In this document: in pieces, positions 1-64,000 of the stretch | Layout of the letters: each line of letters opens with the position of its first letter | Numbering within the stretch: position 1 is the first letter of the stretch | From: Antrihabitans stalactiti | GTDB taxonomy: Bacteria; Actinomycetota; Actinomycetes; Mycobacteriales; Mycobacteriaceae | Direction of reading: 5' to 3' | DNA: 64,000 bases | Assembly: GCF_012932915.1 (NCBI RefSeq) | Contig: NZ_VCQU01000013.1 | Location: 62,001-126,000, forward strand | Position numbers and translations under genes: made by a program | Notes under the pieces: model-generated | The model's input: only the letters and a program-made list of their open reading frames with translations | What the model was told of the DNA's origin: nothing | Database searches by the model: none

Positions 1-234
1 TGTTCGACCATCGCTTACGTGAACTCGGTATTCGACTCGACCCCACTAGTGCGCCGTCAGGCGCCGCGCGGGGCGCGAATTCGGCGTGACCGACGGGGTG
101 GTGCAACATCAGCGGAGGCAGGTGCCGCTCTGACCGCGCCGCGGTGCTAGCCGGGGGAGACCGCGACCGGTGATGCCGACTGGCGAAGGTCGTGCGACCG
201 TCGGGCGATCGGACCACGGTGTCCGCCGATCACA
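1..234 (+). other. Left-edge sequence, possible 3' tail of a truncated gene
   Basis: Reading from base 3 gives an open tail of 28 codons beginning FDHRLRELGIRLDPTSAP and ending in TGA at 87-89. It could be the C-terminus of a plus-strand gene whose body lies outside the window. Nothing in it identifies a family, and a chance open frame of this length is common at this GC content. From 90 to 234 I see no gene, repeat or clear terminator. The esterase gene on the minus strand ends at 235. Confidence 0.25.
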
Positions 235-1416
235 TCATGGAGCCATCTGCTCTGGAATCACTGGTCGAGTCGCGGCGGAATCGAAAGCCGCAGGTGGCGC
301 GACGGGATACGTGAGATCGCCGCAGTTCACGGTGGCAGAGATTCTGCCGTGGATGAAGTGGGCCGCGGCGTCGAGGGCGGCGCGACTTTCCGGCATGTCA
401 GGAAACAACGTCGTGAAAGCGTGAATCTGGTCGTGCCAGATATGCACCACGCAGGGCACACCCGCGTTAGCGAGCCGACCGGCCATCAGTTCGGAATCGA
501 TGCGCACGACCTCCGACTCCGCGGCGATGAGCAGGACCGGTGGAAGCGCAGCCAGGTCGTCGGTCGTCGGGGACAGGGCTGAATTCGGCGTAACGGGATC
601 GTAGCCACCGATCCTGCTCACGGTGGCAAGCAGTTCCGCCGGCAGATACGCGTCGGTGGTTCGGTTCGGATGGGCGAGTTTGGTCGTGCAGTCGAGGTCT
701 AGCCATGGCGAGAACCCGATGAGTCCCGCCGGCCGGGGCATTCCTGCGTGCGCGGCCGCGACGGCTGTGGCGAAGGCGAGGAACCCGCCTGCGGAGTCAC
801 CGGCGAACACCACGGTCGCGGGATCTGCTCCCTGGTCGAGCAGCCAGCGGTAGGTCGTTGTGCAGTCGTCGATCGAACCCGTGATCGGTGTCCTCGGCAG
901 TTGCCGGTAGGCGACATGGATTACGGGTAGTCCGGTGCGCCGAGCGAGTGCGGCCACAACCGGCCGGTGCGAGTTGAGCCCACCGATCAGGAAGGCGCCG
1001 CCGTGAAAATACAACACGGCCCCTTCCGCCAGGTTCGAGCGGGGGATGCAAGGCCGCACGATCTCGGCGTCGAACCCGGCGAAGTGCACCTTTTCGGCGG
1101 TCACACCCGTGGGGGTAGGGATGACCTTCGCGGCCAAGTCGACCGCGAACGCGACAGACATCGGCCAGGCAGTGATCGGAATGCGCCGCACGAGTGGGCT
1201 GATCACGGCGCGGAACACGAGGCCGACTATGCGGGATTGCGTACTCGACGGCACGTCGATCGGTGTGGACAGCACCGATGTCGGCGCAGTGACGCCGACA
1301 CCCCCCGCTGCCCTGGGCGAGGGTGACGTCCGGGGCGTCAACTCTGCCGGTATCGGTGGCCGCAGCGCCGACCTGACGGCCGTCGCGGCGTGGCCTACCG
1401 AATCACCCATGCGCAT
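235..1416 (-). CDS. Alpha/beta hydrolase of the hormone-sensitive lipase (HSL) family
   Basis: This is a predicted cytoplasmic carboxylesterase or lipase that cleaves acyl esters. The oxyanion-hole motif HGGAF is at about residues 138-142. The nucleophile elbow GDSAGG is at 206-211 with Ser208. An Asp in SEVVRID and a His in HDQIHAF complete the catalytic triad. At 393 aa it fits the HSL/acetyl-hydrolase family (LipN/LipH type). The frame is open upstream to 1500, but an AGGAG precedes the ATG at 1416 by 4 bases and a second ATG at 1410 by 10, so one of these is the start. It lies 84 bp downstream of mas on the same strand, so it is probably the last gene of the mce transcript. A role in hydrolysing imported esters is inference. 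The substrate is unknown. Confidence 0.9.
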   Translation of the reverse strand: MRMGDSVGHAATAVRSALRPPIPAELTPRTSPSPRAAGGVGVTAPTSVLSTPIDVPSSTQSRIVGLVFRAVISPLVRRIPITAWPMSVAFAVDLAAKVIPTPTGVTAEKVHFAGFDAEIVRPCIPRSNLAEGAVLYFHGGAFLIGGLNSHRPVVAALARRTGLPVIHVAYRQLPRTPITGSIDDCTTTYRWLLDQGADPATVVFAGDSAGGFLAFATAVAAAHAGMPRPAGLIGFSPWLDLDCTTKLAHPNRTTDAYLPAELLATVSRIGGYDPVTPNSALSPTTDDLAALPPVLLIAAESEVVRIDSELMAGRLANAGVPCVVHIWHDQIHAFTTLFPDMPESRAALDAAAHFIHGRISATVNCGDLTYPVAPPAAFDSAATRPVIPEQMAP

Positions 1417-1500
1417 ACCACTCCTGGTTGGGGGCTGACAACGAGGCCGCCGCCGGACCGACCACCACCGATAGTGAGACGTGATTGCATTGGGTTGCAA

Positions 1501-2115
1501 CTATTTCCCGGGCAGTGCGCCGTCCATGCCGCCGACGTCGGTGATTTTCCAGTCGTTGTTCGCATCGACGGTGACGTTGTAGGTGACGGTGGTTTGCGCG
1601 CCGGTGGGGGTCTGAGCGCTGGTCGATGTGACGTTGAGGAAGACGTTGACTCTGTAGATTCCGCCGGTTTCGGAGGCGATCGTGGCGTCGATCGGTGTTG
1701 CGCTCGACGTCCACTGCAACGGAACGAGCAGTTCCTGGAGCTTGGGCGCGGTGGCATCGAATTTGTTCGCCAGTTCCGGGCTCGTGTTGGCTTTCAGTCG
1801 CCCAACCCAGGCGTTGGCGTCCTTGAAGTCGATGTTGGAGGCGCCGACGGCGTAGTCGGTGGCCACGTGCTCGGCGTGCTGGTCGGCGGCGGCGGCGTCG
1901 TCGCGCTCACGCAGCTCTCTGTTGGCCGACCACAGCATGGCGCCGGTCACGGCGAGGGCGACGACGAGAGCAACGACGAGAGCGCCGAATGCTGCGGTGG
2001 ACTTGCGAATCGACAGCGTCGCGGGAGTTCTCGGTTGGTGTGTGGCGGAGGGCTTTTCGTCCGGATCGGTGCTCATCGTGGTCTCGGTCGGGTCGGCGGC
2101 GGTGGTGGTGGTCAT
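1501..2115 (-). CDS. Mce-associated membrane protein (Mas)
   Basis: This 204-aa protein has a hydrophilic N-terminus of about 40 residues, one transmembrane segment (about 42-65, GALVVALVVALAVTGAMLW), and an extracytoplasmic alpha+beta domain ending in NDWKITDVGGMDGALPGK. The topology, length and position after mceF match the Mce-associated proteins that stabilise Mce transporter complexes in mycobacteria. The ATG is preceded by GGAG five bases upstream. It starts 43 bp after the mceF stop. No enzymatic motif is present. The assignment rests on topology and context, as the sequence of this family varies a lot. Confidence 0.85.
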   Translation of the reverse strand: MTTTTAADPTETTMSTDPDEKPSATHQPRTPATLSIRKSTAAFGALVVALVVALAVTGAMLWSANRELRERDDAAAADQHAEHVATDYAVGASNIDFKDANAWVGRLKANTSPELANKFDATAPKLQELLVPLQWTSSATPIDATIASETGGIYRVNVFLNVTSTSAQTPTGAQTTVTYNVTVDANNDWKITDVGGMDGALPGK

Positions 2116-2158
2116 CTCTGCTCCAAACTTTTCGGCGGTTACTGATGTTTGTGGTGCG

Positions 2159-3124
2159 CTAGTTGACGTTGATCTGGAGGTGGATCGCGCCGTCGGCGGC
2201 GGTGGCGTTGAGTGCCTGCGAGATCAGGCTGCTGAGATCGATGGCGGGTATGGCTGCGGTGGCGGTCGCCGCGAGGGGCGCGATGATCGGCACCAGGGTC
2301 GCGAGATCGGGGCCGACTTCCTCGATATAGGCGGTCACTTTCGGCAGGAACGGCACGATGCCGTTGCCAGTGATGTAGTTCTGCGGCACGCCGGGGAGCC
2401 GGACGAACTTGGCCAGGGATTCGACGACCATCTCGACCTTGACCCCGAAGTCTGCCCACAGCGGTCCGGCCGAGGCCATCGACGGTCCGGTCCATTCCAT
2501 GTCGGAGCCGATGTTCTGCAGGTCGGTCAGCAGGCTGCGTATTTCGGGTGTGCGGCTCAGAATGGTGGCGGCCAGCAGGCTGGTCGACCGCGCCAGGTTC
2601 GGGATCACGTTCTCGAGCCCGGACAGACCTTGGGTGACGGTGGCGACGATGGAACTGATGGCCTCGGGGTCGAGTTGGTTCATCAGGGTGGTGACGGTGC
2701 GGGCGACATCGGGGATCGAGAGCGGCATCGCAATCGTGCGGGTGTCGATCTGCTGTCCGTCCTGCAGATACGGGCCGTCGGCTGTGGTCGGGGTGAATTG
2801 GACGTACGGTTCGCCGAGGGCGGAGAGGTTTTCGATCACCACTGTGCTCACGGTCGGAATCGCAAACTTGTCCTCGACGCGAAACGCCACTTCGACGCCG
2901 TCTGCGACGTTGGTGACCGAGGTGATGTCGCCGACCTTGACTCCGGACAGCAGGACGGGGGAGTTCGGCCCCAGGCTGCCCGAATTGGTGAGCACCATGG
3001 TCGCGGTTGTGTACTCGGTGAACCAGTCCACCCGGACGATGCCGAAAGCAAGATAGCCGGCGCCGACGACCAGCACCGTGGCGATGGCGATCAGGGACAG
3101 GACCGAACTGAGCTTGACCTTCAT
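2159..3124 (-). CDS. mceF: Mce family protein MceF, substrate-binding subunit of lipid importer
   Basis: This 321-aa protein has an N-terminal membrane anchor (about residues 5-27) followed by the MCE/MlaD beta-barrel domain (about 35-115, with LLSGVKVGDITSV and NLSALGEPYVQFTP) and then a long helical region. In this family six such subunits form a periplasm-spanning hydrophobic conduit feeding the YrbE permeases. It is the sixth mce gene after the two yrbE genes, which is why it is called MceF. Its ATG overlaps the mceE stop by four bases, indicating translational coupling. The lipid carried cannot be read from the sequence. Confidence 0.93.
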   Translation of the reverse strand: MKVKLSSVLSLIAIATVLVVGAGYLAFGIVRVDWFTEYTTATMVLTNSGSLGPNSPVLLSGVKVGDITSVTNVADGVEVAFRVEDKFAIPTVSTVVIENLSALGEPYVQFTPTTADGPYLQDGQQIDTRTIAMPLSIPDVARTVTTLMNQLDPEAISSIVATVTQGLSGLENVIPNLARSTSLLAATILSRTPEIRSLLTDLQNIGSDMEWTGPSMASAGPLWADFGVKVEMVVESLAKFVRLPGVPQNYITGNGIVPFLPKVTAYIEEVGPDLATLVPIIAPLAATATAAIPAIDLSSLISQALNATAADGAIHLQINVN

Positions 3125-4176
3125 CGAACCGCTCCGATCATGCGCAGCGTCGCGATGATGCGATCGACTTGATCATCGGTGGATACTGCCGGCGATGGTG
3201 TGGTGTTCACGTCGACGATGTTGATCTTCGGGCCGTGTTCGACGAACGGAATCACCTGGTCGCGTACCAAAGCCACCAGCTTGTTCAGGTTCGACGGCGC
3301 CGTCAGATCCAACGGGCGACTGGTAAATGCGAGCGGCACAAACGCTTTCGCTGCGGCATCGGCGGAGGTGAACAGCGGCTGCAGCCATTCCAACGAGTGC
3401 GCGACGCTACCGAGCGCACCGAAAATGCCGATCATCGCGGCCAACGAGTTCATCGCACTGATCGTGTGGTCGGTGCCGGCGTCGGTGAGCAACGCACTCA
3501 GCGCTGGCCCGCGGTCCAGGACGACGCCAGCGTCTGTCGTTATCGCGTCCAGAAACGCATCGACCTGATGCAGGTTCTCGGCGAGGTCGGTGACGTTCGC
3601 CCCGAGCACACCGGAGATTCGGGCGGTCTCTTTCGGGTCCGGCGGCAGCACCGAATTCATGCGGTTGACGATGTCCTGAGCCTGTTTGAAGGCACCGCCC
3701 CCGACGAACGTCGCTATTCCAGACATGGCGTCTTCGATCTGCAGCGCGGGTTCGGACTGTGCTAGCCCGATGGTGCCCTCCGGCGCGATCGTGGTGTCGT
3801 AGCCGTCGGCGGGTGGTTTCAGGGCGATGTAGATGTCGCCGAGGATCGTGGCTTGGCGAAGCTGCGCAGAGGTTGTGGTCGGTAGCCGTACCGATTCTGT
3901 GATGTCGACATCGGCGACGACATACCCTTCGCGTTCCGCGGTCGGATCGACGAGACGCACCGAGCGCAGGGACCCGATCTGGACGCCGTTGGCGGCCACT
4001 TTCGCCCGCGCGGGGAGGTTGAGTGCGTTCGCGAACTCGATGTGGACCCGGTACGTCTCGCCGGACACGGTGGTGCCGGGCAACGGGACCGAGGACGGAT
4101 CGAACGCGCACCCACCCAGGGTCAGTGCTGCAGCCACCCCGAGTACGCCAAGTTGGTGCCGCCAACGCCGTCTCAT
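3121..4176 (-). CDS. mceE: Mce family lipoprotein MceE
   Basis: This 351-aa protein starts with a basic n-region and hydrophobic stretch ending in the lipobox LGGC (Cys at about residue 23), so it is predicted to be lipid-anchored outside the membrane. The MCE domain follows (YRVHIEFANALNLPARAKVAANGVQ onwards, given here only by its start near residue 42), then a helical tail. In Mtb-type operons the fifth subunit, LprK-like MceE, is the only lipoprotein, and this position fits. Both ends overlap neighbouring genes by four bases. Confidence 0.93.
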   Translation of the reverse strand: MRRRWRHQLGVLGVAAALTLGGCAFDPSSVPLPGTTVSGETYRVHIEFANALNLPARAKVAANGVQIGSLRSVRLVDPTAEREGYVVADVDITESVRLPTTTSAQLRQATILGDIYIALKPPADGYDTTIAPEGTIGLAQSEPALQIEDAMSGIATFVGGGAFKQAQDIVNRMNSVLPPDPKETARISGVLGANVTDLAENLHQVDAFLDAITTDAGVVLDRGPALSALLTDAGTDHTISAMNSLAAMIGIFGALGSVAHSLEWLQPLFTSADAAAKAFVPLAFTSRPLDLTAPSNLNKLVALVRDQVIPFVEHGPKINIVDVNTTPSPAVSTDDQVDRIIATLRMIGAVR

Positions 4177-5273
4177 CGTGTGCCTGCCAGTCCGAGCACG
4201 ACGGGCAGCAGATCAATCGTTGCCAGTCCGTCGGCTGCCGAGCTGCAGCGGCCGGGTGCGAGCGTGTTCACCGTGGCGCAGACCTGGTCTGCATTCGACG
4301 CGGGGATGGCGACTTTGGGTGGTGCGTAGGTCACACCGGGTTTGCCGGTCTGTGGATCGCTCGACCGGGTGAAGGCGCCGAGGATCGGGGGGATCATGGT
4401 GATGATCTCGCGCAGGGTGGCGACGTTGGCGCCGATGAAATGGATGACCGGAACAGTGGCATCCAACACTTGCAGGATGGGTTCGCCGAACATGGTGGTG
4501 ATGTCGTTGATCATGGGGATGAGCTGTCGTAACGAATCGAGGATGCCCGCGCCGGGCACCCAGACCTTCTGATTGACGTAGTCGAGGACGTCGGCGAACG
4601 GGAGCAGCATGTCTTTGATGTCGCCCCATCCGGTGGACACGCTCGCCGACAATTCGCTCAGCACATCGATCAGCTCGCCGATGTGGCCGATCGCGGCGTC
4701 GGGTGAATTGAATGCGACGCCGAGCTTGGTGATCAGCTCGTTGATCCGCGGCCCGGTTCCGGAGATGGCGGTATCGATGGCATGGATGCCGTCGTTGACG
4801 CGGCCGGCGTCGACCGGGTCGTTACTGCCGTTGAGTGTGTCGGCGAGGGTGGCGAGGGCGTTGAGTGTTCGGGTCATGCTTTTGGGTGTGAGGGTGCGGG
4901 TGATGCACGTGTTGGGGTCCCAGTCGGTGGCGTCGGTGTCGCTGAGGACTGCGAGGTTGCGGTCGGCGACGAGGGTGTCCGACACCGTGGTCGCCGAGAC
5001 GGCGCCGCGCAGGGGATGGTCGGCGTCGACGTCGAAATCGACGCGCACGGTCTCACCCTGGGGCGCGATGTCGGTCACCGTGCCCACAGTCAGGCCGAAC
5101 ATGGTGACGTGGTTGCCGGTGTAGAGGCCGACCGCGTCGGGCATCAGCGCGCAGTAGCTCTGCATTTTCTTCGCGGGGTCGAAGGTGATGACGTAGGCGA
5201 ACAGGACGAGTGCGGCGGCGACGAGCACACCGGTGACCGACATGAATCCGCGTGAGGCCAGTATCCGATTCAT
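4173..5273 (-). CDS. mceD: Mce family protein MceD
   Basis: MCE-domain subunit of about 366 aa with an N-terminal membrane anchor (GVLVAAALVLFAYVITF) and the motif NHVTMFGLTVGTVTDIAPQG inside the MlaD-like domain. The frame also allows a GTG start at 5282, but an AAGGGG lies 8 bases before the ATG at 5273 and too close to the GTG, so 5273 is preferred. The start is then 2 bp after the mceC stop. The stop overlaps mceE. It is part of the yrbE-mce importer. Confidence 0.92.
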   Translation of the reverse strand: MNRILASRGFMSVTGVLVAAALVLFAYVITFDPAKKMQSYCALMPDAVGLYTGNHVTMFGLTVGTVTDIAPQGETVRVDFDVDADHPLRGAVSATTVSDTLVADRNLAVLSDTDATDWDPNTCITRTLTPKSMTRTLNALATLADTLNGSNDPVDAGRVNDGIHAIDTAISGTGPRINELITKLGVAFNSPDAAIGHIGELIDVLSELSASVSTGWGDIKDMLLPFADVLDYVNQKVWVPGAGILDSLRQLIPMINDITTMFGEPILQVLDATVPVIHFIGANVATLREIITMIPPILGAFTRSSDPQTGKPGVTYAPPKVAIPASNADQVCATVNTLAPGRCSSAADGLATIDLLPVVLGLAGTR

Positions 5274-5275
5274 CC

Positions 5276-6316
5276 TCAACACCCCTTGCCGGGGACCGGG
5301 ACACAGAGGTCGGGGCCGGTGATCGTCGTCGAGGACTGGTCGAGAACCAGACCCTGCGGGGTTGCCAGCGGCTGCACGCGGGCGAGCAGCTCCCGCACCG
5401 AGGCCACCGCGCCACCGAGTTTGTCGCCGAGTCGTTGAAGTTCGGGGATCGTGTCGGCCAATTTTTGCGCCATCGGCTTCAACGTGTTATCCCAGTGCGG
5501 AGCGAGCACCGCAAGCCGCGACAGGGCCTCGTCGGTGATCCGCAGTGCCTCTTGGATTTCGGCTTGTTTGTCGATCACGATCGTCTCCAAGATCCGGATG
5601 GTGCGGACCAACTCTCCGAGCAGGGATTTCGAACTGTTGATCGCGCTGAGGTATTCGTCGGCGATCGCCAGGGTGCGCGAAACGTCGTCGTTCTGCTTCA
5701 CGAGAACGTCGACGAGGGACTCGATGGCGTTGCCCGCGCGACGCAGTCCGTCGGGACTACCGTCCAGCGAGGTTTGCAGCGCAGCAAAGTTTTGCCGCAG
5801 CGTGGTGCCGTCGACGTCGCGCAGCGGTTGGGCGGCGTCCTGGAACGCTTGGGCCAGGCTGTAGGGCAACCGCACCCGCTCCGGCGGGATCACCGCGTCT
5901 GCCAGTGGTGCAGTGCCGGCCGGAAAGACGGCGACGTAGTGGCCGCCGACGATGGTGAGCATCCGGATGTCGAGGGTGGTCTGGTCGCCGATGAACACCT
6001 CGTCCTTGACCGTGAACCTCATCCGCACCCCATGGGGTTGCAGCTCGAGCGAGGTCACCGACCCCACCGGGATCCCGGCGACCCGCACATCGTCGCCGGT
6101 TTTGATCGATCCGGCTTCGGTGAGATCGGCCGTATAGGTGGAGCGGCCCAGCGGCAGCGCGTAGAGCACACCGGTCGCGATCAGTGCGAGGACCACGACC
6201 GTTGCGCCGAGGGCGCCCAGTCGCAGTTGCGAGCGGGCGGACTGTTTCTCGGTAGGGATGGGCCGGTTGCCCGGCAGGTGAAACCACCTGCGTGCCTTGG
6301 GGTTCAACGGTTGCAC
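5276..6316 (-). CDS. mceC: Mce family protein MceC
   Basis: This 346-aa MCE subunit has an N-terminal cytoplasmic stretch (VQPLNPKARRWFHLPG), one membrane anchor (LRLGALGATVVVLALIATG), the MCE domain (GDDVRVAGIPVGSVTSLELQ) and a helical tail ending in GPDLCVPVPGKGC. The open frame continues much further upstream (to 7366), but that part is only the antisense-like shadow of mceB. AAGGA stands 7 bases before the GTG at 6316, which is therefore taken as the start. It overlaps the end of mceB by 13 bases. Confidence 0.9.
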   Translation of the reverse strand: MQPLNPKARRWFHLPGNRPIPTEKQSARSQLRLGALGATVVVLALIATGVLYALPLGRSTYTADLTEAGSIKTGDDVRVAGIPVGSVTSLELQPHGVRMRFTVKDEVFIGDQTTLDIRMLTIVGGHYVAVFPAGTAPLADAVIPPERVRLPYSLAQAFQDAAQPLRDVDGTTLRQNFAALQTSLDGSPDGLRRAGNAIESLVDVLVKQNDDVSRTLAIADEYLSAINSSKSLLGELVRTIRILETIVIDKQAEIQEALRITDEALSRLAVLAPHWDNTLKPMAQKLADTIPELQRLGDKLGGAVASVRELLARVQPLATPQGLVLDQSSTTITGPDLCVPVPGKGC

Positions 6317-7311
6317 AGCGATATCCTTTGTCCGGCGATGAGGACCTGCAGCGGTGCGGGGGCGGTCGCGTTTCCGTTCGAGCAGGTCAGGTTCACCCCG
6401 GGACCGGTGTCGGGGACCAGGGCGTTGAGTGATTGCAGCAGTGTCGGCAATGTGCCGAGAACCTCGACGGCTTGGTCGGGATCGGGGAACAGCAACCCGA
6501 CGATGTGGTCGAGGTCGGGGTTGGTGTCGGGGGTGAGTCCGAGGGTGGCGAGCAGGCTGTTGAGGGGAGCGAGCACCGGTGGGGCGGTCATCGCGAAATC
6601 GACGACGCCGTCGAAGTTTTGCTGCAACGTGATGAACACCTGGGTGATGCCGTCGATGAGCGTGACCAGTTGCGGTGAGCGTCCGCCGATCTGGTCGGAG
6701 ATCTGTTTGAGGTTGGCGACCAACGCCGAGATGACGGTTTGGCGGTCGCTGACGTAGGTGCTCAGGGTCTCGATTGCGTCCAGCGCGGGTCCGATGCCGG
6801 TGCCGTTGCCTTCGATCACGGCGAGCAGGCTTTCGGTGAACTGGTTGAGCGCGCTGGGAGAGAAGTCGGCGAGCACGGGTTCGAGGCCGTTGAACAATCC
6901 GGTGATGTCGAAGGACGGGATTGTCGACTCGGTGCCGATCGTGGCCCCGGCCGCGAGCTCGGTTCCGGGTTGGGGTGGTTGCTGGATGTCGATGTAGCGC
7001 TGCCCGGTCAGATTCTGGTAGCGGATGGCCAGGTGGCTCGTCTCGTACACCGATCGGCCTTCTTGGACGGTCAGTCCGACCCGTGCGTGGTTGTCGTCGA
7101 GGTTGATGGTTTGCACTTTGCCGACCTGCACCCCGTACATGCGGACGTCGTCGCCGGTCTTGAGTCCGTTGGCGTCGGTGAACATCGCTGTGTAGCTGTG
7201 GGTGTCGCCGGACACCGGGCGCTTGATCGCGGCGATGATGAAGGTGAGCAGGACTGCGATGACCGCGACGAACAAGGTCAGCTTCACCCCCACGGAGATG
7301 AGGGATTTCAT
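6304..7311 (-). CDS. mceB: Mce family protein MceB
   Basis: This 335-aa MCE subunit has an N-terminal anchor (GVKLTLFVAVIAVLLTFIIAA), the MCE domain with GDDVRMYGVQVGKVQTINL at about residues 52-70, NLTGQRYIDIQQP, and a helical C-terminal region. A Cys-containing tail (LTCSNGN, ISLCNR) resembles other MceB proteins. The ATG overlaps the mceA stop by four bases, so translation is probably coupled through the operon. Confidence 0.93.
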   Translation of the reverse strand: MKSLISVGVKLTLFVAVIAVLLTFIIAAIKRPVSGDTHSYTAMFTDANGLKTGDDVRMYGVQVGKVQTINLDDNHARVGLTVQEGRSVYETSHLAIRYQNLTGQRYIDIQQPPQPGTELAAGATIGTESTIPSFDITGLFNGLEPVLADFSPSALNQFTESLLAVIEGNGTGIGPALDAIETLSTYVSDRQTVISALVANLKQISDQIGGRSPQLVTLIDGITQVFITLQQNFDGVVDFAMTAPPVLAPLNSLLATLGLTPDTNPDLDHIVGLLFPDPDQAVEVLGTLPTLLQSLNALVPDTGPGVNLTCSNGNATAPAPLQVLIAGQRISLCNR

Positions 7312-8351
7312 CGTTCGCCTCCCGGCTGTGCGGTCCCGAGCAGCGGCACCGACAGGGCCGGTACACCGCGCAGCGTCACGGCGAGGTTCAGCATCGGACC
7401 GTCGGGTGTGTCGGTGAACGAGCGGTCGAGGCGGGCAAGGAGATCGCGCAGTTGTGCACTCGACAGTTGTGGGGTGGGTATCATCCGCGTCGCGGCGTCC
7501 AGCACTGGTGGGAGCATGTTCGCGTAGCCCGCGAAATAGTCTTGGGCAGTGAACAGCAGAGTGGATACACCCGGAAACAGCTGGTGAATTGCGATCTGGA
7601 CGACCTCGTCGAAGGTCTCCTTGTGGGTGTGCAGGATTTCGATGTTGCGGACGGTGTCGATCAGATCGATGGTGCCGCCGACCATCGGTGCCGCGCCTGA
7701 GAGCGCAGAACCGAACTGTCCCACCAGGAACGAGGCCGCGTAGCGCTGGGTGTCGGCGATGTTGCGGCCGGTGCTGACGATCGCTTCCAGGATCGGGGTG
7801 AACGCTTCGAGGTCGCCGGCCAGTGTGGTGAGGGTGTCGGTGAGTTGCGGGGTCAACACGTCGGTGGCGGTCCGGGTGACCGATCGGAGCAGGTTGCCCA
7901 TCGTGACATCGCGCACCCGGTCGCCATGGCGGCCGGTAAGGTCGACGACGTCATGGTTGCCCAATGCGGTGCCGCCGGATCCGCGTCGCAGTTCGATCTC
8001 GCTGATGCCGAAAAGATTGGCCGGTGCGTAGTCGATGTCGAGGGTGTCGGTCACCCCGAACAGTTGGGATTGATTGAGCCGCAACGTGATCAGTTGCTGT
8101 CCGATCGTCGAGGTGTCGATCGTCTCGATCTCACCGACCGCGACGCCGTCGAGCCGAACCGGGGTTCCCTCGACGATGCCGTCGCCGATTTCTTCCGTCT
8201 GCAACACGATCTGCATCCGGTCGTCACCGCGAATTCGGTCGATGACGATCCAGGTGAGCGAGACGACCACGACGATGGCGACGGCGGTGACGCCGATGAC
8301 GACCGAGCGGCGCTGGTCGATGGATATTCCGGGGAGTCCGTATTTCGGCAT
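7308..8351 (-). CDS. mceA: Mce family protein MceA
   Basis: This 347-aa MCE subunit starts MPKYGLPGISIDQRR, then has a membrane anchor (about 16-36), an MCE domain (GTPVRLDGVAVGEIETID) and a long helical region. The frame is open upstream to 8498 inside yrbEB, but the ATG at 8351, four bases after the yrbEB stop, gives the family's usual N-terminus. It is the first mce gene after the permeases. In the conduit model MceA-F form a heterohexamer. Confidence 0.92.
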   Translation of the reverse strand: MPKYGLPGISIDQRRSVVIGVTAVAIVVVVSLTWIVIDRIRGDDRMQIVLQTEEIGDGIVEGTPVRLDGVAVGEIETIDTSTIGQQLITLRLNQSQLFGVTDTLDIDYAPANLFGISEIELRRGSGGTALGNHDVVDLTGRHGDRVRDVTMGNLLRSVTRTATDVLTPQLTDTLTTLAGDLEAFTPILEAIVSTGRNIADTQRYAASFLVGQFGSALSGAAPMVGGTIDLIDTVRNIEILHTHKETFDEVVQIAIHQLFPGVSTLLFTAQDYFAGYANMLPPVLDAATRMIPTPQLSSAQLRDLLARLDRSFTDTPDGPMLNLAVTLRGVPALSVPLLGTAQPGGER

Positions 8352-8355
8352 CGCG

Positions 8356-9225
8356 TTATCCGGTGAAACTGATCGAGGAGTTGAAGCCCCACAGCGCGAT
8401 GCTGAGCAGCATGTCGAGGGCGATGATGGCAACGAAGCTGGCGCGGACTGCGCGCCCGGAGGCGATGCCCACACCTTCCGGACCACCGGTGGCGACAAAG
8501 CCTTGGTAGCAGTGGATCAGGATGACGGCGATGCCGAAGATCAGGACCTTGATCACCGCCGCGGTCACGTCCCACCCGGCCACGAACTGAAAGAAGTAGT
8601 GGTCGTAGACGCCGCTGGCCTGACCGTGCAGCACGACGATGACCGCGCCGCAGGACAGGTAGCTCAAGATCAAGGCGATCAGGAACGTCGGCACGATCGC
8701 GACGGCACCGGCGATCACCTTGGTGGTGACGACGAACGGTATCGACCGCAAGCCCAACGCCTCCAGAGCGTCGATTTCCTCCGAGATCCGCATGGACCCG
8801 ATCTGGGCGGTCATCCGGCAGCCCGCTTGAGCTGCGAAGCCGATTCCGGCGGCAATCGGGGCCAGTTCGCGAGTGTTGGCGAACGCGGACACGACACCGG
8901 TCACCGGTCCCAACCCGATCATGTCGAGGGTGGCGAAGGACTCGATGCCGACCGAGCCACCCATCACCATGCCGAGCACGATCAGCATGGGTACGGTCCC
9001 GCCGCCGACGATGAGTGAGCCGCGCCCCCAGGTCATGTCGGTGATGGTGCGCATCGTTTCCGCGCGATACTTGGTGAGCGTCAACGGGATCGAGGACAGT
9101 GCTTGCCAGACGAAGCTCAGGACGAAACCGAGGGTTTCGAACCGGGCGGTGATCCGGCCCCGCGATGCGGCGATCCGGTAGGCCCAGCCGAGCCCCTTCG
9201 GGGCGTAGGTCGAGGCGCTCATCAC
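8356..9225 (-). CDS. yrbEB: YrbE/MlaE-type permease B of the Mce importer
   Basis: This integral membrane permease (289 aa) has the MlaE fold and five to six hydrophobic segments. The conserved cytoplasmic EEIDALEALGLRS motif (about residues 148-160) is the coupling helix region that contacts the ATPase (MceG/Mkl). No ATPase gene is in the window, as usual, because MceG is encoded elsewhere in these genomes. The GTG at 9225 overlaps the yrbEA stop by four bases, and an ATG at 9222 is an equally possible start. Confidence 0.93.
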   Translation of the reverse strand: MMSASTYAPKGLGWAYRIAASRGRITARFETLGFVLSFVWQALSSIPLTLTKYRAETMRTITDMTWGRGSLIVGGGTVPMLIVLGMVMGGSVGIESFATLDMIGLGPVTGVVSAFANTRELAPIAAGIGFAAQAGCRMTAQIGSMRISEEIDALEALGLRSIPFVVTTKVIAGAVAIVPTFLIALILSYLSCGAVIVVLHGQASGVYDHYFFQFVAGWDVTAAVIKVLIFGIAVILIHCYQGFVATGGPEGVGIASGRAVRASFVAIIALDMLLSIALWGFNSSISFTG

Positions 9226-10073
9226 GCCAGCCTGGTGGGCAGAAACATGGTCGAGACCTGAGTGATCACCAGGTTCACCACCACGATCGACACGACGGAC
9301 AACACGACTGCGGCGTTGACGCTGTCGGCCACCCCGCGCGGTCCGCCTTTGGCTTCCAGTCCCCGCTGGCAGGCGATGACGACGACGAGGAACCCGAAGA
9401 TGATCGCCTTTGTCAGCGAGAGCACCACGTCGGTGACGGTGGTGAACGATCCGAACGTCTGCCAGTAGCTACCGGCGGTTACGCCTTGGGCGCCGATGGC
9501 CACGGCGTAGCCGGCGACGACCCCGACGAAGATGATCAGGATGTTGAGCAACGGTGCGACGATCACCATCGCGACCATCCGCGGAATGACCAGCCGGTGC
9601 ACCGGGCTGATCCCCATCGTTTTCATGGCGTCGATTTCCTCGCGGATCGTCCGCGCGCCGAGATCCGCCGCGATCGCCGCGGCGCCGGCTCCACCGAGCA
9701 GCAATCCAGTGGCCATCGGTGCGCCTTGTTTGATGACCCCGAGGCCGCCGGCGGCGCCGAGCAGCGAATCTGCGCCCAGTTGATGGATCAGATTTCCGAC
9801 CTGCAACGACACGATCACCCCGAACGGGACTGCCATCAGAATCGCGGGGATGGCAGTGACCGTGATCAGGTACCAGCACTGGTGCAACATTTCGCGCCAC
9901 TGGAATCTGGCGCGGACGATATCGGTTGCTGCTCCGCTGACCGACTCGAGGCCGACAGCCACTGTGCGGCCGAACGTTCGCAGGCTCGACACGAACGTCT
10001 CGGAAAAATTCTTCCGCACCACCTCGACGGGTGAGGGCGACTTACTGAGGGCAACAGGCGCAACCGACACCAT
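9222..10073 (-). CDS. yrbEA: YrbE/MlaE-type permease A of the Mce importer
   Basis: First gene of the mce operon, about 283 aa. It is an MlaE-type permease with the motif REEIDAMKTMGISP near the middle, followed by membrane segments with GVVAGYAVAIGAQG. The frame runs up to 10175, but GGAGAG seven bases before the ATG at 10073 fixes the start. It pairs with yrbEB to form the membrane channel of the importer. The 238 bp upstream hold two CTCTACCAGAT direct repeats that are probably regulatory. Confidence 0.92.
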   Translation of the reverse strand: MVSVAPVALSKSPSPVEVVRKNFSETFVSSLRTFGRTVAVGLESVSGAATDIVRARFQWREMLHQCWYLITVTAIPAILMAVPFGVIVSLQVGNLIHQLGADSLLGAAGGLGVIKQGAPMATGLLLGGAGAAAIAADLGARTIREEIDAMKTMGISPVHRLVIPRMVAMVIVAPLLNILIIFVGVVAGYAVAIGAQGVTAGSYWQTFGSFTTVTDVVLSLTKAIIFGFLVVVIACQRGLEAKGGPRGVADSVNAAVVLSVVSIVVVNLVITQVSTMFLPTRLA

Positions 10074-10200
10074 GACTCGACTCTCCACTTCGCTGCCGTT
10101 GCAGCAGCAGCAGCGCGTCACCCGGCTGGGACCTGTCCACACGCTGTGCGGGAGGAACTCACACTGTCCCAACATCGGCGACGCTGCTACTGAGCAGCCG

Positions 10201-10235
10201 CTCTACCAGATTATGTGTTGAAGGCTCTACCAGAT
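10201..10235. promoter_or_regulatory. Two CTCTACCAGAT direct repeats upstream of the mce operon
   Basis: CTCTACCAGAT occurs at 10201-10211 and again at 10225-10235, start-to-start distance 24 bp, in the 238-bp gap between yrbEA and tetR. The CTCTACC half is the same heptamer that forms the inverted repeat in the tetR/oxygenase gap at 10997-11015. I read these as half-sites for the neighbouring TetR regulator acting on the mce promoter. The second half of each dyad is poorly conserved here, so binding is inference. Confidence 0.5.
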
Positions 10236-10311
10236 GTGAGTGGATGTCAAGTGCAGTCGAGAAGGCCGTCGCACAAATGCCCGGCGAAACCCGCTTCCGT
10301 ACGTTCGCGCC

Positions 10312-10965
10312 TCAGTGGACGGAATCCGACGGGGTGGTCAGCACGCCACCGGCTTGCGTCACTGTGGTCATCAGGTTGGCCAGTGCGCCGATGAGGTCGT
10401 CGCGAGTGATGTCGAGGGTGCCGGTGAGCCACATCGTGACCGTGTCGAGCGCGCCGTTGGTGATGACCAACGCGGCAATGCGCAGGTCTGTGCCGGTGAC
10501 GACTCGGTCGCCGAGGGCTTCGGCTGCTTTCGTTTCGACGATGCGGGCAATCATCCCGACGAAGTCTTCGCGGCGTCCTCGCAGCGCGGGGGTGGCCTGC
10601 ATTTCGATCATCAATGCACGTCGGCCCGGGTTCGAGGTGACGAAATCGATGAGCGCCGACATGATCTCCACCGCCCGGCTGCTGTCGAGGGCGGCAAACC
10701 CACCGGATGCGGCGAGGCCGAACTTCAACGCCTCGGCGGCGGTGTCGTCGATCATCGCCAGCAGGAGCTCCTCACGGTTGCCGAAGCTCTCGGAAAAGTA
10801 GCGCTGGTTCAACCGGGCGCGTTTGCACACCGCGATCGCGGAGATGGACTCCATCCCGTTTTCGCCGATCAGCTCGAGGGCGGCCTCGATCAGCGCCTCG
10901 CGTCGGCGCGCCTGCCGTTGCTGCAGCGTCGACCCGGCATAGGTCCGATTCGGGGATCCCGTCAT
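10312..10965 (-). CDS. TetR family transcriptional regulator next to the mce operon
   Basis: This 217-aa regulator has the TetR helix-turn-helix at about residues 22-68 (RREALIEAALELIGENGMES, then AIAVCKRARLNQRYFSESFG) and a C-terminal ligand/dimer domain. It is divergent from the MpaB-type oxygenase gene and lies upstream of yrbEA on the same strand. The 112-bp divergent gap contains the dyad CTCTACC-N5-GGTAGAG, likely its own operator. The ligand is unknown, but control of lipid import and oxidation fits the neighbours. The ATG has no strong ribosome binding site, so the mRNA may have a very short leader. Confidence 0.9.
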   Translation of the reverse strand: MTGSPNRTYAGSTLQQRQARRREALIEAALELIGENGMESISAIAVCKRARLNQRYFSESFGNREELLLAMIDDTAAEALKFGLAASGGFAALDSSRAVEIMSALIDFVTSNPGRRALMIEMQATPALRGRREDFVGMIARIVETKAAEALGDRVVTGTDLRIAALVITNGALDTVTMWLTGTLDITRDDLIGALANLMTTVTQAGGVLTTPSDSVH

Positions 10966-10996
10966 TACGACAGTGTCGCAGGTTCGGGGTTGACTT

Positions 10997-11015
10997 CTCT
11001 ACCCATGTGGTAGAG
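10997..11015. promoter_or_regulatory. Predicted TetR operator: CTCTACC-N5-GGTAGAG dyad
   Basis: A perfect 7-bp inverted repeat with a 5-bp spacer lies between the divergent tetR (start 10965) and oxygenase (start 11078) genes. A further GGTAGAG half-site sits at 11034-11040, nearer the oxygenase start. The size and position are typical of TetR-family operators that control both divergent genes. The same heptamer recurs in front of yrbEA. Confidence 0.6.
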
Positions 11016-11077
11016 CCTACAACTACATTTTTTGGTAGAGGGAACAACCAAACCTACGATTCGAAAGACGGGGCGCA

Positions 11078-12535
11078 ATGACGCGTGCAGACGAGCAGTC
11101 CACGGACCTGGTATCGCCGGACACGGCGACGGGCGCGGTGACACCCGACCGCCATCGCTACGAGTACTACTACCGACCCGGCATGGAGCCGAGGCCGCTG
11201 CCGGCGCGTGCGGCGCCGTCGCCGGCGTGGCTGCCGGTGCGGCGATTTCTCGCCGGGCAGTGGGTGGACCACGAAATCGGGCTGACCCCCCACGAGACGC
11301 CCATGACACGGCTACTGGCCGATCATCTATGGCAGGGCGACGAGCTGATGGACTCGGTGGTGCTGATGTTCCGTCGCGTCGGGCCTGCACAGGGGCGACA
11401 AATGCTCGATCAGGCACTCGATCACGGCATCGACACGGTGGTCGACCCACCGGCGGAACTGGTGGCCTTGTTCGACCAACTCGACAACCCGCCGCCATGG
11501 CACGACCCTGCCGAGTGGGAGCGCGGCCGAATCACCTGGCGCAGCTCCTCGCTGCTGGCCAAGTTCGGCATGCTCGCCATCGACGGCGCCTACACCACCA
11601 TGGGCGACGATGTGTCCACGGCGACCGGATCGACCGGCTGGTTCGCCCAGAACAGCATGATCCGCGGCCGAGATTCTGTCGCCTGGTTCGCCAGCCTGGC
11701 ACTACCCGGCTCGATGGACCGATTCGCCGAGCCCTTCAAGAACACCGTCCGGGTCCGGTTGATGCATTCACAAGTTCGGTTCGGGATCCGCCAATCCTGG
11801 GACACCGATACCTTCGGCAGGCGTGCGGACCCGATCTCGAACTCAGCCATGGCGGGCGGACTCGGGGCGTTCGGACTCAGCCCCCTGGTCATCGACCGAC
11901 GCCTCGGGCGCAAGATCAGCGAGCAAGACTTGGACGAGGTCACCAAATTCTTCGCCTACATCCTCTACATCTTCGGCGTCTCCGACGAGATTCTCGCCAA
12001 GAACGTACGCGACGCCATGGCGAACACCGAGTACATCGCGTCCCTGGGCGGCCGGGGAAAGACCGAATATTCCGCCGAGCTCAACGGTGCTTTTCACCAA
12101 CTGCTGTCGGATCTACCGCGGGTGCTGTTGGGGCCGCGCGGTGGCAAGCTGGTCGAACTCGCCGTGCTGCCGCTGTTCTGGGGATTCTTCAACTACCTGG
12201 TGGGTGAGCAATTGCTGCAGGAGGTGCTGCGTGCCCGTCCCAGCGGGGAAATGGGAGCCACTCGGCTGAAGATCATGACAGTGCTCGGAACCGGAGCCGC
12301 GGCTATAGGAGCCAGGACTCTCGGGTTCCTGGACCGGCTACCGGGAGCAACCAGACGCAGGGAGCGTGCTGCTGCGCAAGGCGACCGTGCGCTCAACGTC
12401 ACGCTGAAGCTCCTCGCGGTCGCACTCGAACGACACGATGCCGAATCCCGGGCCGCGGCGTCGATCGAACCGGACTTCTCCGGCCACGACTACACCAACT
12501 CTGCGGCAAACGGCACCTTCGCCACAATCAGCTGA
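11078..12535 (+). CDS. MpaB-type oxygenase (DUF2236, latex-clearing-protein-like)
   Basis: This 485-aa protein resembles the DUF2236 superfamily, b-type heme oxygenases that include rubber oxygenase Lcp and mycophenolic-acid MpaB. Visible family features are the helical GMLAIDGAYTTMGDDVSTATGSTGWF region, NTVRVRLMHSQVRFGIRQ with the conserved R and H (about residues 227-244), and ISEQDLDEVTKFFAYILYIFGV. The family cleaves C=C bonds or oxidises hydrophobic chains. It is followed 21 bp later by a ferredoxin and then a flavin monooxygenase, all on the plus strand. The physiological substrate is not known; a link to lipid taken up by the mce system is inference. Confidence 0.8.
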   Translation: MTRADEQSTDLVSPDTATGAVTPDRHRYEYYYRPGMEPRPLPARAAPSPAWLPVRRFLAGQWVDHEIGLTPHETPMTRLLADHLWQGDELMDSVVLMFRRVGPAQGRQMLDQALDHGIDTVVDPPAELVALFDQLDNPPPWHDPAEWERGRITWRSSSLLAKFGMLAIDGAYTTMGDDVSTATGSTGWFAQNSMIRGRDSVAWFASLALPGSMDRFAEPFKNTVRVRLMHSQVRFGIRQSWDTDTFGRRADPISNSAMAGGLGAFGLSPLVIDRRLGRKISEQDLDEVTKFFAYILYIFGVSDEILAKNVRDAMANTEYIASLGGRGKTEYSAELNGAFHQLLSDLPRVLLGPRGGKLVELAVLPLFWGFFNYLVGEQLLQEVLRARPSGEMGATRLKIMTVLGTGAAAIGARTLGFLDRLPGATRRRERAAAQGDRALNVTLKLLAVALERHDAESRAAASIEPDFSGHDYTNSAANGTFATIS

Positions 12536-12556
12536 CCGATCCGGGAAACATCGGAA

Positions 12557-12946
12557 GTGCTGTCTTCACTATGGTCCCGCGTGTCGACGCGCCGGCAGTC
12601 GCCTCGTTCGTCAACGCGGCCGAGCGCGCCCGCCGGAACACAACCCAGTCCCGGCGGCGCCCGCTCGGGGGCTCGCAGTTTCGAGGTCGAACTCCGTAAT
12701 TCCGGTGTGGTCGTCCAGGTGCCCGCCGGGACGTCGATCCTGGACGCGATCACACGGCACGGTGTCCTCGCTCCTTCGCATTGTCGACGCGGCGTCTGCG
12801 GCACCTGCCAAACCACCGTCCTCACCGGCGAGATCGATCACCGCGATCTCGTCCTGACGACAGAACAACGAGCACGAGGCAACGCCATGATGATCTGCGT
12901 GTCCCGGGCCGCACCCGGATGTGACCGCATCGTTCTCGATTTATGA
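12557..12946 (+). CDS. Plant-type [2Fe-2S] ferredoxin
   Basis: This small electron carrier of up to 129 aa has the cluster motif HCRRGVCGTCQ (about residues 76-86) and a distal Cys in MMICVSRA, giving the C-X4-C-X2-C...C ligand set. The first 40 residues are basic, low-complexity and not part of the fold. The GTG at 12557 is the longest start and a GTG at 12581 is equally likely. It resembles the C-terminal ferredoxin domain of phthalate-dioxygenase-type reductases, but no flavin domain is attached. It probably supplies electrons to a neighbouring oxygenase. Confidence 0.85.
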   Translation: MLSSLWSRVSTRRQSPRSSTRPSAPAGTQPSPGGARSGARSFEVELRNSGVVVQVPAGTSILDAITRHGVLAPSHCRRGVCGTCQTTVLTGEIDHRDLVLTTEQRARGNAMMICVSRAAPGCDRIVLDL

Positions 12947-12997
12947 ACCCGGCGAACGCCTTTCGGTGACCAGCCTGCTACCACGCATAGGAAATCA

Positions 12998-14623
12998 ATG
13001 ACACAACGCACGAGAACGAGCCCCACACAGGTTGCTCCCACACAGCGCCCACCGGACCATCACGTGGTGATCATCGGCGCAGGGCTCAGCGGCATCGGAA
13101 CCGCAATCGAGCTGCAACGCAACGGCATACACGACATCGTGCTGCTCGAACGCGCCTCCGACATCGGCGGCACCTGGCGGGACAACACCTACCCCGGTGT
13201 GGGAGTCGACATTCCCGCCCATGCCTATCAATTCTCCTACGAGATGAACCCGGAATGGTCGCGTGTCTTCGCCAAAGGCCACGAAGTCAAGACCTACATC
13301 GATCACCTCGCCGACCACTACGGCCTGCGCGCCTCGATCCGATTGAACCGCGACGTGACCAACAGACAGTGGGACGAAGCCGCTCACCTCTGGCGGCTCA
13401 CGGTTTCCGGGCGCGAGATCACGGCGCGATATGTCATCAGCGCGGTCGGCTGCTTCCCGGAACCGAAACCGCCCACCATCGAGGGCCTCGACGAGTTCAC
13501 CGGCCCGATCCTGCGCTCCGCCTCCTGGGATCACAGCATCCCGCTCGACGGCAAACGGGTGGCCGTCGTCGGCACCGGCGCGAGTGCAGTGCAGCTCGTT
13601 CCCGAAATCGCGCCGCTGGTGGCCCATTTGGACGTCTATCAACGCACGCCGATCTGGATCGCTCCCAAACTGGACTTCCCGGTCCCCGAACTCGTCAAGA
13701 CCCTGTTCCGTCGGATTCCGATGACCGAGCGCGCGACCTGGACACTATCCACCGAGGCCGTCGAAGCCTTTCTGATCGGATTCGGCCTCAGCCAAGCCCG
13801 TACCAAGCACGTCCTCCGTCCGGGCAGCCGGCTGATGCGCGACATCTGGTACCGATTGCAGGTCGCCGACGACCGGACCCGCCGCGCGCTCACACCCACC
13901 TACGACTTCGGCTGCAAACGCCCCGCGGTGTCCAACACCTATCTGTCGACATTCAATCGCGGCAACGTCGACCTGGTCACCGACCCGATCGAACGCGTCT
14001 CCGCGACCGGAATCGTCACGACCGACGGAGTCCATCGCCCCGCCGACGTTCTTGTGCTCGCCACCGGCTTCCGCACCGCAACCGACCCGGAGGTCTACCG
14101 GCGCACACCGCTGCGCGGTCGCGACGGGTTCGACCTCGCCGACTACTTCGCCAACAACCGCGCCCGCTCCTACGAAGGCATCGCGATTCCGGGACTGCCG
14201 AACTACTTCATGGTGTTCGGACCCTACGGCTGGGTCGGCGGCACCTGGCACCAACTCGTCGAAACCGCCTCGACCCACATCGCCCGCGTCCTCACAGAAG
14301 CCCAACAACGCGGTGCCACCGCCGTCGAAGTCCGCGAGCACGCAGCCGACACCTGGACACGATGGGCCGCCGATCGGATGACCCACTCGGTTTGGGCACC
14401 CGGAAGCTGCCAAACAGCCAACAGCTACTACTTCGACCAGTTCGGTGAAAACACCTTCCTGCGTCCGGCCACCGCACGCCACGCACGCACCTCCGCGCAC
14501 ACCTTCGCCCTCGACGACTACCAATTCGAATGCACAAAAGCACCGTCGAAGTCATCACGTCCGAAGGATGGCTGCGCACCGGCGATATCGGCCGCCTCGA
14601 CGACACCGGCCACCGCTACGTAG
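12998..14623 (+). CDS. Flavin-containing monooxygenase of the Baeyer-Villiger type, altered fingerprint and run-on C-terminus
   Basis: FAD site GAGLSGIGTAIEL (about residues 28-40) and NADPH site VVGTGASAVQLVPE (about 189-202) frame a type I BVMO-like fold, with DIGGTWRDNTYPGVGVDIP typical of the family. The fingerprint F-x-G-x3-H-x3-W reads FTGPILRSASW, so the key His is Arg (residue 173, codon 13514-13516). The protein should end near residue 510 (DDYQFE). It reads on for about 30 unrelated residues into the remnant of an acyl-CoA ligase, consistent with a deletion that removed its own stop. The start is supported by AGGAAA three bases before ATG. Substrate unknown. Confidence 0.82.
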   Translation: MTQRTRTSPTQVAPTQRPPDHHVVIIGAGLSGIGTAIELQRNGIHDIVLLERASDIGGTWRDNTYPGVGVDIPAHAYQFSYEMNPEWSRVFAKGHEVKTYIDHLADHYGLRASIRLNRDVTNRQWDEAAHLWRLTVSGREITARYVISAVGCFPEPKPPTIEGLDEFTGPILRSASWDHSIPLDGKRVAVVGTGASAVQLVPEIAPLVAHLDVYQRTPIWIAPKLDFPVPELVKTLFRRIPMTERATWTLSTEAVEAFLIGFGLSQARTKHVLRPGSRLMRDIWYRLQVADDRTRRALTPTYDFGCKRPAVSNTYLSTFNRGNVDLVTDPIERVSATGIVTTDGVHRPADVLVLATGFRTATDPEVYRRTPLRGRDGFDLADYFANNRARSYEGIAIPGLPNYFMVFGPYGWVGGTWHQLVETASTHIARVLTEAQQRGATAVEVREHAADTWTRWAADRMTHSVWAPGSCQTANSYYFDQFGENTFLRPATARHARTSAHTFALDDYQFECTKAPSKSSRPKDGCAPAISAASTTPATAT

Positions 14624-14965
14624 AGGACCGCATCAAGGACATGATTACGACGCGATGGCGAAACGTCCGCGGCCCGGAGCGAACGCGTCCTGCTCGCACA
14701 TCCAGCCGTGCTCGACGCCGCGACAACCAGTGGGCCGGACAAGAATCGGGGCGAGTCCGTCAAGGCGCTCGCCAGGTCATCGTGGACGCCCCAGACGGCC
14801 CCGCGCAGCGACATGGTGGTCGATATTCTCGCCCACACGCGTGCTCGCCTCGCCGCCTACGAAGTTCCGCCGGTCGATCCGGTCGCGATGACCCACGCAG
14901 CGAGGCGAAGATTCTCAAAAAGCATCTGCGAGAACCATATTGGGATGCCCGGACGCCCGCGCGGG
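14562..14965 (+). pseudogene. Decayed C-terminal remnant of an acyl-CoA ligase (FadD type)
   Basis: Three pieces in two frames match the C-terminal domain of AMP-dependent acyl-CoA ligases. They are EGWLRTGDIGRLDDTGHRYV...DRIKDMI from 14562, VLLAHPAVLDAA..GPDKNRGESVKAL from about 14688, LAHTRARLAAYEVP near 14830, and, back in the first frame, AKILKKHLREPYWDAR near 14905. The N-terminal adenylation core is absent. At least two frameshifts are needed, so this is not a working gene. It abuts the monooxygenase without a gap and explains the latter's odd tail. Confidence 0.8.
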
Positions 14966-15028
14966 GTCTGCGACCCCCTATCGCGCGGTCGAGTCACTCA
15001 TTCCGTTGAGTTGCGAGGAGGCAGCGTC

Positions 15029-15298
15029 ATTGAGTTCTTTGTTCTAATCGCCGCCATACCGGCCTTCGCCGGGCTCGGAGTACTGACGATCGTGATCCTA
15101 TTTTGGTTCGAGATACGTCGGATTGACCCAGCCCCCGGCGCGGTTAGGCCAGTCAGAAAGACGAGATCCGCTGGGGAGCACGGCACAGACGATCAGGGAA
15201 CTTGCCGTCATCACGGGCGATGGTTCGACGAATACGGCCGACAGTCCGAGTCGCGGGCGCTGATCGGCAGATCCTGCCGCCACTGCAGTGCCGGATAG
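15029..15298 (+). CDS. Possible small membrane protein with a non-standard ATT start
   Basis: A perfect GAGGAGG (15015-15021) stands 7 bases before an ATT codon that opens a frame of 89 codons. The first 30 residues (IEFFVLIAAIPAFAGLGVLTIVILFWFEIRR) are one clear transmembrane segment followed by basic residues; the rest is low-complexity and unconvincing. An in-frame TTG at 15011 is an alternative start but lies inside the ribosome-binding motif. It sits between a pseudogene and a transposon, so it may itself be a remnant. Confidence 0.3.
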   Translation: MEFFVLIAAIPAFAGLGVLTIVILFWFEIRRIDPAPGAVRPVRKTRSAGEHGTDDQGTCRHHGRWFDEYGRQSESRALIGRSCRHCSAG

Positions 15299-15722
15299 TA
15301 CCGGTCGCGGTCGAAATCGCAGAGATGCGAATAACTACCTTGCAATAGTTTTGTTGCGGCACAATGGCTTTTGCATTTCGTCCGTAACCGTAGGCATGTC
15401 GTCTGTGCACACCACTTCGGACATCTGTGCAGATGGCTTCTGACATCCACAGCAGAAGTGCGCCAGCTTCGTCTCATTTGACTGGTACTTCTGATCATTT
15501 CAACATCCTCTGGACCGGATAACCCGACGGGTTCGCCTCGGTCTCCCGGTTGCAGCGGGCGACACGGTCCTCACCGACCCTCTTATCCGTTGATTTCTCG
15601 GCGCCTGGACCCGTCACCCCTACCTACGGGACTTTGGCGACGGCAACAGACCGCTGCGAAATCACCCCGCGTCGTAGCACGGGTTCTCGATGGGCGACTG
15701 TGAGACCTTTTCGTCGGTCGAT
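15299..15722. other. Gene-free stretch downstream of the Tn554-like recombinases
   Basis: No convincing coding frame, RNA gene or repeat was seen in these 424 bases. Open frames here are short and have no ribosome binding sites or recognisable motifs. The Tn554-type third gene (tnpC) would be expected here, downstream of tnpB, and is not visible. The left end of the mobile element probably lies in this stretch, but without terminal repeats it cannot be placed. Confidence 0.5.
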
Positions 15723-17846
15723 TCAAACCGGCGTGGACCCCGGCTCGGCAAACTCGTCTAGTTCGTCGAGCAGATGTTGTAGCCGTCGGCGTGTCGCCTG
15801 GTGACGTTCGATCTCGCGGTCCCAGCCACGCTCTCGCGCGTCCTCGACGAGCTTGGTCTCGGTGGCCAGTCGCGAACGGATGCGCGGGGCATATTCGCTG
15901 CTGGTGAGGAATTTCGGACAGGTGAGCACGAGATCGCATTCACACGGCCCCTCGGCCGGCAGGCGCAGGCAGTGCCCGAGCTCTAGTTCGGTCTTCAGGA
16001 AGTTGGTTTGCAACCAGTGCACGGTCTTGTCGTCGAGCTTGTCGTGCAGTAGCGCGTCAGCGGCCGGACCGGCGATGCGGTTACCGGCAGTGAGGGCGGC
16101 CTCGTACTGACGACGGACCGCGGGATCGGAAATGCGGCTGTAGATCAGCGACATCGCCGCACTGCGGTGACCGAGGATCGCCATGATCGTCTGGATGCGC
16201 GCGCCGCCCTCGGCGAGCTGCGTGCCGACCGTGTGGCGGAATCGGTGCGCACTCACTAGCGCATTCCCGTCGGTGTCGACCAGCCCCGCGGTGGTGCACG
16301 CAGTGCGGAACGCCTCGTCGAACAGCGTTTTCGGTGACAACAGCTTGCCGCGCCGGACGAACACGTAGTCCACGACACGATCGGCGCAATCGTCGTAGCG
16401 GGCGGCGGCGCGGTGGGCACGGGCCAGATCGATCGCGTGCTGCAGCGCGGCCGCGGCGTCCGGATGCAGCGGGATGACCCGCTCGGTGTAGCCCTTGCCA
16501 ACCGGGATCCGCAGCCGCGGATGCCCGTCGGGGTAGCTGTCGAGGCAATCGCAGGTCAGTCGCCGCACCTCGTCGCGGCGGGCACCCGACCAGCGCAGCA
16601 CCAACATCGCGGCGCGCTGCAACGGATCGGTCAGCTGTCCCACCGCGTTCATGAGGACGTCGAGCTCATGATCTGGAAGGTAGCGCGGTACCGACTCGGG
16701 TCGTCGCGGTGTGTCCCGACCGGTCAGCAACGGCCGACCGGGGACGTCATTCCAGCCCCAGACAGCTGTTTCGCGGCAGAACGCGTTGATTATGTTGAGC
16801 TCGTACTTGACCTGGCTGCTGGACAGCGGCTGACGGGTTCTCGTGCTCAGGCAGGTGGGAAGCCACTGCATGTACCCCTCGATCAGCTTGCGATCCAATT
16901 GCGCCAGATTCGTCACCTCAGGGTGCTCGTCGGCAAGCCAGACCACCAAGCGCCGCAATGCATTCCGGGTAAGTCGTACCGTCTGTTTTCGGTCCAATCC
17001 GGCGTCGAGCCGCAATGCGAGGTAGCGTTCGACCACGTTGGCGATCGGCGACGGACACCGAACTTGCAGCAGATGCAGCGTCGACGCCCTGGGTGCCCTG
17101 GTGCCTTTGCGCGGCGGCGTCTCGACCTGGCCGACGTTGAACAACAGCGTGTGCGCGGCATGCACCTTGGCGAGGTGCTGAGCTTGAAACCGCGCCGCCG
17201 CGGCGCCGTCGACGTTCCAGCCGGACTGGTGAGCGAACAAGTCACGCCGCAACACGGTGAAGTCGTCGCGGGCCGCGAAATCGCGCACCGCCGCACCTAA
17301 TTCGAATAGATCGTCGTCGGTGATCGCCGTCAGGTCGGCGTCGCCGCGGTGCAAACACAACCGGCCCAGTGCCCACATGAGGTGCTCGTGCGCCTTGGTC
17401 CGCGAGTAACCCAACTCGTCGAGCCGGTCCACCCAACGGTCGAACAGCGCGGAATCTACCCCGAGCCTGTCCCCACCGCCTCGTGGGTCGAACAGGCGCC
17501 CATACTTGCGGCCCAACAGGTAGCTGTAATCGAGCCCGATGCCCTTAACCATCGACAGATACACCAGGTAGGCGCTGGCGCGATGGGAATCGGTGCGGCC
17601 GTTGCTGCGTAGCGGCGCGGCACCTGCGTAGCCGAGGCGGTCCACCAGTGGCGCGGCGAACCATGCCTCCAGATCGGGCCACTGCTCGGTGAATCGACGA
17701 TATGCGCACATCCGCCAGTACCGCGTCGTGGCGGCCGGGACATGCTGGCGAACCCATGCCTGGTACTCGCGCTCGCTGACGTGGCGACGTAACGCGAAAG
17801 TCGGAATCGCTTGTGGCGCTATCGATTGCGGCGCCGGTGCGGTCAC
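15723..17846 (-). CDS. Tyrosine recombinase, Tn554 TnpB-like
   Basis: Site-specific recombinase of about 707 aa, much longer than phage integrases but close to TnpB of Tn554 (630 aa). The C-terminal half holds the catalytic set: Arg in WSGARRDEVRRL, Lys in PVGKGYTERVIPL, HRFRHTVG (H-x-x-R), LGHRSAAMSLIYSR (His and nucleophilic Tyr). After the catalytic domain comes a Cys-rich stretch (GPCECDLVLTCPKF) and a charged helix, also seen in Tn554-type TnpB. The frame is open to 17981, but the GTG at 17846 overlaps the stop of the preceding recombinase by four bases and is the likely start. Both genes look intact. Confidence 0.85.
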   Translation of the reverse strand: MTAPAPQSIAPQAIPTFALRRHVSEREYQAWVRQHVPAATTRYWRMCAYRRFTEQWPDLEAWFAAPLVDRLGYAGAAPLRSNGRTDSHRASAYLVYLSMVKGIGLDYSYLLGRKYGRLFDPRGGGDRLGVDSALFDRWVDRLDELGYSRTKAHEHLMWALGRLCLHRGDADLTAITDDDLFELGAAVRDFAARDDFTVLRRDLFAHQSGWNVDGAAAARFQAQHLAKVHAAHTLLFNVGQVETPPRKGTRAPRASTLHLLQVRCPSPIANVVERYLALRLDAGLDRKQTVRLTRNALRRLVVWLADEHPEVTNLAQLDRKLIEGYMQWLPTCLSTRTRQPLSSSQVKYELNIINAFCRETAVWGWNDVPGRPLLTGRDTPRRPESVPRYLPDHELDVLMNAVGQLTDPLQRAAMLVLRWSGARRDEVRRLTCDCLDSYPDGHPRLRIPVGKGYTERVIPLHPDAAAALQHAIDLARAHRAAARYDDCADRVVDYVFVRRGKLLSPKTLFDEAFRTACTTAGLVDTDGNALVSAHRFRHTVGTQLAEGGARIQTIMAILGHRSAAMSLIYSRISDPAVRRQYEAALTAGNRIAGPAADALLHDKLDDKTVHWLQTNFLKTELELGHCLRLPAEGPCECDLVLTCPKFLTSSEYAPRIRSRLATETKLVEDARERGWDREIERHQATRRRLQHLLDELDEFAEPGSTPV

Positions 17847-18970
17847 CTTCTCGCTCCGAGCGCAGTCACGTACTCGTCGCGGACCTGTTGGTCGGAGACG
17901 CGGGTATAGATCCGTGTCGACTCCGGTGAGGCATGCCCGAGACGCTGCTGCAGCGCGAGCTCTCGCATCCCCGCTTCCCACATGGCTGTGGCGTGGGTGT
18001 GTCGGAGGGCGTGCGGGGTCTTGTCCTGGGTGCGCAACCCCAGTTTGTCGAGTCGGCGGGCGAACATACGCACCAACGCCGCGTACGACAGCGGTTCGCA
18101 GCGACGGGTGCCGGCACCGCCGACGAGGAACAGGAACGGGCTGTCCGAGTCCAGGGGCCGCTCATGCAGAACGTACCGATTGACAGCGTCGAGGGTGCGC
18201 GGCTCCAGCAGATCGACCACACGTTCGCGGCGTGACTTGCCGCGCGCGCCGCGGGGATGATCGTCTCGCTTACGCACGGTCACGCGACGCCGTCCGTAGG
18301 CGATATCGACCAGGTGCAAGCCCAGCACCTCGCCCGGTCGCAACCCGCCGTCGAGCATCAGCAACACCATCGCCATATCTCGCAGGTTCGAGATGCTGCC
18401 GAGCAAGGCCTCGACATCGTTGCCGCTCAGGGGCCGAGGCAGCCGGATCGGTAGCCGGACACGCACGTCTCGCCGAACACTTTGTTGGCGACTGGCCGCG
18501 CCCACGAACGGGCGATGACGCTCGGGCACCATCGACAGCGCGACGTCGCGTCGGCGGCGCATGGGATTCTCGCGATCGAACAGTTCAGCGATCGCTGCCC
18601 ACTCGTAAAAGCTCGACAACGCAGCCAGGACTCTGGCAACGCTCGCAGGTGACATCAACCGCCCGGCGGGACCGACGCCGCTGATGCCCAGTTGCTGTCG
18701 CGGCCGCCGCACCGGGCGCGCGCGCAGCCATGTGAGCAACTCGAGCGCGTTCGCTGCACGGAACTCGCGCCAGTCCAGGTTGTCCTCGGCTAGGAACTCG
18801 AATACCAGCCGAAGGTCGTACCCGTACGCCAACGCGGTGTTGGGGCTGCCTCCCGAGTCGATCACATGCCGCAGGAACTCTGTCACTGCGGCGATCGGCA
18901 TGCCGTCCGAGCCAACCAGCGCAACCGACGTCACCACGCCAGCGGTCTTGGTCACCTGCACCCGCACCAT
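17843..18970 (-). CDS. Tyrosine recombinase, Tn554 TnpA-like
   Basis: Recombinase of about 375 aa with an N-terminal SAM-like core-binding domain (TEFLRHVIDSGGSPNTALAY onwards) and a catalytic domain with Arg in DGGLRPGEVLGL, Lys in RGARGKSRRERV, PHALRHTHATAM (H-x-x-R), and LGHASPESTRIYTR (His and Tyr). All catalytic residues are present. It is translationally coupled to the larger recombinase by a GTGA overlap, the tnpA-tnpB order of Tn554. The start is uncertain: GTG at 19039 is the longest form and ATG at 18970 is the usual N-terminus length. Confidence 0.85.
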   Translation of the reverse strand: MVRVQVTKTAGVVTSVALVGSDGMPIAAVTEFLRHVIDSGGSPNTALAYGYDLRLVFEFLAEDNLDWREFRAANALELLTWLRARPVRRPRQQLGISGVGPAGRLMSPASVARVLAALSSFYEWAAIAELFDRENPMRRRRDVALSMVPERHRPFVGAASRQQSVRRDVRVRLPIRLPRPLSGNDVEALLGSISNLRDMAMVLLMLDGGLRPGEVLGLHLVDIAYGRRRVTVRKRDDHPRGARGKSRRERVVDLLEPRTLDAVNRYVLHERPLDSDSPFLFLVGGAGTRRCEPLSYAALVRMFARRLDKLGLRTQDKTPHALRHTHATAMWEAGMRELALQQRLGHASPESTRIYTRVSDQQVRDEYVTALGARR

Positions 18971-19068
18971 CACAGCGCACCACGTTCGAGGGGGATCGGG
19001 TCGCCGACTCGCCGGGGCTAAGGAAATCAGTTTGTCCACATAAGAGAGAGCTACAGAACAACGGGGGC

Positions 19069-19299
19069 GTGAACTGGGGCAGCGACTTCATCGCCATGTG
19101 CGAGGCATTCCGCCAGCACGTCCGTACAGGAACCCCGCTCGAGTTGGATGCGCTGGCGGCTGTCGACGAGGCAATCACCGCGGTTCGTGGCGGCGTATAC
19201 GACCCGGATGCGATCGACGTTCTCACCGTGCAGGCCGTGGCGTGGGTGCTGGCCAATCCCGAACGGGTCGACCTGCCGACGCCGAAGTACCGGCGTTGA
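19069..19299 (+). CDS. Hypothetical protein, 76 aa, possibly 5'-truncated
   Basis: The 76-aa product (starts VNWGSDFIAMCEAFRQHV) is acidic and mostly helical, with no signal peptide or membrane segment, and ends VDLPTPKYRR. I do not recognise a family. The frame stays open upstream of the GTG towards the recombinase gene, so it may be the C-terminal part of a gene cut by the mobile element. A GGGGG run just before the GTG is the only ribosome-binding candidate. Confidence 0.45.
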   Translation: MNWGSDFIAMCEAFRQHVRTGTPLELDALAAVDEAITAVRGGVYDPDAIDVLTVQAVAWVLANPERVDLPTPKYRR

Positions 19300-19344
19300 G
19301 GGCAAACTCAGGTTAGAAGCGGGCTAGGAGGGTATCCAGCCAGC

Positions 19345-19548
19345 ATGAGTGGAACCGACAAGATTCGAAACAAGGTCGACGAAGTATCAGGTCGCGTGAA
19401 GCAAGAGGTGGGTCGAGCCACCGGCGACCGGAGTCTCGAAGCGCGTGGCCGCGCGAAGAAGACCGGCGCAAACCTGAAACAGGCAGGCGAGAAGATCAAG
19501 GATGCCTTCGGCTTCGGTGGCCGTCGCAGGCGGAATCGCCGAATCTGA
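19345..19548 (+). CDS. CsbD family stress protein
   Basis: This 67-aa hydrophilic protein starts MSGTDKIRNKVDEVSGRVKQ and continues with the CsbD repeat pattern GRATGDRSLEARGRAKKTG. The family is induced by general stress; its molecular function is unknown. The tail is unusually basic (GGRRRRNRRI). It lies 12 bp before a DoxX-type gene on the same strand, so the two may be co-transcribed. Confidence 0.9.
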   Translation: MSGTDKIRNKVDEVSGRVKQEVGRATGDRSLEARGRAKKTGANLKQAGEKIKDAFGFGGRRRRNRRI

Positions 19549-19560
19549 CAGTCTGGTGGA

Positions 19561-19992
19561 GTGACCTACAAGCGAAGATTGCGAAGCCTGGCGCAGGCTG
19601 GCCTGGGTACCGTGCTGGCGGGCGCGGGTATCGGCCACCTGACGGTGCTGCGCGAAGAGTTTCAGGCGCAAGTGCCGCCGTGGTTGCCGCTGGATGCAGA
19701 CTTCGTGGTGCTCGCGTCCGGGGCCGTGGAGATCGGTCTGGGTGGAGCACTGCTCCTGACGTGGCGTCAGCCTGGCCGGGCAGCGCTGGGTGCGGCAGCC
19801 GCGGCGTTCTTCGTGGCGGTGTTCCCGGGCAATGTCGCTCAATTCGTCGAACATAGAGACGCTTTCGGACTCGACACCGACTTTGCCCGAGGTGCTCGGT
19901 TGCTGGGCCAGCCGGTGCTCGTGGCGTGGGCGCTGCTTGCGACCGACGCGTGGAAGGTCTACTCCTCGAGACAACAGAAGGAACTTCGATGA
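19561..19992 (+). CDS. DoxX-like integral membrane protein
   Basis: This 143-aa protein has about four hydrophobic segments: AQAGLGTVLAGAGIGHLTV, VVLASGAVEIGLGGALLL, AALGAAAAAFFVAVFPGNVA and LGQPVLVAWALLATDAW. The segment pattern with FPGNVAQFVEHRDAFGLDT fits DoxX/DoxD-like proteins of uncertain function, some linked to thiol stress. GTG start. Its stop overlaps the next start by four bases (ATGA), so it is coupled to the saccharopine-dehydrogenase-like gene. Confidence 0.8.
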   Translation: MTYKRRLRSLAQAGLGTVLAGAGIGHLTVLREEFQAQVPPWLPLDADFVVLASGAVEIGLGGALLLTWRQPGRAALGAAAAAFFVAVFPGNVAQFVEHRDAFGLDTDFARGARLLGQPVLVAWALLATDAWKVYSSRQQKELR

Positions 19993-21080
19993 CAGCTCGT
20001 ATCCTGCTTTTCGGCGCGACCGGCTACACCGGCGATCTCACGGCACGCGCGTTGGTTCGTCGTGGCGCGTCGCCCGTGCTGGTAGCCCGCAGCGCCGATC
20101 GGGTGGCAAATCTCGCCGCCGAACTCGGTGGACTCGACACCGAGGTCGCCAACGCAGCCGACCCGGCATCGGTGGCCGCTGTTGTCCGTCGCGGTGATGT
20201 GCTGATCAGTACGGTCGGCCCGTTTCTCCGATTCGGCGAGCCTGCGGTGCGCGCCGCTGCCGAGGTGGGGGCGCATTACTTCGATTCGACAGGCGAGGGC
20301 CCGTTCATCAAGGACGTCTTCGACCGCTTCGGGCCGGTCGCGGAAAAGACTGGCGCTGCACTTGTTCCGGCGTTCGGCTTCGACTTCGTGCCGGGAGCGC
20401 TCGCGGGCGCGCTTGCTTTGCGTAAGGCCGGACAAGATGCGGTGACCGTCGACGTCGGCTACTTCGTGTCGCAGTTCGGTACCAGCGGCGGCACCCGGGC
20501 TTCCGTCGCGGGAGTAATGCTCGAGGAAGGCTTTGCGTTCCGGGACGGCGAGGTGCGGACCGAGCGGACCGGTCGACGTACCCGTGGTTTCGATGTGCGC
20601 GGCAAGAACATGCACGCGGTGTCCGTCCCCGGCGCCGAACACTTCACGCTTCCTGCGATCCACCCGACCCTTCGTGACGTCGGCGTATTTCTCGGCGCCC
20701 CGCAAGCACTCGCACGGGGAATGTCGGTGAGCACGCTCCTGAGCACACCGGTCCGTCGGGTCGCGCCGCTGAAGGCGATCGCGGGTGCCGTTGCGAACAA
20801 GTTCGTGACCGGTTCGAGCGGCGGACCGTCGGCCGAGCATCGGGCGAAATCGTCGGTGACGGTCGTGGCGGAGGCAACGTCGGCTACCGGGGAGATCCTC
20901 GCCACGGTCACTCTCGCCGGACCCGACCCGTACGACTTCACGGCCGATATTCTCGCCTGGGGTGCAACGACCGCGGCTGAAGGGAAGCTGCGCGGTTCGG
21001 GTGCGCTCGGACCTGTCGGCGCATTCGGGCTCGACGAGCTCGTCGAGGGCTGCGCAGCAGTGGGTCTTCGCGAGGTCTAG
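19989..21080 (+). CDS. Saccharopine-dehydrogenase-like NAD(P)-binding protein (trans-acting enoyl-reductase type)
   Basis: This 363-aa protein opens with a Rossmann motif (ILLFGATGYTGDLTARALVRRG) and continues with VLISTVGPFLRFGEPAVRAA and HYFDSTGEGPFIKDV, the pattern of the saccharopine-dehydrogenase NADP-binding family that includes mycobacterial Rv2449c and Rv2953. Members act as trans-acting enoyl reductases or are uncharacterised. The true lysine-pathway enzyme is unlikely. The ATG overlaps the DoxX stop. A second family member lies at 29890. Confidence 0.85.
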   Translation: MTARILLFGATGYTGDLTARALVRRGASPVLVARSADRVANLAAELGGLDTEVANAADPASVAAVVRRGDVLISTVGPFLRFGEPAVRAAAEVGAHYFDSTGEGPFIKDVFDRFGPVAEKTGAALVPAFGFDFVPGALAGALALRKAGQDAVTVDVGYFVSQFGTSGGTRASVAGVMLEEGFAFRDGEVRTERTGRRTRGFDVRGKNMHAVSVPGAEHFTLPAIHPTLRDVGVFLGAPQALARGMSVSTLLSTPVRRVAPLKAIAGAVANKFVTGSSGGPSAEHRAKSSVTVVAEATSATGEILATVTLAGPDPYDFTADILAWGATTAAEGKLRGSGALGPVGAFGLDELVEGCAAVGLREV

Positions 21081-21083
21081 CGC

Positions 21084-21830
21084 TCAAATCGGTAGTGCGG
21101 CTTTGGTTTTCTTGACAGCGGCGCGAAGGCTGCGTTGCAGGGCGCGTCGCGCGAAGTCGACGGTGAAGATGGTGTCTTCGCCGAATTGCTGCTCACGGCG
21201 CAGGGCTTCGTCGGTGGGTAGGTCGAACGACGCGTAGGTGGCGGCCCGGTCGCCGAGCATGCACGTGTTCGGATGGCTGGCAATGAGTTCGGCTAGCTCG
21301 ATCGCAGCGGTCAGTGCGGTACCGGCACGAACCGTGCGATTGACGAATCCGATCGCCTGCGCTTCGTCGACGTCGAATTCGCGGCCGGTGAGAATGAGGT
21401 CGAGTGCCCGGCCGATCCCGATGATGCGCGGGAGTCGCACGGTCCCGCCGTCGACGAGTGGGACGCCGTGCCGGCGGTCGAAGAACCCGAACTTGGCGGT
21501 GTCACCCGCGACTCGTAGGTCGCACATGGCGGCGAGTTCGAGTCCGCCTGCGACGCACCAACCTTCGATCGCGGCGACGACAGGTTTGGCGATGAGCCGG
21601 CGCGTTGGACCGAGCGGTCCGTCGTCGTGCAGATCAGGCAACCGGTTGAGATCGGCACCGGAGCAGAAGGCTTGCTCGTCGCCGTAGAGGACCGCGACCT
21701 TGGCGTCGGGGTCGGCCTCGAAGGCAGCGAACTCATGGCGCAACCGATCGGCAGTCGCGGTGTCGACGGCGTTGCGCACGAGCGGGCGGCCGATGCGGAT
21801 AGTGGTGACCGGACTGTTCGACATCGTCAT
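21084..21830 (-). CDS. Enoyl-CoA hydratase/isomerase family protein
   Basis: Crotonase-fold protein of 248 aa. The oxyanion-hole segments are present as DEQAFCSGADLNRL (about residues 50-63) and IEGWCVAGGLELAAMCDLRV (about 88-107). The second catalytic-Glu region reads DRRHGVPLVDGGTVRLPRIIG, in which the Glu of classical hydratases is not obvious, so isomerase or other crotonase chemistry is possible. The ATG overlaps the stop of the upstream tetR gene by four bases, so it is co-transcribed with and probably repressed by that regulator. Confidence 0.88.
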   Translation of the reverse strand: MTMSNSPVTTIRIGRPLVRNAVDTATADRLRHEFAAFEADPDAKVAVLYGDEQAFCSGADLNRLPDLHDDGPLGPTRRLIAKPVVAAIEGWCVAGGLELAAMCDLRVAGDTAKFGFFDRRHGVPLVDGGTVRLPRIIGIGRALDLILTGREFDVDEAQAIGFVNRTVRAGTALTAAIELAELIASHPNTCMLGDRAATYASFDLPTDEALRREQQFGEDTIFTVDFARRALQRSLRAAVKKTKAALPI

Positions 21831-22444
21831 TTCCTGTCATCGATCTTGTTGAGCGCGGCGAAGATTCGACGGCTTCGTTGGATCATTTGGGCGGCAGACT
21901 GTTCGGGGTGCCGTAGCCACCAGCCCACGAGTGCGGTGACCGTGCTCATCCACACATCGGTCAACAACGACAGGTCGTCGGATTCGAGGTGATCCAGTTC
22001 GGCGAGCCCGGCGACACCGCGGGCGGCCTGCGCTGCAATGGTGGTCCGTACCTGACGCGCTGCGGCATCAGCCGGTCCGCCGAGGGGAGTGGTGCGGTCG
22101 TTGATGACGTTCCAGTCGTGCGGACGGGGTTGGAGCCCCGTGAAGATTGCGGCAAGTGTGTCGTCCGCCGTCTGGACCGGACCTTGGCCGGTCGAAATCG
22201 CCCGCTCGATCGGGTCGATCACATTCCGGCCTGCACGTTCGACGCATGCGACGAACAGCCCGTCCTTCGACCCGAAGTAGTTGAGTACGAGCTGTTTCGA
22301 CACTTCTGCCTGAGCCGCGATGGCCGACAACGCCGCTCCCGCATAGCCGTAGCGGCCGAACTCGCCGGCGGCGGCGTCGAGAATCTGCTCTTCGCGTTGT
22401 GCGCGCGGCACACCTTTCGTTCCCGCCGCTCTGCGATCAGCCAC
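21827..22444 (-). CDS. TetR family transcriptional regulator of the enoyl-CoA hydratase
   Basis: Regulator of about 205 aa with the TetR DNA-binding region EEQILDAAAGEFGRYGYAGA and IAAQAEVSKQLVLNYFGSKD near residues 20-60. The GTG at 22444 has GAGAGGA at 7 bases; the GTG at 22450 is too close to it. A 31-bp inverted repeat at 22461-22491 lies just upstream, over the likely promoter. Divergent from a FUSC-family exporter gene, which may be a second target. Confidence 0.9.
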   Translation of the reverse strand: MADRRAAGTKGVPRAQREEQILDAAAGEFGRYGYAGAALSAIAAQAEVSKQLVLNYFGSKDGLFVACVERAGRNVIDPIERAISTGQGPVQTADDTLAAIFTGLQPRPHDWNVINDRTTPLGGPADAAARQVRTTIAAQAARGVAGLAELDHLESDDLSLLTDVWMSTVTALVGWWLRHPEQSAAQMIQRSRRIFAALNKIDDRK

Positions 22445-22460
22445 CAGCACATCCTCTCAT

Positions 22461-22491
22461 TTGACCGATCGGTAATTTACCAATCGGTCAA
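22461..22491. promoter_or_regulatory. Predicted TetR operator, 31-bp inverted repeat
   Basis: TTGACCGATCGGTAA and TTACCAATCGGTCAA face each other around a single T. The 15-bp arms pair at 14 of 15 positions. The core ACCGATCGGT matches the common pattern of actinobacterial TetR operators. It lies 17 bp upstream of the tetR start at 22444 and 54 bp before the FUSC gene, so it could control both divergent promoters. Confidence 0.75.
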
Positions 22492-22544
22492 CGGGGGGTC
22501 AAGCTGGGCCTGATGTCGACACTTCGCGTCGCGCAACAGACGAC

Positions 22545-24209
22545 GTGCTGTTGAATCCAATCGTGGACTCCCCGTTGCCGGCAGTGCCTCGGCGTCGATC
22601 GCTGTTGGTCGCAACGCCCGGGACGCCCGTGCGCTGGGCCGCGGGATTGCGGTCCGCGGTGGCGTTCGGTCTTCCAGCGCTGATTTTCGTGGTCGCGGGG
22701 TACAGCCGCGAGGCGCTCATCGTGTCGGTCGGAGCGTTCGCGGTGATGTACGGCGAAGGGCGACCGTACCGTGCGCGCTGGCGGGCAGTCGTGGTTGCCG
22801 GCGCGGGTCTGGCGGCGGCAGCCGTTCTCGGCGCGGCCGTCGGCACGCAGATCGATGGCCTGTGGCCGGCGGCGGGCAAGATCGACCACTTCATCGAGGT
22901 CGCGTTGCTGTCGGTCATAGCTTGCGTTGCGGTGTTCATCGTGAGTGCGCTGCGAGCCGGACCGCCAGGTGCGTTCTTCTTCATGTTGGTCTGCGCGGTC
23001 GGCATGGGGGTTGCGCGGGCCGGCATTCCCGTCGGCACCGTTGCGGCATGCGCGGTGGTCGGAATCGTCTCGTCGGTCGTGGTGTCGATGGCTGGAATGT
23101 TGTTCGACCGCAGCGCTCCCGAGCGGGCCGCCGTAGCCAGGGCCGTCGGTGCAATCGACGCCTACGTCGAATTACGAGAGCGTGGTGAGCCTGCGGTCGC
23201 CGCCCATCGTGCTGCCGCTGCGCTGCTGCACGGAGGGTGGGTTGCCCTCTACGACGCCGGTATTCCGCAACGAGCGCCGGACTCGGACCTGGTCACGATG
23301 CTGTTGGCGAAGCATCGGCAATTCATCGGCGTCGTCGCGGCAGACCCAGCCGAACAACTCGATCCGCCGTTGCCGTTGGGGGCGGCGGGGAAGCGGTCGC
23401 GCGCCCACCGGTCGTTGACCGTGCACTCGCATGCGGCTGTCTCCGCGACGCGCGCGCTCGTTGCATCGGGAGTCGCGGGCAGCGTCGGCATCCTCCTGGA
23501 CCTCGGTCGGCCCGACTGGGCCGTGATCAGCGCCGTTCTGGTTGTACACCAGGGGCCAGACCGCATAGTCGGAACGGTTCGGGGCTTACACCGTCTGGTC
23601 GGGACGGTCGTCGGTCTGGCGCTGTTCGCCGTCGCGTATCAGGTCGGCGCGACGGGAGCGGCTCTGGTGCTCCTGCTGATGGTGTTGATGTTTCTCATCG
23701 ATCTGATGATCGCCCGAAACTACGGCGTTGCCGTCATGTTCATTACCCCGGTCGCGCTGCTGATCGGTGGCGTGGGCGCATCTGGCGGACCGATCGCGGC
23801 ACCTATGCGAGATCGATTGATCGAGACGCTGATTGGGGTCGTCGTCGCGCTCGCGACCCTGTGGCTGGTCGTACCGCGTGCTCATCGGCACAACTTGAAA
23901 TGGGCTGACGCTCGCGTCCTCGATTCGACCGCGGGCTTGCTACACGCCTTGCGGACTGAAAATCCGAATAGTGATGCAGCCCTTGTGCTTCGGCGAGACC
24001 TACAGCTCGACTTGGTGATCGACGACGAATGCGGGCACCGCGCGGTCCGTGACGAAGTCGAATGGGCCCGGCTGCACTGGTCGCGGCATACCGACACGAT
24101 TCGCGTCGGCTACGACCTCCTCTTGCAATGTTGGGAGACGCCTCCCGGCGAGCTGATTGCGGACCCGGACGGGTGGGCAACACGGATCGAGAAAGCTCGC
24201 TTACAGTGA
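22545..24209 (+). CDS. FUSC family (aromatic acid exporter-like) membrane protein
   Basis: This 554-aa protein has two membrane blocks of about five to six segments (about residues 28-190 and 305-440) separated and followed by hydrophilic helical regions, the architecture of FUSC/AaeB-type proteins. The segment GRPDWAVISAVLVVHQGPDRIVG... matches the conserved loop after the first helix of the second block. It is a predicted exporter of small organic acids or a stress protein. The GTG at 22545 and another at 22563 are possible starts. Its last 9 bases overlap the convergent hydratase gene. Confidence 0.8.
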   Translation: MLLNPIVDSPLPAVPRRRSLLVATPGTPVRWAAGLRSAVAFGLPALIFVVAGYSREALIVSVGAFAVMYGEGRPYRARWRAVVVAGAGLAAAAVLGAAVGTQIDGLWPAAGKIDHFIEVALLSVIACVAVFIVSALRAGPPGAFFFMLVCAVGMGVARAGIPVGTVAACAVVGIVSSVVVSMAGMLFDRSAPERAAVARAVGAIDAYVELRERGEPAVAAHRAAAALLHGGWVALYDAGIPQRAPDSDLVTMLLAKHRQFIGVVAADPAEQLDPPLPLGAAGKRSRAHRSLTVHSHAAVSATRALVASGVAGSVGILLDLGRPDWAVISAVLVVHQGPDRIVGTVRGLHRLVGTVVGLALFAVAYQVGATGAALVLLLMVLMFLIDLMIARNYGVAVMFITPVALLIGGVGASGGPIAAPMRDRLIETLIGVVVALATLWLVVPRAHRHNLKWADARVLDSTAGLLHALRTENPNSDAALVLRRDLQLDLVIDDECGHRAVRDEVEWARLHWSRHTDTIRVGYDLLLQCWETPPGELIADPDGWATRIEKARLQ

Positions 24210-25010
24210 TGTGGATCGGGTGCCTGCTCGTCCGGAGTCGGTCTTCTCGAAGAACTGATCGAGTAGTCCGCGCGCCTCGTCTTGGTCGACGCAGGTGTAG
24301 GAGTTCCAGCCCTCGATGCGCAGTTGATCATCGAGCGGCTTGCCGACGATTTCCAGAATCGTCTCCTTCGCCGAGCGGACGGCACGCTGCGAGTTGCGCA
24401 GGATTTGGCGGGCCAGAAGTTCGGCCTCGTCCATAAGTTGTTCGTGTGGAACGACTTTCGTCACCATGTTGCACTGGAGTGCGCGCTGCGCGTCGATCGG
24501 TTCGGCGGTGAGCACCATTTGCATCGCGACGCCGACGCCGCAGGTGTTTACGAGCCTGGTGATACCGCCGTCGCCGTGATGAAACCCGCGGCGAGCTTCG
24601 AACGAGCCCAACTTGGCGCGGTCGGAGGCCAGCCGCAGGTCGCACGCCAGGGCCAGTTCTAGTCCGCCCGCGAGTGCCCACCCGTTGACCGCGGCGATTG
24701 TGGGCTTGGTGATGCGATGAAGTCCGCGCGTGATTCCACCGAAACCGAGGTCGACGATCTCGCGGACCCGGCTCGGTGCAGCGTCGACGTAGTTGATCGG
24801 AACGTAGGTTGCGAGGTCGGCGCCGGCGCAGAACGCGTCGCCTGTTCCGGTCAGGATTGCGACGTCGACGGTATCGTCGTCGCGGAAGTCGGCCCAGATT
24901 CGGCACAGCTCTTCGTGCATCTCGGGGGTCACTGCATTCTTGGCCTCAGGCCGATTCAGCGTGATGAACGCGATCCGATCGCGCTTCGCGTATTCGATGG
25001 TCTCGATCAC
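24201..25010 (-). CDS. Enoyl-CoA hydratase/isomerase family protein
   Basis: This 269-aa crotonase-fold protein begins GTG-ATC-GAG. Oxyanion-hole segments are GDAFCAGADLATYV (about 58-71) and AAVNGWALAGGLELALACDLR (given in part; about 105-125). The region SFEARRGFHHGDGGITRL carries a different residue pattern from classical hydratases. The C-terminal DQDEARGLLDQFFEKT is typical of the family. A strong 34-bp dyad lies 38 bp upstream, between this gene and gtrA. Confidence 0.9.
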   Translation of the reverse strand: MIETIEYAKRDRIAFITLNRPEAKNAVTPEMHEELCRIWADFRDDDTVDVAILTGTGDAFCAGADLATYVPINYVDAAPSRVREIVDLGFGGITRGLHRITKPTIAAVNGWALAGGLELALACDLRLASDRAKLGSFEARRGFHHGDGGITRLVNTCGVGVAMQMVLTAEPIDAQRALQCNMVTKVVPHEQLMDEAELLARQILRNSQRAVRSAKETILEIVGKPLDDQLRIEGWNSYTCVDQDEARGLLDQFFEKTDSGRAGTRSTSL

Positions 25011-25047
25011 CGCATAATTGTGCGCCTTCGGTGCCGCGCATCACGGC

Positions 25048-25081
25048 ACTACGGCTGTAGTAATTTCACTACAGACGTAGT
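25048..25081. promoter_or_regulatory. 34-bp inverted repeat in the hydratase/gtrA divergent gap
   Basis: ACTACGGCTGTAGT and ACTACAGACGTAGT flank AATTTC. The 14-bp arms pair at 13 of 14 positions. Each arm itself contains two ACTAC/GTAGT elements, so the site reads as four quarter-sites. It is probably an operator for both divergent genes, but no regulator gene is adjacent, so the protein that binds it must be encoded elsewhere. Confidence 0.7.
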
Positions 25082-25093
25082 AACGTGTCCTGC

Positions 25094-25555
25094 ATGGCGA
25101 AGGCGCTGATCCAACTCATCCGGTTCGCGACCGTAGGCGGTCTGTGCAACGTCGTCTACTTCGTGATTTTCCTGTCCCTGCGTGGCGACGGCGCTCAGCT
25201 GGCGAACATGGTTGCGACGATCGTGAGCACGGCTCTGGCGAACGAGCTGCATCGCCGCCTCACCTTCCATGCCGCCGGGCGGGTCGGCTGGTTCGAGGCT
25301 CAGTGGGCAGGCGGCGGATTGGCGTTCGTCGGACTCGCGGTCAGCTCGACCGCGATCGCGCTGCTGCACTTCGCCTTTCCTGCGGTCGGCGGCGTCATGA
25401 CGGGGTTGGTCGTGATCGGGGTCGGTGCAGCCGTCGGTGGAATGCGCTTCCTCGCGCTCCGGAGTTGGGTCTTCGCAGATCGCGCGGCCCCGACCGAGGT
25501 CGTGAGTCTTTTGGGAGTCCATGGACTCCCAAAAGACTCACGAGTGTTGGTCTAG
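25094..25555 (+). CDS. GtrA family membrane protein
   Basis: This protein of about 153 aa has four hydrophobic segments, starting LIRFATVGGLCNVVYFVIF and including NELHRRLTFH after the second segment, as in GtrA-like proteins that help flip or transfer polyprenyl-linked sugars. The ATG at 25094 is preferred over GTG at 25085 because the family begins close to the first helix. The last 18 codons (VVSLLGVHGLPKDSRVLV) are encoded by the palindromic repeat at 25500-25543, so the C-terminus has been extended or replaced by that repeat. Confidence 0.83.
   Translation: MAKALIQLIRFATVGGLCNVVYFVIFLSLRGDGAQLANMVATIVSTALANELHRRLTFHAAGRVGWFEAQWAGGGLAFVGLAVSSTAIALLHFAFPAVGGVMTGLVVIGVGAAVGGMRFLALRSWVFADRAAPTEVVSLLGVHGLPKDSRVLV
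25500..25543. repeat. Convergent-gap palindrome, copy 1
   Basis: A perfect 44-bp palindrome with 22-bp arms. Its left arm reads TCGTGAGTCTTTTGGGAGTC then CA. The outer CGTGAGTCTTTT is shared with copies at 36303 and 56025, while the inner stem differs with paired changes. It lies inside the 3' end of gtrA, just before the convergent secreted-protein gene that ends at 25552. There is no T-run after the stem on either strand, so it is not a standard intrinsic terminator. Confidence 0.9.
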
Positions 25556-26145
25556 AACGTTGCTAGGAAGCTGTTGACCGACGGCAGGAATCCCGGGTTG
25601 GCAGCGCCCACACCGATTGCGGCGCCGATGAATCCGCCGAGCACGGCACCGGGAATGCAGGCGGCGATCAGAACGAGGATGCAGCCGACGACGACGCCGA
25701 TTGCGGTGCCGATGCCGGCTCGCACTCCGCCGTCGTTGGACCAGCCGAGCCCCCACTGGCGGACCATGTTGTCGTAGGCATCGCCACGGGCGTCGACATT
25801 CTGCAGCGCGACGGGAGTGGTTTCCGGCGTGAGGGTGAGCGTGCTTCCGGCCGGATCGATCTGGGCGGCGATCGGGAACGCGTTGCCGCGCACCGAATAT
25901 GCCAGCGGCAGACTGTCGATGGTCGTCCCGACGGCGTTGACGATATCGACCGCGGTTCCCGTCGGGCTCATGCGGAATGTTCCGTTGCCGAGTGTCGTCT
26001 CGATCGACCGCCCGTCCGCGCTCTGGACCACCTGATAGCTGACGTTTGCATCGGCCGGACCCGGGTCCGCGTGCACGACGCCGGCGCAAACCGACATGGC
26101 GGCGATTGCAAATGCGGAAACCAAGGGAGCGCGATTGAGTCGCAT
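25552..26145 (-). CDS. Exported hypothetical protein with C-terminal hydrophobic Gly-rich segment
   Basis: This 197-aa protein has an N-terminal signal peptide (MRLNRAPLVSAFAIAAMSVC... cleaved near HADPG). A beta-rich domain follows (VSYQVVQSADGRSIETTLGN, TLTLTPETTPVAL), then a hydrophobic glycine/alanine-rich C-terminal stretch of about 45 residues that could insert in a membrane. I do not recognise the family, though this layout is common among secreted proteins of Nocardiaceae. The start at 26145 has AGGAG four bases upstream; longer frames reach 26199. It is convergent with gtrA, and the two genes overlap by four bases. Confidence 0.75.
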   Translation of the reverse strand: MRLNRAPLVSAFAIAAMSVCAGVVHADPGPADANVSYQVVQSADGRSIETTLGNGTFRMSPTGTAVDIVNAVGTTIDSLPLAYSVRGNAFPIAAQIDPAGSTLTLTPETTPVALQNVDARGDAYDNMVRQWGLGWSNDGGVRAGIGTAIGVVVGCILVLIAACIPGAVLGGFIGAAIGVGAANPGFLPSVNSFLATF

Positions 26146-26278
26146 GGGGCTCCTATCCTCGAAGGTGGCTCTGATCAGGCCGAAGGCAGTGCCAAACACT
26201 GAGGATTATGCATCCTCTGCAGGAAATTTTGTGGCGTAACGCGCGTCGGCACCGAGGTTTGGCTGGCACAGTGGAGTT

Positions 26279-27550
26279 ATGCACCACGTAGTAATTGCAG
26301 GCGCCGGCCTCGCAGGCGTCGCATGCGCGCACGAACTCGGCCGCAAGGGATTCGACGTCCATCTGATCGACCGCAACGACTACCACCAATTTCAGCCGCT
26401 GCTCTACCAGATCGCCACGTCGCAGTTGCCTGCCGAGGATGTTGCACGGCCGTTGGCGGCGATCTTCGCGAAGCTGCCGAACGTCCGCGTCGTGCAAGAC
26501 GAGATTATCGGCATGGACCTCGCCGCGCGGTCGGTCACAGTCCGCAGCGGAGCCGAGTACGTTTCCGACTACCTCGTGCTCGCCGCAGGCGCGTGCGCCA
26601 ACTTCTTCGGAACGCCTGGCGCCGAACAGCATTCGTTCCCGTTGTATTCGGTGGCCGATGCCGAGCGACTTCGTCGCCATGTGCGTGGGGTGCTCGAAGG
26701 CACCGCCGGTTCGACCGACGTCGTTGTCGTCGGCGGGGGACCGACCGGTGTGGAAACGGCGGGCGCGTTCGCGGAACTCTTCAAGGCGCTCCGCACCATG
26801 AAACACCGCGGGGGCGAGGCTGAGGTCCATCTCGTCAACCATGGCAAGGCGCTGTTGGCCCCGTTCAGCGAGCGCTCACACGTCTACGCTTTCGACAAGT
26901 TGACCGCCCATGGCGTCAACGTCAAACTCGGCGTGGGAGTGACCAGCGTCGGCGCAGACGGCGTGCAGCTCAGTGACGGCTCGACGCTGACCACGCAGAC
27001 AGCGATCTGGGCGGGGGGCGAATCGGCCTCGCCGATCGCACACGGCTGCGGACCGACAACCGGCCGCGGTGGGCGGCTCGATGCCGCCGCTGACCTGACG
27101 ATCGAGGGCTACCCGGGCGTCTACGCGATCGGCGACGTGGCGAACATCCCCGGACCAGACGGGGCGCCGCTTCCGCAATTAGGTTCTGTTGCACAGCAAT
27201 CCGGCGTGTGGGCTGCGCACAACATCGAACGTGAAGCTGCCGGCCACAACCGTAAGCCGTTCCACTACAAGGACAAAGGCATCATGGCGATGATCGGCCG
27301 CGGCGCCGCGATCGCCGAGGTGGGCGCGCACCGGCATCAGTTGGAGGGTCCGCTCGCCTTCGCCGCCTGGCTCGGTGTCCATGCGTCGCTACTCAGCGGA
27401 GCGCACAGCAAAGTCGACGCATTCATGTCGTGGGCTTGGGACTACTTCGACCGCGATCACGCCGCAATCGTCGAGTGCCACGGTGACCCGAAACGGATCG
27501 TCTGGGGTGACGACAGAAAGCCGACGATCGACGCGGCTGCCTCGTCCTAG
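26279..27550 (+). CDS. Type II NADH dehydrogenase-like FAD/NAD(P) oxidoreductase
   Basis: This 423-aa flavoprotein has an FAD site VIAGAGLAGVACAHELGRKG (residues 5-24), an NAD(P) site VVVVGGGPTGVETAGAFAEL (about 149-168), and GVYAIGDVANIPG (about 280-292). The order and length fit the NDH-2 family, which moves electrons from NADH to quinone at the membrane without pumping. A C-terminal moderately hydrophobic region may attach it to the membrane. GGAG occurs just before ATG. Ferredoxin reductase-type chemistry is a less likely alternative. Confidence 0.85.
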   Translation: MHHVVIAGAGLAGVACAHELGRKGFDVHLIDRNDYHQFQPLLYQIATSQLPAEDVARPLAAIFAKLPNVRVVQDEIIGMDLAARSVTVRSGAEYVSDYLVLAAGACANFFGTPGAEQHSFPLYSVADAERLRRHVRGVLEGTAGSTDVVVVGGGPTGVETAGAFAELFKALRTMKHRGGEAEVHLVNHGKALLAPFSERSHVYAFDKLTAHGVNVKLGVGVTSVGADGVQLSDGSTLTTQTAIWAGGESASPIAHGCGPTTGRGGRLDAAADLTIEGYPGVYAIGDVANIPGPDGAPLPQLGSVAQQSGVWAAHNIEREAAGHNRKPFHYKDKGIMAMIGRGAAIAEVGAHRHQLEGPLAFAAWLGVHASLLSGAHSKVDAFMSWAWDYFDRDHAAIVECHGDPKRIVWGDDRKPTIDAAASS

Positions 27551-27584
27551 GCAGCGCGCCGATCGTCGACTTTCGAGCTGATTG

Positions 27585-28148
27585 TCAGCCGCGCCGCGGT
27601 GGCTGGACCCGCGGATCAGCCTGTGGGACGTTCGTCTGTGGTGTCTGCTGGTACGGCGCCTGGGGCGTCTGCTGGAACGGCTGGCCCTTGTAGTCGTATC
27701 CCTGCAAATTCTCGTGCTGGACCTGAGGCTGGGTGTTCGGGTTGCGCTGCTGATCCCGTCGCTGATCGCGCTCACCGACATGCTGCGGTCCGCCGTTTCG
27801 GTCCCGCGGATCGATCTTTGCGGCATGTTCGAACTGCTTGTCGACCTTCGCGCGCGATGCTGCCGCTTCTTCCTGTGCCTCGCGTGCCTGCTCACGTAGG
27901 CGATTCGCCTCGGCGCCCTTCGCGGCTGCGTCGGCCTGCGCTCGTTTTGCGGCGGCGGCGGTTTCGGCCGCATCCGCTTCACGCTGCTGAACGGCCGCTG
28001 CCTCGGTCATTGCGTGTTGGCGAATGCTGTCGGCCTTTGCTGCCATGCGATCACGTCGACCGCGTCGCGAAAATGCGAACACCGCGCCGAGAATGGCAAG
28101 GACAACGACTATGGCGACGATGAGAATGATGATGGATTTGAGATCCAT
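27585..28148 (-). CDS. Single-pass membrane protein with coiled coil and Gln/Pro-rich tail
   Basis: This 187-aa protein has one N-terminal transmembrane helix (residues 4-27, SIIILIVAIVVVLAILGAVF), then a positively charged stretch and a long Ala/Glu/Arg-rich coiled coil (about 35-110). A Gln/Pro-rich disordered tail with repeats such as FQQTPQAPYQQTPQ ends the protein. I do not recognise a function; proteins like this can act as envelope scaffolds. The promoter region carries the dyad TCTGCTTA-N6-TAAGCAGA. Confidence 0.75.
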   Translation of the reverse strand: MDLKSIIILIVAIVVVLAILGAVFAFSRRGRRDRMAAKADSIRQHAMTEAAAVQQREADAAETAAAAKRAQADAAAKGAEANRLREQAREAQEEAAASRAKVDKQFEHAAKIDPRDRNGGPQHVGERDQRRDQQRNPNTQPQVQHENLQGYDYKGQPFQQTPQAPYQQTPQTNVPQADPRVQPPRRG

Positions 28149-28161
28149 TGGAACTCCTTTG

Positions 28162-28183
28162 TCTGCTTACGTAATTAAGCAGA
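28162..28183. promoter_or_regulatory. Inverted repeat TCTGCTTA-N6-TAAGCAGA
   Basis: Perfect 8-bp arms enclose CGTAAT, which also forms the palindrome TTACGTAA with the left arm. It lies 13 bp upstream of the coiled-coil membrane protein gene and 58 bp downstream of the tetR stop. It could be an operator for the membrane protein gene, or a terminator-like stem for tetR. Confidence 0.4.
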
Positions 28184-28241
28184 TACCCGGTTCCCAGCCC
28201 TGCCAAACAAGTTAGCGCACAAGATCATTCGTCCGAGCGTA

Positions 28242-28913
28242 TTACCTCGCGGGAACGACGACCTGTAGGAGAACGGTTTTGACGTTCCCGGCGAGTACCT
28301 CGCCGGCGTTCGCGTCGCCGCTGAGGTGGGCAAGCAGTGCTTGCTGAAAGAGTCCATCGAACATCGCGTACATGACCTTGGACGGCACGGCGAGCGTCGC
28401 GTTGTTCAGTTCGGCGTAGCGGGTGACGATCCGCCAGATCATGTTCTCCAGGCTGCGGTCGATTTCGGCAACGTCGGCCGAGAAGGAGTCCTCGAACATC
28501 GACTGAGCTCGCAGGTCGTACCACAGGCGGTGCATCGTTCCCTCTTCGCGGAGGGTGGCTGCCATCGCGGTTGCGAAACCCGCCTCTAGCTCGGCAGGCG
28601 TCTGCGCATTGGCGACGACATCGTCGTAGCGGGTGACGCAACGCGCCTTGTAGAACTTGACGCAATGCGTGATCAGGTCGACCTTGTCGCGGAAGTAGTA
28701 GTGCAGGACCCCGTGTGAGAATTCGGAATTCTGCGCAATCTCACGCAGACTCGTGCGGGCGTATCCCAGTTCGGACAGCGTGTGCAGGGCGGCCTCGGCA
28801 AGCTGATCTCGCCGCTCGGCGAACTTGTCGACCTGGCGGCGCGAGATCCGATCGAGCGTGCGCTCGGAGGTCTGCGTCAACTGCGTGGCGTCCTTCTGCT
28901 GGTGGTTGTGCAC
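28242..28913 (-). CDS. TetR family transcriptional regulator of the SDR operon
   Basis: This 223-aa regulator has the DNA-binding domain at about residues 33-80 (RRDQLAEAALHTLSELGYAR, REIAQNSEFSHGVLHYYFRD). The motif GVLHYYFRDKVDLI is typical of TetR recognition helices. The GTG at 28913 is preceded by GAAAGG. It is divergent from the SDR gene at 29047; the 133-bp gap holds three operator-like repeats at 22-bp spacing, so it very likely represses itself and the SDR operon. Confidence 0.9.
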   Translation of the reverse strand: MHNHQQKDATQLTQTSERTLDRISRRQVDKFAERRDQLAEAALHTLSELGYARTSLREIAQNSEFSHGVLHYYFRDKVDLITHCVKFYKARCVTRYDDVVANAQTPAELEAGFATAMAATLREEGTMHRLWYDLRAQSMFEDSFSADVAEIDRSLENMIWRIVTRYAELNNATLAVPSKVMYAMFDGLFQQALLAHLSGDANAGEVLAGNVKTVLLQVVVPAR

Positions 28914-28941
28914 TTTACCTTTCGGAGTCTACGCAGGTCGC

Positions 28942-29000
28942 TTGACAGCTGTCCAAAAATATCTTGACAGTTGCCCAGAGAAGTCTTGACAGGCGTCCAA
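28942..29000. promoter_or_regulatory. Three phased operator repeats, TTGACAG-N2-G-N-CCA
   Basis: TTGACAGCTGTCCAA (28942-28956), TTGACAGTTGCCCAG (28964-28978) and TTGACAGGCGTCCAA (28986-29000) are each near-palindromic and start exactly 22 bp apart. That equals about two helical turns, so bound proteins would sit on one face of the DNA. The TTGACA blocks also resemble -35 boxes, so binding would compete with RNA polymerase at both divergent promoters. Confidence 0.75.
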
Positions 29001-29046
29001 AATTGCACAACGCTGTGAGCCACATCACTTTCAAGGAGGCAGGCGG

Positions 29047-29850
29047 ATGACTGTGTTTGATCTCAGCGGGCGCAAGGCATTGGTAACCGGTGGCGCGCGC
29101 GGCCTCGGGGCAGGAATGGCCGAGGCGTTGGCGAACGCCGGCGCCGCGGTGATGATCGGCGACCTGCTGGAGGCGGAAGGCAAAGCGACCGCCGACGCGA
29201 TCGGAAGCAAAGGCGCGACAACGGGTTTCGTAAACCTCGACGTCACGGACGACGCCGCGTGGGAGGCGGCGATCGCAGCGACCGTCCAGGAACTCGGCGG
29301 GCTCGACATCCTGGTCAACAACGCAGGCATCGAGATCACGTCGCTTGTCGTCGACATCAACCCCGACGACGTCCGGCGCATGTGCGAGGTCAACATTCTC
29401 GGCACGGTCCTCGGTATGAAGCACGGCCTGCGCGCTATGCGGCCGGACGGCCCAGCGGGTGCCGGCGGCTCGATCATCAACATCTCGTCGGTCGCCGCGA
29501 CGATCGCATTCCCGGGCATCGCCGGTTACTCCGGCACCAAATCGGCCGTCGATCGGATGACCCGGGTCGCGGCGCAGGAATCGGGCAAGCTCGGCTACGG
29601 CGTCCGCGTGAACTGTATTTACCCAGGGCTCGTCGCGACCGAGATGGGTCTCGGCCTCGCCACCGACATGGCAAAACTCGGGCTCTTCGAGAGCGTCGAG
29701 GCTGCGGTCGGCGGCGTCGTCGGCCTGACGCCCCTCGGCCGGCTGGGCGAAGTTCCGGATATGGCCGACGCCGTCGTGTTCCTCGCGTCCGATGCAGCTC
29801 GCTTCATCACCGGCACCGGCTTGCCGGTCGACGGCGGCATGGGCATGTAA
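29047..29850 (+). CDS. Short-chain dehydrogenase/reductase (SDR)
   Basis: Classical SDR of 267 aa with the cofactor motif TGGARGLGAGMAEAL (about 14-28), NNAG (about 90-93), catalytic Ser in NISSVAAT, and YSGTK (Tyr/Lys about 160-164). The C-terminal FITGTGLPVDGGMGM is typical. It oxidises or reduces a hydroxyl/keto group with NAD(P). A strong AAGGAGG lies 7 bases before the ATG. It is the first gene of a likely operon with a saccharopine-dehydrogenase-like protein and an acyl-CoA ligase, controlled by the divergent TetR. Confidence 0.93.
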   Translation: MTVFDLSGRKALVTGGARGLGAGMAEALANAGAAVMIGDLLEAEGKATADAIGSKGATTGFVNLDVTDDAAWEAAIAATVQELGGLDILVNNAGIEITSLVVDINPDDVRRMCEVNILGTVLGMKHGLRAMRPDGPAGAGGSIINISSVAATIAFPGIAGYSGTKSAVDRMTRVAAQESGKLGYGVRVNCIYPGLVATEMGLGLATDMAKLGLFESVEAAVGGVVGLTPLGRLGEVPDMADAVVFLASDAARFITGTGLPVDGGMGM

Positions 29851-29889
29851 CTCCTGCAAAACCCTTCCAACCGAAAGGCTTTCGATACC

Positions 29890-31008
29890 ATGAGCACAAC
29901 CAAGCCCGTCGTCGTCTATGGCGTTTCCGGCTACACCGGCCGCCTCGTTTGTGAGTACTTGCGCGAGTTCAACATTCCGTTCATCGCAGCCGGGCGCGAC
30001 AAGGCGCGAATGCAGGAAGTGATCGACAAGGTCCCCGGCATCGATACCGTCGAACACGAGATTGTCGAGGTCGACCATTCGGTGACTGCCCTCACCGAAT
30101 TGTTCAGTGGCGCAAAAGTAGTCAGCAACATGGTAGGTCCGTTCATCAAGTACGGACCCACAGTCGTCGAGGCAGCGCTCGCTGCAGGCTGTCATTACAC
30201 CGACACGACCGGCGAGCAGGACTGGATGATGGTGGCCGAGTCTGAGTACGGCGCAGGCTACGCAGAGAAGGGGCTGCTGCTCTCGCCAGGCGTAGCGCAG
30301 ATGTACACGACCGGCGAGATCGCGGCGCAGATCGCGCTGGAGACGCCAGGCCTCGATACGCTCGACATCTTGGTGCTGTGGAAGGGATTTCCCACGTACG
30401 CGTCTACGCAGACCATCTTCACGATCCTCAAGGCGGACTGGTTCTACCTCGAACAGAACAACTACGTGAAGTGGGACCCGGGCTTCCACGCGGACGTCGT
30501 CGTACCAGGCCAGCACCAACTCGCGCTCGCGCTGCCCTGGGGCGGCACCGCCCACCCGGTGTGGTTCAAGAACGACCCGCGCGTGTCCAACGTCAAGGCT
30601 GTCGGGGGCGTCTTCGAGCGCTCGGTCATGGAAGGCGTCGTCCAGACGACCAAAATGTTCGAAGACGACATCAAGCCGCTGCCACCCGAGCAGCAGGAGG
30701 CAGCACTCGCCGAGATCGCAGGCTCCGTGCAGGCAGGCATGCCACCGCGCGAGAACCGGCGGGTGAACATCTCGATCGACTCGGTGTACGCATCCGGACC
30801 GCTCGGCCGCAAACACGTTGTCATCCATGGCAATCAGAACTACAAGCAGACCGGTCTGCTGCAGGCCTATGCGGCACATTCGTTGCTGCAGCAGCCACCC
30901 AAGCGGGCTGGGTTCGCCTCTGCGTGCCAGGCGTTCGGGCACCGTGAGTTGCTGGGTGCACTGAAATCCTTTGGCCTCGTGCTGGACCCAGTCATCACGG
31001 AGGGCTGA
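29890..31008 (+). CDS. Saccharopine-dehydrogenase-like NAD(P)-binding protein
   Basis: This 372-aa protein has the Rossmann motif VVVYGVSGYTGRLVCEYLRE (about 7-26) and the family segment VVSNMVGPFIKYGPTVVEAA, HYTDTTGEQDWM. It belongs to the same superfamily as the protein at 19989 but is diverged and lacks its C-terminal pattern. The reaction is unknown; its position between an SDR and an acyl-CoA ligase suggests redox work on an acyl or ketone substrate. Its stop is directly followed by the ligase ATG with no gap. Confidence 0.85.
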   Translation: MSTTKPVVVYGVSGYTGRLVCEYLREFNIPFIAAGRDKARMQEVIDKVPGIDTVEHEIVEVDHSVTALTELFSGAKVVSNMVGPFIKYGPTVVEAALAAGCHYTDTTGEQDWMMVAESEYGAGYAEKGLLLSPGVAQMYTTGEIAAQIALETPGLDTLDILVLWKGFPTYASTQTIFTILKADWFYLEQNNYVKWDPGFHADVVVPGQHQLALALPWGGTAHPVWFKNDPRVSNVKAVGGVFERSVMEGVVQTTKMFEDDIKPLPPEQQEAALAEIAGSVQAGMPPRENRRVNISIDSVYASGPLGRKHVVIHGNQNYKQTGLLQAYAAHSLLQQPPKRAGFASACQAFGHRELLGALKSFGLVLDPVITEG

Positions 31009-32535
31009 ATGCGTCTGTCCGACTACCTCGACAAGGGCGCATCGCTCGGTGCCGACTCGCCGTGCCTCAGCATGGAAAACCGCACACTGAGCTATCGCGA
31101 GGTACAGGACCTTAGCCACCGGATCGCCGCAGCGTTGCGGCGATCCGGTGTCGCGCCCGGTGACAAGGTGGCCATCCTCTCCGGCAACGACCCGATAGCG
31201 TTCACATGCGTTTTCGGAATCAGCCGGGCAGGCGCGGTGTGGTGCCCGGTGAATCCCCGCAACGAGGCGGCCGAAAATCGGGAGTTGTTGGAGCTCTTCG
31301 ACTGTCGTGCGTTGATCTACAAGGGCGCCTACCAGCCGCTGGTCGACAAGATCGCACCAGATTTACCTGCGCTGACCACGCTCGTGTGCCTGGATGCCGA
31401 CGCGCCGGACGCGCTCGGTTTCGAACAGTGGATCGCAGCGGAGTCCGGACCCGTCGAAGAGACGGTGATCGACGATGTCGCGTTGCTGGTCGGCACCGGT
31501 GGGACAACCGGAAAACCCAAGGGCGTCATGCTGACCGGGCGCAACATCGAAACGATGACAGCACTGACGCTGATGGGGTACCCGTTCGAGGGCCGCCCGG
31601 TCTACCTTGCGCTGGCGCCGCTCACACACGCGGCAGGTGTGCTGTGCTTCCCGATTCTCGCGCTCGGTGGGCAAATTGTGATCATGCCCAAACCCGATCT
31701 TGCGGAGTTCCTTTCGCTGGTCGAGCGCCACAGCGTGACCCACACGTTCCTGCCGCCGACGCTGATCTACATGCTGCTGGAACATCCTGCGCTGGCGTCG
31801 ACGAATCGTGACTCGCTGCAATGCTTCTGGTACGGGGCGGCACCGATGTCGCCGGCCAGGCTGGAAGAGGCCTTGTGGCGAATCGGGCCGGTGATGGCGC
31901 AGCTGTTCGGGCAGAGCGAAGCGCCGATGATGGTGTCGATGCTGCCACCGAAGGAGCATTTCGATGCCGACGGCGGCGTCGCACGGTCGCGATTGTCGTC
32001 CGCCGGTCGGCCTGCGCCGCTGGTGACGGTCGCGATCATGGACAAGTCCGGAAACCTGCTGCCGACGGGGGAGCGGGGCGAGGTGGTGGTGCGCAGTTCA
32101 CTGGTTATGGCCGGCTACTACAAGAACCCGACCGCCACCGCGGAGGCATCGGCCTTCGGTTGGCATCACACGGGCGACATCGGCTACCTCGACGAGGAGA
32201 ACTACCTCTACATCGTGGACCGCGCCAAGGACATGATCATCACGGGCGGCTTCAACGTCTACTCGGTGGAAGTGGAGCAGGCACTGCTTGCCCACCCGGA
32301 CATCCAGGACTGCGGGGTGATCGGTCTGCCCGACGACAAGTGGGGCGAGCGCGTCGTCGCCGTCGTGCAGCCGCATGCCGGTCATACCGTGGTGCCCGAC
32401 GACGTCATCGTGTTCGTCAAAGGACGCATCGGGAGTGTCAAAGCGCCGAAGGAAATCATCGTCTGGCCGGACCTGCCGCGATCGAAGGTGGGCAAGGTGT
32501 TGAAGAACGAAATCAAAGGTCGCTTGACCGGGTAG
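31009..32535 (+). CDS. Acyl-CoA ligase (AMP-binding, FadD-like)
   Basis: This 508-aa adenylating enzyme activates a carboxylic acid to its CoA thioester. The P-loop-like motif LVGTGGTTGKPKGVMLTG is at about residues 160-177. It also has YGAAPMSP (A5), GWHHTGDIGYLDEENYLYIV (A7), DRAKDMIITGGFNVY (A8) and the catalytic Lys in PRSKVGKVLKNE (A10). The full domain set is intact. It begins immediately after the preceding stop, so it is part of the SDR operon. Substrate chain type cannot be told from the sequence. Confidence 0.92.
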   Translation: MRLSDYLDKGASLGADSPCLSMENRTLSYREVQDLSHRIAAALRRSGVAPGDKVAILSGNDPIAFTCVFGISRAGAVWCPVNPRNEAAENRELLELFDCRALIYKGAYQPLVDKIAPDLPALTTLVCLDADAPDALGFEQWIAAESGPVEETVIDDVALLVGTGGTTGKPKGVMLTGRNIETMTALTLMGYPFEGRPVYLALAPLTHAAGVLCFPILALGGQIVIMPKPDLAEFLSLVERHSVTHTFLPPTLIYMLLEHPALASTNRDSLQCFWYGAAPMSPARLEEALWRIGPVMAQLFGQSEAPMMVSMLPPKEHFDADGGVARSRLSSAGRPAPLVTVAIMDKSGNLLPTGERGEVVVRSSLVMAGYYKNPTATAEASAFGWHHTGDIGYLDEENYLYIVDRAKDMIITGGFNVYSVEVEQALLAHPDIQDCGVIGLPDDKWGERVVAVVQPHAGHTVVPDDVIVFVKGRIGSVKAPKEIIVWPDLPRSKVGKVLKNEIKGRLTG

Positions 32536-32566
32536 CAACCGGACATTTCGGCTCTACTGTTGTCTG

Positions 32567-33475
32567 GTGTTGCTCGCACCCGGTGACCGGTTCGCGGGCT
32601 TCGTCGTGGCGTCGCTGCTCGGTGAAGGCGGGAGCAGCCTGGTCTATCGTGCCGACGAACCCAGCGCGGGGCGCGAAGTGGCGCTCAAGGTGCTCAAGGC
32701 CGAGGCGATGCAATCGGGACCTGCGAGGGAGCGATTCCGGCGTGAGTTCGAGATTGCGCACAGCCTGCACCACCCGAACATCGTCGAGATGTTCGCCAAC
32801 GGTGCGGAGGCGGGTTCGCTGTGGCTCACCATGAAACCGGTCCCCGGCGTCGCGGCGACAAAGTTGGTGCCGACGAGGCGATCCGAGCCCGATGTCGCAA
32901 CCCTGCTCGCCATGCTGGAACCGATCGCGGCGTGCCTCGACTTCGCCCACGCGGCCGGTGTGGTGCACCGCGACGTGAAGCCGTCGAACATCCTCGTCTG
33001 CGTCAGCGACCCGGCGGCTTCGGTGCTCACCGACTTCGGCATCGCGCGACGGCTCGACGACCCACGTCAACGCGGTCGCTACGGGTACGTGCTGGGTTCG
33101 ATGCCGTACATCGCGCCCGAGGTACTGAAGGCGGAATCGCTGTACCCGAGCACCGACCAATACTCACTGGCGTGCTCGATCGTCGAATTTCTGACCGGCA
33201 GACCGCCGTTCCCGTACTCGACGCGGTTCGCCATCGCCGACGCCCACCGCTCGTTCCCGCCGCCGCGGTTGTCGGCGCGGCGAAAGTGGATTCCACGCAG
33301 CGTCGATGCCGTCGTGGCGAAGGCGCTCGCGAAGGATCCGTTCGATCGTTACGAGACGTGCACACAGTTGGTCGACCTGCTGACGGACCTGCGCGACGTC
33401 GTACCGGCTCCGCCGCGCACGCTGCGCCGCCGCCTCGAGGTTGGCGCGAAGCGCGTGCGTGGAACACTTGAGTGA
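32567..33475 (+). CDS. Soluble Ser/Thr protein kinase (PknB type) next to secA2
   Basis: This 302-aa Hanks-type kinase has the Gly-rich loop GEGGSSLVY (19-27), Lys41, HRDVKPSN (134-141), the DFG loop TDFGIARR, and APE in MPYIAPEVL. All catalytic motifs are intact. After the kinase domain only a short basic tail follows, with no membrane helix or sensor domain. The GTG at 32567 is the only good start and has a weak ribosome binding site. Its end overlaps the secA2 start, so kinase and translocase are coupled in translation. Confidence 0.88.
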   Translation: MLLAPGDRFAGFVVASLLGEGGSSLVYRADEPSAGREVALKVLKAEAMQSGPARERFRREFEIAHSLHHPNIVEMFANGAEAGSLWLTMKPVPGVAATKLVPTRRSEPDVATLLAMLEPIAACLDFAHAAGVVHRDVKPSNILVCVSDPAASVLTDFGIARRLDDPRQRGRYGYVLGSMPYIAPEVLKAESLYPSTDQYSLACSIVEFLTGRPPFPYSTRFAIADAHRSFPPPRLSARRKWIPRSVDAVVAKALAKDPFDRYETCTQLVDLLTDLRDVVPAPPRTLRRRLEVGAKRVRGTLE

Positions 33476-35805
33476 TGTCGAATCGAAAGGGAATCGCCGC
33501 GCGACTGCGGCGACTCACCGACCGCACTGCGAGCGTCGACCTCACGCGGTACACGAAACTGTTGCCCGCGATCGGCGAGCGCGAAGCAGATCTTCGCAAG
33601 CTGTCCGACGAGGAGCTCGGTGCTGCCGCTCAGCATCTGCGGGAGTCTGTCGACGACAAGGGCTGGTTGACCGACATGTGTGCGCTCGGTCGCGAGGCCG
33701 CCGACCGTGCGATCGGCGAACGCCCCTTCGACGTGCAGCTGTTGGGCGCGATGGGTGTGCTCTCCGGCCACGTCGTCCAGATGGCGACCGGCGAGGGTAA
33801 GACGCTCGTCGGCGCGATCGCGGCAGCTGGATATGCATTGCGCGGCAACCATGTTCACGTTGTCTCGGTCAACGACTACCTCGCACGACGCGACGCCGAG
33901 TGGATGCGCCCGGTGTACGACCTGCTTGGCGTGACCGTCGGGTTCGTCGAGGAATCGAGCACCCACGATGAGCGGCGTGCCGCCTACGAGTGCGAAGTGA
34001 CCTACGGCGCGGTCAGCGAGATCGGCTTCGACGTCCTGCGCGACCGCCTCGTCGTCGTCCCGGGGGACGAGGTGGCCCCGCACCCGGAGGTCGCCATCAT
34101 CGACGAGGCGGATTCGGTGCTCATCGACGAAGCGCGGGTCCCGCTGGTGTTGGCCGGGTCCGTCGATCCGGGCGTTGCGCACGTCGAGATTGCCAACATC
34201 GTTCGGCGGCTCCGCCCCGGCCAGCACTACGAACTCGACCCCGACCGTCGTAACGTCTGGTTGACGCCGCTGGGTGAGTCCGAGGTCGAGACCGCGCTGG
34301 GCGGGGTCAACCTTTACGACGATTCCGGCTCGGACCGCTTGGCGTCGGTCAACCTCGCGCTGCACGCGGAAGCGCTGCTCACGCGCGACGTGGACTACCT
34401 GGTCCGTAACGGTGCCGTGCAGTTGATCAACCAGTCGCGTGGGCGAGTGGCCGTCCTGCAGCGTTGGCCCGACGGACTGCAAGCTGCCGTGGAGGCGAAG
34501 GAACAGCTACCGCCGTCGGACAGCGGCGAGATTCTGGATTCGAGCACGGTGCAGGCCTTGATCGCCCGCTACCCAACGGTGGCCGGCATGACGGGAACCG
34601 CTGTCGCCGTTGCCGATACGTTGCGTGAGTTCTACGAGCTCGAGGTAGCGGTGATCCCGACGGATCAGGAGAACATCCGCATCGACGAGCCCGACCGCAT
34701 CTTCACGACCACCGAAAAGAAGCTGGCTGCGATCGTCGCCGAGATCGAACGAGTTCATGCCGACGGTCGGCCGATTTTGATCGGTACGCAGGACGTCGCC
34801 GAATCGGAGGCGCTCGCGGAGCTGTTGCTGCAAGCGGGACTGAAAGCCGCTGTGCTCAATGCGCGTAACGATGCCGAGGAAGCAAAGATCATCGCCGAGG
34901 CAGGCGCGCCGTCCGCGATCACGGTCTCGACGCAAATGGCCGGTCGTGGCACCGATATCAAACTCGGCGGTCACACAGGCGCCGGGCCTGAGTACGACGA
35001 CGTCGTCTCCCGTGGCGGCCTCTACGTGATCGGTACAGCGAGATATCAGAGCAGTCGGCTCGACGATCAGCTTCGTGGCCGCGCAGGCAGGCAAGGTGAC
35101 CCGGGCGGAAGCGTCTTCTTCGCGAGCCTCGAAGACGAGTTGGTGCTCATGGGAGCACCGGATGTCCCGAAAGGTGTCGTCGCCGACGAGGACGGCGAGG
35201 TCAGCGATCGGCGAGTGCCGCCGCACGTCGATCATGCGCAGCGGGTGCTCGAAGGCGTCAACCTCGAGATTCATCGCAACACGTGGCGCTACACCCGCCT
35301 GATCGAGCGTCAGCGCGACGACCTGCTGGAGTTCCGCGATGCCGCGCTCAACGGTGACGCTGCTGCCGAGCTGATGCGCGCCGAGGCTGCGGACCACTAT
35401 GCGAAGCTCGAAAAAGAGCTCGAAGACGGCTCGTTGGAACAGATTTGCCGCGAGATTCTTCTGTTCCAGGTCGACCGTATGTGGGCGGATCACCTCGCCT
35501 TCCTCGCCGACGTCCGCGACAGTATTCACCTGCGCGCGCTCGGCAAGGAGACGCCGATCGACGAGTTCCACCGCGCCGCGATCCCCGAGTTCCACAAGAT
35601 CGTCGACGAAGCGAAAGCGCAAGCGGTGCAGACGTTCTCCGAGCTACAGGTGACGGACGGCAAGGTCGACCTCGAGGCGGCCGGTGTGCTGAAACCATCG
35701 TCGACGTGGACGTACATGGTCCACGACAACCCATTCGACGCGAGTGTCGGGCACGCACTGGCGGGGATGCGAAGTGCTTTGCGGAAACGATTCGGCCGAC
35801 GGTAA
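33472..35805 (+). CDS. secA2: Accessory preprotein translocase ATPase SecA2
   Basis: This 777-aa SecA homologue has QMATGEGKTLVGA (Walker A, about 102-114), the PPXD/crosslinking region, IIDEADSVLIDEAR (Walker B, about 208-221), MAGRGTDIKLGGH and QLRGRAGRQGDPG (motifs V and VI, about 485-550). It is far shorter than housekeeping SecA1 (about 940 aa) and lacks the zinc-binding C-terminal tail, which is how actinobacterial SecA2 differs. It drives export of a small set of proteins. Start choice: GTG 33472 (GGAA at 7 bases) or ATG 33475. It overlaps the kinase stop. Confidence 0.92.
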   Translation: MMSNRKGIAARLRRLTDRTASVDLTRYTKLLPAIGEREADLRKLSDEELGAAAQHLRESVDDKGWLTDMCALGREAADRAIGERPFDVQLLGAMGVLSGHVVQMATGEGKTLVGAIAAAGYALRGNHVHVVSVNDYLARRDAEWMRPVYDLLGVTVGFVEESSTHDERRAAYECEVTYGAVSEIGFDVLRDRLVVVPGDEVAPHPEVAIIDEADSVLIDEARVPLVLAGSVDPGVAHVEIANIVRRLRPGQHYELDPDRRNVWLTPLGESEVETALGGVNLYDDSGSDRLASVNLALHAEALLTRDVDYLVRNGAVQLINQSRGRVAVLQRWPDGLQAAVEAKEQLPPSDSGEILDSSTVQALIARYPTVAGMTGTAVAVADTLREFYELEVAVIPTDQENIRIDEPDRIFTTTEKKLAAIVAEIERVHADGRPILIGTQDVAESEALAELLLQAGLKAAVLNARNDAEEAKIIAEAGAPSAITVSTQMAGRGTDIKLGGHTGAGPEYDDVVSRGGLYVIGTARYQSSRLDDQLRGRAGRQGDPGGSVFFASLEDELVLMGAPDVPKGVVADEDGEVSDRRVPPHVDHAQRVLEGVNLEIHRNTWRYTRLIERQRDDLLEFRDAALNGDAAAELMRAEAADHYAKLEKELEDGSLEQICREILLFQVDRMWADHLAFLADVRDSIHLRALGKETPIDEFHRAAIPEFHKIVDEAKAQAVQTFSELQVTDGKVDLEAAGVLKPSSTWTYMVHDNPFDASVGHALAGMRSALRKRFGRR

Positions 35806-35815
35806 GGAGCAGTAC

Positions 35816-36301
35816 ATGACAGACGAATTCGAGGTCCAGCGGGAACGGATCCGTGAGCAGTACCTGAAGCCCACCGATTCGCGGCCGACGTCGTCGGCGC
35901 GCGGCTTGCACCACACCGCGCTCATCAGCAGCGACGTCGAGCAGACCGTCCGGTTCTATCAGGAGCTGCTGGAGTTTCCGCTCACCGAGGTGATCGAGAA
36001 CCGCGACTACCCAGGCTCGACGCATTTCTTCTTCGACATCGGCAACGAGAACCTGCTCGCGTTCTTCGACTTTCCCGGACTCGAGCAAGGTCCGTACCAG
36101 GAGGTCCTCGGCGGTCTGCACCACATGGCCATCAGTGTCGAGCCCTCCCGTTGGGAACGGTTGCGCGACAAGCTCGCCGATGCCGGCGTGGAGTTCGTCG
36201 AACACAGCGGCGCATCGATCTACTTCAAAGATCCAGACGGTGCCCGCATCGAGCTGATCGCTGATCCGCTCGGCGAAATGTATGGAACGAAGGTCCTCTA
36301 A
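35816..36301 (+). CDS. VOC family (glyoxalase-fold) protein
   Basis: This 161-aa protein has two beta-alpha-beta-beta-beta modules: LHHTALISSDVEQTVRFYQE with THFFFDIGNENLLAFFDFPG, and LHHMAISVEPSRWERLRDKL with IYFKDPDGARIELIADP. His residues in both modules and the terminal Glu could bind a metal, as in glyoxalase I or ring-cleaving dioxygenases. A frame upstream to 35744 exists, but GGAG six bases before the ATG at 35816 sets the start. A palindromic repeat begins one base after the stop codon. In Mtb a similar gene (Rv0887c, from memory) also lies near fprB. Confidence 0.85.
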   Translation: MTDEFEVQRERIREQYLKPTDSRPTSSARGLHHTALISSDVEQTVRFYQELLEFPLTEVIENRDYPGSTHFFFDIGNENLLAFFDFPGLEQGPYQEVLGGLHHMAISVEPSRWERLRDKLADAGVEFVEHSGASIYFKDPDGARIELIADPLGEMYGTKVL

Positions 36302-36302
36302 C

Positions 36303-36352
36303 CACTCGTGAGTCTTTTTGGAGTCCAGGGACTCCAAAAAGACTCACGAGTG
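36303..36352. repeat. Convergent-gap palindrome, copy 2
   Basis: A perfect stem of 24-bp arms with a 2-base loop (AG). The left arm reads CACTCGTGAGTCTTTTTGGA then GTCC. It starts one base after the VOC stop codon and ends four bases before the stop of the convergent gene at 36357, so it fills almost the whole gap. It is related to the copies at 25500 and 56025, with paired changes in the inner stem. Confidence 0.9.
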
Positions 36353-36356
36353 TTGG

Positions 36357-36758
36357 TCAGTCGTCGAGGGCGTCGAGGACGCTGATCGTCACGCCGTAGG
36401 GCAGGAATCGCACCTTGCGGGTCGGATCGACGTTGTCCTTGTGCGCGCGAAGCGCATCGAGCTCGGTCGGGAACGCTTGCTCGACCCGGGCTGCGCCAGC
36501 GTCGTCGTGGGTGTAGATCACCCACACGCCCTCTGCCTTCTCGACCGTTTCCGGCGCAGGCTCTTTGGGTGAGCGCGGTTTCGGTCGAGCCGCCCCGCCG
36601 CCGATGTCGTCCATGAACGATGCCCAACCTGAGCGATCGCCCGACTTGTCGATGAACCGGCTGACCAGGTCGAATGCCTCGCGCAACCCTTCGCTCGCCT
36701 CGGCGACGACGCGGTCGAAATCTTCGGGATCGAATCCGAACGGTCCGTGTTGACTCAC
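36357..36758 (-). CDS. Hypothetical cytoplasmic protein, 133 aa
   Basis: The N-terminal part is acidic and helical (FGFDPEDFDRVVAEASEGLR, residues about 6-25), followed by a Pro/Lys linker and a C-terminal domain with EGVWVIYTHDDAGAARVEQAF and RKVRFLPYGVTISVL. I do not recognise the family with certainty. AGGAGG stands 5 bases before the GTG at 36758; a longer frame to 36785 is less likely. Confidence 0.75.
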   Translation of the reverse strand: MSQHGPFGFDPEDFDRVVAEASEGLREAFDLVSRFIDKSGDRSGWASFMDDIGGGAARPKPRSPKEPAPETVEKAEGVWVIYTHDDAGAARVEQAFPTELDALRAHKDNVDPTRKVRFLPYGVTISVLDALDD

Positions 36759-36845
36759 GTGGTCCTCCTGTTGGTCACCGGTCACACTCCAGTGTCCATA
36801 CTTTCGAGGCTGCGCGCTAAGTCCGGTCGCTTTAAGAAAAGGTCG

Positions 36846-36959
36846 CTAGAAGAAAAAGACTGTCGCCGCCCCGGCGCCGACCATGAAGAGGGCAGCGGCG
36901 GTTATTTCGGCGACCAGAGCAGCGGTCAGCCGAAAGCCGAGGGACGGTGTCTTCTTCAA
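36846..36959 (-). CDS. Predicted 37-aa single-pass membrane protein
   Basis: A TTG at 36959 preceded by GGAGG (6-base spacing) opens a 37-codon frame. It encodes a basic N-terminus (LKKTPSLGFR) and one hydrophobic helix (LTAALVAEITAAALFMVGAG) with a tail ending TVFFF. Proteins this small with one helix often act as accessory subunits of membrane complexes. The function is unknown. It lies between the hypothetical gene and fprB, all on the minus strand. Confidence 0.55.
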   Translation of the reverse strand: MKKTPSLGFRLTAALVAEITAAALFMVGAGAATVFFF

Positions 36960-37041
36960 TGGGTTCCTCCGATACGCGGGTCGTTGACCTAAGTTTCCGC
37001 GCACCGGAGGACGCCCGAAAGGCCCCTTTGGGTGATGGTTG

Positions 37042-38601
37042 CTAACCCTTGTCGCGAACCCGGCCCTGCTCAGCGCCCCGACGGCGTTCGGCCGCGTCGA
37101 TCTCGGCCCAGCCCTTCCGGTCGACAAAGCCGTCCCGGTGACGCTTGAGGAACTTCTTGAGATCGGACCGCTTGCGGGTCGGCGTGTTCAGGCGGTGCGC
37201 ATTGAAATCCTCGATCAGATTCTCGATCGTTTCGTGCGCACAGCTCTTGTTCGTACCGATGAATCCCGACGGACCGCGTTTGATCCAGCCGGTCACGTAG
37301 GCACCCTCGCTCGCGGTCACACGACCGTGCTCGTTGGGCACCGTGCCTGTTTTGGCATCGAAAGGCAAGTCCGCCACTGGCTTTCCGTGGTAGCCGATCG
37401 ACGTCAGGACCAGTCCGGTGCTGATCGACTCACGGTCGTCGCCGCGAGCGAACTCGATCGCTTCGACGTGGTCGATGCCATGCACTGCCGCGGGGGAGAG
37501 CAGGTAGCGGAAGACGATTCGGCGACGACGCGGATTGATGCTCGTGGCGTCCTTGAGTTCGTCCAGCGCCGCAAGCTTCTTCGTCACCGCATGACCGAAT
37601 TCGCCCGTCGGGCGCTCGACGCCGACGCGATCGACGAAGACGTCGAAGTCGTCGTGCGCCAGCAGACCGGTCAGCTCGGGGACCGTGAACGCCGATTCGG
37701 CCAGGCCGCGTCGAGCGACGATCACGACTTCCTCCACCTTGCTGCTGCGCAGCGCGGCGAGTGCGTTCTTGGTGATGTCGGTCTTCGCGAGCTCTTCGGG
37801 ATCGGACACGAGGATCCGAGCCACATCGAGAGCGACGTTTCCGTTGCCGACGATCACCACACGCGATTGCGAAAGGTCGAACTGGTGGTGGGCATGGTCG
37901 GGGTGACCGTTGTACCAACCGACGAACTCGGTCGCGGTACCGACGCCGGGCAGGTCCGCACCCGGTACGTCGAGGCGACGATCAGCCGACGCCCCGACCG
38001 CGTAGACCACCGCGTGGTGGGACTGCAGCAATTCGTCGTGCGTGATGTCCTTGCCGACCTCGACATCGAGGAAGAACTCGAACCCGCGCTCCTTGGTGAT
38101 CTTGTCGAACAGCTGAGTGACCTGCTTGGTCTTCTGATGGTCGGGAGCGACCCCGGCACGGACCAAGCCGTAAGGCGTCGGGAGCCGATCGAACACATCG
38201 ACTTCGGCGCCGGGCTGCTTGAGGACCTCGTCGGCTGCGTACATTGCAGCCGGCCCGGACCCGACGATCGCGACGCGCAGGTTGCCGAGGTCGCTGCGGG
38301 CCGAGGTCGACTCGACCATCGGCGCCAGCAACGGGTAACTACCGCGTGGCGTCTTGTAGAAGTCCGCATTGATCTGCAGGAACGGCGTGTCTTTCGGCGC
38401 GAGCTTGCTGTGCGGCACGATCGCGTCGACCGGACACGCGGTGATGCAGGCACCGCAATCCACACAAGATGTGGGATCGATGTGCAGCATCTCCGCGGTC
38501 AGGAAGTCGGGCTCGTCCGGCGTTGGGTGAATGCAGTTGACCGGGCACGCGTAAACGCACGAGGCATCACTGCAACACGACTGTGTTACGACGTGTGGCA
38601 T
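37042..38601 (-). CDS. fprB: Ferredoxin/ferredoxin-NADP reductase fusion (FprB-like)
   Basis: This 519-aa protein has an N-terminal ferredoxin domain (residues 1-62) with cluster motifs CCSDASCVYACPVNC and CVDCGACITACPV, followed by an adrenodoxin-reductase-like flavoprotein domain. That domain has the FAD motif VAIVGSGPAAMYAADEVLKQ (about 108-127) and NADP motif VVIVGNGNVALDVARIL (about 250-266). It passes electrons between NADPH and ferredoxin-dependent oxygenases. The length and fusion match mycobacterial FprB. The start is the ATG at 38601 (MPHVVTQSC). It lies 12 bp downstream of a diiron protein gene. Confidence 0.93.
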   Translation of the reverse strand: MPHVVTQSCCSDASCVYACPVNCIHPTPDEPDFLTAEMLHIDPTSCVDCGACITACPVDAIVPHSKLAPKDTPFLQINADFYKTPRGSYPLLAPMVESTSARSDLGNLRVAIVGSGPAAMYAADEVLKQPGAEVDVFDRLPTPYGLVRAGVAPDHQKTKQVTQLFDKITKERGFEFFLDVEVGKDITHDELLQSHHAVVYAVGASADRRLDVPGADLPGVGTATEFVGWYNGHPDHAHHQFDLSQSRVVIVGNGNVALDVARILVSDPEELAKTDITKNALAALRSSKVEEVVIVARRGLAESAFTVPELTGLLAHDDFDVFVDRVGVERPTGEFGHAVTKKLAALDELKDATSINPRRRRIVFRYLLSPAAVHGIDHVEAIEFARGDDRESISTGLVLTSIGYHGKPVADLPFDAKTGTVPNEHGRVTASEGAYVTGWIKRGPSGFIGTNKSCAHETIENLIEDFNAHRLNTPTRKRSDLKKFLKRHRDGFVDRKGWAEIDAAERRRGAEQGRVRDKG

Positions 38602-38613
38602 AAGGAGGTTCTA

Positions 38614-39612
38614 TCAGCTCACCAGCGCCAGCGGGGTGCGCTCGGGCTCGCTACGGAAGCGCGACGGTCGACCGCCGATCTTCAGGACCTTCCACAGCAC
38701 CTTGGATACCGGGTTCATCAGGCCGAGTTCGTCCGCGAGCAGACGAACGTCACCGAAGTAGCCGCTGAGCGTCTTCTTCGACTCGGGCAGCTCCCAGAAG
38801 AGGTCCTTCTTGACCGACTTCGGGATATCGAACTCGGCCCAGAACTCGGCCGGGGGCACGACGATCACGTCGGCCAGGATGCGCATGATGACCGGGTAGA
38901 CCAGCGACAGCGCGAACTTGCCGATCGGGCCGTTCTCCGGGACATGCTGACGAAGGAACTCGTGTGCGAACGAGATGTGGCGCGCCTCTTCGGCGACGTG
39001 AATCCGCATGACGCCCTTGACGATGGGGTGGTAATCGCCATCGCTGCGCAGGTACGACTTCTGGATGTGGTCGATCGGCTCTTCGCCGGCGAGCACGCCC
39101 ATGAAGAAGATCGAGGGGAACGGCCACGCCGCGACACCGAGGAACGGTGCTGCGAGGCGCATGATCGGACCGAAACCGGGCACATCGGCGCCGCTACGGT
39201 TGACCAACTCTTGGAACATCAAGGTGTGGTTGCACTCTTCGATGACCTCGTGCGTGGCGTACTTGAACTCGGCCGAGTTGTTCGGCAGCGTCGACAAGTA
39301 GGTCATGAAGCCACGAATAAGGATCTGCTCGAACAGCAGTCCGACCTTGGCGACGTTCGCCTGGCGGTACATGCCGATCTTGATCTGCTGGTCGACAGGA
39401 AGGGCCTTGTACCAAGGATGGCGGCCGAGCGGGTCGATCTCCGGGAGAATCCACCGGGGGTCGTTGTCCACTACCTGAAATTCGGGGGCGTCCCAGTCGA
39501 TGTCGACATAGGGATCGAAGCTGCGATGGATTGAGCCATCGGACAAGCGTTCGAGCATTTCGACGTAGGTTTCGCTCTCGCCAGCGGCGTTGCGCGATTC
39601 GGTCGTAGTCAT
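38614..39612 (-). CDS. AurF-like diiron oxygenase family protein
   Basis: This 332-aa helical protein carries two Glu/His sets, HEVIEECNHTLMFQE (about 120-134) and HVAEEARHISFAHEF (about 204-218), the E-x2-H pattern of AurF-type and ferritin-like diiron oxygenases. The family oxygenates aromatic amines or lipids. It is adjacent to fprB, which could supply electrons; in Mtb, Rv0885-Rv0886 have the same pairing (from memory). The ATG at 39612 has AAAGGA six bases upstream. A dyad (39640-39664) lies in its promoter region. Confidence 0.87.
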   Translation of the reverse strand: MTTTESRNAAGESETYVEMLERLSDGSIHRSFDPYVDIDWDAPEFQVVDNDPRWILPEIDPLGRHPWYKALPVDQQIKIGMYRQANVAKVGLLFEQILIRGFMTYLSTLPNNSAEFKYATHEVIEECNHTLMFQELVNRSGADVPGFGPIMRLAAPFLGVAAWPFPSIFFMGVLAGEEPIDHIQKSYLRSDGDYHPIVKGVMRIHVAEEARHISFAHEFLRQHVPENGPIGKFALSLVYPVIMRILADVIVVPPAEFWAEFDIPKSVKKDLFWELPESKKTLSGYFGDVRLLADELGLMNPVSKVLWKVLKIGGRPSRFRSEPERTPLALVS

Positions 39613-39639
39613 TGCGCGTCCTTTCACGGCTCAGACTGC

Positions 39640-39664
39640 ATTGTCTGTGTCTGTGTTTGACAAT
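39640..39664. promoter_or_regulatory. ATTGTC-N13-GACAAT dyad upstream of the diiron gene
   Basis: Six-base arms with perfect complementarity enclose 13 bases rich in TGTCTGTG. It lies 27 bp upstream of the AurF-like ATG on the minus strand and includes hexamers similar to -35 and -10 elements. It could be a regulator binding site; no regulator gene is adjacent. Confidence 0.35.
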
Positions 39665-39730
39665 AACACCTAAGTTGTACAAATGGTGGACCGGTCGCGC
39701 AAAGTTGACCAGACGGAGACCTGGATTGGG

Positions 39731-39916
39731 CTAGCTACCTGCGGGGACGGCGTGCGAAATATAAATCTTCCAATTGCCGTCAGCTCGGCGCCAGAACACG
39801 TCGACACCGTTGAAGTCGGTGGGCCACTGGGTGAGGACCTGCTCGATCGCAGCCTTTCGCCACGATGCCCATGCGGACGGCATAGGCAGAACGACCGATG
39901 TGCGCGGACCGTCCAC
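39731..39916 (-). CDS. Possible 61-aa protein, SnoaL/NTF2-like tail
   Basis: A GTG at 39916 preceded by AAAGG (7-base spacing) opens a 61-codon frame ending ADGNWKIYISHAVPAGS. The end resembles the last strands of SnoaL/NTF2-like domains, but a full domain needs about 120 residues, so it may be a remnant. The segment before it (IEQVLTQWPTDFNGVDVFWR) is plausible protein. It fills part of the 353-bp gap between the diiron gene and the glycosyltransferase. Confidence 0.4.
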   Translation of the reverse strand: MDGPRTSVVLPMPSAWASWRKAAIEQVLTQWPTDFNGVDVFWRRADGNWKIYISHAVPAGS

Positions 39917-39965
39917 GGCGATACCTTTCGTGCAACATTAGCGCCGCGAACGAAAGAGGACAGCA

Positions 39966-41279
39966 ATGGCGAGGTTTCTGATCTGTGCGCATCCGATCAC
40001 TGGTCACGTCAATCCATCCGTGGAGATCGCGCGCGCCCTGGTCGAGCGTGGTCACGAGGTCAAGGTCTACACAGGGCTGAAGTTCAAGGCGAAGATCGAG
40101 CGAGTCGGCGCACAGTTTGCGCCGATGACGCTTGCGTACGACTACGACGATGCCGACTACGACGCCGCTTTCCCCGGCCGGTCGAGCCACAAGGGCCTGG
40201 CGCAGATCAAGTTCGATTTCAAGCACATCTTCATCGAGCAGGGTCCGGCGCAGGCGGAAGACTTGCGGGAAATCCTGCGCCGCTGGCCTGCCGTGGTTGT
40301 CTCGGATCCGGGGTTCGTCGGGGCGAAGCTGCTGCACGACCTCGGCGAGCTGCCGCAGTGGGCAGTCGTCAACATCGGTGTGCTCGGACTGCCCAGCACC
40401 GACGTACCACCGTTCGGCATCGGAATGCTGCCGAACTACTCCGCGCTCGGCAAGCTGCGCAATCGCGTCATCTCGTTCGTCGCGAACAAGATCGTCTTTC
40501 GCGACGTGAACGCATTCCTGCGATCGACGCGGGCGACCATGGGCCTTCCGCGGGAGCAATTTTCGCCGATGTTTTCCGACCAGCTCTACCTCCAGCCGTC
40601 GATTCCAGCGATCGAGTACGCGAGGTCCGATCTCCCTCAGAGCGTGCATTTCGTCGGCGCCGTCCTGCCACAGTTCACTGGAGAGTTCGACGAGCCGTCC
40701 TGGTGGAGCGAGGTCGTCGACCGCCGCAAGCCGGTCGTGGTTGTCACCCAGGGGACCGTCGCCACCGATGGTGACGAGTTGATCGCCCCGACGCTGCGGG
40801 CTCTGGCCGATCAGGACGTGCTGGTCGTGGCGACTACGGGCGGTAAGGAACTGCCGCGGCAGGTCCCTGCCAACGCGCGTGTCGAGAAGTTCGTGCCGTT
40901 CGACGAGTTGATGCAGCACGCCGATGTCCTCATCACGAACGGCGGCTATGGGGGAGTGATGTTCGCGTTGTCACACGGCGTCCCAGTCATCTGCGCGGGC
41001 ACGACCGAGGACAAGCCGGAGGTCGGGAACCGGATGGCCTACAGCGGCGTCGGGTTGAACCTGAAGACGAACCGCCCGACCGACGAACAGATTCTCGACT
41101 CGGTGCACAAGGTGCTGGGCGACAATGCCTATCGCACGAACGCGCAGCGCATCGCCGGGGAACTTGCCAAGCATGACGGTCCGGCAGAAGCCGCGACGCT
41201 ACTGGAGCGACTGGCACTCACTGAGCAGCCCGTGGTTCGAGGTGACGATGAGTTGCGCTGGGCATCAGTCACGCACTGA
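39966..41279 (+). CDS. UDP-glycosyltransferase-like glycosyltransferase (GT1/MGT family)
   Basis: This 437-aa GT-B protein has an N-terminal acceptor domain starting [20 protein letters not shown] (residues 4-23) and a C-terminal donor domain with [46 protein letters not shown] and [20 protein letters not shown]. In the donor loop the usual His of HGG is Asn (TNGG). It moves a sugar from a nucleotide donor onto a small lipid or natural product. The last 11 bases overlap the convergent MFS gene. Confidence 0.88.
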
Positions 41280-43314
41280 CGAGTTCGTCGTCCAACTGCT
41301 CACGGATCACACGGGTGACGATGCGGTCCAGCGCGTCGTCGATCATGGTTTCCTTGTCCGAGCCGGACTTTTCGACGGGTAACCAGTCCGCCAGCTGTTC
41401 GACCAGCCACGACCGCCACGCCGCACGGACCTTTTCGGCCTCGGCGACCCCAGCGGGTGTGACGCTGAGCAGGTCGCCGTCGCGCTCGATCACGCCTTCC
41501 TCGACGAGGTCGTCGTAGAACGTCGTCAGCACCCCGGGCGGAATGCCGATGTGCTTTTCGAGCGCGGACTGCGGCACCGGGCCGTGCATGAGGCGGCTCG
41601 GTGTGTAGACGCGCGAGAGCCCCCACGCCTTTGCCAGGTCCAGGCGCGAGCCAGACCTGGCGAGGACAGCGGGCGCCGCGCGCGGACCGTACTTCTCGAT
41701 TACGCGGCCGATCAACGTCTCCAGTTGCGTTTCCGGATTCGAGCCGGTCGACATCGCGAAGCCGTCGCCGGTTCCGCGAGCGGATTCCTTCACGACGCCG
41801 CGGAGGGTCACCTGTGGCAGGAAGATCGCCAAAGCGAGACCTACGACGGCGACCGGGACCGCCAAGAGAAATACGTGCTGCAACGCGTCGGTGTATGCCG
41901 CGACGATCGGCGCGCGGGCCGCGTCGGGGAGTTTGTGTAGCGCGTCCGGTGTCGAAACCAGCTTGGGGTCTCGCACCCCGCCGGCGACCAATGCCGCTGG
42001 CAGGCCGGTCTCCAGGTTGTTGGCATAGATCGTCCCCATGACCGATGCGCCGAACGATCCGCCGAGTGTGCGAAAGAAGGTCACACCCGAGGTAGCCGAG
42101 CCCAGGTCGCGGTAGTCGACGGTGTTCTGTACGACGAGCGTCAGGACCTGCATCACCAAGCCGATGCCACTGCCGAGAATGAGCATGTACAGCGATTCGA
42201 GCCAAATCGAAGTTGTCGCATCCATTCTCGACAACAAGTACAGACCGATCGCCATCACTATGGTGCCCGCGATGGGGAATTCCTTGTAGCGACCGGTCTT
42301 TCCCACGACATTCCCGCTGGCGATCGCAGTGACCAACAGGCCCAACACCATTGGCAACATTCGCAGGCCGGACTCGGTGGCGGTCGTGCCGTTCACGTAC
42401 TGCAGGAAAGTGGGAAGGAAGGTGATCGCGCCGAGCATCGCGAAGCCGACGATGAAACTGAGCACCGATGCGATGGCGAAGACCTTGCTGCGGAACAGGT
42501 GCATCGGAAGGATCGGCTCGTCGGCACGAAGTTCGACGAAGACGAAGACCGTCAGCGCGATCACGGAACCGACGAACAGCCCGATGATGGTCGCCGAGCC
42601 CCAGGCGTATTGCGTTCCGCCCCATGATGTTGCGAGCGTCAGTCCCGTTGCTCCGAGCGCGACGAACAAGACGCCGAGGTAATCGACCTTGGGCTTCGCG
42701 GTCGAGGTGATGCCGGGAATCGTCCGTGCGGCAAGAACGATCACGATGAACGCGATCGGGACGTTGACATAGAACGCCCATCGCCACGAGAGGTGATCGG
42801 TGAAGAGCCCGCCGAGCAGCGGGCCGATGACGGTGGTTACACCGAATACCGCACCGAGCGCGCCTTGATACTTGCCGCGCTCGCGCAGCGGAATCACGTC
42901 GGCTATGAGCGCCGTTGCCGTGACGGCGAGACCGCCGCCGCCGATGCCCTGTACGGCGCGCGACGCGATCAGCATCTCCATATTCGTCGCGAGACCGCAG
43001 AAGAACGAACCGATGATGAAGATCGTGACGGACAGCTGAAAGATCCTCTTCCGGCCGAAAAGGTCACCGAACTTTCCGGCGAGCACGGTCGAAATAGTTT
43101 CTGCCAGAAGATAGGACGTGACGACCCAGCTCATATGACCTGCGCCGCCGAGGTCGCCGACGATGGTCGGCAACGCCGTCGCGACGATGGTCTGGTCGAG
43201 TGCCGACAGCAACATTCCGAGCACGATCGTCGTGAATACGAGATTGATCTGCACTCGCGACAGCGCGCGAGGAATCGGTGTCGCCGCATTGGTTTTCGCC
43301 AGGTCTTGACTCAT
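41269..43314 (-). CDS. MFS drug exporter (DHA2/EmrB type) fused to a C-terminal winged-helix domain
   Basis: This 681-aa protein has a 14-helix MFS core (residues about 25-510) with [19 protein letters not shown] (motif D1) and [14 protein letters not shown] (motif A). A cytoplasmic extension of about 160 residues follows with a MarR/PadR-like pattern: [40 protein letters not shown]. Mtb Rv1877 (687 aa, from memory) has similar length. It probably exports hydrophobic compounds by proton antiport; the extension may sense or regulate. ATG start with GGGGA upstream. Confidence 0.88.
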
Positions 43315-43520
43315 AGCGTCCCCGCATTCAAGGTCGAGCCCGAAATCCGCTGATCGCCAGCTTATTCGCGCAGTCGCAGCCCGGGTCGGGAATGAGTCAG
43401 TCGGCGACCGGGCCCACCGAAGGAATGCGGAGTGCTGTGCTCGGCGTTACCTGTCAGAGGGTCGTGCCAATGTCGACAGTGATCCACCCTCGAAGACGAT
43501 CATCGGAGAACACCCGACTC

Positions 43521-44966
43521 ATGACGCAAAACCTGACGAGGAACCCCGTGACCGAGCCGGTCGCGGCAGCCGAATCGGCGAAGTCGCCTACAGAGCTGTC
43601 CACGATCGCGGTGACCACTCTCATCGGTGGGGCATTCCTGCCGATCCTCTCGTTCTTCATCATCAATGTGGCGTTGCCGTCCATCGGGTCGGATCTGGGG
43701 GCGTCGAAGGCCGGCCTGCAACTTGTGGTCGGCACCTATGGAATCGCGAACGCGACGCTCGTGGTGGTCGGCGGCAGGCTGGGTGATGCGTTCGGTCGGC
43801 GCCGACTCTTCTTGATCGGTATGGCAGGGTTCACGGTTTTCTCGCTGCTTTGCGGTCTCGCGCCGAACATCTCGACGCTGTTGGCCTTCCGAGTCGGTCA
43901 GGGTGCTGTCGCAGCGCTCATGACGCCCCAGGTCCTGGCGACCATCGCTGCGGTACTGACCGGTTCGAGCCGAATCCGCGCGGTCGGCATGTTCGGCGCC
44001 GCGGGCGGCGTCGGCGCCGCCGTCGGCCAGATTCTGGGCGGCGTATTGGTTTCGGCGGACATCGCTGGACTCGGTTGGCGCACGGTATTTTTCGTCAACA
44101 TTCCGGTGTGCGTCATCGTATTCATCGCTGCCTACCGGGTGATTCCCGAAACGAAAGCGTCGGTCCGCCTTCCTGTCGATGGCATCGGCGCGTTGTTGCT
44201 CGGCACCACGCTGGTCATGCTGCTCCTTCCGTTGACCGAAGGGCGCGCACTCGGCTGGCCGATCTGGACCTGGGTGATGTTGCTGGCGGTCGTACCGCTT
44301 GCCGTCGTCCTCGCAATGCATCAACGCTGGTTCGAGCGGTCCGGCAGGGCGGCACTGGTCCCGCCGTCAGTCCTTCGATTGCGCGGCATGCGAATCGGTT
44401 TGATCATCGGCATTGCCTTCTTCTCTACCTTCGGCGGGTTCATGTTCGTCTTCGCGATCGCTACGCAGGGCGAAGGCGGCATGTCGCCGTTGGAAGGTGG
44501 CCTGACCTACCTTCCACTCGCGGTCAGTTTCATGGCGGTGTCGGTCTACAACGCAAAGCTGCAGGAGCGTTACGGTCCGAGCATTATCGTGCGAGGCTGG
44601 GCGATTCAGGCTGTCGGCTATCTCGCCTGTGCCGCGGTCGTTGCCGCGCGATGGCCCGATGTCGGCCCACTCACTCTGGCGATCCCTATGTTCGTGATCG
44701 GCCTCGGTGCGGGGCTGGTGATGATGCCGCTGTTCGGAGTCGTGATGGCCCAAGTGCCGCAAGAGCAGGCAGGCCTCGGGAGCGGCATCCTCATCACCAC
44801 ACAGCAAACCTGCATCTCGCTGGGTGCTGCAACGGTGGGCACATTGTTCTTGATTCTCGCCGGCAGCAGTTGGGGGCAAGGCGGCGCGCTCACGGCTGTC
44901 GAAGTGATGATCGCGATCGTGTCGATCGCCGCTATTCCAGTAAGCCTTGGGCTGACTCGCAAATAG
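43521..44966 (+). CDS. MFS exporter, 14-helix type
   Basis: This 481-aa transporter has FIINVALPSIGSDLGASKAG (motif D1-like), GGRLGDAFGRRRLFLIG (motif A), and GAAGGVGAAVGQILGG (motif C, antiporter signature). It is a predicted drug/proton antiporter. The frame opens at 43392, but the ATG at 43521 with GGAGAA ten bases upstream gives a normal N-terminus. It is divergent from the MFS-winged-helix gene and followed 9 bp later by a catalase-like gene. Confidence 0.85.
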   Translation: MTQNLTRNPVTEPVAAAESAKSPTELSTIAVTTLIGGAFLPILSFFIINVALPSIGSDLGASKAGLQLVVGTYGIANATLVVVGGRLGDAFGRRRLFLIGMAGFTVFSLLCGLAPNISTLLAFRVGQGAVAALMTPQVLATIAAVLTGSSRIRAVGMFGAAGGVGAAVGQILGGVLVSADIAGLGWRTVFFVNIPVCVIVFIAAYRVIPETKASVRLPVDGIGALLLGTTLVMLLLPLTEGRALGWPIWTWVMLLAVVPLAVVLAMHQRWFERSGRAALVPPSVLRLRGMRIGLIIGIAFFSTFGGFMFVFAIATQGEGGMSPLEGGLTYLPLAVSFMAVSVYNAKLQERYGPSIIVRGWAIQAVGYLACAAVVAARWPDVGPLTLAIPMFVIGLGAGLVMMPLFGVVMAQVPQEQAGLGSGILITTQQTCISLGAATVGTLFLILAGSSWGQGGALTAVEVMIAIVSIAAIPVSLGLTRK

Positions 44967-44975
44967 GATAGATCG

Positions 44976-45884
44976 ATGGTCACTCCTGAAGACGCGATAG
45001 CGGCGGTTCACGACACTTTCGGCGCGCACCCGGGCTATCGAGCGTTGCACGCCAAGGGATTTCTCTACAGCGGTCAGTTCACCGCCACTCCCGAGGCTGC
45101 TGGGTTGTCACGCGCCGCGCATTTCGACGGGAACGCCGTCCCCGCGTTGATCAGGTTTTCCAACGGGTCCGGCGACCCTGAGGCTGCGGATTCCAGGCCC
45201 ACTGTCCGAGGGATGGCGGTGAAGCTGACGCTGCCTGATGGATCGACCACCGACATCTCCGCACAGACCGCCCGGCTGTTCGTCGCAAACTCGCCGGACG
45301 GCTTCGTCGAGTTCGTTCGGGCGGCCAAACCGAGTGCGGCATCGGGATATCGCTTCGCGAAGTTCGCCGCGCGCAATCCGGAGGTCTTTCGAGGGCTGCG
45401 CCAGAATGCGGTAGCGGCGAAGATCCCTGCCGGATACTCGACAGTCGAGTATCACGCATTGCACGCGTTCCGCTTCGTCAACGCGGCGGGGGAGTCGAGA
45501 TATGTTCGCTACCACTGGATCCCGGTCGACGGCGAGGAATTCGTCTCGCTGCTGGCTGCCAGGTCGAAGCCTCGCGACTTCTTGACCGAGGAGTTCGATT
45601 CGAGGCTTGCGCGTGGCCCGGTGCGGTTCAAGCTGCAGACGCAGCTCGCTGGTCCGGACGATTCCTCGGTAGATCCCTCCGCGCCGTGGTCGAGCGACGA
45701 GAGAGTCGACCTCGGCACGCTCGAGATCACCGGCATCGAGACCGAGCGCGAGCGCGACGGTGAGGTCATCGTCTTCGATCCCATGAACGTGACCGATGGG
45801 ATCGAGCCGTCGGACGATCCGGTCCTGCATTTCCGAAGCAAGGCCTACTCGATATCGGTGGGCCTGCGCATCAAGGGCGCCTGA
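44976..45884 (+). CDS. Small catalase-related heme peroxidase (SrpA-like)
   Basis: This 302-aa protein has the catalase fold in minimal form: ALHAKGFLYSGQF with the distal His (about residue 25), ALIRFSNGSGDPEAADSRPT, RGMAVKLTLPDG, and FVANSPDGFVEF with the distal Asn (about 109). Short catalase-family peroxidases of about 300-340 aa reduce organic peroxides using heme. No signal peptide is seen. It is 9 bp downstream of an MFS gene and probably co-transcribed. Confidence 0.85.
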   Translation: MVTPEDAIAAVHDTFGAHPGYRALHAKGFLYSGQFTATPEAAGLSRAAHFDGNAVPALIRFSNGSGDPEAADSRPTVRGMAVKLTLPDGSTTDISAQTARLFVANSPDGFVEFVRAAKPSAASGYRFAKFAARNPEVFRGLRQNAVAAKIPAGYSTVEYHALHAFRFVNAAGESRYVRYHWIPVDGEEFVSLLAARSKPRDFLTEEFDSRLARGPVRFKLQTQLAGPDDSSVDPSAPWSSDERVDLGTLEITGIETERERDGEVIVFDPMNVTDGIEPSDDPVLHFRSKAYSISVGLRIKGA

Positions 45885-45941
45885 GCCGGATGTCCGATTT
45901 GCGTTATTCTCGACGCGTCCATTGACCCACTTGGAGGCGAA

Positions 45942-46406
45942 ATGTCGGGCAGCGAGATCACGCTTTCCCAGCCAGTGAATGCACCCGTTGGCGATGTGTG
46001 GGCTGTGCTCACCGACATCGAAGGCACGGCGGACGTCCTGTCGGGTTTGACTCGCGTGGAGCGGGTGGCCGGCAGCGGGTTCGAAGTCGGCACGCGGTGG
46101 CGCGAGACCCGCAAGCTCATGGGCAAAGAGGACACCATGGAGATGTGGGTTGCCGAGGTCGATCCGCTGACTCGGACCGTCATCAAGTCGAACGCGCGCG
46201 GGGTGGACTACACCACGGTTTTCGAGCTCACGCCCGACAATGCGGGAACGAAGCTGGCGATGACGTTCGGTGCGGTCAGCGGCCCGTCGGGCGCTATCGA
46301 GAAGGTCGTTGCCACTGTGACCGCGCGCATCGGGGCAGCGATCACGAAGAAAATGATGTCGCAGGACCTACGGGACATCGCCGCAGCCGCCGAAGCGCGC
46401 GCTTAG
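45942..46406 (+). CDS. SRPBCC (START-like) ligand-binding protein
   Basis: This 154-aa protein is predicted to form a helix-grip pocket for a hydrophobic ligand: ITLSQPVNAPVGDVWAVLTD, GTRWRETRKLMGKEDTMEMW, DYTTVFELTPDNAGTKLAMT. A C-terminal helix follows. The family includes polyketide cyclases and lipid carriers; no catalytic residues can be assigned. GGAGG lies four bases before ATG. It overlaps the convergent lipoprotein gene by four bases. Confidence 0.85.
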   Translation: MSGSEITLSQPVNAPVGDVWAVLTDIEGTADVLSGLTRVERVAGSGFEVGTRWRETRKLMGKEDTMEMWVAEVDPLTRTVIKSNARGVDYTTVFELTPDNAGTKLAMTFGAVSGPSGAIEKVVATVTARIGAAITKKMMSQDLRDIAAAAEARA

Positions 46407-47005
46407 AGCTTGCGCGCGTCGACTCGTAGTGTCCCGTTGTCGGGCAGTGTCGCTTCGACGTAGTGAACCGCGGGAGCAGTGAACCCGACATTTCGCGAGT
46501 AGAACTTGACCACTGTCGAGTCGCCGGTCGTCGTGAGTTGTGGCGCAAAGAATTCCAGTCCGGCTGCGTGGACGGTCGCGACTGGCTCGCGGGCTGTCGC
46601 CGGATCGGTGATCGGCGCGGCGTAGATGACGCTACTGAAATCCACGATATCGCGTGCCCACTGGGTGGCGGATTGTCCGGTAGAACAGGCCCGGAGGACG
46701 GCGGTCGCGTTTTCCAGCGAGCCGGGAACCTTGCCGAAGAGTCGCGAATCGGGCAGGACGACGAAGGTCTGCGATCCGACATCGGTGACCGCGGTGGTCG
46801 ACGCGGAGTAGTACCGACATTCGTTGACGACAGCGCCGATCTTGACGTCGACTTTGCTGCTTGCGATGCCGTAGCTGCTAGCGAACGCCGCCTTCACCCG
46901 GTCGACCGGGTTCTCTTCCTCCGCGTCCGCGGAACAGGACGAGCACAGCAAGGCGAGTGTCACAGAGCCGGCGATTCCGGCGGTGCGAAGCAATGTGAGT
47001 GCCAC
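46403..47005 (-). CDS. Predicted lipoprotein of unknown function
   Basis: This 200-aa protein has a hydrophobic signal (LLRTAGIAGSVTLALLCSSC, Cys at about residue 23) followed by SADAEEENPVDRVKAAFASS. The lipobox CSSC is non-standard but acceptable. The mature part is a small beta-rich domain with two cysteines (NECRYYS, LRACSTG). I do not recognise the family. The GTG at 47005 is chosen because it puts the signal at the N-terminus; the frame extends to 47164. Divergent from an F420-dependent oxidoreductase gene. Confidence 0.7.
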   Translation of the reverse strand: MALTLLRTAGIAGSVTLALLCSSCSADAEEENPVDRVKAAFASSYGIASSKVDVKIGAVVNECRYYSASTTAVTDVGSQTFVVLPDSRLFGKVPGSLENATAVLRACSTGQSATQWARDIVDFSSVIYAAPITDPATAREPVATVHAAGLEFFAPQLTTTGDSTVVKFYSRNVGFTAPAVHYVEATLPDNGTLRVDARKL

Positions 47006-47047
47006 GAATCCACGGTACTGGCGGCTGGGCACCTTCAGTTTGCGGAT

Positions 47048-47061
47048 GAGAACGTGTTCTA
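47048..47061. promoter_or_regulatory. KstR-like palindrome GAGAACGTGTTCTA
   Basis: The site matches the core T-N2-AAC-N2-GTT-N2-A of KstR, the TetR repressor of cholesterol catabolism genes in Mycobacterium and Rhodococcus, at all but the first base. It lies 9 bp before the LLM-family gene start at 47070, so it would cover the promoter of a short-leader or leaderless mRNA, and 43 bp from the divergent lipoprotein start. Confidence 0.45.
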
Positions 47062-47069
47062 ATTCGGGG

Positions 47070-47912
47070 ATGAGCCTGCGATACGGGATCGTCCTGTTCA
47101 CCAGCGACCGTGGCATCACGCCGGCGGACGCTGCGCGCGTTGCGGAGGCCAACGGCTTCCACACGTTCTACGTGCCCGAGCACACCCACATACCAGTCAA
47201 ACGCGAAGCCGCTCACCCTGGCACGGGTGACGCGAGTCTTCCTGACGACCGCTACATGCGCACCCTCGATCCCTGGGTTGCGCTCGCCACGGCGTCGGCG
47301 GTGACCGAACGCATCGAACTCGGGACTGCGGTGGCACTTCCTGTCGAGCACGATCCGATCACTTTGGCCAAGACGATCGCGACGCTCGACCACCTCTCCG
47401 GGGGTCGCGTGCTGCTGGGTGCCGGATTCGGCTGGAATACCGACGAACTCGCCGATCACGGCGTGCCCCCAGGCAAGCGCCGTACGGCGCTGCGCGAGTA
47501 TCTCGAAGCAATGCGATCGCTGTGGATCGACGAGGAGGCCAGCTACGACGGCGATTTCGTGAAGTTCGGTCCCAGTTGGGTGTGGCCGAAGCCGATTCGC
47601 GTCCCACCCGTCATCGTCGGTGCAGCGGGGACAGCCAAGACCTTCGAATGGATCGTCCGTTCGGCAGACGGTTGGCTGACGACTCCGCGTGAGACCGAGA
47701 TCGACGACAGCGTGCAATTGCTGCGGCGGATGTGGGCTGATGCGGGCCGAGCTGGATCGCCGCGCATCATCGCGCTCGACGGTCGGCCGGACCTGGCGAA
47801 GCTCGCGCATTGGGAAGAGATCGGCGTCACCGACATTGCGTTCGGTTTGCCAGATCGTTCCGCTGACGAGGTCACGGCCTACATCGAGAAGTTGGCAGGA
47901 AGGCTGGCGTAG
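47070..47912 (+). CDS. LLM class F420-dependent oxidoreductase
   Basis: This 280-aa TIM-barrel enzyme of the luciferase-like monooxygenase family starts MSLRYGIVLFTSDRGITPAD and has HTFYVPEHTHIP, LGTAVALPVEHDPITLAKTI, LDHLSGGRVLLGAGFGWNTDEL, typical of the F420-binding TIGR03619-like group. It moves hydride between F420 and an unknown substrate. The longer frame from 46983 is not preferred because the family begins near 47070. A KstR-like site precedes it, suggesting a link to steroid or lipid use. Confidence 0.88.
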   Translation: MSLRYGIVLFTSDRGITPADAARVAEANGFHTFYVPEHTHIPVKREAAHPGTGDASLPDDRYMRTLDPWVALATASAVTERIELGTAVALPVEHDPITLAKTIATLDHLSGGRVLLGAGFGWNTDELADHGVPPGKRRTALREYLEAMRSLWIDEEASYDGDFVKFGPSWVWPKPIRVPPVIVGAAGTAKTFEWIVRSADGWLTTPRETEIDDSVQLLRRMWADAGRAGSPRIIALDGRPDLAKLAHWEEIGVTDIAFGLPDRSADEVTAYIEKLAGRLA

Positions 47913-47942
47913 CGCGGCCATGCCGCATAGGAATTTGTTACG

Positions 47943-47964
47943 CGCAAACGCAATTGCGCTTGCG
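47943..47964. repeat. 22-bp near-perfect palindrome after the LLM gene
   Basis: The sequence reads CGCAAACGCAATTGCGCTTG then CG, centred on AATT, and pairs at 10 of 11 positions. It lies 30 bp after the LLM stop, between that gene and a convergent tiny gene. There is no T-run, so whether it ends transcription is unclear. Confidence 0.4.
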
Positions 47965-47970
47965 TCGAAC

Positions 47971-47989
47971 AAAAAGCCCTGCGGCGGGC
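47971..47989 (-). terminator. Intrinsic terminator of the 49-aa protein gene
   Basis: On the minus strand GCCC-GCCGCA-GGGC is followed directly by TTTTT. It starts 15 bp after the stop codon of the tiny gene ending at 48005. The stem is short but GC-only and the T-run is well placed. Confidence 0.5.
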
Positions 47990-48004
47990 GTGGTCCGGAA
48001 CCGA

Positions 48005-48154
48005 CTAACTGGGTGCCGGCGGAAAAACGAACATGAACACGACGGCCATGTTGACCATCAGCAAGGCGATGAGCGCGAGTACGAACGTGAAATCGGATGG
48101 GCCGTCGACCTGCAACGGTTTTGCGTCTGCGGACACGTCTTTGCTGGCTTCCAT
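48005..48154 (-). CDS. Predicted 49-aa single-pass membrane protein
   Basis: The 49-codon frame starts ATG at 48154 with GAGG eight bases upstream. The product has an acidic N-terminus (MEASKDVSADAKPLQVDGPS) and one transmembrane helix (FTFVLALIALLMVNMAVVFM) with a short FVFPPAPS tail. It is too short for most gene finders. It resembles small membrane proteins that attach to larger complexes; the partner is unknown. A terminator follows at 47971. Confidence 0.65.
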   Translation of the reverse strand: MEASKDVSADAKPLQVDGPSDFTFVLALIALLMVNMAVVFMFVFPPAPS

Positions 48155-48326
48155 GGATCAAGCCTCGCGAACGGCGGTTCAAGTTCTCTTAACGGCGGCT
48201 TAACGCCTTCCTGACGACTCGATTAGATAACCCTTTGGTAGAGGTTTAGAGTTTCGGCGGTTTCGTGGGTGAGACTGTCCGCGAAGCGCTTCGGCGCGCC
48301 ACCACGCACCTGGACCAGGAGTCGGA
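48155..48326. other. Divergent promoter region between the tiny membrane protein and the micro-ORF
   Basis: This 172-bp gap contains AT-richer patches including TTAACGGCGGCTTAACG (TTAACG twice, 11 bp apart) near 48189-48205 and GATTAGATAACC near 48221-48232, probable promoter elements for the plus-strand pair. No coding frame with a ribosome binding site was seen in it. Confidence 0.35.
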
Positions 48327-48392
48327 ATGGGAAAAATCCTCGGCGACATCATGCAACTCTTCTTCGACATGTTCAGCGGCGGCAGTAGCTAA
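48327..48392 (+). CDS. Micro-ORF of 21 codons with a strong ribosome binding site
   Basis: ATG at 48327 is preceded by AGGAG at 5 bases. The peptide runs MGKILGDIMQLFFDMF and ends SGGSS before TAA. An amphipathic, membrane-active helix of about 16 residues is likely. The stop is 3 bases before the ATG of the DUF4185 gene, so the peptide is either a leader that couples translation or a small secreted or membrane peptide. The spacing and RBS make chance less likely. Confidence 0.6.
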   Translation: MGKILGDIMQLFFDMFSGGSS

Positions 48393-48395
48393 CTC

Positions 48396-49571
48396 ATGCG
48401 TCGAATCGGAATTGCTCTCTCGGCGACCTGCCTGGCGGCGACCGTGCTCACGGCAGGCGCGCCGACCGCGTCGGCCGGGCCCTGCACCGGCGGCACCGGC
48501 AGCCTCGGCAGTTCGGCGTCGAGTGGAAGTTCGTTCGGCGGCACGAATCCGATCCCGTGGTTGAACGGCAGCGATGGCGGCCTGCCGAACCTGAAGGGTC
48601 GTTCGCAGGCGGTCGCCCACCTCACGGGCCTGGACAGTCCGAACGACTCCGTCCGCCGCTTCAATGTCGTCGGCACCGACCTCGGCATCATGTGGGACAA
48701 CGGCTCGGGCCAAATCCTCACAGCATTCGGCGACACCGTCGGCGTCTCCAGGCAACCCTTTTGTGAAGGCCTGCTGGGGGATTGGCGGAGCAACGTCCTT
48801 TTCCGGTCGACCGACCACAACCTTGCCGACGGCATGACGATCGACAGCGCTCCGCTCGACGGCGACCGGCACGCCAAGGAGATCATTCCGAGCAAGAAGA
48901 TCGACGGCGTCGAGATGACCACGATCCCGACAGCGGGGGTCGAGGCCAACGGCATTCAGTACATCAACTTCATGTCCGTTCGCAGCTGGGGCGAACCCGG
49001 TGAATGGGTCACGAACTTTTCGGCGTTGGCGTCGTCGGTCGACAACGGAGAAAAGTGGAAGGTCGATCTGACGACGGTTCGACCGAACGATCCCCTGACC
49101 GGGAACGGCAACTTTCAGATGGGCGCGTACGTCAAAGACGGCGGGTTTGTGTATTTGTTCGGCACACCGTCGGGGCGGAAGGGCTCGGTGTCGTTGGCAC
49201 GGGTCAAGGAAGCAGATTTCGCCAATCAAATTGCGTACGAATACTGGGACGGCCACGGCTGGACGCCGACCGTGCCTGCCGCTGCAACCCCGGTGATTGC
49301 GGGACCTGTCGGGGAGATGTCCGTCGCGTACAACGACCATCTGCGCAAGTTCATTGCGCTATATTCCGACGGGTCGAATCCTGCGGTGATGCGTGTCGCC
49401 GACCGTCCTGAAGGACCATGGGGGAGCCCGGATGTGCTGATCGGAAGTCGCGAGGTGTCCGGGATGTACGGTGCGTACATTCACCCGTGGTCGAGCGGTC
49501 GAGACCTCTATTTTGTGGCGACAACCTGGTCTGACTACAACGTCATGCTGATCAAGGCGACCCTGCCGTAA
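48396..49571 (+). CDS. Exported DUF4185 domain protein
   Basis: This 391-aa protein has a Sec signal peptide (MRRIGIALSATCLAATVLTA, cleaved after ASA near residue 27) and a beta-propeller-like DUF4185 domain with GTDLGIMWDNGSGQILTAFGDT, GDWRSNVLFRSTDHNLADG and YINFMSVRSWGEPGEWV. The family looks like inactive or unknown glycosidase-like propellers and is common in the Mycobacteriales. It follows the micro-ORF by three bases, and probably shares its ribosome loading. Confidence 0.87.
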   Translation: MRRIGIALSATCLAATVLTAGAPTASAGPCTGGTGSLGSSASSGSSFGGTNPIPWLNGSDGGLPNLKGRSQAVAHLTGLDSPNDSVRRFNVVGTDLGIMWDNGSGQILTAFGDTVGVSRQPFCEGLLGDWRSNVLFRSTDHNLADGMTIDSAPLDGDRHAKEIIPSKKIDGVEMTTIPTAGVEANGIQYINFMSVRSWGEPGEWVTNFSALASSVDNGEKWKVDLTTVRPNDPLTGNGNFQMGAYVKDGGFVYLFGTPSGRKGSVSLARVKEADFANQIAYEYWDGHGWTPTVPAAATPVIAGPVGEMSVAYNDHLRKFIALYSDGSNPAVMRVADRPEGPWGSPDVLIGSREVSGMYGAYIHPWSSGRDLYFVATTWSDYNVMLIKATLP

Positions 49572-49609
49572 CTTGTTCGGTCCGACCCGTGTCCGGATAC
49601 GATCGCGAG

Positions 49610-51718
49610 ATGGCCGAAGCGGATAACCGCCACCTGGCGGAACTGATCTGCGGTGCATTCGCTCGGGCCTCTACTGAAGCGGTGGTCGTCGGCGATCCGA
49701 GCGGACTGATCGTGGAACTGAATTCGGCGGCCGCCGACATGTTCGGCTATGCGCGGGAGGAATTGCTCGGCCGCCCAGTCGATGTGCTGTTCCCGCCTGC
49801 CCTGCTCGAACGGCAGACTGCGGCGCTGTCACGGTTGCGTGAAACTCGGACTCCGCGGGTGCAGGGCCGCCGTTTCACGATGACCGGGCTGCGCAGCGAC
49901 GGCGAAATGCTTCCGCTGGAGGTGTCGATGAGTGAAACCGACGCCGACGATCCAGCACTCGGCGGCGGGTATGTCGTCGCGTTTGCGCGCTCTCGGATGG
50001 AGAGCAGTGGTGCACCTGCGATCGCAGATTCCGATTCATGGGAGACCTTCGAGAGCGTGACTGCGATTCTCGAGTCGGCGCCGGTTCTCGTCTTCGCAGT
50101 AGACACCGCAGGAATCATTCGAGTATCCACAGGCGGTGTGCTGAAAGATCTCGGCTTTCAGCCTGGTCAATTGATCGGCGAAAGTATCCACACGGTCTAT
50201 GCCGATCGACCCGATATCTACGCGAACAACATGCGAGCACTCTCGGGCGAGGAATTCCGTGTTCGCGTTGCGATCGGCCCGCACATCTACGACACCCAAT
50301 ACCGTCCACTGTTCACCGCAGGTGGCGCGTTGAAAGGCAGTCTGGGCATCACCACCGACGTGACCGCTCAGGTGGTCAGCGAACAAGCACTTCGGATGCT
50401 CGCCGAGACGGACGCGGTCACGGGGTTGGGTAGTCGCGGACAGATCGAGCAGGAACTCGCCGCAGCCTTCGACTCAGGCGGACCGCTGACGCTGTTGTTG
50501 GTGGATCTCGACGATTTCAAGGACATCAACGATTCGCACGGTCACTTGGTCGGCGACGTCGTGCTGCGCCGAATCGGCGGACGGATGCGTCGAATTGTGG
50601 GCAGCACAGCAATTTTGGGCCGCTTGGGTGGCGACGAACTGATCGTCGGGCTCCATTCCGACGACCTCCTAGAGGTATCTTCGATCGCGGACAAGATCCT
50701 CGGCGAGATTTCGCGGCCGATGCGCATCGAGGTGGATGCCGGAGAGCAAATGACCGAACTCGACGTCAGCATCACGGCGAGCATCGGAATTGCGGTGGCC
50801 CCTATGGATGGCGACAGTCCGTCGAGCTTGCTGACGCACGCCGACAGCGCGATGTACGCGGCGAAACGCTCGGGTCGTGCGTCGCACCGCTTCTATCGCG
50901 CGGACGCAGATCGGGCTGGTCGACGCCTGCAGGTGTCCACTCGGCTGCGTAGCGCCATCAAATCGGGAGCGCTCGACGTCGAATTCCAGCCGATCTGCCG
51001 GCTCGCGGACGGGAAAGTAGCCGGGTTCGAAGCGCTGGCGCGTTGGAACGATGCGCGCCTCGGTCCGGTGAGTCCGGACGAGTTCATTGCTTTGGCAGAG
51101 TCATCGCCGTTGATCGACGACCTGTTCGACCTGGTGCTGCACAGATCGTTGGAAGCGGCCGCTGCCTGGAATGCCGGTCGGGGCTCGTCGGCTGACTTCG
51201 TCTCCATCAATATCAATGTCGCTGCACGGCAACTGCGCGATCCTGGGCTACCGGATCAAATCATTCGTGCTGCTGACGCGGTCGGCCTGCCATATGGATG
51301 CGTCGCGATCGAGCTGACGGAAACGGCCGTCATGGAGAACGCAGCGCGAACATGGGGAGTTCTCAGGGCGATCAGCGGTGCTGGGATTCGCGTACTCATC
51401 GACGACTACGGCGTCGGCTATTCGAATATGGCTCGCTTGGGCGAGCTTTCGGGAGCGGGGATCCTCGAAGGAATCAAGATCGACCGGACCTTTGTTGCCG
51501 ACCTACCTACCGACCGAGCGAAGACGTTGCTGACGATGTTCCTGACGATGACGCGGTCACTCGGAGTTTCCGCTGTCGCGGAAGGGATCGAGAGCGACGA
51601 ACAGCTGCGGACACTGCTGGGCCTCGGGTGTGTGATCGGCCAGGGCTGGCATTTCGCCAAGCCGATGTCGAGAGACAGTGCGGTCCAGCTGATTCTGGAC
51701 GGCGGCATGATCAAATAA
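49610..51718 (+). CDS. PAS-GGDEF-EAL cyclic-di-GMP signalling protein
   Basis: This protein of about 702 aa has two PAS domains (residues about 15-130 and 150-270), a diguanylate cyclase domain (about 275-435; LTLLLVDLDDFKDINDSHGH, RLGGDELIVGL with GGDEL instead of GGDEF) and a phosphodiesterase EAL domain (about 455-700; FEALARW, IELTETAVMEN, IDDYGVGYSNMARL, KIDRTFV, AEGIES). The EAL catalytic residues appear complete. No transmembrane segment is present. GTG at 49589 is an alternative start. It probably sets c-di-GMP in response to a PAS signal. Confidence 0.88.
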   Translation: MAEADNRHLAELICGAFARASTEAVVVGDPSGLIVELNSAAADMFGYAREELLGRPVDVLFPPALLERQTAALSRLRETRTPRVQGRRFTMTGLRSDGEMLPLEVSMSETDADDPALGGGYVVAFARSRMESSGAPAIADSDSWETFESVTAILESAPVLVFAVDTAGIIRVSTGGVLKDLGFQPGQLIGESIHTVYADRPDIYANNMRALSGEEFRVRVAIGPHIYDTQYRPLFTAGGALKGSLGITTDVTAQVVSEQALRMLAETDAVTGLGSRGQIEQELAAAFDSGGPLTLLLVDLDDFKDINDSHGHLVGDVVLRRIGGRMRRIVGSTAILGRLGGDELIVGLHSDDLLEVSSIADKILGEISRPMRIEVDAGEQMTELDVSITASIGIAVAPMDGDSPSSLLTHADSAMYAAKRSGRASHRFYRADADRAGRRLQVSTRLRSAIKSGALDVEFQPICRLADGKVAGFEALARWNDARLGPVSPDEFIALAESSPLIDDLFDLVLHRSLEAAAAWNAGRGSSADFVSININVAARQLRDPGLPDQIIRAADAVGLPYGCVAIELTETAVMENAARTWGVLRAISGAGIRVLIDDYGVGYSNMARLGELSGAGILEGIKIDRTFVADLPTDRAKTLLTMFLTMTRSLGVSAVAEGIESDEQLRTLLGLGCVIGQGWHFAKPMSRDSAVQLILDGGMIK

Positions 51719-51754
51719 GGCGACGAATGTCGTTAGGGCGGCTAAACTTGCCTA

Positions 51755-53110
51755 ATGCACGTCCGGGTAACGACGCGTTCCGGGTTGCGCGAGGGGATCA
51801 ACGGCTCCGGGGCGGGGGTACTCCGACCCCTCGCCAGCTTCTGCGTATTGCTGATCAGCGTCGTGCTCGCCTACTCGGCGATACGCGCAGCACGGGAAGG
51901 GACTGCCGAAGGCTGGTTGTTCGCGGCAGCACTCTCTGGTTTGTTCGTTGCCCGTGGCCTCCACCTGCGGCGGCCGATATCGCTGGCGCACACGACCTTC
52001 GCCGTACTTTTCATTGCGTTCGGCGATCTCGGATATCGTGCCGATTACCAGACCGTCGGCTTCGTCCTGATCGGCGCTTCAGGGTTCGTCTTCATGTTGG
52101 CGCCGCGCAGCAAGCCCCAGCCGCAACAGCTGTGTGCCGTCGCGGCATTGGTATCGCGGACCATCGACGATCCACTCGCGCCGTTCGCGCTGCACTCGTG
52201 GAAGAGCTACTTCTTCAACGAAGGCCAGACCGCTGCCATTGCCTACCGGACGCGGGCCGGAATCGCCGTCGTCGCGGGCGATCCGATCGGTGCAGCACAG
52301 GACTTTCCGCTGCTGATCGCCGACTTCTCGGCGTTCGCGCGCGATCACGGTTGGCGGGTCGCAGTGCTCGGTGCCGGGGAGCGGTGCCTGCCGCTGTGGC
52401 AGGCGCAGTCGGGTGGCCGGGCGGTGCCGATCGGGCGCGATGTCGTCATCGATGTCGACGACTTCAACCTGGAGGGACGGCGCTTTCGAAACTTGCGCCA
52501 AGCCGTCAGCCGGACCCACAACTTCGGTATCAAGACCGACATCGAATGGGAGGCTGCGCTTTCCGAATCGACGCGGGCCGAACTCATGGGAATTGTCGAC
52601 GAATGGCATGCAGGACATCAGAATCGTGGATTCTCGATGATCCTCGATCACCTGCTCGACGGACGCCATCCGGGCATGCTCGTCGTGATAGCTCGCGACT
52701 CGCACGGCAGGGCAGTCGGGTTCCAGCGGTACGGAACCTCAGCCGGCGGTCGTGAGCTGAGTATCGACGTGCCGTGGCGGACGCTCGACGCTCCGAACGG
52801 CGTCGACGAGCGCATGACCATCGACGTCATCGACTATGCGAAGGACACGGGTGCGAACCGGGTTTCGTTGGCGTTCGGCGCTTTTCCGGAGTTGTTCGCC
52901 GACGAACCACAGACCCGGTTGAGCCGGATTGCCCGCGCTCTTGTTCATGTCGGCGACCCGCTGCTCAACCTTGAATCGCTGTACCGGTTTCTGCGGAAGT
53001 TCCACGCATTTGCAGACCGCCGATACGTGCTCGTTCGCGTCCGTGATCTGCTGCCCGCGGTTTTCGCCATGTTGACCCTCGAGTTCGTGCCACACCGCCT
53101 CGAGTACTGA
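51755..53110 (+). CDS. Lysylphosphatidylglycerol synthetase-like protein (DUF2156)
   Basis: This 451-aa protein has about four N-terminal membrane helices (residues 20-120) and a C-terminal GNAT-like domain of the MprF/LPG-synthetase type: FALHSWKSYFFNEGQTAAIAYR, AVVAGDPIGAAQDFPLLIADF, RAVPIGRDVVIDVDDFNLEG and NRVSLAFGAFPELF. Such enzymes move an aminoacyl group from tRNA to a lipid and alter surface charge. It is shorter than MprF, lacking the flippase. The lysyl-tRNA synthetase domain of the mycobacterial LysX is absent. Confidence 0.87.
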   Translation: MHVRVTTRSGLREGINGSGAGVLRPLASFCVLLISVVLAYSAIRAAREGTAEGWLFAAALSGLFVARGLHLRRPISLAHTTFAVLFIAFGDLGYRADYQTVGFVLIGASGFVFMLAPRSKPQPQQLCAVAALVSRTIDDPLAPFALHSWKSYFFNEGQTAAIAYRTRAGIAVVAGDPIGAAQDFPLLIADFSAFARDHGWRVAVLGAGERCLPLWQAQSGGRAVPIGRDVVIDVDDFNLEGRRFRNLRQAVSRTHNFGIKTDIEWEAALSESTRAELMGIVDEWHAGHQNRGFSMILDHLLDGRHPGMLVVIARDSHGRAVGFQRYGTSAGGRELSIDVPWRTLDAPNGVDERMTIDVIDYAKDTGANRVSLAFGAFPELFADEPQTRLSRIARALVHVGDPLLNLESLYRFLRKFHAFADRRYVLVRVRDLLPAVFAMLTLEFVPHRLEY

Positions 53111-53124
53111 CCTACCGTCAAGCG

Positions 53125-54009
53125 ATGGATATCGGAATCGCCCTGCCAACGATGTGCCGGGGCTACACGCGCGCGACAACGATCGACTGGTGCAAGCTCG
53201 CTGACCAAGGCCCGTTCTCTTCCATCTCGTGCGGTGAGCGCGTGACCTTCCACAATCCCGATATGTGGACGACCCTTGCGGCCGCCGCGGCACTCACCGA
53301 ACGGCTACGCATCTTCGTCAATCTCTCTGTGTTGCCTGCTCATCCGGCCGCGCTGGTCGCCAAGCAGACGGCGACGCTCGACGTCCTCTCCGGCGGCCGG
53401 GTCACCTTGGGTGTCGGCGTCGGCGGTCGTGAGCACGATTACAGCGCAATGGATTCGGGTTTCGACCGGCGGCACGCACGATTGGACGAGGGCGTCGCGG
53501 CGTTGCGGGCATTGTGGTCCGGTGCGCCACCGTTCGACGGCGCCGACCCTATCGGTCCGCAGTGCGTGCAACGGGGCGGACCGCCGCTTCTCGCGGGCGC
53601 GCTCGGACCGAAATCGCTTGCGCGCGCGGCCGCGTGGGCCGACGGAGTGATCGGTTTCAGCGTTGCCGGTCTGCCTGCCGAGATCACCTGGGCAGCCGAT
53701 GCTGCGCGCAGCACCTGGGACCGCGCTGGACGTGACGCACCCCGACTGGTGAGCGGCTGCTTCTACGCCGTCGGTGTACCCGAACCCGCAACTGTGTTGC
53801 GCGCCTTCACGGCCGAATACCTCGCGATCTTCGGCCGCGACAATGTCGCGTCGTTCGCCTCGTCGATGACGACCTTCGACGCCGACGCGGTGAACCGGGC
53901 TCTGGACGGTGCCGAAGCGGCAGGCCTCGACGAATTCATTCTCGTGCCCGCTGCACCCGAGCTCGCCGTTCTCGAGGCCACAATCGACCTGGTGCAGCGA
54001 CGCCGTTAG
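53125..54009 (+). CDS. LLM class F420-dependent oxidoreductase
   Basis: This 294-aa luciferase-like TIM-barrel protein has MDIGIALPTMCRGYTRATTI, WTTLAAAAALTERLRIFVNL, AKQTATLDVLSGGRVTLGVGVGG and GPKSLARAAAWADGVIGFSVAG. It is diverged from the enzyme at 47070. F420 is the likely cofactor but FMN is possible. It follows the LPG-like gene by 14 bp and overlaps the convergent membrane protein gene by four bases. Confidence 0.85.
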   Translation: MDIGIALPTMCRGYTRATTIDWCKLADQGPFSSISCGERVTFHNPDMWTTLAAAAALTERLRIFVNLSVLPAHPAALVAKQTATLDVLSGGRVTLGVGVGGREHDYSAMDSGFDRRHARLDEGVAALRALWSGAPPFDGADPIGPQCVQRGGPPLLAGALGPKSLARAAAWADGVIGFSVAGLPAEITWAADAARSTWDRAGRDAPRLVSGCFYAVGVPEPATVLRAFTAEYLAIFGRDNVASFASSMTTFDADAVNRALDGAEAAGLDEFILVPAAPELAVLEATIDLVQRRR

Positions 54010-54464
54010 ACGGTGATATCGCCGATCGCCGTGACCCACGACGGTGCGTCGCGTACAGCCCATGCCGCGGTGTCTCGGCCGAAATGGGTCACGAACTCCA
54101 CGCGCAGCAACGGCATGTGTGCGACATGGTTGAGGTGGTGCCTGGCGATATCTGTCTTGCGCACGTCGAGCAGCGAAATCTCGAGCGGATGCACCGACCC
54201 CTTCATCGAGAACCACAGCTGCGTTCGGGTGAGAATCAGGGTTCCGACGCCGAGCACCTGGCTGTCGGCCAAGGAGTTCAATCCGAAGAAGCCGGCCTCG
54301 TCCGAGAGCAGGATGCTGTCTGGATCGATCTGCTCGGCGAACAGTGTTGCGGCGCGACGCTTTCGCATCTTGTTGCCTAGCTTCCATCCTTGCGTCGCGA
54401 TGACCCGCCACAAAAGGGCAAACAGAACGAACGTCATCAGCAACACGACGATCAACTTCACCAT
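54006..54464 (-). CDS. Membrane-anchored hypothetical protein, paralogue of the one at 61087
   Basis: This 152-aa protein has one N-terminal transmembrane helix (VKLIVVLLMTFVLFALLWRV) and a cytoplasmic domain with AGFFGLNSLADSQVLGVGTLILT, PLEISLLDVRKTDIARHHL and LLRVEFVTHFGRDTAAWAVR. The same pattern is repeated in the protein at 61087-61539. The fold resembles pleckstrin-homology-like membrane sensors (PH/GRAM type), but that is inference. ATG at 54464. Confidence 0.7.
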   Translation of the reverse strand: MVKLIVVLLMTFVLFALLWRVIATQGWKLGNKMRKRRAATLFAEQIDPDSILLSDEAGFFGLNSLADSQVLGVGTLILTRTQLWFSMKGSVHPLEISLLDVRKTDIARHHLNHVAHMPLLRVEFVTHFGRDTAAWAVRDAPSWVTAIGDITV

Positions 54465-54610
54465 CTGCGGATCCTCACGCCACGTCGCGCGCCGGCGGCC
54501 GGTGTGCCACCAGTTGGCTCTGGCACCGTCACACCCCCTGACCTCTGCGTTGTCGCGAGAATATCAATCAGACCGGCAGGCGGCCGGTTTGGTCGGTTCG
54601 ACGGCGTTGG

Positions 54611-55006
54611 TCAGAGGGGTTCGTAGCAGTCGTAGGTTTCCTGTAGCACTACCCGGCCGTCGAGGTACTTCAGGAACATGGCGACATGGGCCCGAAGCTG
54701 GTCGCCAGGCTGCAAGTTTGCCATCGGTATCGCGAGCGATGCCGTCCACGTAAGCTGCAGCGTCACAACATCTTCCGAAGCCATCGCCGACGTGACGTCG
54801 TAGCGCTGCTCGGTCAGCAGCGCCTTCCCGCGATGCGATGCCGCGAGCATCGCGTCCAGTCCGCGTGTTCCACCGTTCGGGGAGACGAGGCTCGGGTGCT
54901 CCACCTGGACCGCGTCTGGGTGGTAGTAGCCGCGCAAGTCCTCGCCGACGGCACCGGTTTCGATTGCGCTCAGCAGTTTTCGTGCGTGTTCTATGTGTTC
55001 ACTCAT
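54611..55006 (-). CDS. SnoaL/NTF2-like protein
   Basis: This 131-aa protein has the cone-shaped alpha+beta fold of SnoaL-like proteins: LLSAIETGAVGEDLRGYYHPDAVQVEHP, MLAASHRGKALLTEQRYDV, VAMFLKYLDGRVVLQETYDC. Members isomerise or bind hydrophobic rings, or have no known activity. ATG at 55006. It is divergent from a marR gene with a perfect 16-bp palindrome at 55010-55025 between them, so MarR control is likely. Confidence 0.8.
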   Translation of the reverse strand: MSEHIEHARKLLSAIETGAVGEDLRGYYHPDAVQVEHPSLVSPNGGTRGLDAMLAASHRGKALLTEQRYDVTSAMASEDVVTLQLTWTASLAIPMANLQPGDQLRAHVAMFLKYLDGRVVLQETYDCYEPL

Positions 55007-55009
55007 ATG

Positions 55010-55025
55010 CACAACCATAGTTGTG
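55010..55025. promoter_or_regulatory. Predicted MarR operator CACAAC-CATA-GTTGTG
   Basis: A perfect inverted repeat with 6-bp arms and a 4-base centre lies in the 49-bp gap between the divergent SnoaL-like and marR genes, 4 bp before the SnoaL-like ATG. Its size and AT-centre fit MarR-type sites, and its position would block both promoters. Confidence 0.6.
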
Positions 55026-55055
55026 TAATCTGCCTTGTCAAGGCACGATGGGGAT

Positions 55056-55550
55056 ATGAAGACCGAGCACCTCGATCCGAATGGTTTGGACATCGCGACG
55101 CTGGTGATGCTCACCGGCGCCGCAGCACGGGAGATCGTCACCGACCGTGTGCACAAAGCAGGTTTCGACGATGTGCGTCCGGCGCACGGTTACGTCTTTC
55201 AATGTCTGATCGACGGGCAACCGACTATCTCGGAGATTGCGCGGACCCTCGGAATGACGCAGCAGGGTGCGTCGAAGTTGGTCGTCGATCTGGAGAAGCG
55301 CGGCTATGTGTCGCGAGTCCCAGATCCGAGCGACAGCCGTGCCCGCACAGTCGAACTCACCGAACGAGGCCGTCAGTGCATCGACGCGGCACGCTCGGCA
55401 CGCGCGGACCTCGACGCTGCGCTCGTCCGAGCGATCGGCGCCGAGGATGTGGGTCGGCTGGCGGGCCTCCTCGCGTCGCTCATCGAAGTCCTCGGAGTGA
55501 ACGCGTCGATCGCTGGACGGTCCGTCAAATTGCCCGAGTGGGAACGCTGA
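55056..55550 (+). CDS. MarR family transcriptional regulator
   Basis: This 164-aa regulator has a winged-helix DNA-binding domain: PTISEIARTLGMTQQGASKLVVDLEKRGYVSR (in two pieces, about residues 57-88) and the wing DPSDSRARTVELTERG. Helices on both sides form the dimer. A small ligand probably releases it. The ATG at 55056 has GGGGA close upstream; a longer frame from 55035 is possible. It is divergent from the SnoaL-like gene and 39 bp before a DDN-type gene, both possible targets. Confidence 0.88.
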   Translation: MKTEHLDPNGLDIATLVMLTGAAAREIVTDRVHKAGFDDVRPAHGYVFQCLIDGQPTISEIARTLGMTQQGASKLVVDLEKRGYVSRVPDPSDSRARTVELTERGRQCIDAARSARADLDAALVRAIGAEDVGRLAGLLASLIEVLGVNASIAGRSVKLPEWER

Positions 55551-55589
55551 CCGCAGGCGTAAGTTTGCTTTCGAGGAGAGGAGTGACCC

Positions 55590-56024
55590 ATGAACCCGAT
55601 CGGGAAAAAGCTGATGGCCAGCGGAAACAAGATGATGTCGGCGTTGTATCGACGCTCGAACGGAAAGATCGGCGGCAAGGCGAAAGCCGGTCTGCCGGTA
55701 ATTTTGTTGACTGTGCCGGGGCGAAAAACGGGCGAGCCACGGACCGCACCGATCTGCTATTTCAAGCAGGACGACAGCTACATCGTCGTCGGGTCGGCAG
55801 GCGGAATGAAGCCCGAACCGCAGTGGGTACGCAACCTCGCCGCTGCTGGCGGCGGCCAGGTCCGCAATGGTGCCGACCAGTTCGGCGTGACCGCACGCTT
55901 CACCGAAGGTGCCGAGTGGGAACACCTTTGGAACGACGTTGTCATCGCAAAAGCGCCCTTCTTCGCCGACTACGCGACGAAATCGGGCCGAGTTCTCCCG
56001 ATAGCGATCCTCACGCCGAACTAG
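55590..56024 (+). CDS. Deazaflavin (F420)-dependent nitroreductase family protein (DDN-like)
   Basis: This 144-aa split-barrel protein has LPVILLTVPGRKTGEPRTAPICYF (about 37-60) and YIVVGSAGGMKPEPQWVRNL (about 68-87), the signature of the DDN/Rv1155-related F420H2-dependent reductases that reduce quinones or nitro compounds. The last helix is conserved (FFADYATKSGRVLPIAIL). GAGGAGAGGAG upstream gives a strong ribosome binding site. A palindromic repeat begins right after the stop codon. Confidence 0.88.
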   Translation: MNPIGKKLMASGNKMMSALYRRSNGKIGGKAKAGLPVILLTVPGRKTGEPRTAPICYFKQDDSYIVVGSAGGMKPEPQWVRNLAAAGGGQVRNGADQFGVTARFTEGAEWEHLWNDVVIAKAPFFADYATKSGRVLPIAILTPN

Positions 56025-56074
56025 CCCTCGTGAGTCTTTTCGGAGTCTATAGACTCCGAAAAGACTCACGAGGG
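56025..56074. repeat. Convergent-gap palindrome, copy 3
   Basis: A perfect 50-bp palindrome with 25-bp arms and no loop. The left arm reads CCCTCGTGAGTCTTTTCGGA then GTCTA. It starts on the base after the DDN-like stop codon and ends 8 bases before the stop of the convergent gene (56083). It shares CTCGTGAGTCTTTT with copies 1 and 2 and has its own paired changes in the inner stem. Confidence 0.9.
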
Positions 56075-56082
56075 TTGATGAT

Positions 56083-56982
56083 TCAGCCCAGCTCGACGAC
56101 TGTGCCAGGGCGGGCCAGCGATGCGACGGTGATCTTTCCACCCTTGGCTGCGCTGATGATCTGGCCCTGCCACGCCGTGAAGCACGATGCGGCTTCACTG
56201 TTGTAAACGCGGTCGAGGATCGGGGTCAGCACCTTCGCAACTTCGCCTTCCGCCGCGATCAGCTGCGCCCGGTACGGACCGTAGTAGGGCAGGATCGCTT
56301 CCAGCACAACGGCTGTGATCCCCTGAACGTTGGTGATGATCGGTGCCAGCACCGGCTCGTACTGGGAGATCACCGGCGCGATTTCGGCCAGCACCGGTCC
56401 GACCAGTTGCAGTAGAGGCTGGTACACCGAGCCCAATGCGAACGCCTCCGACGAGAACGCTCCGGCCATAGGCGCCAGACCGATCAGTGAGGCAAGCCCG
56501 CCCTGCCTCTCGGCCGCGGGCCACCCGAGCGGGCAGGGCGGCTGTGTCGCAAGGGGACTTGCGTCGAACGGACTGGCTGTGCCTGGCGTCGTGCCGATCG
56601 GGACCGACTCACCCGGTGAGCCCGGCGTGATCGGAGTGCCGGGGGAGACGGGCTTCGCAGGTGCACCGGGCGCCGCAGGAGTGCCCGGCTTGGCTTGCGC
56701 GAGCGGAACCGATGGACTCGTGTTCCCGGGCTTGATCGTCACTGCCGAGTTGGGTGCGCCGGGTGCAGGCGTCGGAGCGACCGCTGGCGGCGGAACCGGG
56801 GCGGCCGCCGCAGGCGCAGTAGCATTCGCCACCTGTGCTTGGGGAATGACGACGGCGACCTGATCGTTTCGGTCGGCGGTCAGGCCGGTGACGGCGACAG
56901 CACTGCCGATGACAACCAGTGCCGAGACCACTCGGATCGCGCCCGCCAGCCGATTACGCGGCGCTGGTGTTGAGGTAGTCAT
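56083..56982 (-). CDS. Exported or anchored Pro/Ala-rich protein, last gene of the envelope operon
   Basis: This 299-aa protein has a signal/anchor helix (VVSALVVIGSAVAVTGLTA, about 18-36), then a Pro/Ala/Gly-rich linker (about 45-150) and a C-terminal helical domain of about 150 residues with two Cys (PPCPLGWPAA, ASCFTAWQGQ). The linker probably spans the cell wall. The family is unknown to me. It follows the lipoprotein gene by 15 bp and probably shares its transcript. Confidence 0.75.
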   Translation of the reverse strand: MTTSTPAPRNRLAGAIRVVSALVVIGSAVAVTGLTADRNDQVAVVIPQAQVANATAPAAAAPVPPPAVAPTPAPGAPNSAVTIKPGNTSPSVPLAQAKPGTPAAPGAPAKPVSPGTPITPGSPGESVPIGTTPGTASPFDASPLATQPPCPLGWPAAERQGGLASLIGLAPMAGAFSSEAFALGSVYQPLLQLVGPVLAEIAPVISQYEPVLAPIITNVQGITAVVLEAILPYYGPYRAQLIAAEGEVAKVLTPILDRVYNSEAASCFTAWQGQIISAAKGGKITVASLARPGTVVELG

Positions 56983-56997
56983 GTGTGTGGCTCCTGT

Positions 56998-57804
56998 TCA
57001 GTTGCCTGGCGGCGGGGATTGTGGGGCAGCGGAATCCGGCTCGAATGTGCCCTCGAGGTGCCACACGCCGGTGAAGCCGTTGAACGGGCCACCGACGATC
57101 AGGCTCGTCCATTGCAAGGTGAACCTCTTCGACTTGGCGTCGTAGGTCCCGGTCGCCGACGGACCGGTAGCGGCGTCGGTATTGGGGGCGTTGAGCCATT
57201 GGCGAGCGACCCAGTCCCACACCTGCTTCACCTGGGCGGCGCCGGCAACTTGGGGCCCCACCTTCTCCGGTGGTTTCGGTGCGCCCTGGTTGAACTCCTG
57301 GTTGTTCCACGACGCGGCCCACGCCGACAGATCAGCGGTCAGGGTGCCGTTGTTGTCGACGACCTTCGGCGTCGCGACCGCGTGCTGGGTTTGGGGATCG
57401 ACCGCATTGGTCGAGATGCCGAACTCGACCGCGAAGAACTTGGTCGGCTTGGTGATCGACGCCGCCAGCGAATGTCCGTCCGCAAAACCGGGATTCGGCT
57501 CGCTCTGGAATCCGCCGGTCCGCAGACCGCCTTCGGTGCCGGGCTCGAGCAAAGTCGCCGTCCCGTTGATCGCCGGTGAGTCGCCGTTCGGCATGAACGG
57601 CCCCTTCTCCGGCGTTCCACCCGGCTGCACCATGCGAAACCATGTGCCGCTCAACGTGTCTCCGTCGGCTTTGCCAGGTTCGAGGCGCAACAGGCCGACC
57701 AGCTCCTGTGGTCCGCTGGCAGGCGCATCGTCCTTGTCGCTACAGCCGGACACCGCGATGGTGCCGATGGCGAGCAGGGCAACTATGCGAGTCGCAATTT
57801 TCAT
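56998..57804 (-). CDS. Lipoprotein with a repeated envelope module (paralogue of the 58796-59782 product)
   Basis: This 268-aa protein has a lipoprotein signal with lipobox AVSGC (Cys21). Shared blocks with the product of 58796-59782 are LLRLEPG, SGTWFRM.QPGG, FAVEFGISTN..DPQT, WNNQEFNQGAPKP and IVGGPFNGFTGVWHLEG. The domain is beta-rich, of about 220 residues, and lies outside the membrane. No enzymatic residues were recognised. ATG overlaps the upstream gene by four bases. Function unknown; a surface-binding or processing role is only inferred from location. Confidence 0.75.
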   Translation of the reverse strand: MKIATRIVALLAIGTIAVSGCSDKDDAPASGPQELVGLLRLEPGKADGDTLSGTWFRMVQPGGTPEKGPFMPNGDSPAINGTATLLEPGTEGGLRTGGFQSEPNPGFADGHSLAASITKPTKFFAVEFGISTNAVDPQTQHAVATPKVVDNNGTLTADLSAWAASWNNQEFNQGAPKPPEKVGPQVAGAAQVKQVWDWVARQWLNAPNTDAATGPSATGTYDAKSKRFTLQWTSLIVGGPFNGFTGVWHLEGTFEPDSAAPQSPPPGN

Positions 57805-58799
57805 GTCCGAACTCCTTCGCGTACAACGGATCGCGCGACGGCCGCTCCGACTACAAGACCGGGTATCACGAAGAACCAGCCGATCTGGGCGAAGGCGGCA
57901 AAGCCAAGCGGACGGGTCGTGTTGTCAAGGGCAACAACAGCGTCGAAGTTCTCGATGTTGTCGTTCATCGTGCCGATCAGGTTGGCGAATTCCGATGTCA
58001 TCGGTTGCCATCGCGCGTGCAAGGTGTCGATCGCCCGCAAGTCTGCGTCGGGGTGGGCGGCGCGGACGTCTGTGGCGAACCGGCTGTCGATTTCGCCTTC
58101 GGCACCGACCAGAGTGACGAAATATCCCTGGACTTTTCGTACTTCGTCGTGGGTGAGGATCGGCTTGAAGCCGTCGAGCACCGGCCCGGCTGCGGAAGCA
58201 TGTGCAAACAGCCCCAATGCAATCGGCGTGGCGATCAGAATCGCTGCCAGTACGCCTGCACCTACTTCGGCGACCCGCGTCGAGCGGCCACCGACTGCCC
58301 TGCGCGCCCCGACGATGCCGATCCAGACGAGTCCGGCGCCGGGCAGCGCGAGCAACCACGGCAGCGTCCCGAAGGGCGGGAGGTCGGTCAAGCGCTCGAA
58401 ATCGCTGCGGTTGTCGTCGATTGCGTCGAGCATCGTCGTCATGTCTGCGCGAATGCCGGGGTAGTCCCGCACGAACGTGTCGACGTAGCGATACTCGCCA
58501 TTCGCCTGCCCTTTGTTCTGCAGCGCAACGACGTTCGCCTGGGCGTCGCCGAGCACCGCGAGGTCGTCGCGATAACGCTCGACACTCGACGATGTTGTGA
58601 GCGGTTGGAACGACGCGAGCATTGCCTCGCCCTGGACGGCTCGGAGAAACATGCCGGTGACGAGCGGTCCGAGGATCAGGCCGAGTCCGACGACGACGAT
58701 CAGAACGAACGGCCAGCGCGAGCGACTCGGCGCTGTTGCGACGTACTCCGGCGGCAGCGCAGCCGATTCAATGGCCGCGCTACCGGGTAGTGCCATCAC
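57801..58799 (-). CDS. Four-helix membrane protein of the envelope operon
   Basis: This 332-aa protein has about four transmembrane helices (FVLIVVVGLGLILGPLVTGM, WLLALPGAGLVWIGIVG, VAEVGAGVLAAILIATPIAL, IGWFFVIPGLVVGAAVA). Two extracytoplasmic helical loops of about 90 residues separate them, in an approximately duplicated arrangement (helix-loop-helix, twice). It is not a known transporter family to my knowledge. It may hold the two exported paralogues encoded on either side. Starts GTG 58799 or ATG 58796 overlap the upstream stop. Confidence 0.75.
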   Translation of the reverse strand: MMALPGSAAIESAALPPEYVATAPSRSRWPFVLIVVVGLGLILGPLVTGMFLRAVQGEAMLASFQPLTTSSSVERYRDDLAVLGDAQANVVALQNKGQANGEYRYVDTFVRDYPGIRADMTTMLDAIDDNRSDFERLTDLPPFGTLPWLLALPGAGLVWIGIVGARRAVGGRSTRVAEVGAGVLAAILIATPIALGLFAHASAAGPVLDGFKPILTHDEVRKVQGYFVTLVGAEGEIDSRFATDVRAAHPDADLRAIDTLHARWQPMTSEFANLIGTMNDNIENFDAVVALDNTTRPLGFAAFAQIGWFFVIPGLVVGAAVARSVVREGVRT

Positions 58800-59782
58800 C
58801 GACCTCGTCGTCGCGCAATGCGGTCGGCGTTGGTGAACACGGCAACAGCGACGATTGCAAGGATGAGCAGCCCCGGGACGAGCCAGACGGGAGGCCGATC
58901 TTTTCGGGGCAGGTCAACCGTTCTCGCGGCCAAGTTCGGATCGCCAGCGACGACTGGCTGTGCCGCGGCGGGTGCCGGGGTTGGCGCTGCGGCCTCTGCC
59001 GGCGCAGGTGCTACGACTCCTGGTTCGGCCGGGGGCGCCCCCGGGACGGTCGGGGGAGCGGCGGGTGGTGTGGCGACGGGTGCAGCCGCGGGTTCGGTCG
59101 GAAGACCGGATCCGCGGTATTGCCCGGCGAGGTGCCACAGGCCGGTGAAGTTGTTGAACGGTCCGCCGACGATCTGACTGGTCCACTCGATGACGAAATT
59201 GCCTGCGCCGTCGATGGTTCCGTGAATCGGGCTCGTTTTGCCGTCGTAGCTACCGCCCGGCTTCGGGGCCCCCTGGTTGAAGACCTGGTTGTTCCAGGTC
59301 ACTCCGAGGCTGCTCAGGTCACCCGAGAGTTCGGACCCGTTCGCATAGATCTGCGGTACGGACGTCCCTGAGCCCGTTTGCGGGTCGGTCGAGTTCGTCG
59401 CGGTGGCGAAATCGACGCCGTAGAACCGAACCGGTGTCGTGACCTGCCCAGACCGCGCATTGCCTGAGCCGTCGAACGCTGCTGCCGGCTGCGGTTGGTA
59501 GCTGCCGCTGACCAAGCCGCCGTCGCTGCCAGCCGAAAGCGGCGTCACAGTCTGATCGCTGCACGTCGAGTCACTGTTCTGGAGATATGGCCCGGACGCA
59601 TCGCCCGTCGGCAGGATCATCCGAAAGAAGCTGCCGGATACCGAGCCACCACTGCACACTCCTGGCGCGAGCGCGAGCAAGCCGTTGAGCGGCGTCGGCT
59701 GGGCGTTGGCGAGCGGCGGTGAAATCAGCGCGAAACCGAGGACGGCCGCGGCTGCCCCGAAGCGGAGGCATCTCCGTCCCAT
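58796..59782 (-). CDS. Exported module protein with C-terminal membrane anchor, first gene of the envelope operon
   Basis: This 328-aa protein has a signal peptide (LRFGAAAAVLGFALISPPLA, cleaved after ANA), the module shared with the lipoprotein at 56998 (LLALAPG, SGSFFRM.LPTG, WNNQVFNQGAPKP, IVGGPFNNFTGLWHLAG), a Pro/Ala-rich linker (about 215-285), and a C-terminal transmembrane helix followed by RRRGR. This is the layout of a cell-surface protein spanning the cell wall. AAAGGA lies seven bases before the ATG at 59782; the frame extends to 59851. Confidence 0.8.
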   Translation of the reverse strand: MGRRCLRFGAAAAVLGFALISPPLANAQPTPLNGLLALAPGVCSGGSVSGSFFRMILPTGDASGPYLQNSDSTCSDQTVTPLSAGSDGGLVSGSYQPQPAAAFDGSGNARSGQVTTPVRFYGVDFATATNSTDPQTGSGTSVPQIYANGSELSGDLSSLGVTWNNQVFNQGAPKPGGSYDGKTSPIHGTIDGAGNFVIEWTSQIVGGPFNNFTGLWHLAGQYRGSGLPTEPAAAPVATPPAAPPTVPGAPPAEPGVVAPAPAEAAAPTPAPAAAQPVVAGDPNLAARTVDLPRKDRPPVWLVPGLLILAIVAVAVFTNADRIARRRGR

Positions 59783-59870
59783 TTTGTTGTCCTTTGCGAT
59801 CGTCTGGATGGCATCGCACCCATCCGAACGCACAGCACCTACCGCAGTCACGAGTTCCGCTCAGTGCGAA

Positions 59871-61016
59871 TTAAAGGCCGGCAGCACTCCAATGCGACGC
59901 TGCCAGGCTCGTCGGGGTGGCAACGGTGCTGCTCGCAGGGGCTGACTCGGCTTCGTCGTCGCCGCCCCAGACGAGTATGCCGATGACGACTGCGACGAGC
60001 ACCACAGCGAGGGCAGCGAGCGCAAGGAGAGCCGGGCGCCGGTTTCGAACCGGTCCTACGTCAACCGGTGTCGACGCGACCGGGGCTGCCGGGCGTACCT
60101 GGATCGGGTGCGGACCGCTGTGGGTTTCCACCATTGTCGCTGCGGGACCGGCGACCGACGGCGGCACGTGCGATGCGCCCTGCGTCGGCAACGCGAGGTC
60201 TGCACTGCGGTGCAGTGCCAGGTATGCCGCCTCGGCGAGTTGTCCTGCGCTGCTGTAACGAGCAGCAGGATCTTTGGCCATTCCGCGCGCAACAACATTG
60301 TCGAGGCCGACAGGAACATCGGGATGGGTGTCGCTCGGTCGTGGCGGCGTGAGCGAGAAGTGCCCGTGATACTGCTGATAGACCGTGGTGCCAGGGAACG
60401 GTCGCGCTCCGGTGAGACATTCGCTGAGCACGCACGCAAGCGCGTACACGTCGACGCGAGCGTCCGAACGTCCGTCGGTGAATCGTTCGGGTGCCATGTA
60501 CGCATAGGTTCCGATGGCAAGACCGGTCCGGTTGAGCGGCTCGTCGGTGACACCGGCAACGCCGAGATCGATCAGATAGGTGAAGTCGTTCGTCGTCACC
60601 AGCAAGTTGGACGGCTTCACGTCGCGATGGACCAAACCTTGATTGTGAGCTGCATCGAGCGCCGAGGCCGCCTGCTCGATCACATGGACCGCGCGCTCGG
60701 GCGTCATCGGTCCGGTCCGGGCGAGGATCTTCCGCACGTCGATGCCGTCGATCAACGCCATATCCACGAACAGCCGACCGTCGATCTCGCCGATTCGATG
60801 GGTCGGGATGACGTGCGGTTCGTGCAGACCCGCGACCGCTTTTCCTTCTCGCAGGAAGCGGTTTCGGTACTCGTCGTCCGCTGTGTACTGCGGGGGTAGA
60901 ACCTTGAGCGCGACCATTCGTTCGGCGGTGGTGTCGTAGGCCTTGTAGACCTCACCCATGCCACCGTTGCCGAGCAATTCGTGCAGGCGGTAGTCACCGA
61001 ATGCTGTGCCGTCCAC
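59871..61016 (-). CDS. Membrane Ser/Thr protein kinase (PknE/PknJ-like) with a very short external tail
   Basis: This 381-aa kinase has the Gly loop GNGGMGEVY (16-24), Lys38, HRDVKPSN (about 130-137), and IDLGVAG where DFG is usual, so it reads DLG; MAPERF stands for APE. After the kinase domain comes a Pro-rich linker and one membrane helix (LLALAALAVVLVAVVIGILV), then only about 28 external residues, so no sensor domain. The GTG at 61016 begins the kinase domain directly. It is next to the envelope operon, and may phosphorylate its neighbours. Confidence 0.87.
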   Translation of the reverse strand: MDGTAFGDYRLHELLGNGGMGEVYKAYDTTAERMVALKVLPPQYTADDEYRNRFLREGKAVAGLHEPHVIPTHRIGEIDGRLFVDMALIDGIDVRKILARTGPMTPERAVHVIEQAASALDAAHNQGLVHRDVKPSNLLVTTNDFTYLIDLGVAGVTDEPLNRTGLAIGTYAYMAPERFTDGRSDARVDVYALACVLSECLTGARPFPGTTVYQQYHGHFSLTPPRPSDTHPDVPVGLDNVVARGMAKDPAARYSSAGQLAEAAYLALHRSADLALPTQGASHVPPSVAGPAATMVETHSGPHPIQVRPAAPVASTPVDVGPVRNRRPALLALAALAVVLVAVVIGILVWGGDDEAESAPASSTVATPTSLAASHWSAAGL

Positions 61017-61086
61017 CGTCCACCTCGCTCGCTGTTGTCGTGTCCTGGGTGCTAGTCGAGCGTCCAGGTCTAGTTATTGTGCGCGT

Positions 61087-61539
61087 TCAACGGCTGGAGC
61101 GAAGAATCTCCTTCCAGCCTTCGACATCCTTTGTCCACCAAGCGGCGCTGTCCGGTCCTTTCTCCGTTTCGAAAGTCACATGAAGAAGTTTTCTTCCGAC
61201 GGAATTGCCGAGATGTGCCGAAACGAGGTCGACCTTGCGGATAGCGGTCACCGGAATTTCCAGCGGTTCCGACGATCCCGCACGCGAGAACCACAACACC
61301 GTGGGGGTCAGAGCCAACGCGCCGTTTCCTCGTATCTGCGCGGCGCCCTTCGACTCCAGGCCGAAGAAGTTCGCCATCGCGTCGGAGCGTACAACTTCTT
61401 CGGGTGAGAATCGCGCCGAGATTTTTTCGGCACTCGCCTTGCGGACCTTCCCGACTACTACGCGCAGTGTGCCGAAGACGATAGCCAAAATCACCACGAT
61501 CAGGCCCACGACCAGCAATGCAATCGTCAATGCGTTCAT
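61087..61539 (-). CDS. Membrane-anchored hypothetical protein, paralogue of the one at 54006
   Basis: This 150-aa protein has one N-terminal helix (LTIALLVVGLIVVILAIVFG) and the domain ANFFGLESKGAAQIRGNGALAL, PLEIPVTAIRKVDLVSAHLG, LLHVTFETEKGPDSAAWWTK, which matches the protein at 54006 block by block. The ATG at 61539 is preferred over the GTG at 61572 because it begins just before the helix. Divergent from a metallophosphatase gene. Confidence 0.7.
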   Translation of the reverse strand: MNALTIALLVVGLIVVILAIVFGTLRVVVGKVRKASAEKISARFSPEEVVRSDAMANFFGLESKGAAQIRGNGALALTPTVLWFSRAGSSEPLEIPVTAIRKVDLVSAHLGNSVGRKLLHVTFETEKGPDSAAWWTKDVEGWKEILRSSR

Positions 61540-61596
61540 CGCGGCAGAATAGCGGGGGACCCATTCGCGCACCGCGGCAACAGGGAGAAATCGGAC

Positions 61597-62997
61597 ATGA
61601 CGTGTTGCCGGCCGTCACGACGCGGGTTGCTGCGGCTGATGGCGGCAGGGGTGTTGCTGCCGGCGGCGGGCCTCGCCAGAGCGGGTGTCGGCCGCGCGGC
61701 GACCGAACCGATGATCGCGACGGACCTCGAGATCGTCACCGTCACAGACGTCTCGGTGGTCGTGACCTGGTCGACCGTGTCGCCGGATCACGTCGACGCC
61801 TACGGCCGTCCGGTGGGAATCGACGCCGATACCGAATTGCGCATCGGCCCGGCCGATTCAGTAGCAGTGCCGGTGGTAACGCTCTTCGATGCGACGCCGA
61901 CGCCGTACCACTATGCCGAGGTGCACGGCCTGGAGCCGGGACGTGCGTATCGGGTCGAGGCATACTCCTACGGAGTGCGTGCGGTCCCGTCGATGGTGTC
62001 GACGACACTGGTCGGCGCACCCGAGGCCGCGGGTCGGTTCACGACCTTGGTGCCGCCGCCGGGGCGCCTGGTCAGGACCGTCGCGCTCAGCAACGACGTC
62101 CATTTCGGCGAGGAAGTGAGCGGTCTGATCGCAGGCGGTCAGCCGCCGGGCTTTTCGCAGGATCCTGGGCTGCCTCCTTACACCGAAGCGATGTTGGACG
62201 CGATGCTCGACGACCTCCGTCGCAGCGATCGTGGCGCGGACCATCTCCTTGTCGCCGGTGACGTGACCTCCGAAGCTCGGTCCAGTGAATCCCATAGCGC
62301 GCGAGCCAGACTCGACAGCTGGGGTGGGCTCGGTCGTGACTGGTTCGTCAGCCGTGGCAACCACGATCGTCCGCACGGTGGGCGCGATTCTTGGGGGGAG
62401 GCGTTCATTCCCCGGCAGGAGCTGCAGACCTACGACCTCGGCGGATTGCGAATGCTCGCTGTGGACACGTCTGCACCGGAAGCCGCGGGCGGCGTGATCG
62501 ACCCGTCGCAGCTGGCAGCAGTTCGTGACGAGTTCCGAAGCGACAAGGACCGTCCCACAGTTGTTTTCGGTCACCACCCAGTGACCTTCGAGGCGGCGAC
62601 GACGAACATCGCGGGTCCGGGATTCGTGCTGGAGCGAGGTGCAGCCGGGGAGTTGCAGCAGCTCTATGCCGGTGCTCCTGGTGTCTTCCTGCACCACAGC
62701 GGTCACACGCATCGCAACCGACGGACTCGACCGGACCGAGACGACGTTGCGGTCGAATTCCTCGAAGTCGGCGCGGTCAAGGAGTACCCGGGTGGTTACA
62801 GCCTGCTGCGGATCTACGACGGCGGGTACATGGTGAACTTCTACAAGACCCGCACCGACCTTGCTCGGCGCTGGAGCGCGCGCACTCGCGGCCAGTATTA
62901 CGGGCTTTTCGGCGATTATGCCTTCGGGACTTTCGATGATCGAAACCACGTCGTTGTGCGTGATTTGTCGGGTCTTTCGGCCGCAGCTGCCCGCTGA
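61597..62997 (+). CDS. Tat-exported metallophosphoesterase (purple acid phosphatase-like)
   Basis: This 466-aa protein has a twin-arginine signal (SRRGLLRLMAAGVLLPAAG), a fibronectin III-like domain (about 40-155), and a calcineurin-type phosphatase domain. Metal-binding blocks are SNDVHFGE (D, H), LLVAGDVTSEA (GD), SRGNHDRPHGG (GNHD), FGHHPV (GHH) and HHSGHTHRNRR (GHTH). The first block is N-D-x-H rather than D-x-H preceded by a hydrophobic pair. It releases phosphate outside the cell. GGGAGAA is 7 bases before ATG. Confidence 0.9.
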   Translation: MTCCRPSRRGLLRLMAAGVLLPAAGLARAGVGRAATEPMIATDLEIVTVTDVSVVVTWSTVSPDHVDAYGRPVGIDADTELRIGPADSVAVPVVTLFDATPTPYHYAEVHGLEPGRAYRVEAYSYGVRAVPSMVSTTLVGAPEAAGRFTTLVPPPGRLVRTVALSNDVHFGEEVSGLIAGGQPPGFSQDPGLPPYTEAMLDAMLDDLRRSDRGADHLLVAGDVTSEARSSESHSARARLDSWGGLGRDWFVSRGNHDRPHGGRDSWGEAFIPRQELQTYDLGGLRMLAVDTSAPEAAGGVIDPSQLAAVRDEFRSDKDRPTVVFGHHPVTFEAATTNIAGPGFVLERGAAGELQQLYAGAPGVFLHHSGHTHRNRRTRPDRDDVAVEFLEVGAVKEYPGGYSLLRIYDGGYMVNFYKTRTDLARRWSARTRGQYYGLFGDYAFGTFDDRNHVVVRDLSGLSAAAAR

Positions 62998-63077
62998 TCA
63001 CGACAAATAGGATCGCCTTTTCGGAGTCGAATCGATACTTTTCACCGTGATTTTCGCAGGCCTGGAGTGTTGGTAAT

Positions 63078-63096
63078 GTTGCTTAGGCATACCTCA
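63078..63096. promoter_or_regulatory. IdeR/DtxR-like iron box
   Basis: GTTGCTTAGGCATACCTCA matches the DtxR/IdeR 19-bp consensus at 13 of 19 positions, with TTAGG and CCTCA as the two arms. It lies 27 bp upstream of the ATG of an iron-binding lipoprotein gene, where IdeR would block the promoter when iron is plentiful. Confidence 0.6.
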
Positions 63097-63123
63097 GCTT
63101 TCAAGCGTCAAGAAGGGTCGCGA

Positions 63124-64000
63124 ATGCGAGCAGGTTGGAAAAAGTTCGGCGTTGCAATGCTTGCGGCGACCGCGATGGTCGGCGGCGCCGTGGGTTGTTC
63201 GTCGAGTTCGGATAATCCCGACGAGATTCTGGTCTACAACGCTCAGCACGAATCCCTGACGAAGGAATGGATCGACGCCTTCACCAAGGAAACCGGAATC
63301 AAGGTGACAGTCCGTCAAGGTGGCGATACCGAACTTGGCAACCTGCTCGTGACCGAGGGCGACAAGTCGCCGGCCGACGTCTTCCTCACCGAGAATTCGC
63401 CCGCGATGGCGCTGGTGGAGAACGCGGGGCTGTTCGCGGATGTCGACAAGGCAACGCTCGATCAGGTCCTTCCCGGGTACCGCCCGTCGACCGGGAAATG
63501 GACGGGGATTGCAGGTCGCTCGACGGTGTTCGTATACAACAAGGACAAGCTGTCGGCGGACCAGTTGCCGAAGTCGATCATGGACCTCGCCGATCCGAGC
63601 TGGAAGGGTCGCTGGGCAGGCGCGCCGTCGGGTGCAGACTTCCAGGCCATCGTCAGCGCGATTCTCGAGCTCAAAGGTGAGGACGCGACCCGCGCCTGGC
63701 TGAAGGCGATGAAGGAAAACGCCGATATCCGCAAAAACAACATCGCGACGATGATGGCCGCGAACGCGGGGGAGATCCCCGGCGGCATCATGTACCACTA
63801 CTACTGGTTCGGCGACCAGGCGAAGACAGGCGAGAACAGCAACAACACCGCGCTGCACTACTTCAAGAACGGTGACCCTGGTGCGTTCGTCAGCGTGTCC
63901 GGTGGCGGCGTGCTGAAGTCCAGCGGCAAGCAGGAGAAAGCGCAGCAGTTCCTGAAGTTCATCACCGGCAAGGCCGGGCAAGAGGTGCTGAAAAACGGAA
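63124..64000 (+). CDS. Fe(III)-binding lipoprotein of an iron ABC importer (FbpA-like), truncated by the window edge
   Basis: The 292 complete codons encode a lipoprotein signal with lipobox GGAVGC and a periplasmic-binding-protein fold of the FbpA/FutA class: ILVYNAQHESLTKEWIDAFT, GDTELGNLLVTEGDKSPADV, FLTENSPAMALVENAGLF, and MYHYYWFGDQAKTGENSN. The Tyr-Tyr pair in HYYWFG corresponds to the tyrosines that hold iron in FbpA. The permease and ATPase are expected downstream. The sequence ends at the edge without a stop. Confidence 0.9.
   Translation, partial: MRAGWKKFGVAMLAATAMVGGAVGCSSSSDNPDEILVYNAQHESLTKEWIDAFTKETGIKVTVRQGGDTELGNLLVTEGDKSPADVFLTENSPAMALVENAGLFADVDKATLDQVLPGYRPSTGKWTGIAGRSTVFVYNKDKLSADQLPKSIMDLADPSWKGRWAGAPSGADFQAIVSAILELKGEDATRAWLKAMKENADIRKNNIATMMAANAGEIPGGIMYHYYWFGDQAKTGENSNNTALHYFKNGDPGAFVSVSGGGVLKSSGKQEKAQQFLKFITGKAGQEVLKNG

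Follow-up and report, generated by a model that had tools for sequence, protein, structure and literature searches.

The elements moved by REP-associated (RAYT) transposases carry an asymmetric conserved tetranucleotide foot, and the MIRU repeats of Mycobacterium, which are non-palindromic, are found inserted at stop codons inside operons. REPs have been described as abundant, species-specific extragenic palindromes (PMC3116915), which often lie between convergent genes and are known as targets of insertion sequences (PMC1525189). Stable hairpins at gene ends are also discussed as terminators: A 2025 review reports U-tract-less terminators within 50 bp of stop codons in mycobacteria (PMC12288462) and cites, by title, work in which the U-tract was required, and for E. 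coli it is reported that ribosomes repress terminators located a few base pairs past the stop codon (PMC4824070). Surveys of prokaryotic stem-loops describe a leaning toward convergent spaces and 3′ ends as well as repeated palindromic motif pairs near 3′ ends in other taxa, among them a CGAAA-N19-TTTCG pair that is common in Mycobacterium (PMC1590033, PMC5217627). There is dispute over the way in which actinobacteria, with few U-tract terminators, end their transcripts. We analyzed a 64-kb stretch of the Antrihabitans stalactiti genome, referred to as the window, which contains three palindromes between convergent genes, and compared them with their copies elsewhere in the genome and with related hairpins in other species.

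The palindromes of the window and their copies in the A. stalactiti genome

An earlier note had described the three loci as perfect palindromes that lack a trailing T-run and end shortly before a convergent stop codon, all of which was borne out (Table 1): The U-tract of a canonical intrinsic terminator is absent at copies 1–3 on both strands. Each copy is predicted to fold into a single uninterrupted hairpin with a 4-nt loop, with −35.7, −40.2, and −44.3 kcal/mol for copies 1, 2, and 3, respectively, and alike on both strands; the two bases past the core palindrome are mostly G (48 copies). With regard to plus-strand stop codons, copies 2 and 3 indeed start directly behind one (after 1 and 0 nt, respectively), but the overlap with a stop codon that had been assigned to copy 1 did not hold. 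Here, the frame of the plus-strand gene runs through the palindrome and reaches its stop 9 nt past it; the overlap is thus with the gene and not with the stop codon. A search against Rfam, which covered the window and 10 loci with hairpins of the class described below, returned no match above the gathering score. Elsewhere in the window, an inverted repeat at 22461–22491 (TTGACCGATCGGTAA / TTACCAATCGGTCAA) resembles a regulator-binding site.

Table 1. Positions of the three palindromes of the window and of the genes that flank them.
Feature	Position	Strand	Description
Copy 1, palindrome	25500–25543	.	44 nt; 40-nt core GTGAG...CTCAC at 25502–25541
Copy 1, flanking gene	25094–25555	+	GtrA-type membrane protein; GtrA domain PF04138, E 6.5e-7; palindrome in its 3′ part
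Copy 1, convergent flanking gene	25552–26199	-	No Pfam match; stop at 25552, 8 nt from copy 1
Copy 2, palindrome (feature under study)	36303–36352	.	24-bp arms, 2-nt spacer; 40-nt core at 36308–36347
Copy 2, flanking gene	35774–36301	+	Glyoxalase/dioxygenase superfamily; PF00903, E 1e-14; stop 1 nt before copy 2
Copy 2, convergent flanking gene	36357–36785	-	No Pfam match; stop at 36357, 4 nt past copy 2
Copy 3, palindrome	56025–56074	.	25-bp arms, no spacer; 40-nt core at 56030–56069
Copy 3, flanking gene	55590–56024	+	F420H2-dependent quinone reductase family; PF04075, E 4.2e-31; abuts copy 3
Copy 3, convergent flanking gene	56083–56931	-	No Pfam match; stop at 56083, 8 nt past copy 3

The genome of A. 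stalactiti (G000) is a 6.76-Mb draft in 26 contigs. Within it, 132 + 132 exact matches were found for the half-site CTCGTGAGTCTTTTNGGAGTC versus 0 + 0 for a reversed control pattern, which rules out a chance origin of the palindromes. The half-site CGTGAGTCTTTTNGGAGTC is matched exactly 156 times in the forward and 161 times in the reverse direction. Because each copy contains at most one such half-site per strand, the genome holds at least 161 copies, and the palindromes of the window are three of these near-identical sequences. The same half-site has no exact match in any of the 300 further family genomes searched, three Antrihabitans congeners among them. A phage origin was rejected on the basis of a shorter half-site pattern, which has no match in viral contigs.

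Among 48 copies, the stem hardly varies, the exceptions being the first pair, the third pair, the loop, and the base that follows TTTT; when these positions are left out, the divergence amounts to 0.5% per site (60 copies). The 60-copy set was chosen by exact GAGTC/GACTC tips with at most six mismatches, so the zero entropy at these tips follows from the choice itself. The variable base is near random on each arm, yet it is paired in 40 of the 60 copies (permutation p about 5e-5). The covariation of the inner stem that had been noticed in the window, where this base changes on both arms each time, is consequently real but incomplete. No covariation was found in the flanks of 48 copies; the extra pairs outside of the core stem from a C-rich left and a G-rich right flank, one being the mirror image of the other. 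Since a terminator needs a hairpin and not specific letters, either the copying is recent or the letters are kept by something.

The family is accompanied by other hairpins in the same genome. At positions 69457, 194211, 639414, 755749, and 794579 of contig 1, and at others, less abundant families with the same 40-nt geometry occur (GTGCGCGAGTYTYACCCC-like and GTGCGTGAGTTTGGCC-like), which are perhaps older waves. A hairpin between convergent genes at position 598155 of contig 1 has an A-tract and a T-tract at its foot like an ordinary bidirectional intrinsic terminator and coexists with the class, and a second repeated hairpin of convergent gaps (contig 1, 235059 and 317557; CAGGCTCTGCATCGG, 8-nt loop) is not a member of it.

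Placement at gene 3′ ends and comparison with A. stalagmiti

The placement of the copies was analyzed in a 1.5-Mb sample of continuous stretches (contig 1 up to 800 kb, contig 20 up to 400 kb, contig 3, and the window), in which genes were called by a codon-bias script that gives exact stops and rough starts. Copies occupy 25 of the 249 gaps between convergent genes, 26 of the 865 between tandem genes, and 2 of the 248 between divergent genes, which corresponds to Fisher p values of 1.8e-5 for convergent versus tandem, 3.3e-6 for convergent versus divergent, and 0.06 (not significant) for tandem versus divergent. Contig 3 had entered the sample for holding half-sites; contigs 1 and 20 alone give 16/206 convergent, 18/692 tandem, and 1/204 divergent gaps, with p values of 0.0015, 0.0002, and 0.09 (not significant) for the same three comparisons. 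All but one of the 54 sampled copies lie in gaps, where copies centred within a flanking gene, but no more than 36 nt from its end, still count as lying in the gap, and the remaining one is inside a predicted gene. The distances from convergent and tandem copies to the stop codon fall between −10 and +22 nt in 67 of 76 cases (44 of 50 on contigs 1 and 20 alone), and those to the next start are broad; 13 of 69 stops near copies of the window's family, and 13 of 54 in the congener A. stalagmiti, fall within the core itself. Convergent gaps have a median length of 4 nt without a copy and of 55 nt with one. In tandem gaps, the sense of the loop is the same as that of transcription in 12 cases and opposite in 11, and hence without bias.

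The gap counts and stop distances taken together identify the family as a mark of gene 3′ ends, with convergent gaps favored in A. stalactiti but not exclusive. The formulation "one per convergent gene pair" in the earlier note was therefore too strong, as tandem gaps also hold copies and 90% of the convergent gaps of the sample have none. The pattern that the note had named as speaking against its claim, copies spread equally over genes and divergent gaps, is not seen in A. stalactiti, as the two occupied divergent gaps and the single copy within a gene illustrate.

The congener A. stalagmiti (G003), whose proteins have a median identity of about 74% to those of A. stalactiti, possesses many copies of a related but different family of its own, CTCGTGAGTC[CT]TTTCGG.... 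Twelve of these copies are distributed over 3 of 74 convergent, 8 of 316 tandem, and 1 of 73 divergent gaps, and a preference for convergent gaps is not significant (Fisher p 0.44). We compared 162 gaps for which both neighbors are conserved: 153 are empty in both species, 3 are filled with different families, and 6 are filled in one species only (1 in A. stalactiti, 5 in A. stalagmiti), a filled/empty pattern characteristic of mobile elements in which, with two species, insertion and loss are indistinguishable. Given four and eight occupied gaps, an overlap of three has a hypergeometric probability of 3e-4, where the occupied counts are raised because the samples of both species were partly picked for holding copies (at least 38 loci in A. 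stalagmiti; contigs 4, 2, and 10 and late pieces of contig 1 in A. stalactiti). That different families occupy the same gap more often than by chance is also compatible with a functional requirement for a hairpin at these ends. The edges of the insertions are not exact in the orthologous gaps compared. One of the filled/empty cases is the gap between sufS and sufU (aminotransferase class V / NifU-like), which measures 9 nt in A. stalagmiti and 101 nt with a copy in A. stalactiti. Unless a promoter of its own drives sufU, an efficient terminator at this place would separate the gene from the rest of the operon, and the copy therefore argues against a strong terminator.

A wider class of 40-nt hairpins

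Beyond the window's family, the Antrihabitans samples contain 82 stable hairpins whose GTG[AC]G foot recurs in mirrored form, C[TG]CAC, on the other arm. Of these, 76 measure exactly 40 nt from foot to foot, although they are not independent, 63 of the 82 belonging to one cluster (the window's family and its A. stalagmiti kin) with 60 members at 40 nt; by cluster, 40-nt members are found in seven of nine, some with unrelated interiors. The other 58 stable hairpins range from 29 to 64 nt, in a test made on Antrihabitans samples with no length filter beyond the score limit, which gives a floor of about 29 nt. The core of the class comprises 40 nt, made up of 18 bp and a 4-nt loop; its GTGMG foot is mirrored on the other arm, and its interior is specific to the species.

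A covariance model (R1) was built from 16 diverse members and itself has 40 positions, which bears on the length in other genera. Among 101 genomes of the bacterial family, which represent 31 genera, it detects class hairpins in 36 genomes and 15 genera, or in 32 of 97 genomes without the four Antrihabitans genomes that supplied the model. At least 15 matches, counted on both strands, are found in 22 of the 101 genomes (18 of 97 without Antrihabitans). At most 65 candidates were scored per genome in these 101 and at most 44 in a class-wide draw of 148 genomes, both strands being counted in either case. In the latter draw, 17 genomes match, of which two belong to the bacterial family (G000 and G084) and 15 lie outside, with 1–15 weaker matches each that are mostly 32–38 nt long in one genome. 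Two family genomes, G023 and G082, have 135 and 122 matches, respectively, and 13 of 17 and 17 of 26 of their best-scoring copies are convergent; the loci read there are the best-scoring ones, and one copy (L271), for which the finder returned no hairpin, was left out. Pairing within the R1 alignment was set aside as proof of an RNA role, as the sequences had been picked as hairpins, and the shared length and the variable-base test were used instead.

On named plasmids, members of the class occur in Rhodococcus qingshengii (split by an insertion sequence), R. opacus PD630 (imperfect), and R. oxybenzonivorans (degenerate). At orthologous 3′ ends on named plasmids, a class hairpin is present at one of eight acs loci (R. 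qingshengii) and at one of five pntB loci (R. opacus PD630); R1 finds the latter, imperfect copy and none at the remaining pntB and acs loci, and it matches a TauD/TfdA-family locus (L309) weakly (E 0.04). Two R. opacus PD630 assemblies (L308 from 2502 versus L321 from 227) differ by about 121 bp including a class hairpin. The extra stretch has TAGGCCC at both ends and reflects a deletion or an assembly error.

The surroundings of the core differ between species. Mini-hairpins of the GGCG...CGCC kind are present on 55% of 86 flanks in A. stalagmiti, 83% of 36 in G023, and 19% of 54 in G082, versus 6%, 7%, and 3% in shuffled-flank controls, and they stand on both sides of the core in 12 of 43 copies in A. 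stalagmiti and 12 of 18 in G023. In the window's family, 2% of 110 flanks have one and the shuffled control equally gives 2%, for which reason a three-hairpin architecture was rejected as a trait of this family. Similarly, TAG stops are enriched beside copies in A. stalagmiti (50% vs 26%) and in G023 (67% vs 34%, with only 29 background stops); in the window's family no such enrichment was found (28% vs 28%).

Explanations and comparison with known systems

Three suggestions had been made for the palindromes on the basis of the window: bidirectional ends similar to Rho-independent terminators, RNase III targets, and a REP-type mobile repeat. The last of these agrees best with the at least 161 copies, the species-specific sequence, and the orthologous gaps in which only one of the two species has a hairpin. 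If the palindromes were classical REP sequences, they would be moved by a RAYT (Y1 tyrosine) transposase, and REPs indeed share with them the abundance and species specificity (PMC3116915) as well as the frequent position between convergent genes and the role of insertion-sequence target (PMC1525189). However, the corresponding domain PF01797 is found in none of four Antrihabitans genomes and in 7 of 101 family genomes, and among the 22 hairpin-rich genomes only G025 has a match, a fragment (both 101-genome draws taken as the same). Moreover, there are no doublets, the smallest spacing between copies being 1,582 nt on contigs 1, 3, and 20 of A. stalactiti and 578 nt in A. stalagmiti. A RAYT origin was rejected on these grounds and we regard it as very improbable. 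A search for a mobilizing enzyme, which covered the Y1 family, yielded none, and a target-site duplication attributable to the palindrome itself was likewise not found. A site acting at the DNA level, either for binding of a nucleoid or recombination protein or as a landing site of insertion sequences, draws on copies with foreign sequence in the tip: Four A. stalactiti copies (C3:100, C3:240183, and C4:222705 at contig edges, and C1:901816, which equals L174:11816) are interrupted at their GACTC tip by sequence whose IS-like ends fall into two kinds, and three contigs end there. On the R. qingshengii plasmid RQCS_2 (NZ_AP023173.1; L307:1181-2540), an annotated IS481-family transposase gene lies between two hairpin halves, and the tip of about 16 nt occurs on either side of it, so that the IS481-family insertion sequence appears to target the hairpin tip. 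Yet such disruptions number 4 among 52 places listed in A. stalactiti, and the anchoring at stop codons along with the rarity in divergent gaps indicates gene ends, which renders a DNA-level function extremely improbable.

Two explanations at the RNA level compete with mobility. Bidirectional "I-shaped" terminators without a U-tract might have evolved in place by selection at the ends of transcription units, without any movement. The proximity to stops and the enrichment in convergent gaps, the perfect symmetry without orientation bias (12 versus 11 in tandem gaps), the 3 of 162 gaps that hold different families in two species, and the description of such terminators within 50 bp of mycobacterial stops (PMC12288462) are all in line with this; but selection for a hairpin requires neither the same letters at 161 or more places nor a new sequence for each species, 90% of convergent gaps manage without a copy, one copy separates sufS from sufU, and for E. 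coli it is ribosomal repression that is reported for terminators just past a stop codon (PMC4824070). We consider this explanation unlikely. Symmetrical processing sites for RNase III, or for another double-strand ruler that sets the helix length, would agree with the 40-nt core shared by unrelated interiors and with the tendency of the variable base to remain paired. They leave the sequence homogeneity and the filled and empty gaps unexplained, and as the sole cause they have very little probability; a mobile element could, however, have RNase III processing as an additional effect.

We favor the reading that the copies are probably a REP-like, non-autonomous mobile palindrome that inserts beside stop codons and supplies a symmetrical 3′-end hairpin. 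What was observed directly is the high number of nearly identical copies, their placement at stop codons, the filled and empty orthologous gaps, and the class-wide 40-nt core; the RNA role is inferred. An enzyme outside the Y1 family would copy the palindromes, which would insert at stop codons as the sites of least harm. Each copy would give one symmetrical hairpin to the 3′ end of one gene in tandem gaps or of two genes in convergent gaps, where both transcripts would share the hairpin left by the insertion. The RNA hairpin may then mark or protect 3′ ends on either strand, as a barrier to 3′-to-5′ decay after Rho or through weak termination without a U-tract; a strong terminator is made less likely by what is reported in PMC12288462 and PMC4824070. 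For the bacterial family as a whole, we tentatively propose, with somewhat less than even confidence, that mobile 40-nt hairpins of fixed geometry and mirrored GTGMG foot have spread at stop codons independently of RAYTs and that families replace one another in the same slot, in which case gene 3′ ends would be remodelled separately in each species by a selfish element serving at the same time as a bidirectional RNA end.

Repeats of the REP-like kind and terminators without a U-tract have each been described before. Searches of the open-licence literature turned up no description of a class that combines a 40-nt core, a mirrored GTGMG foot, placement at stop codons, species-specific interiors, and the absence of a RAYT. 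With this class, more than a hundred near-identical sites per genome become available as natural tests, serving both strands and with orthologous empty gaps as controls. It also points to a putative mobilizer of REP-like repeats other than a RAYT, and symmetrical gene-end parts for work in Rhodococcus might be drawn from it.

Going by their general description, MIRU repeats have in common with the class that they sit at stop codons, and they are set apart from it by the palindromic nature of the latter. From the stem-loops and motif pairs covered by the prokaryotic surveys, the class appears to differ in its foot, its core length, and the sequence family (PMC1590033, PMC5217627). Like REPs and REPINs, its members are short extragenic palindromes with more than 100 copies that are species-specific, often convergent, and targets of insertion sequences (PMC3116915; PMC1525189). 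Unlike these, they occur in a genus without a Y1 transposase, form no doublets, have a 40-nt core placed at stop codons, and bear a symmetrical foot, GTGMG being mirrored as CKCAC on the other arm. With the I-shaped terminators of mycobacteria they share a stable hairpin soon after the stop that lacks a U-tract and can serve both strands (PMC12288462), and the 67 of 76 distances between −10 and +22 nt place them well within 50 bp of a stop. In contrast to these terminators, which are not described there as a repeated family (PMC12288462), the hairpins of the class are near-identical within a species, different between species, and absent from orthologous gaps.
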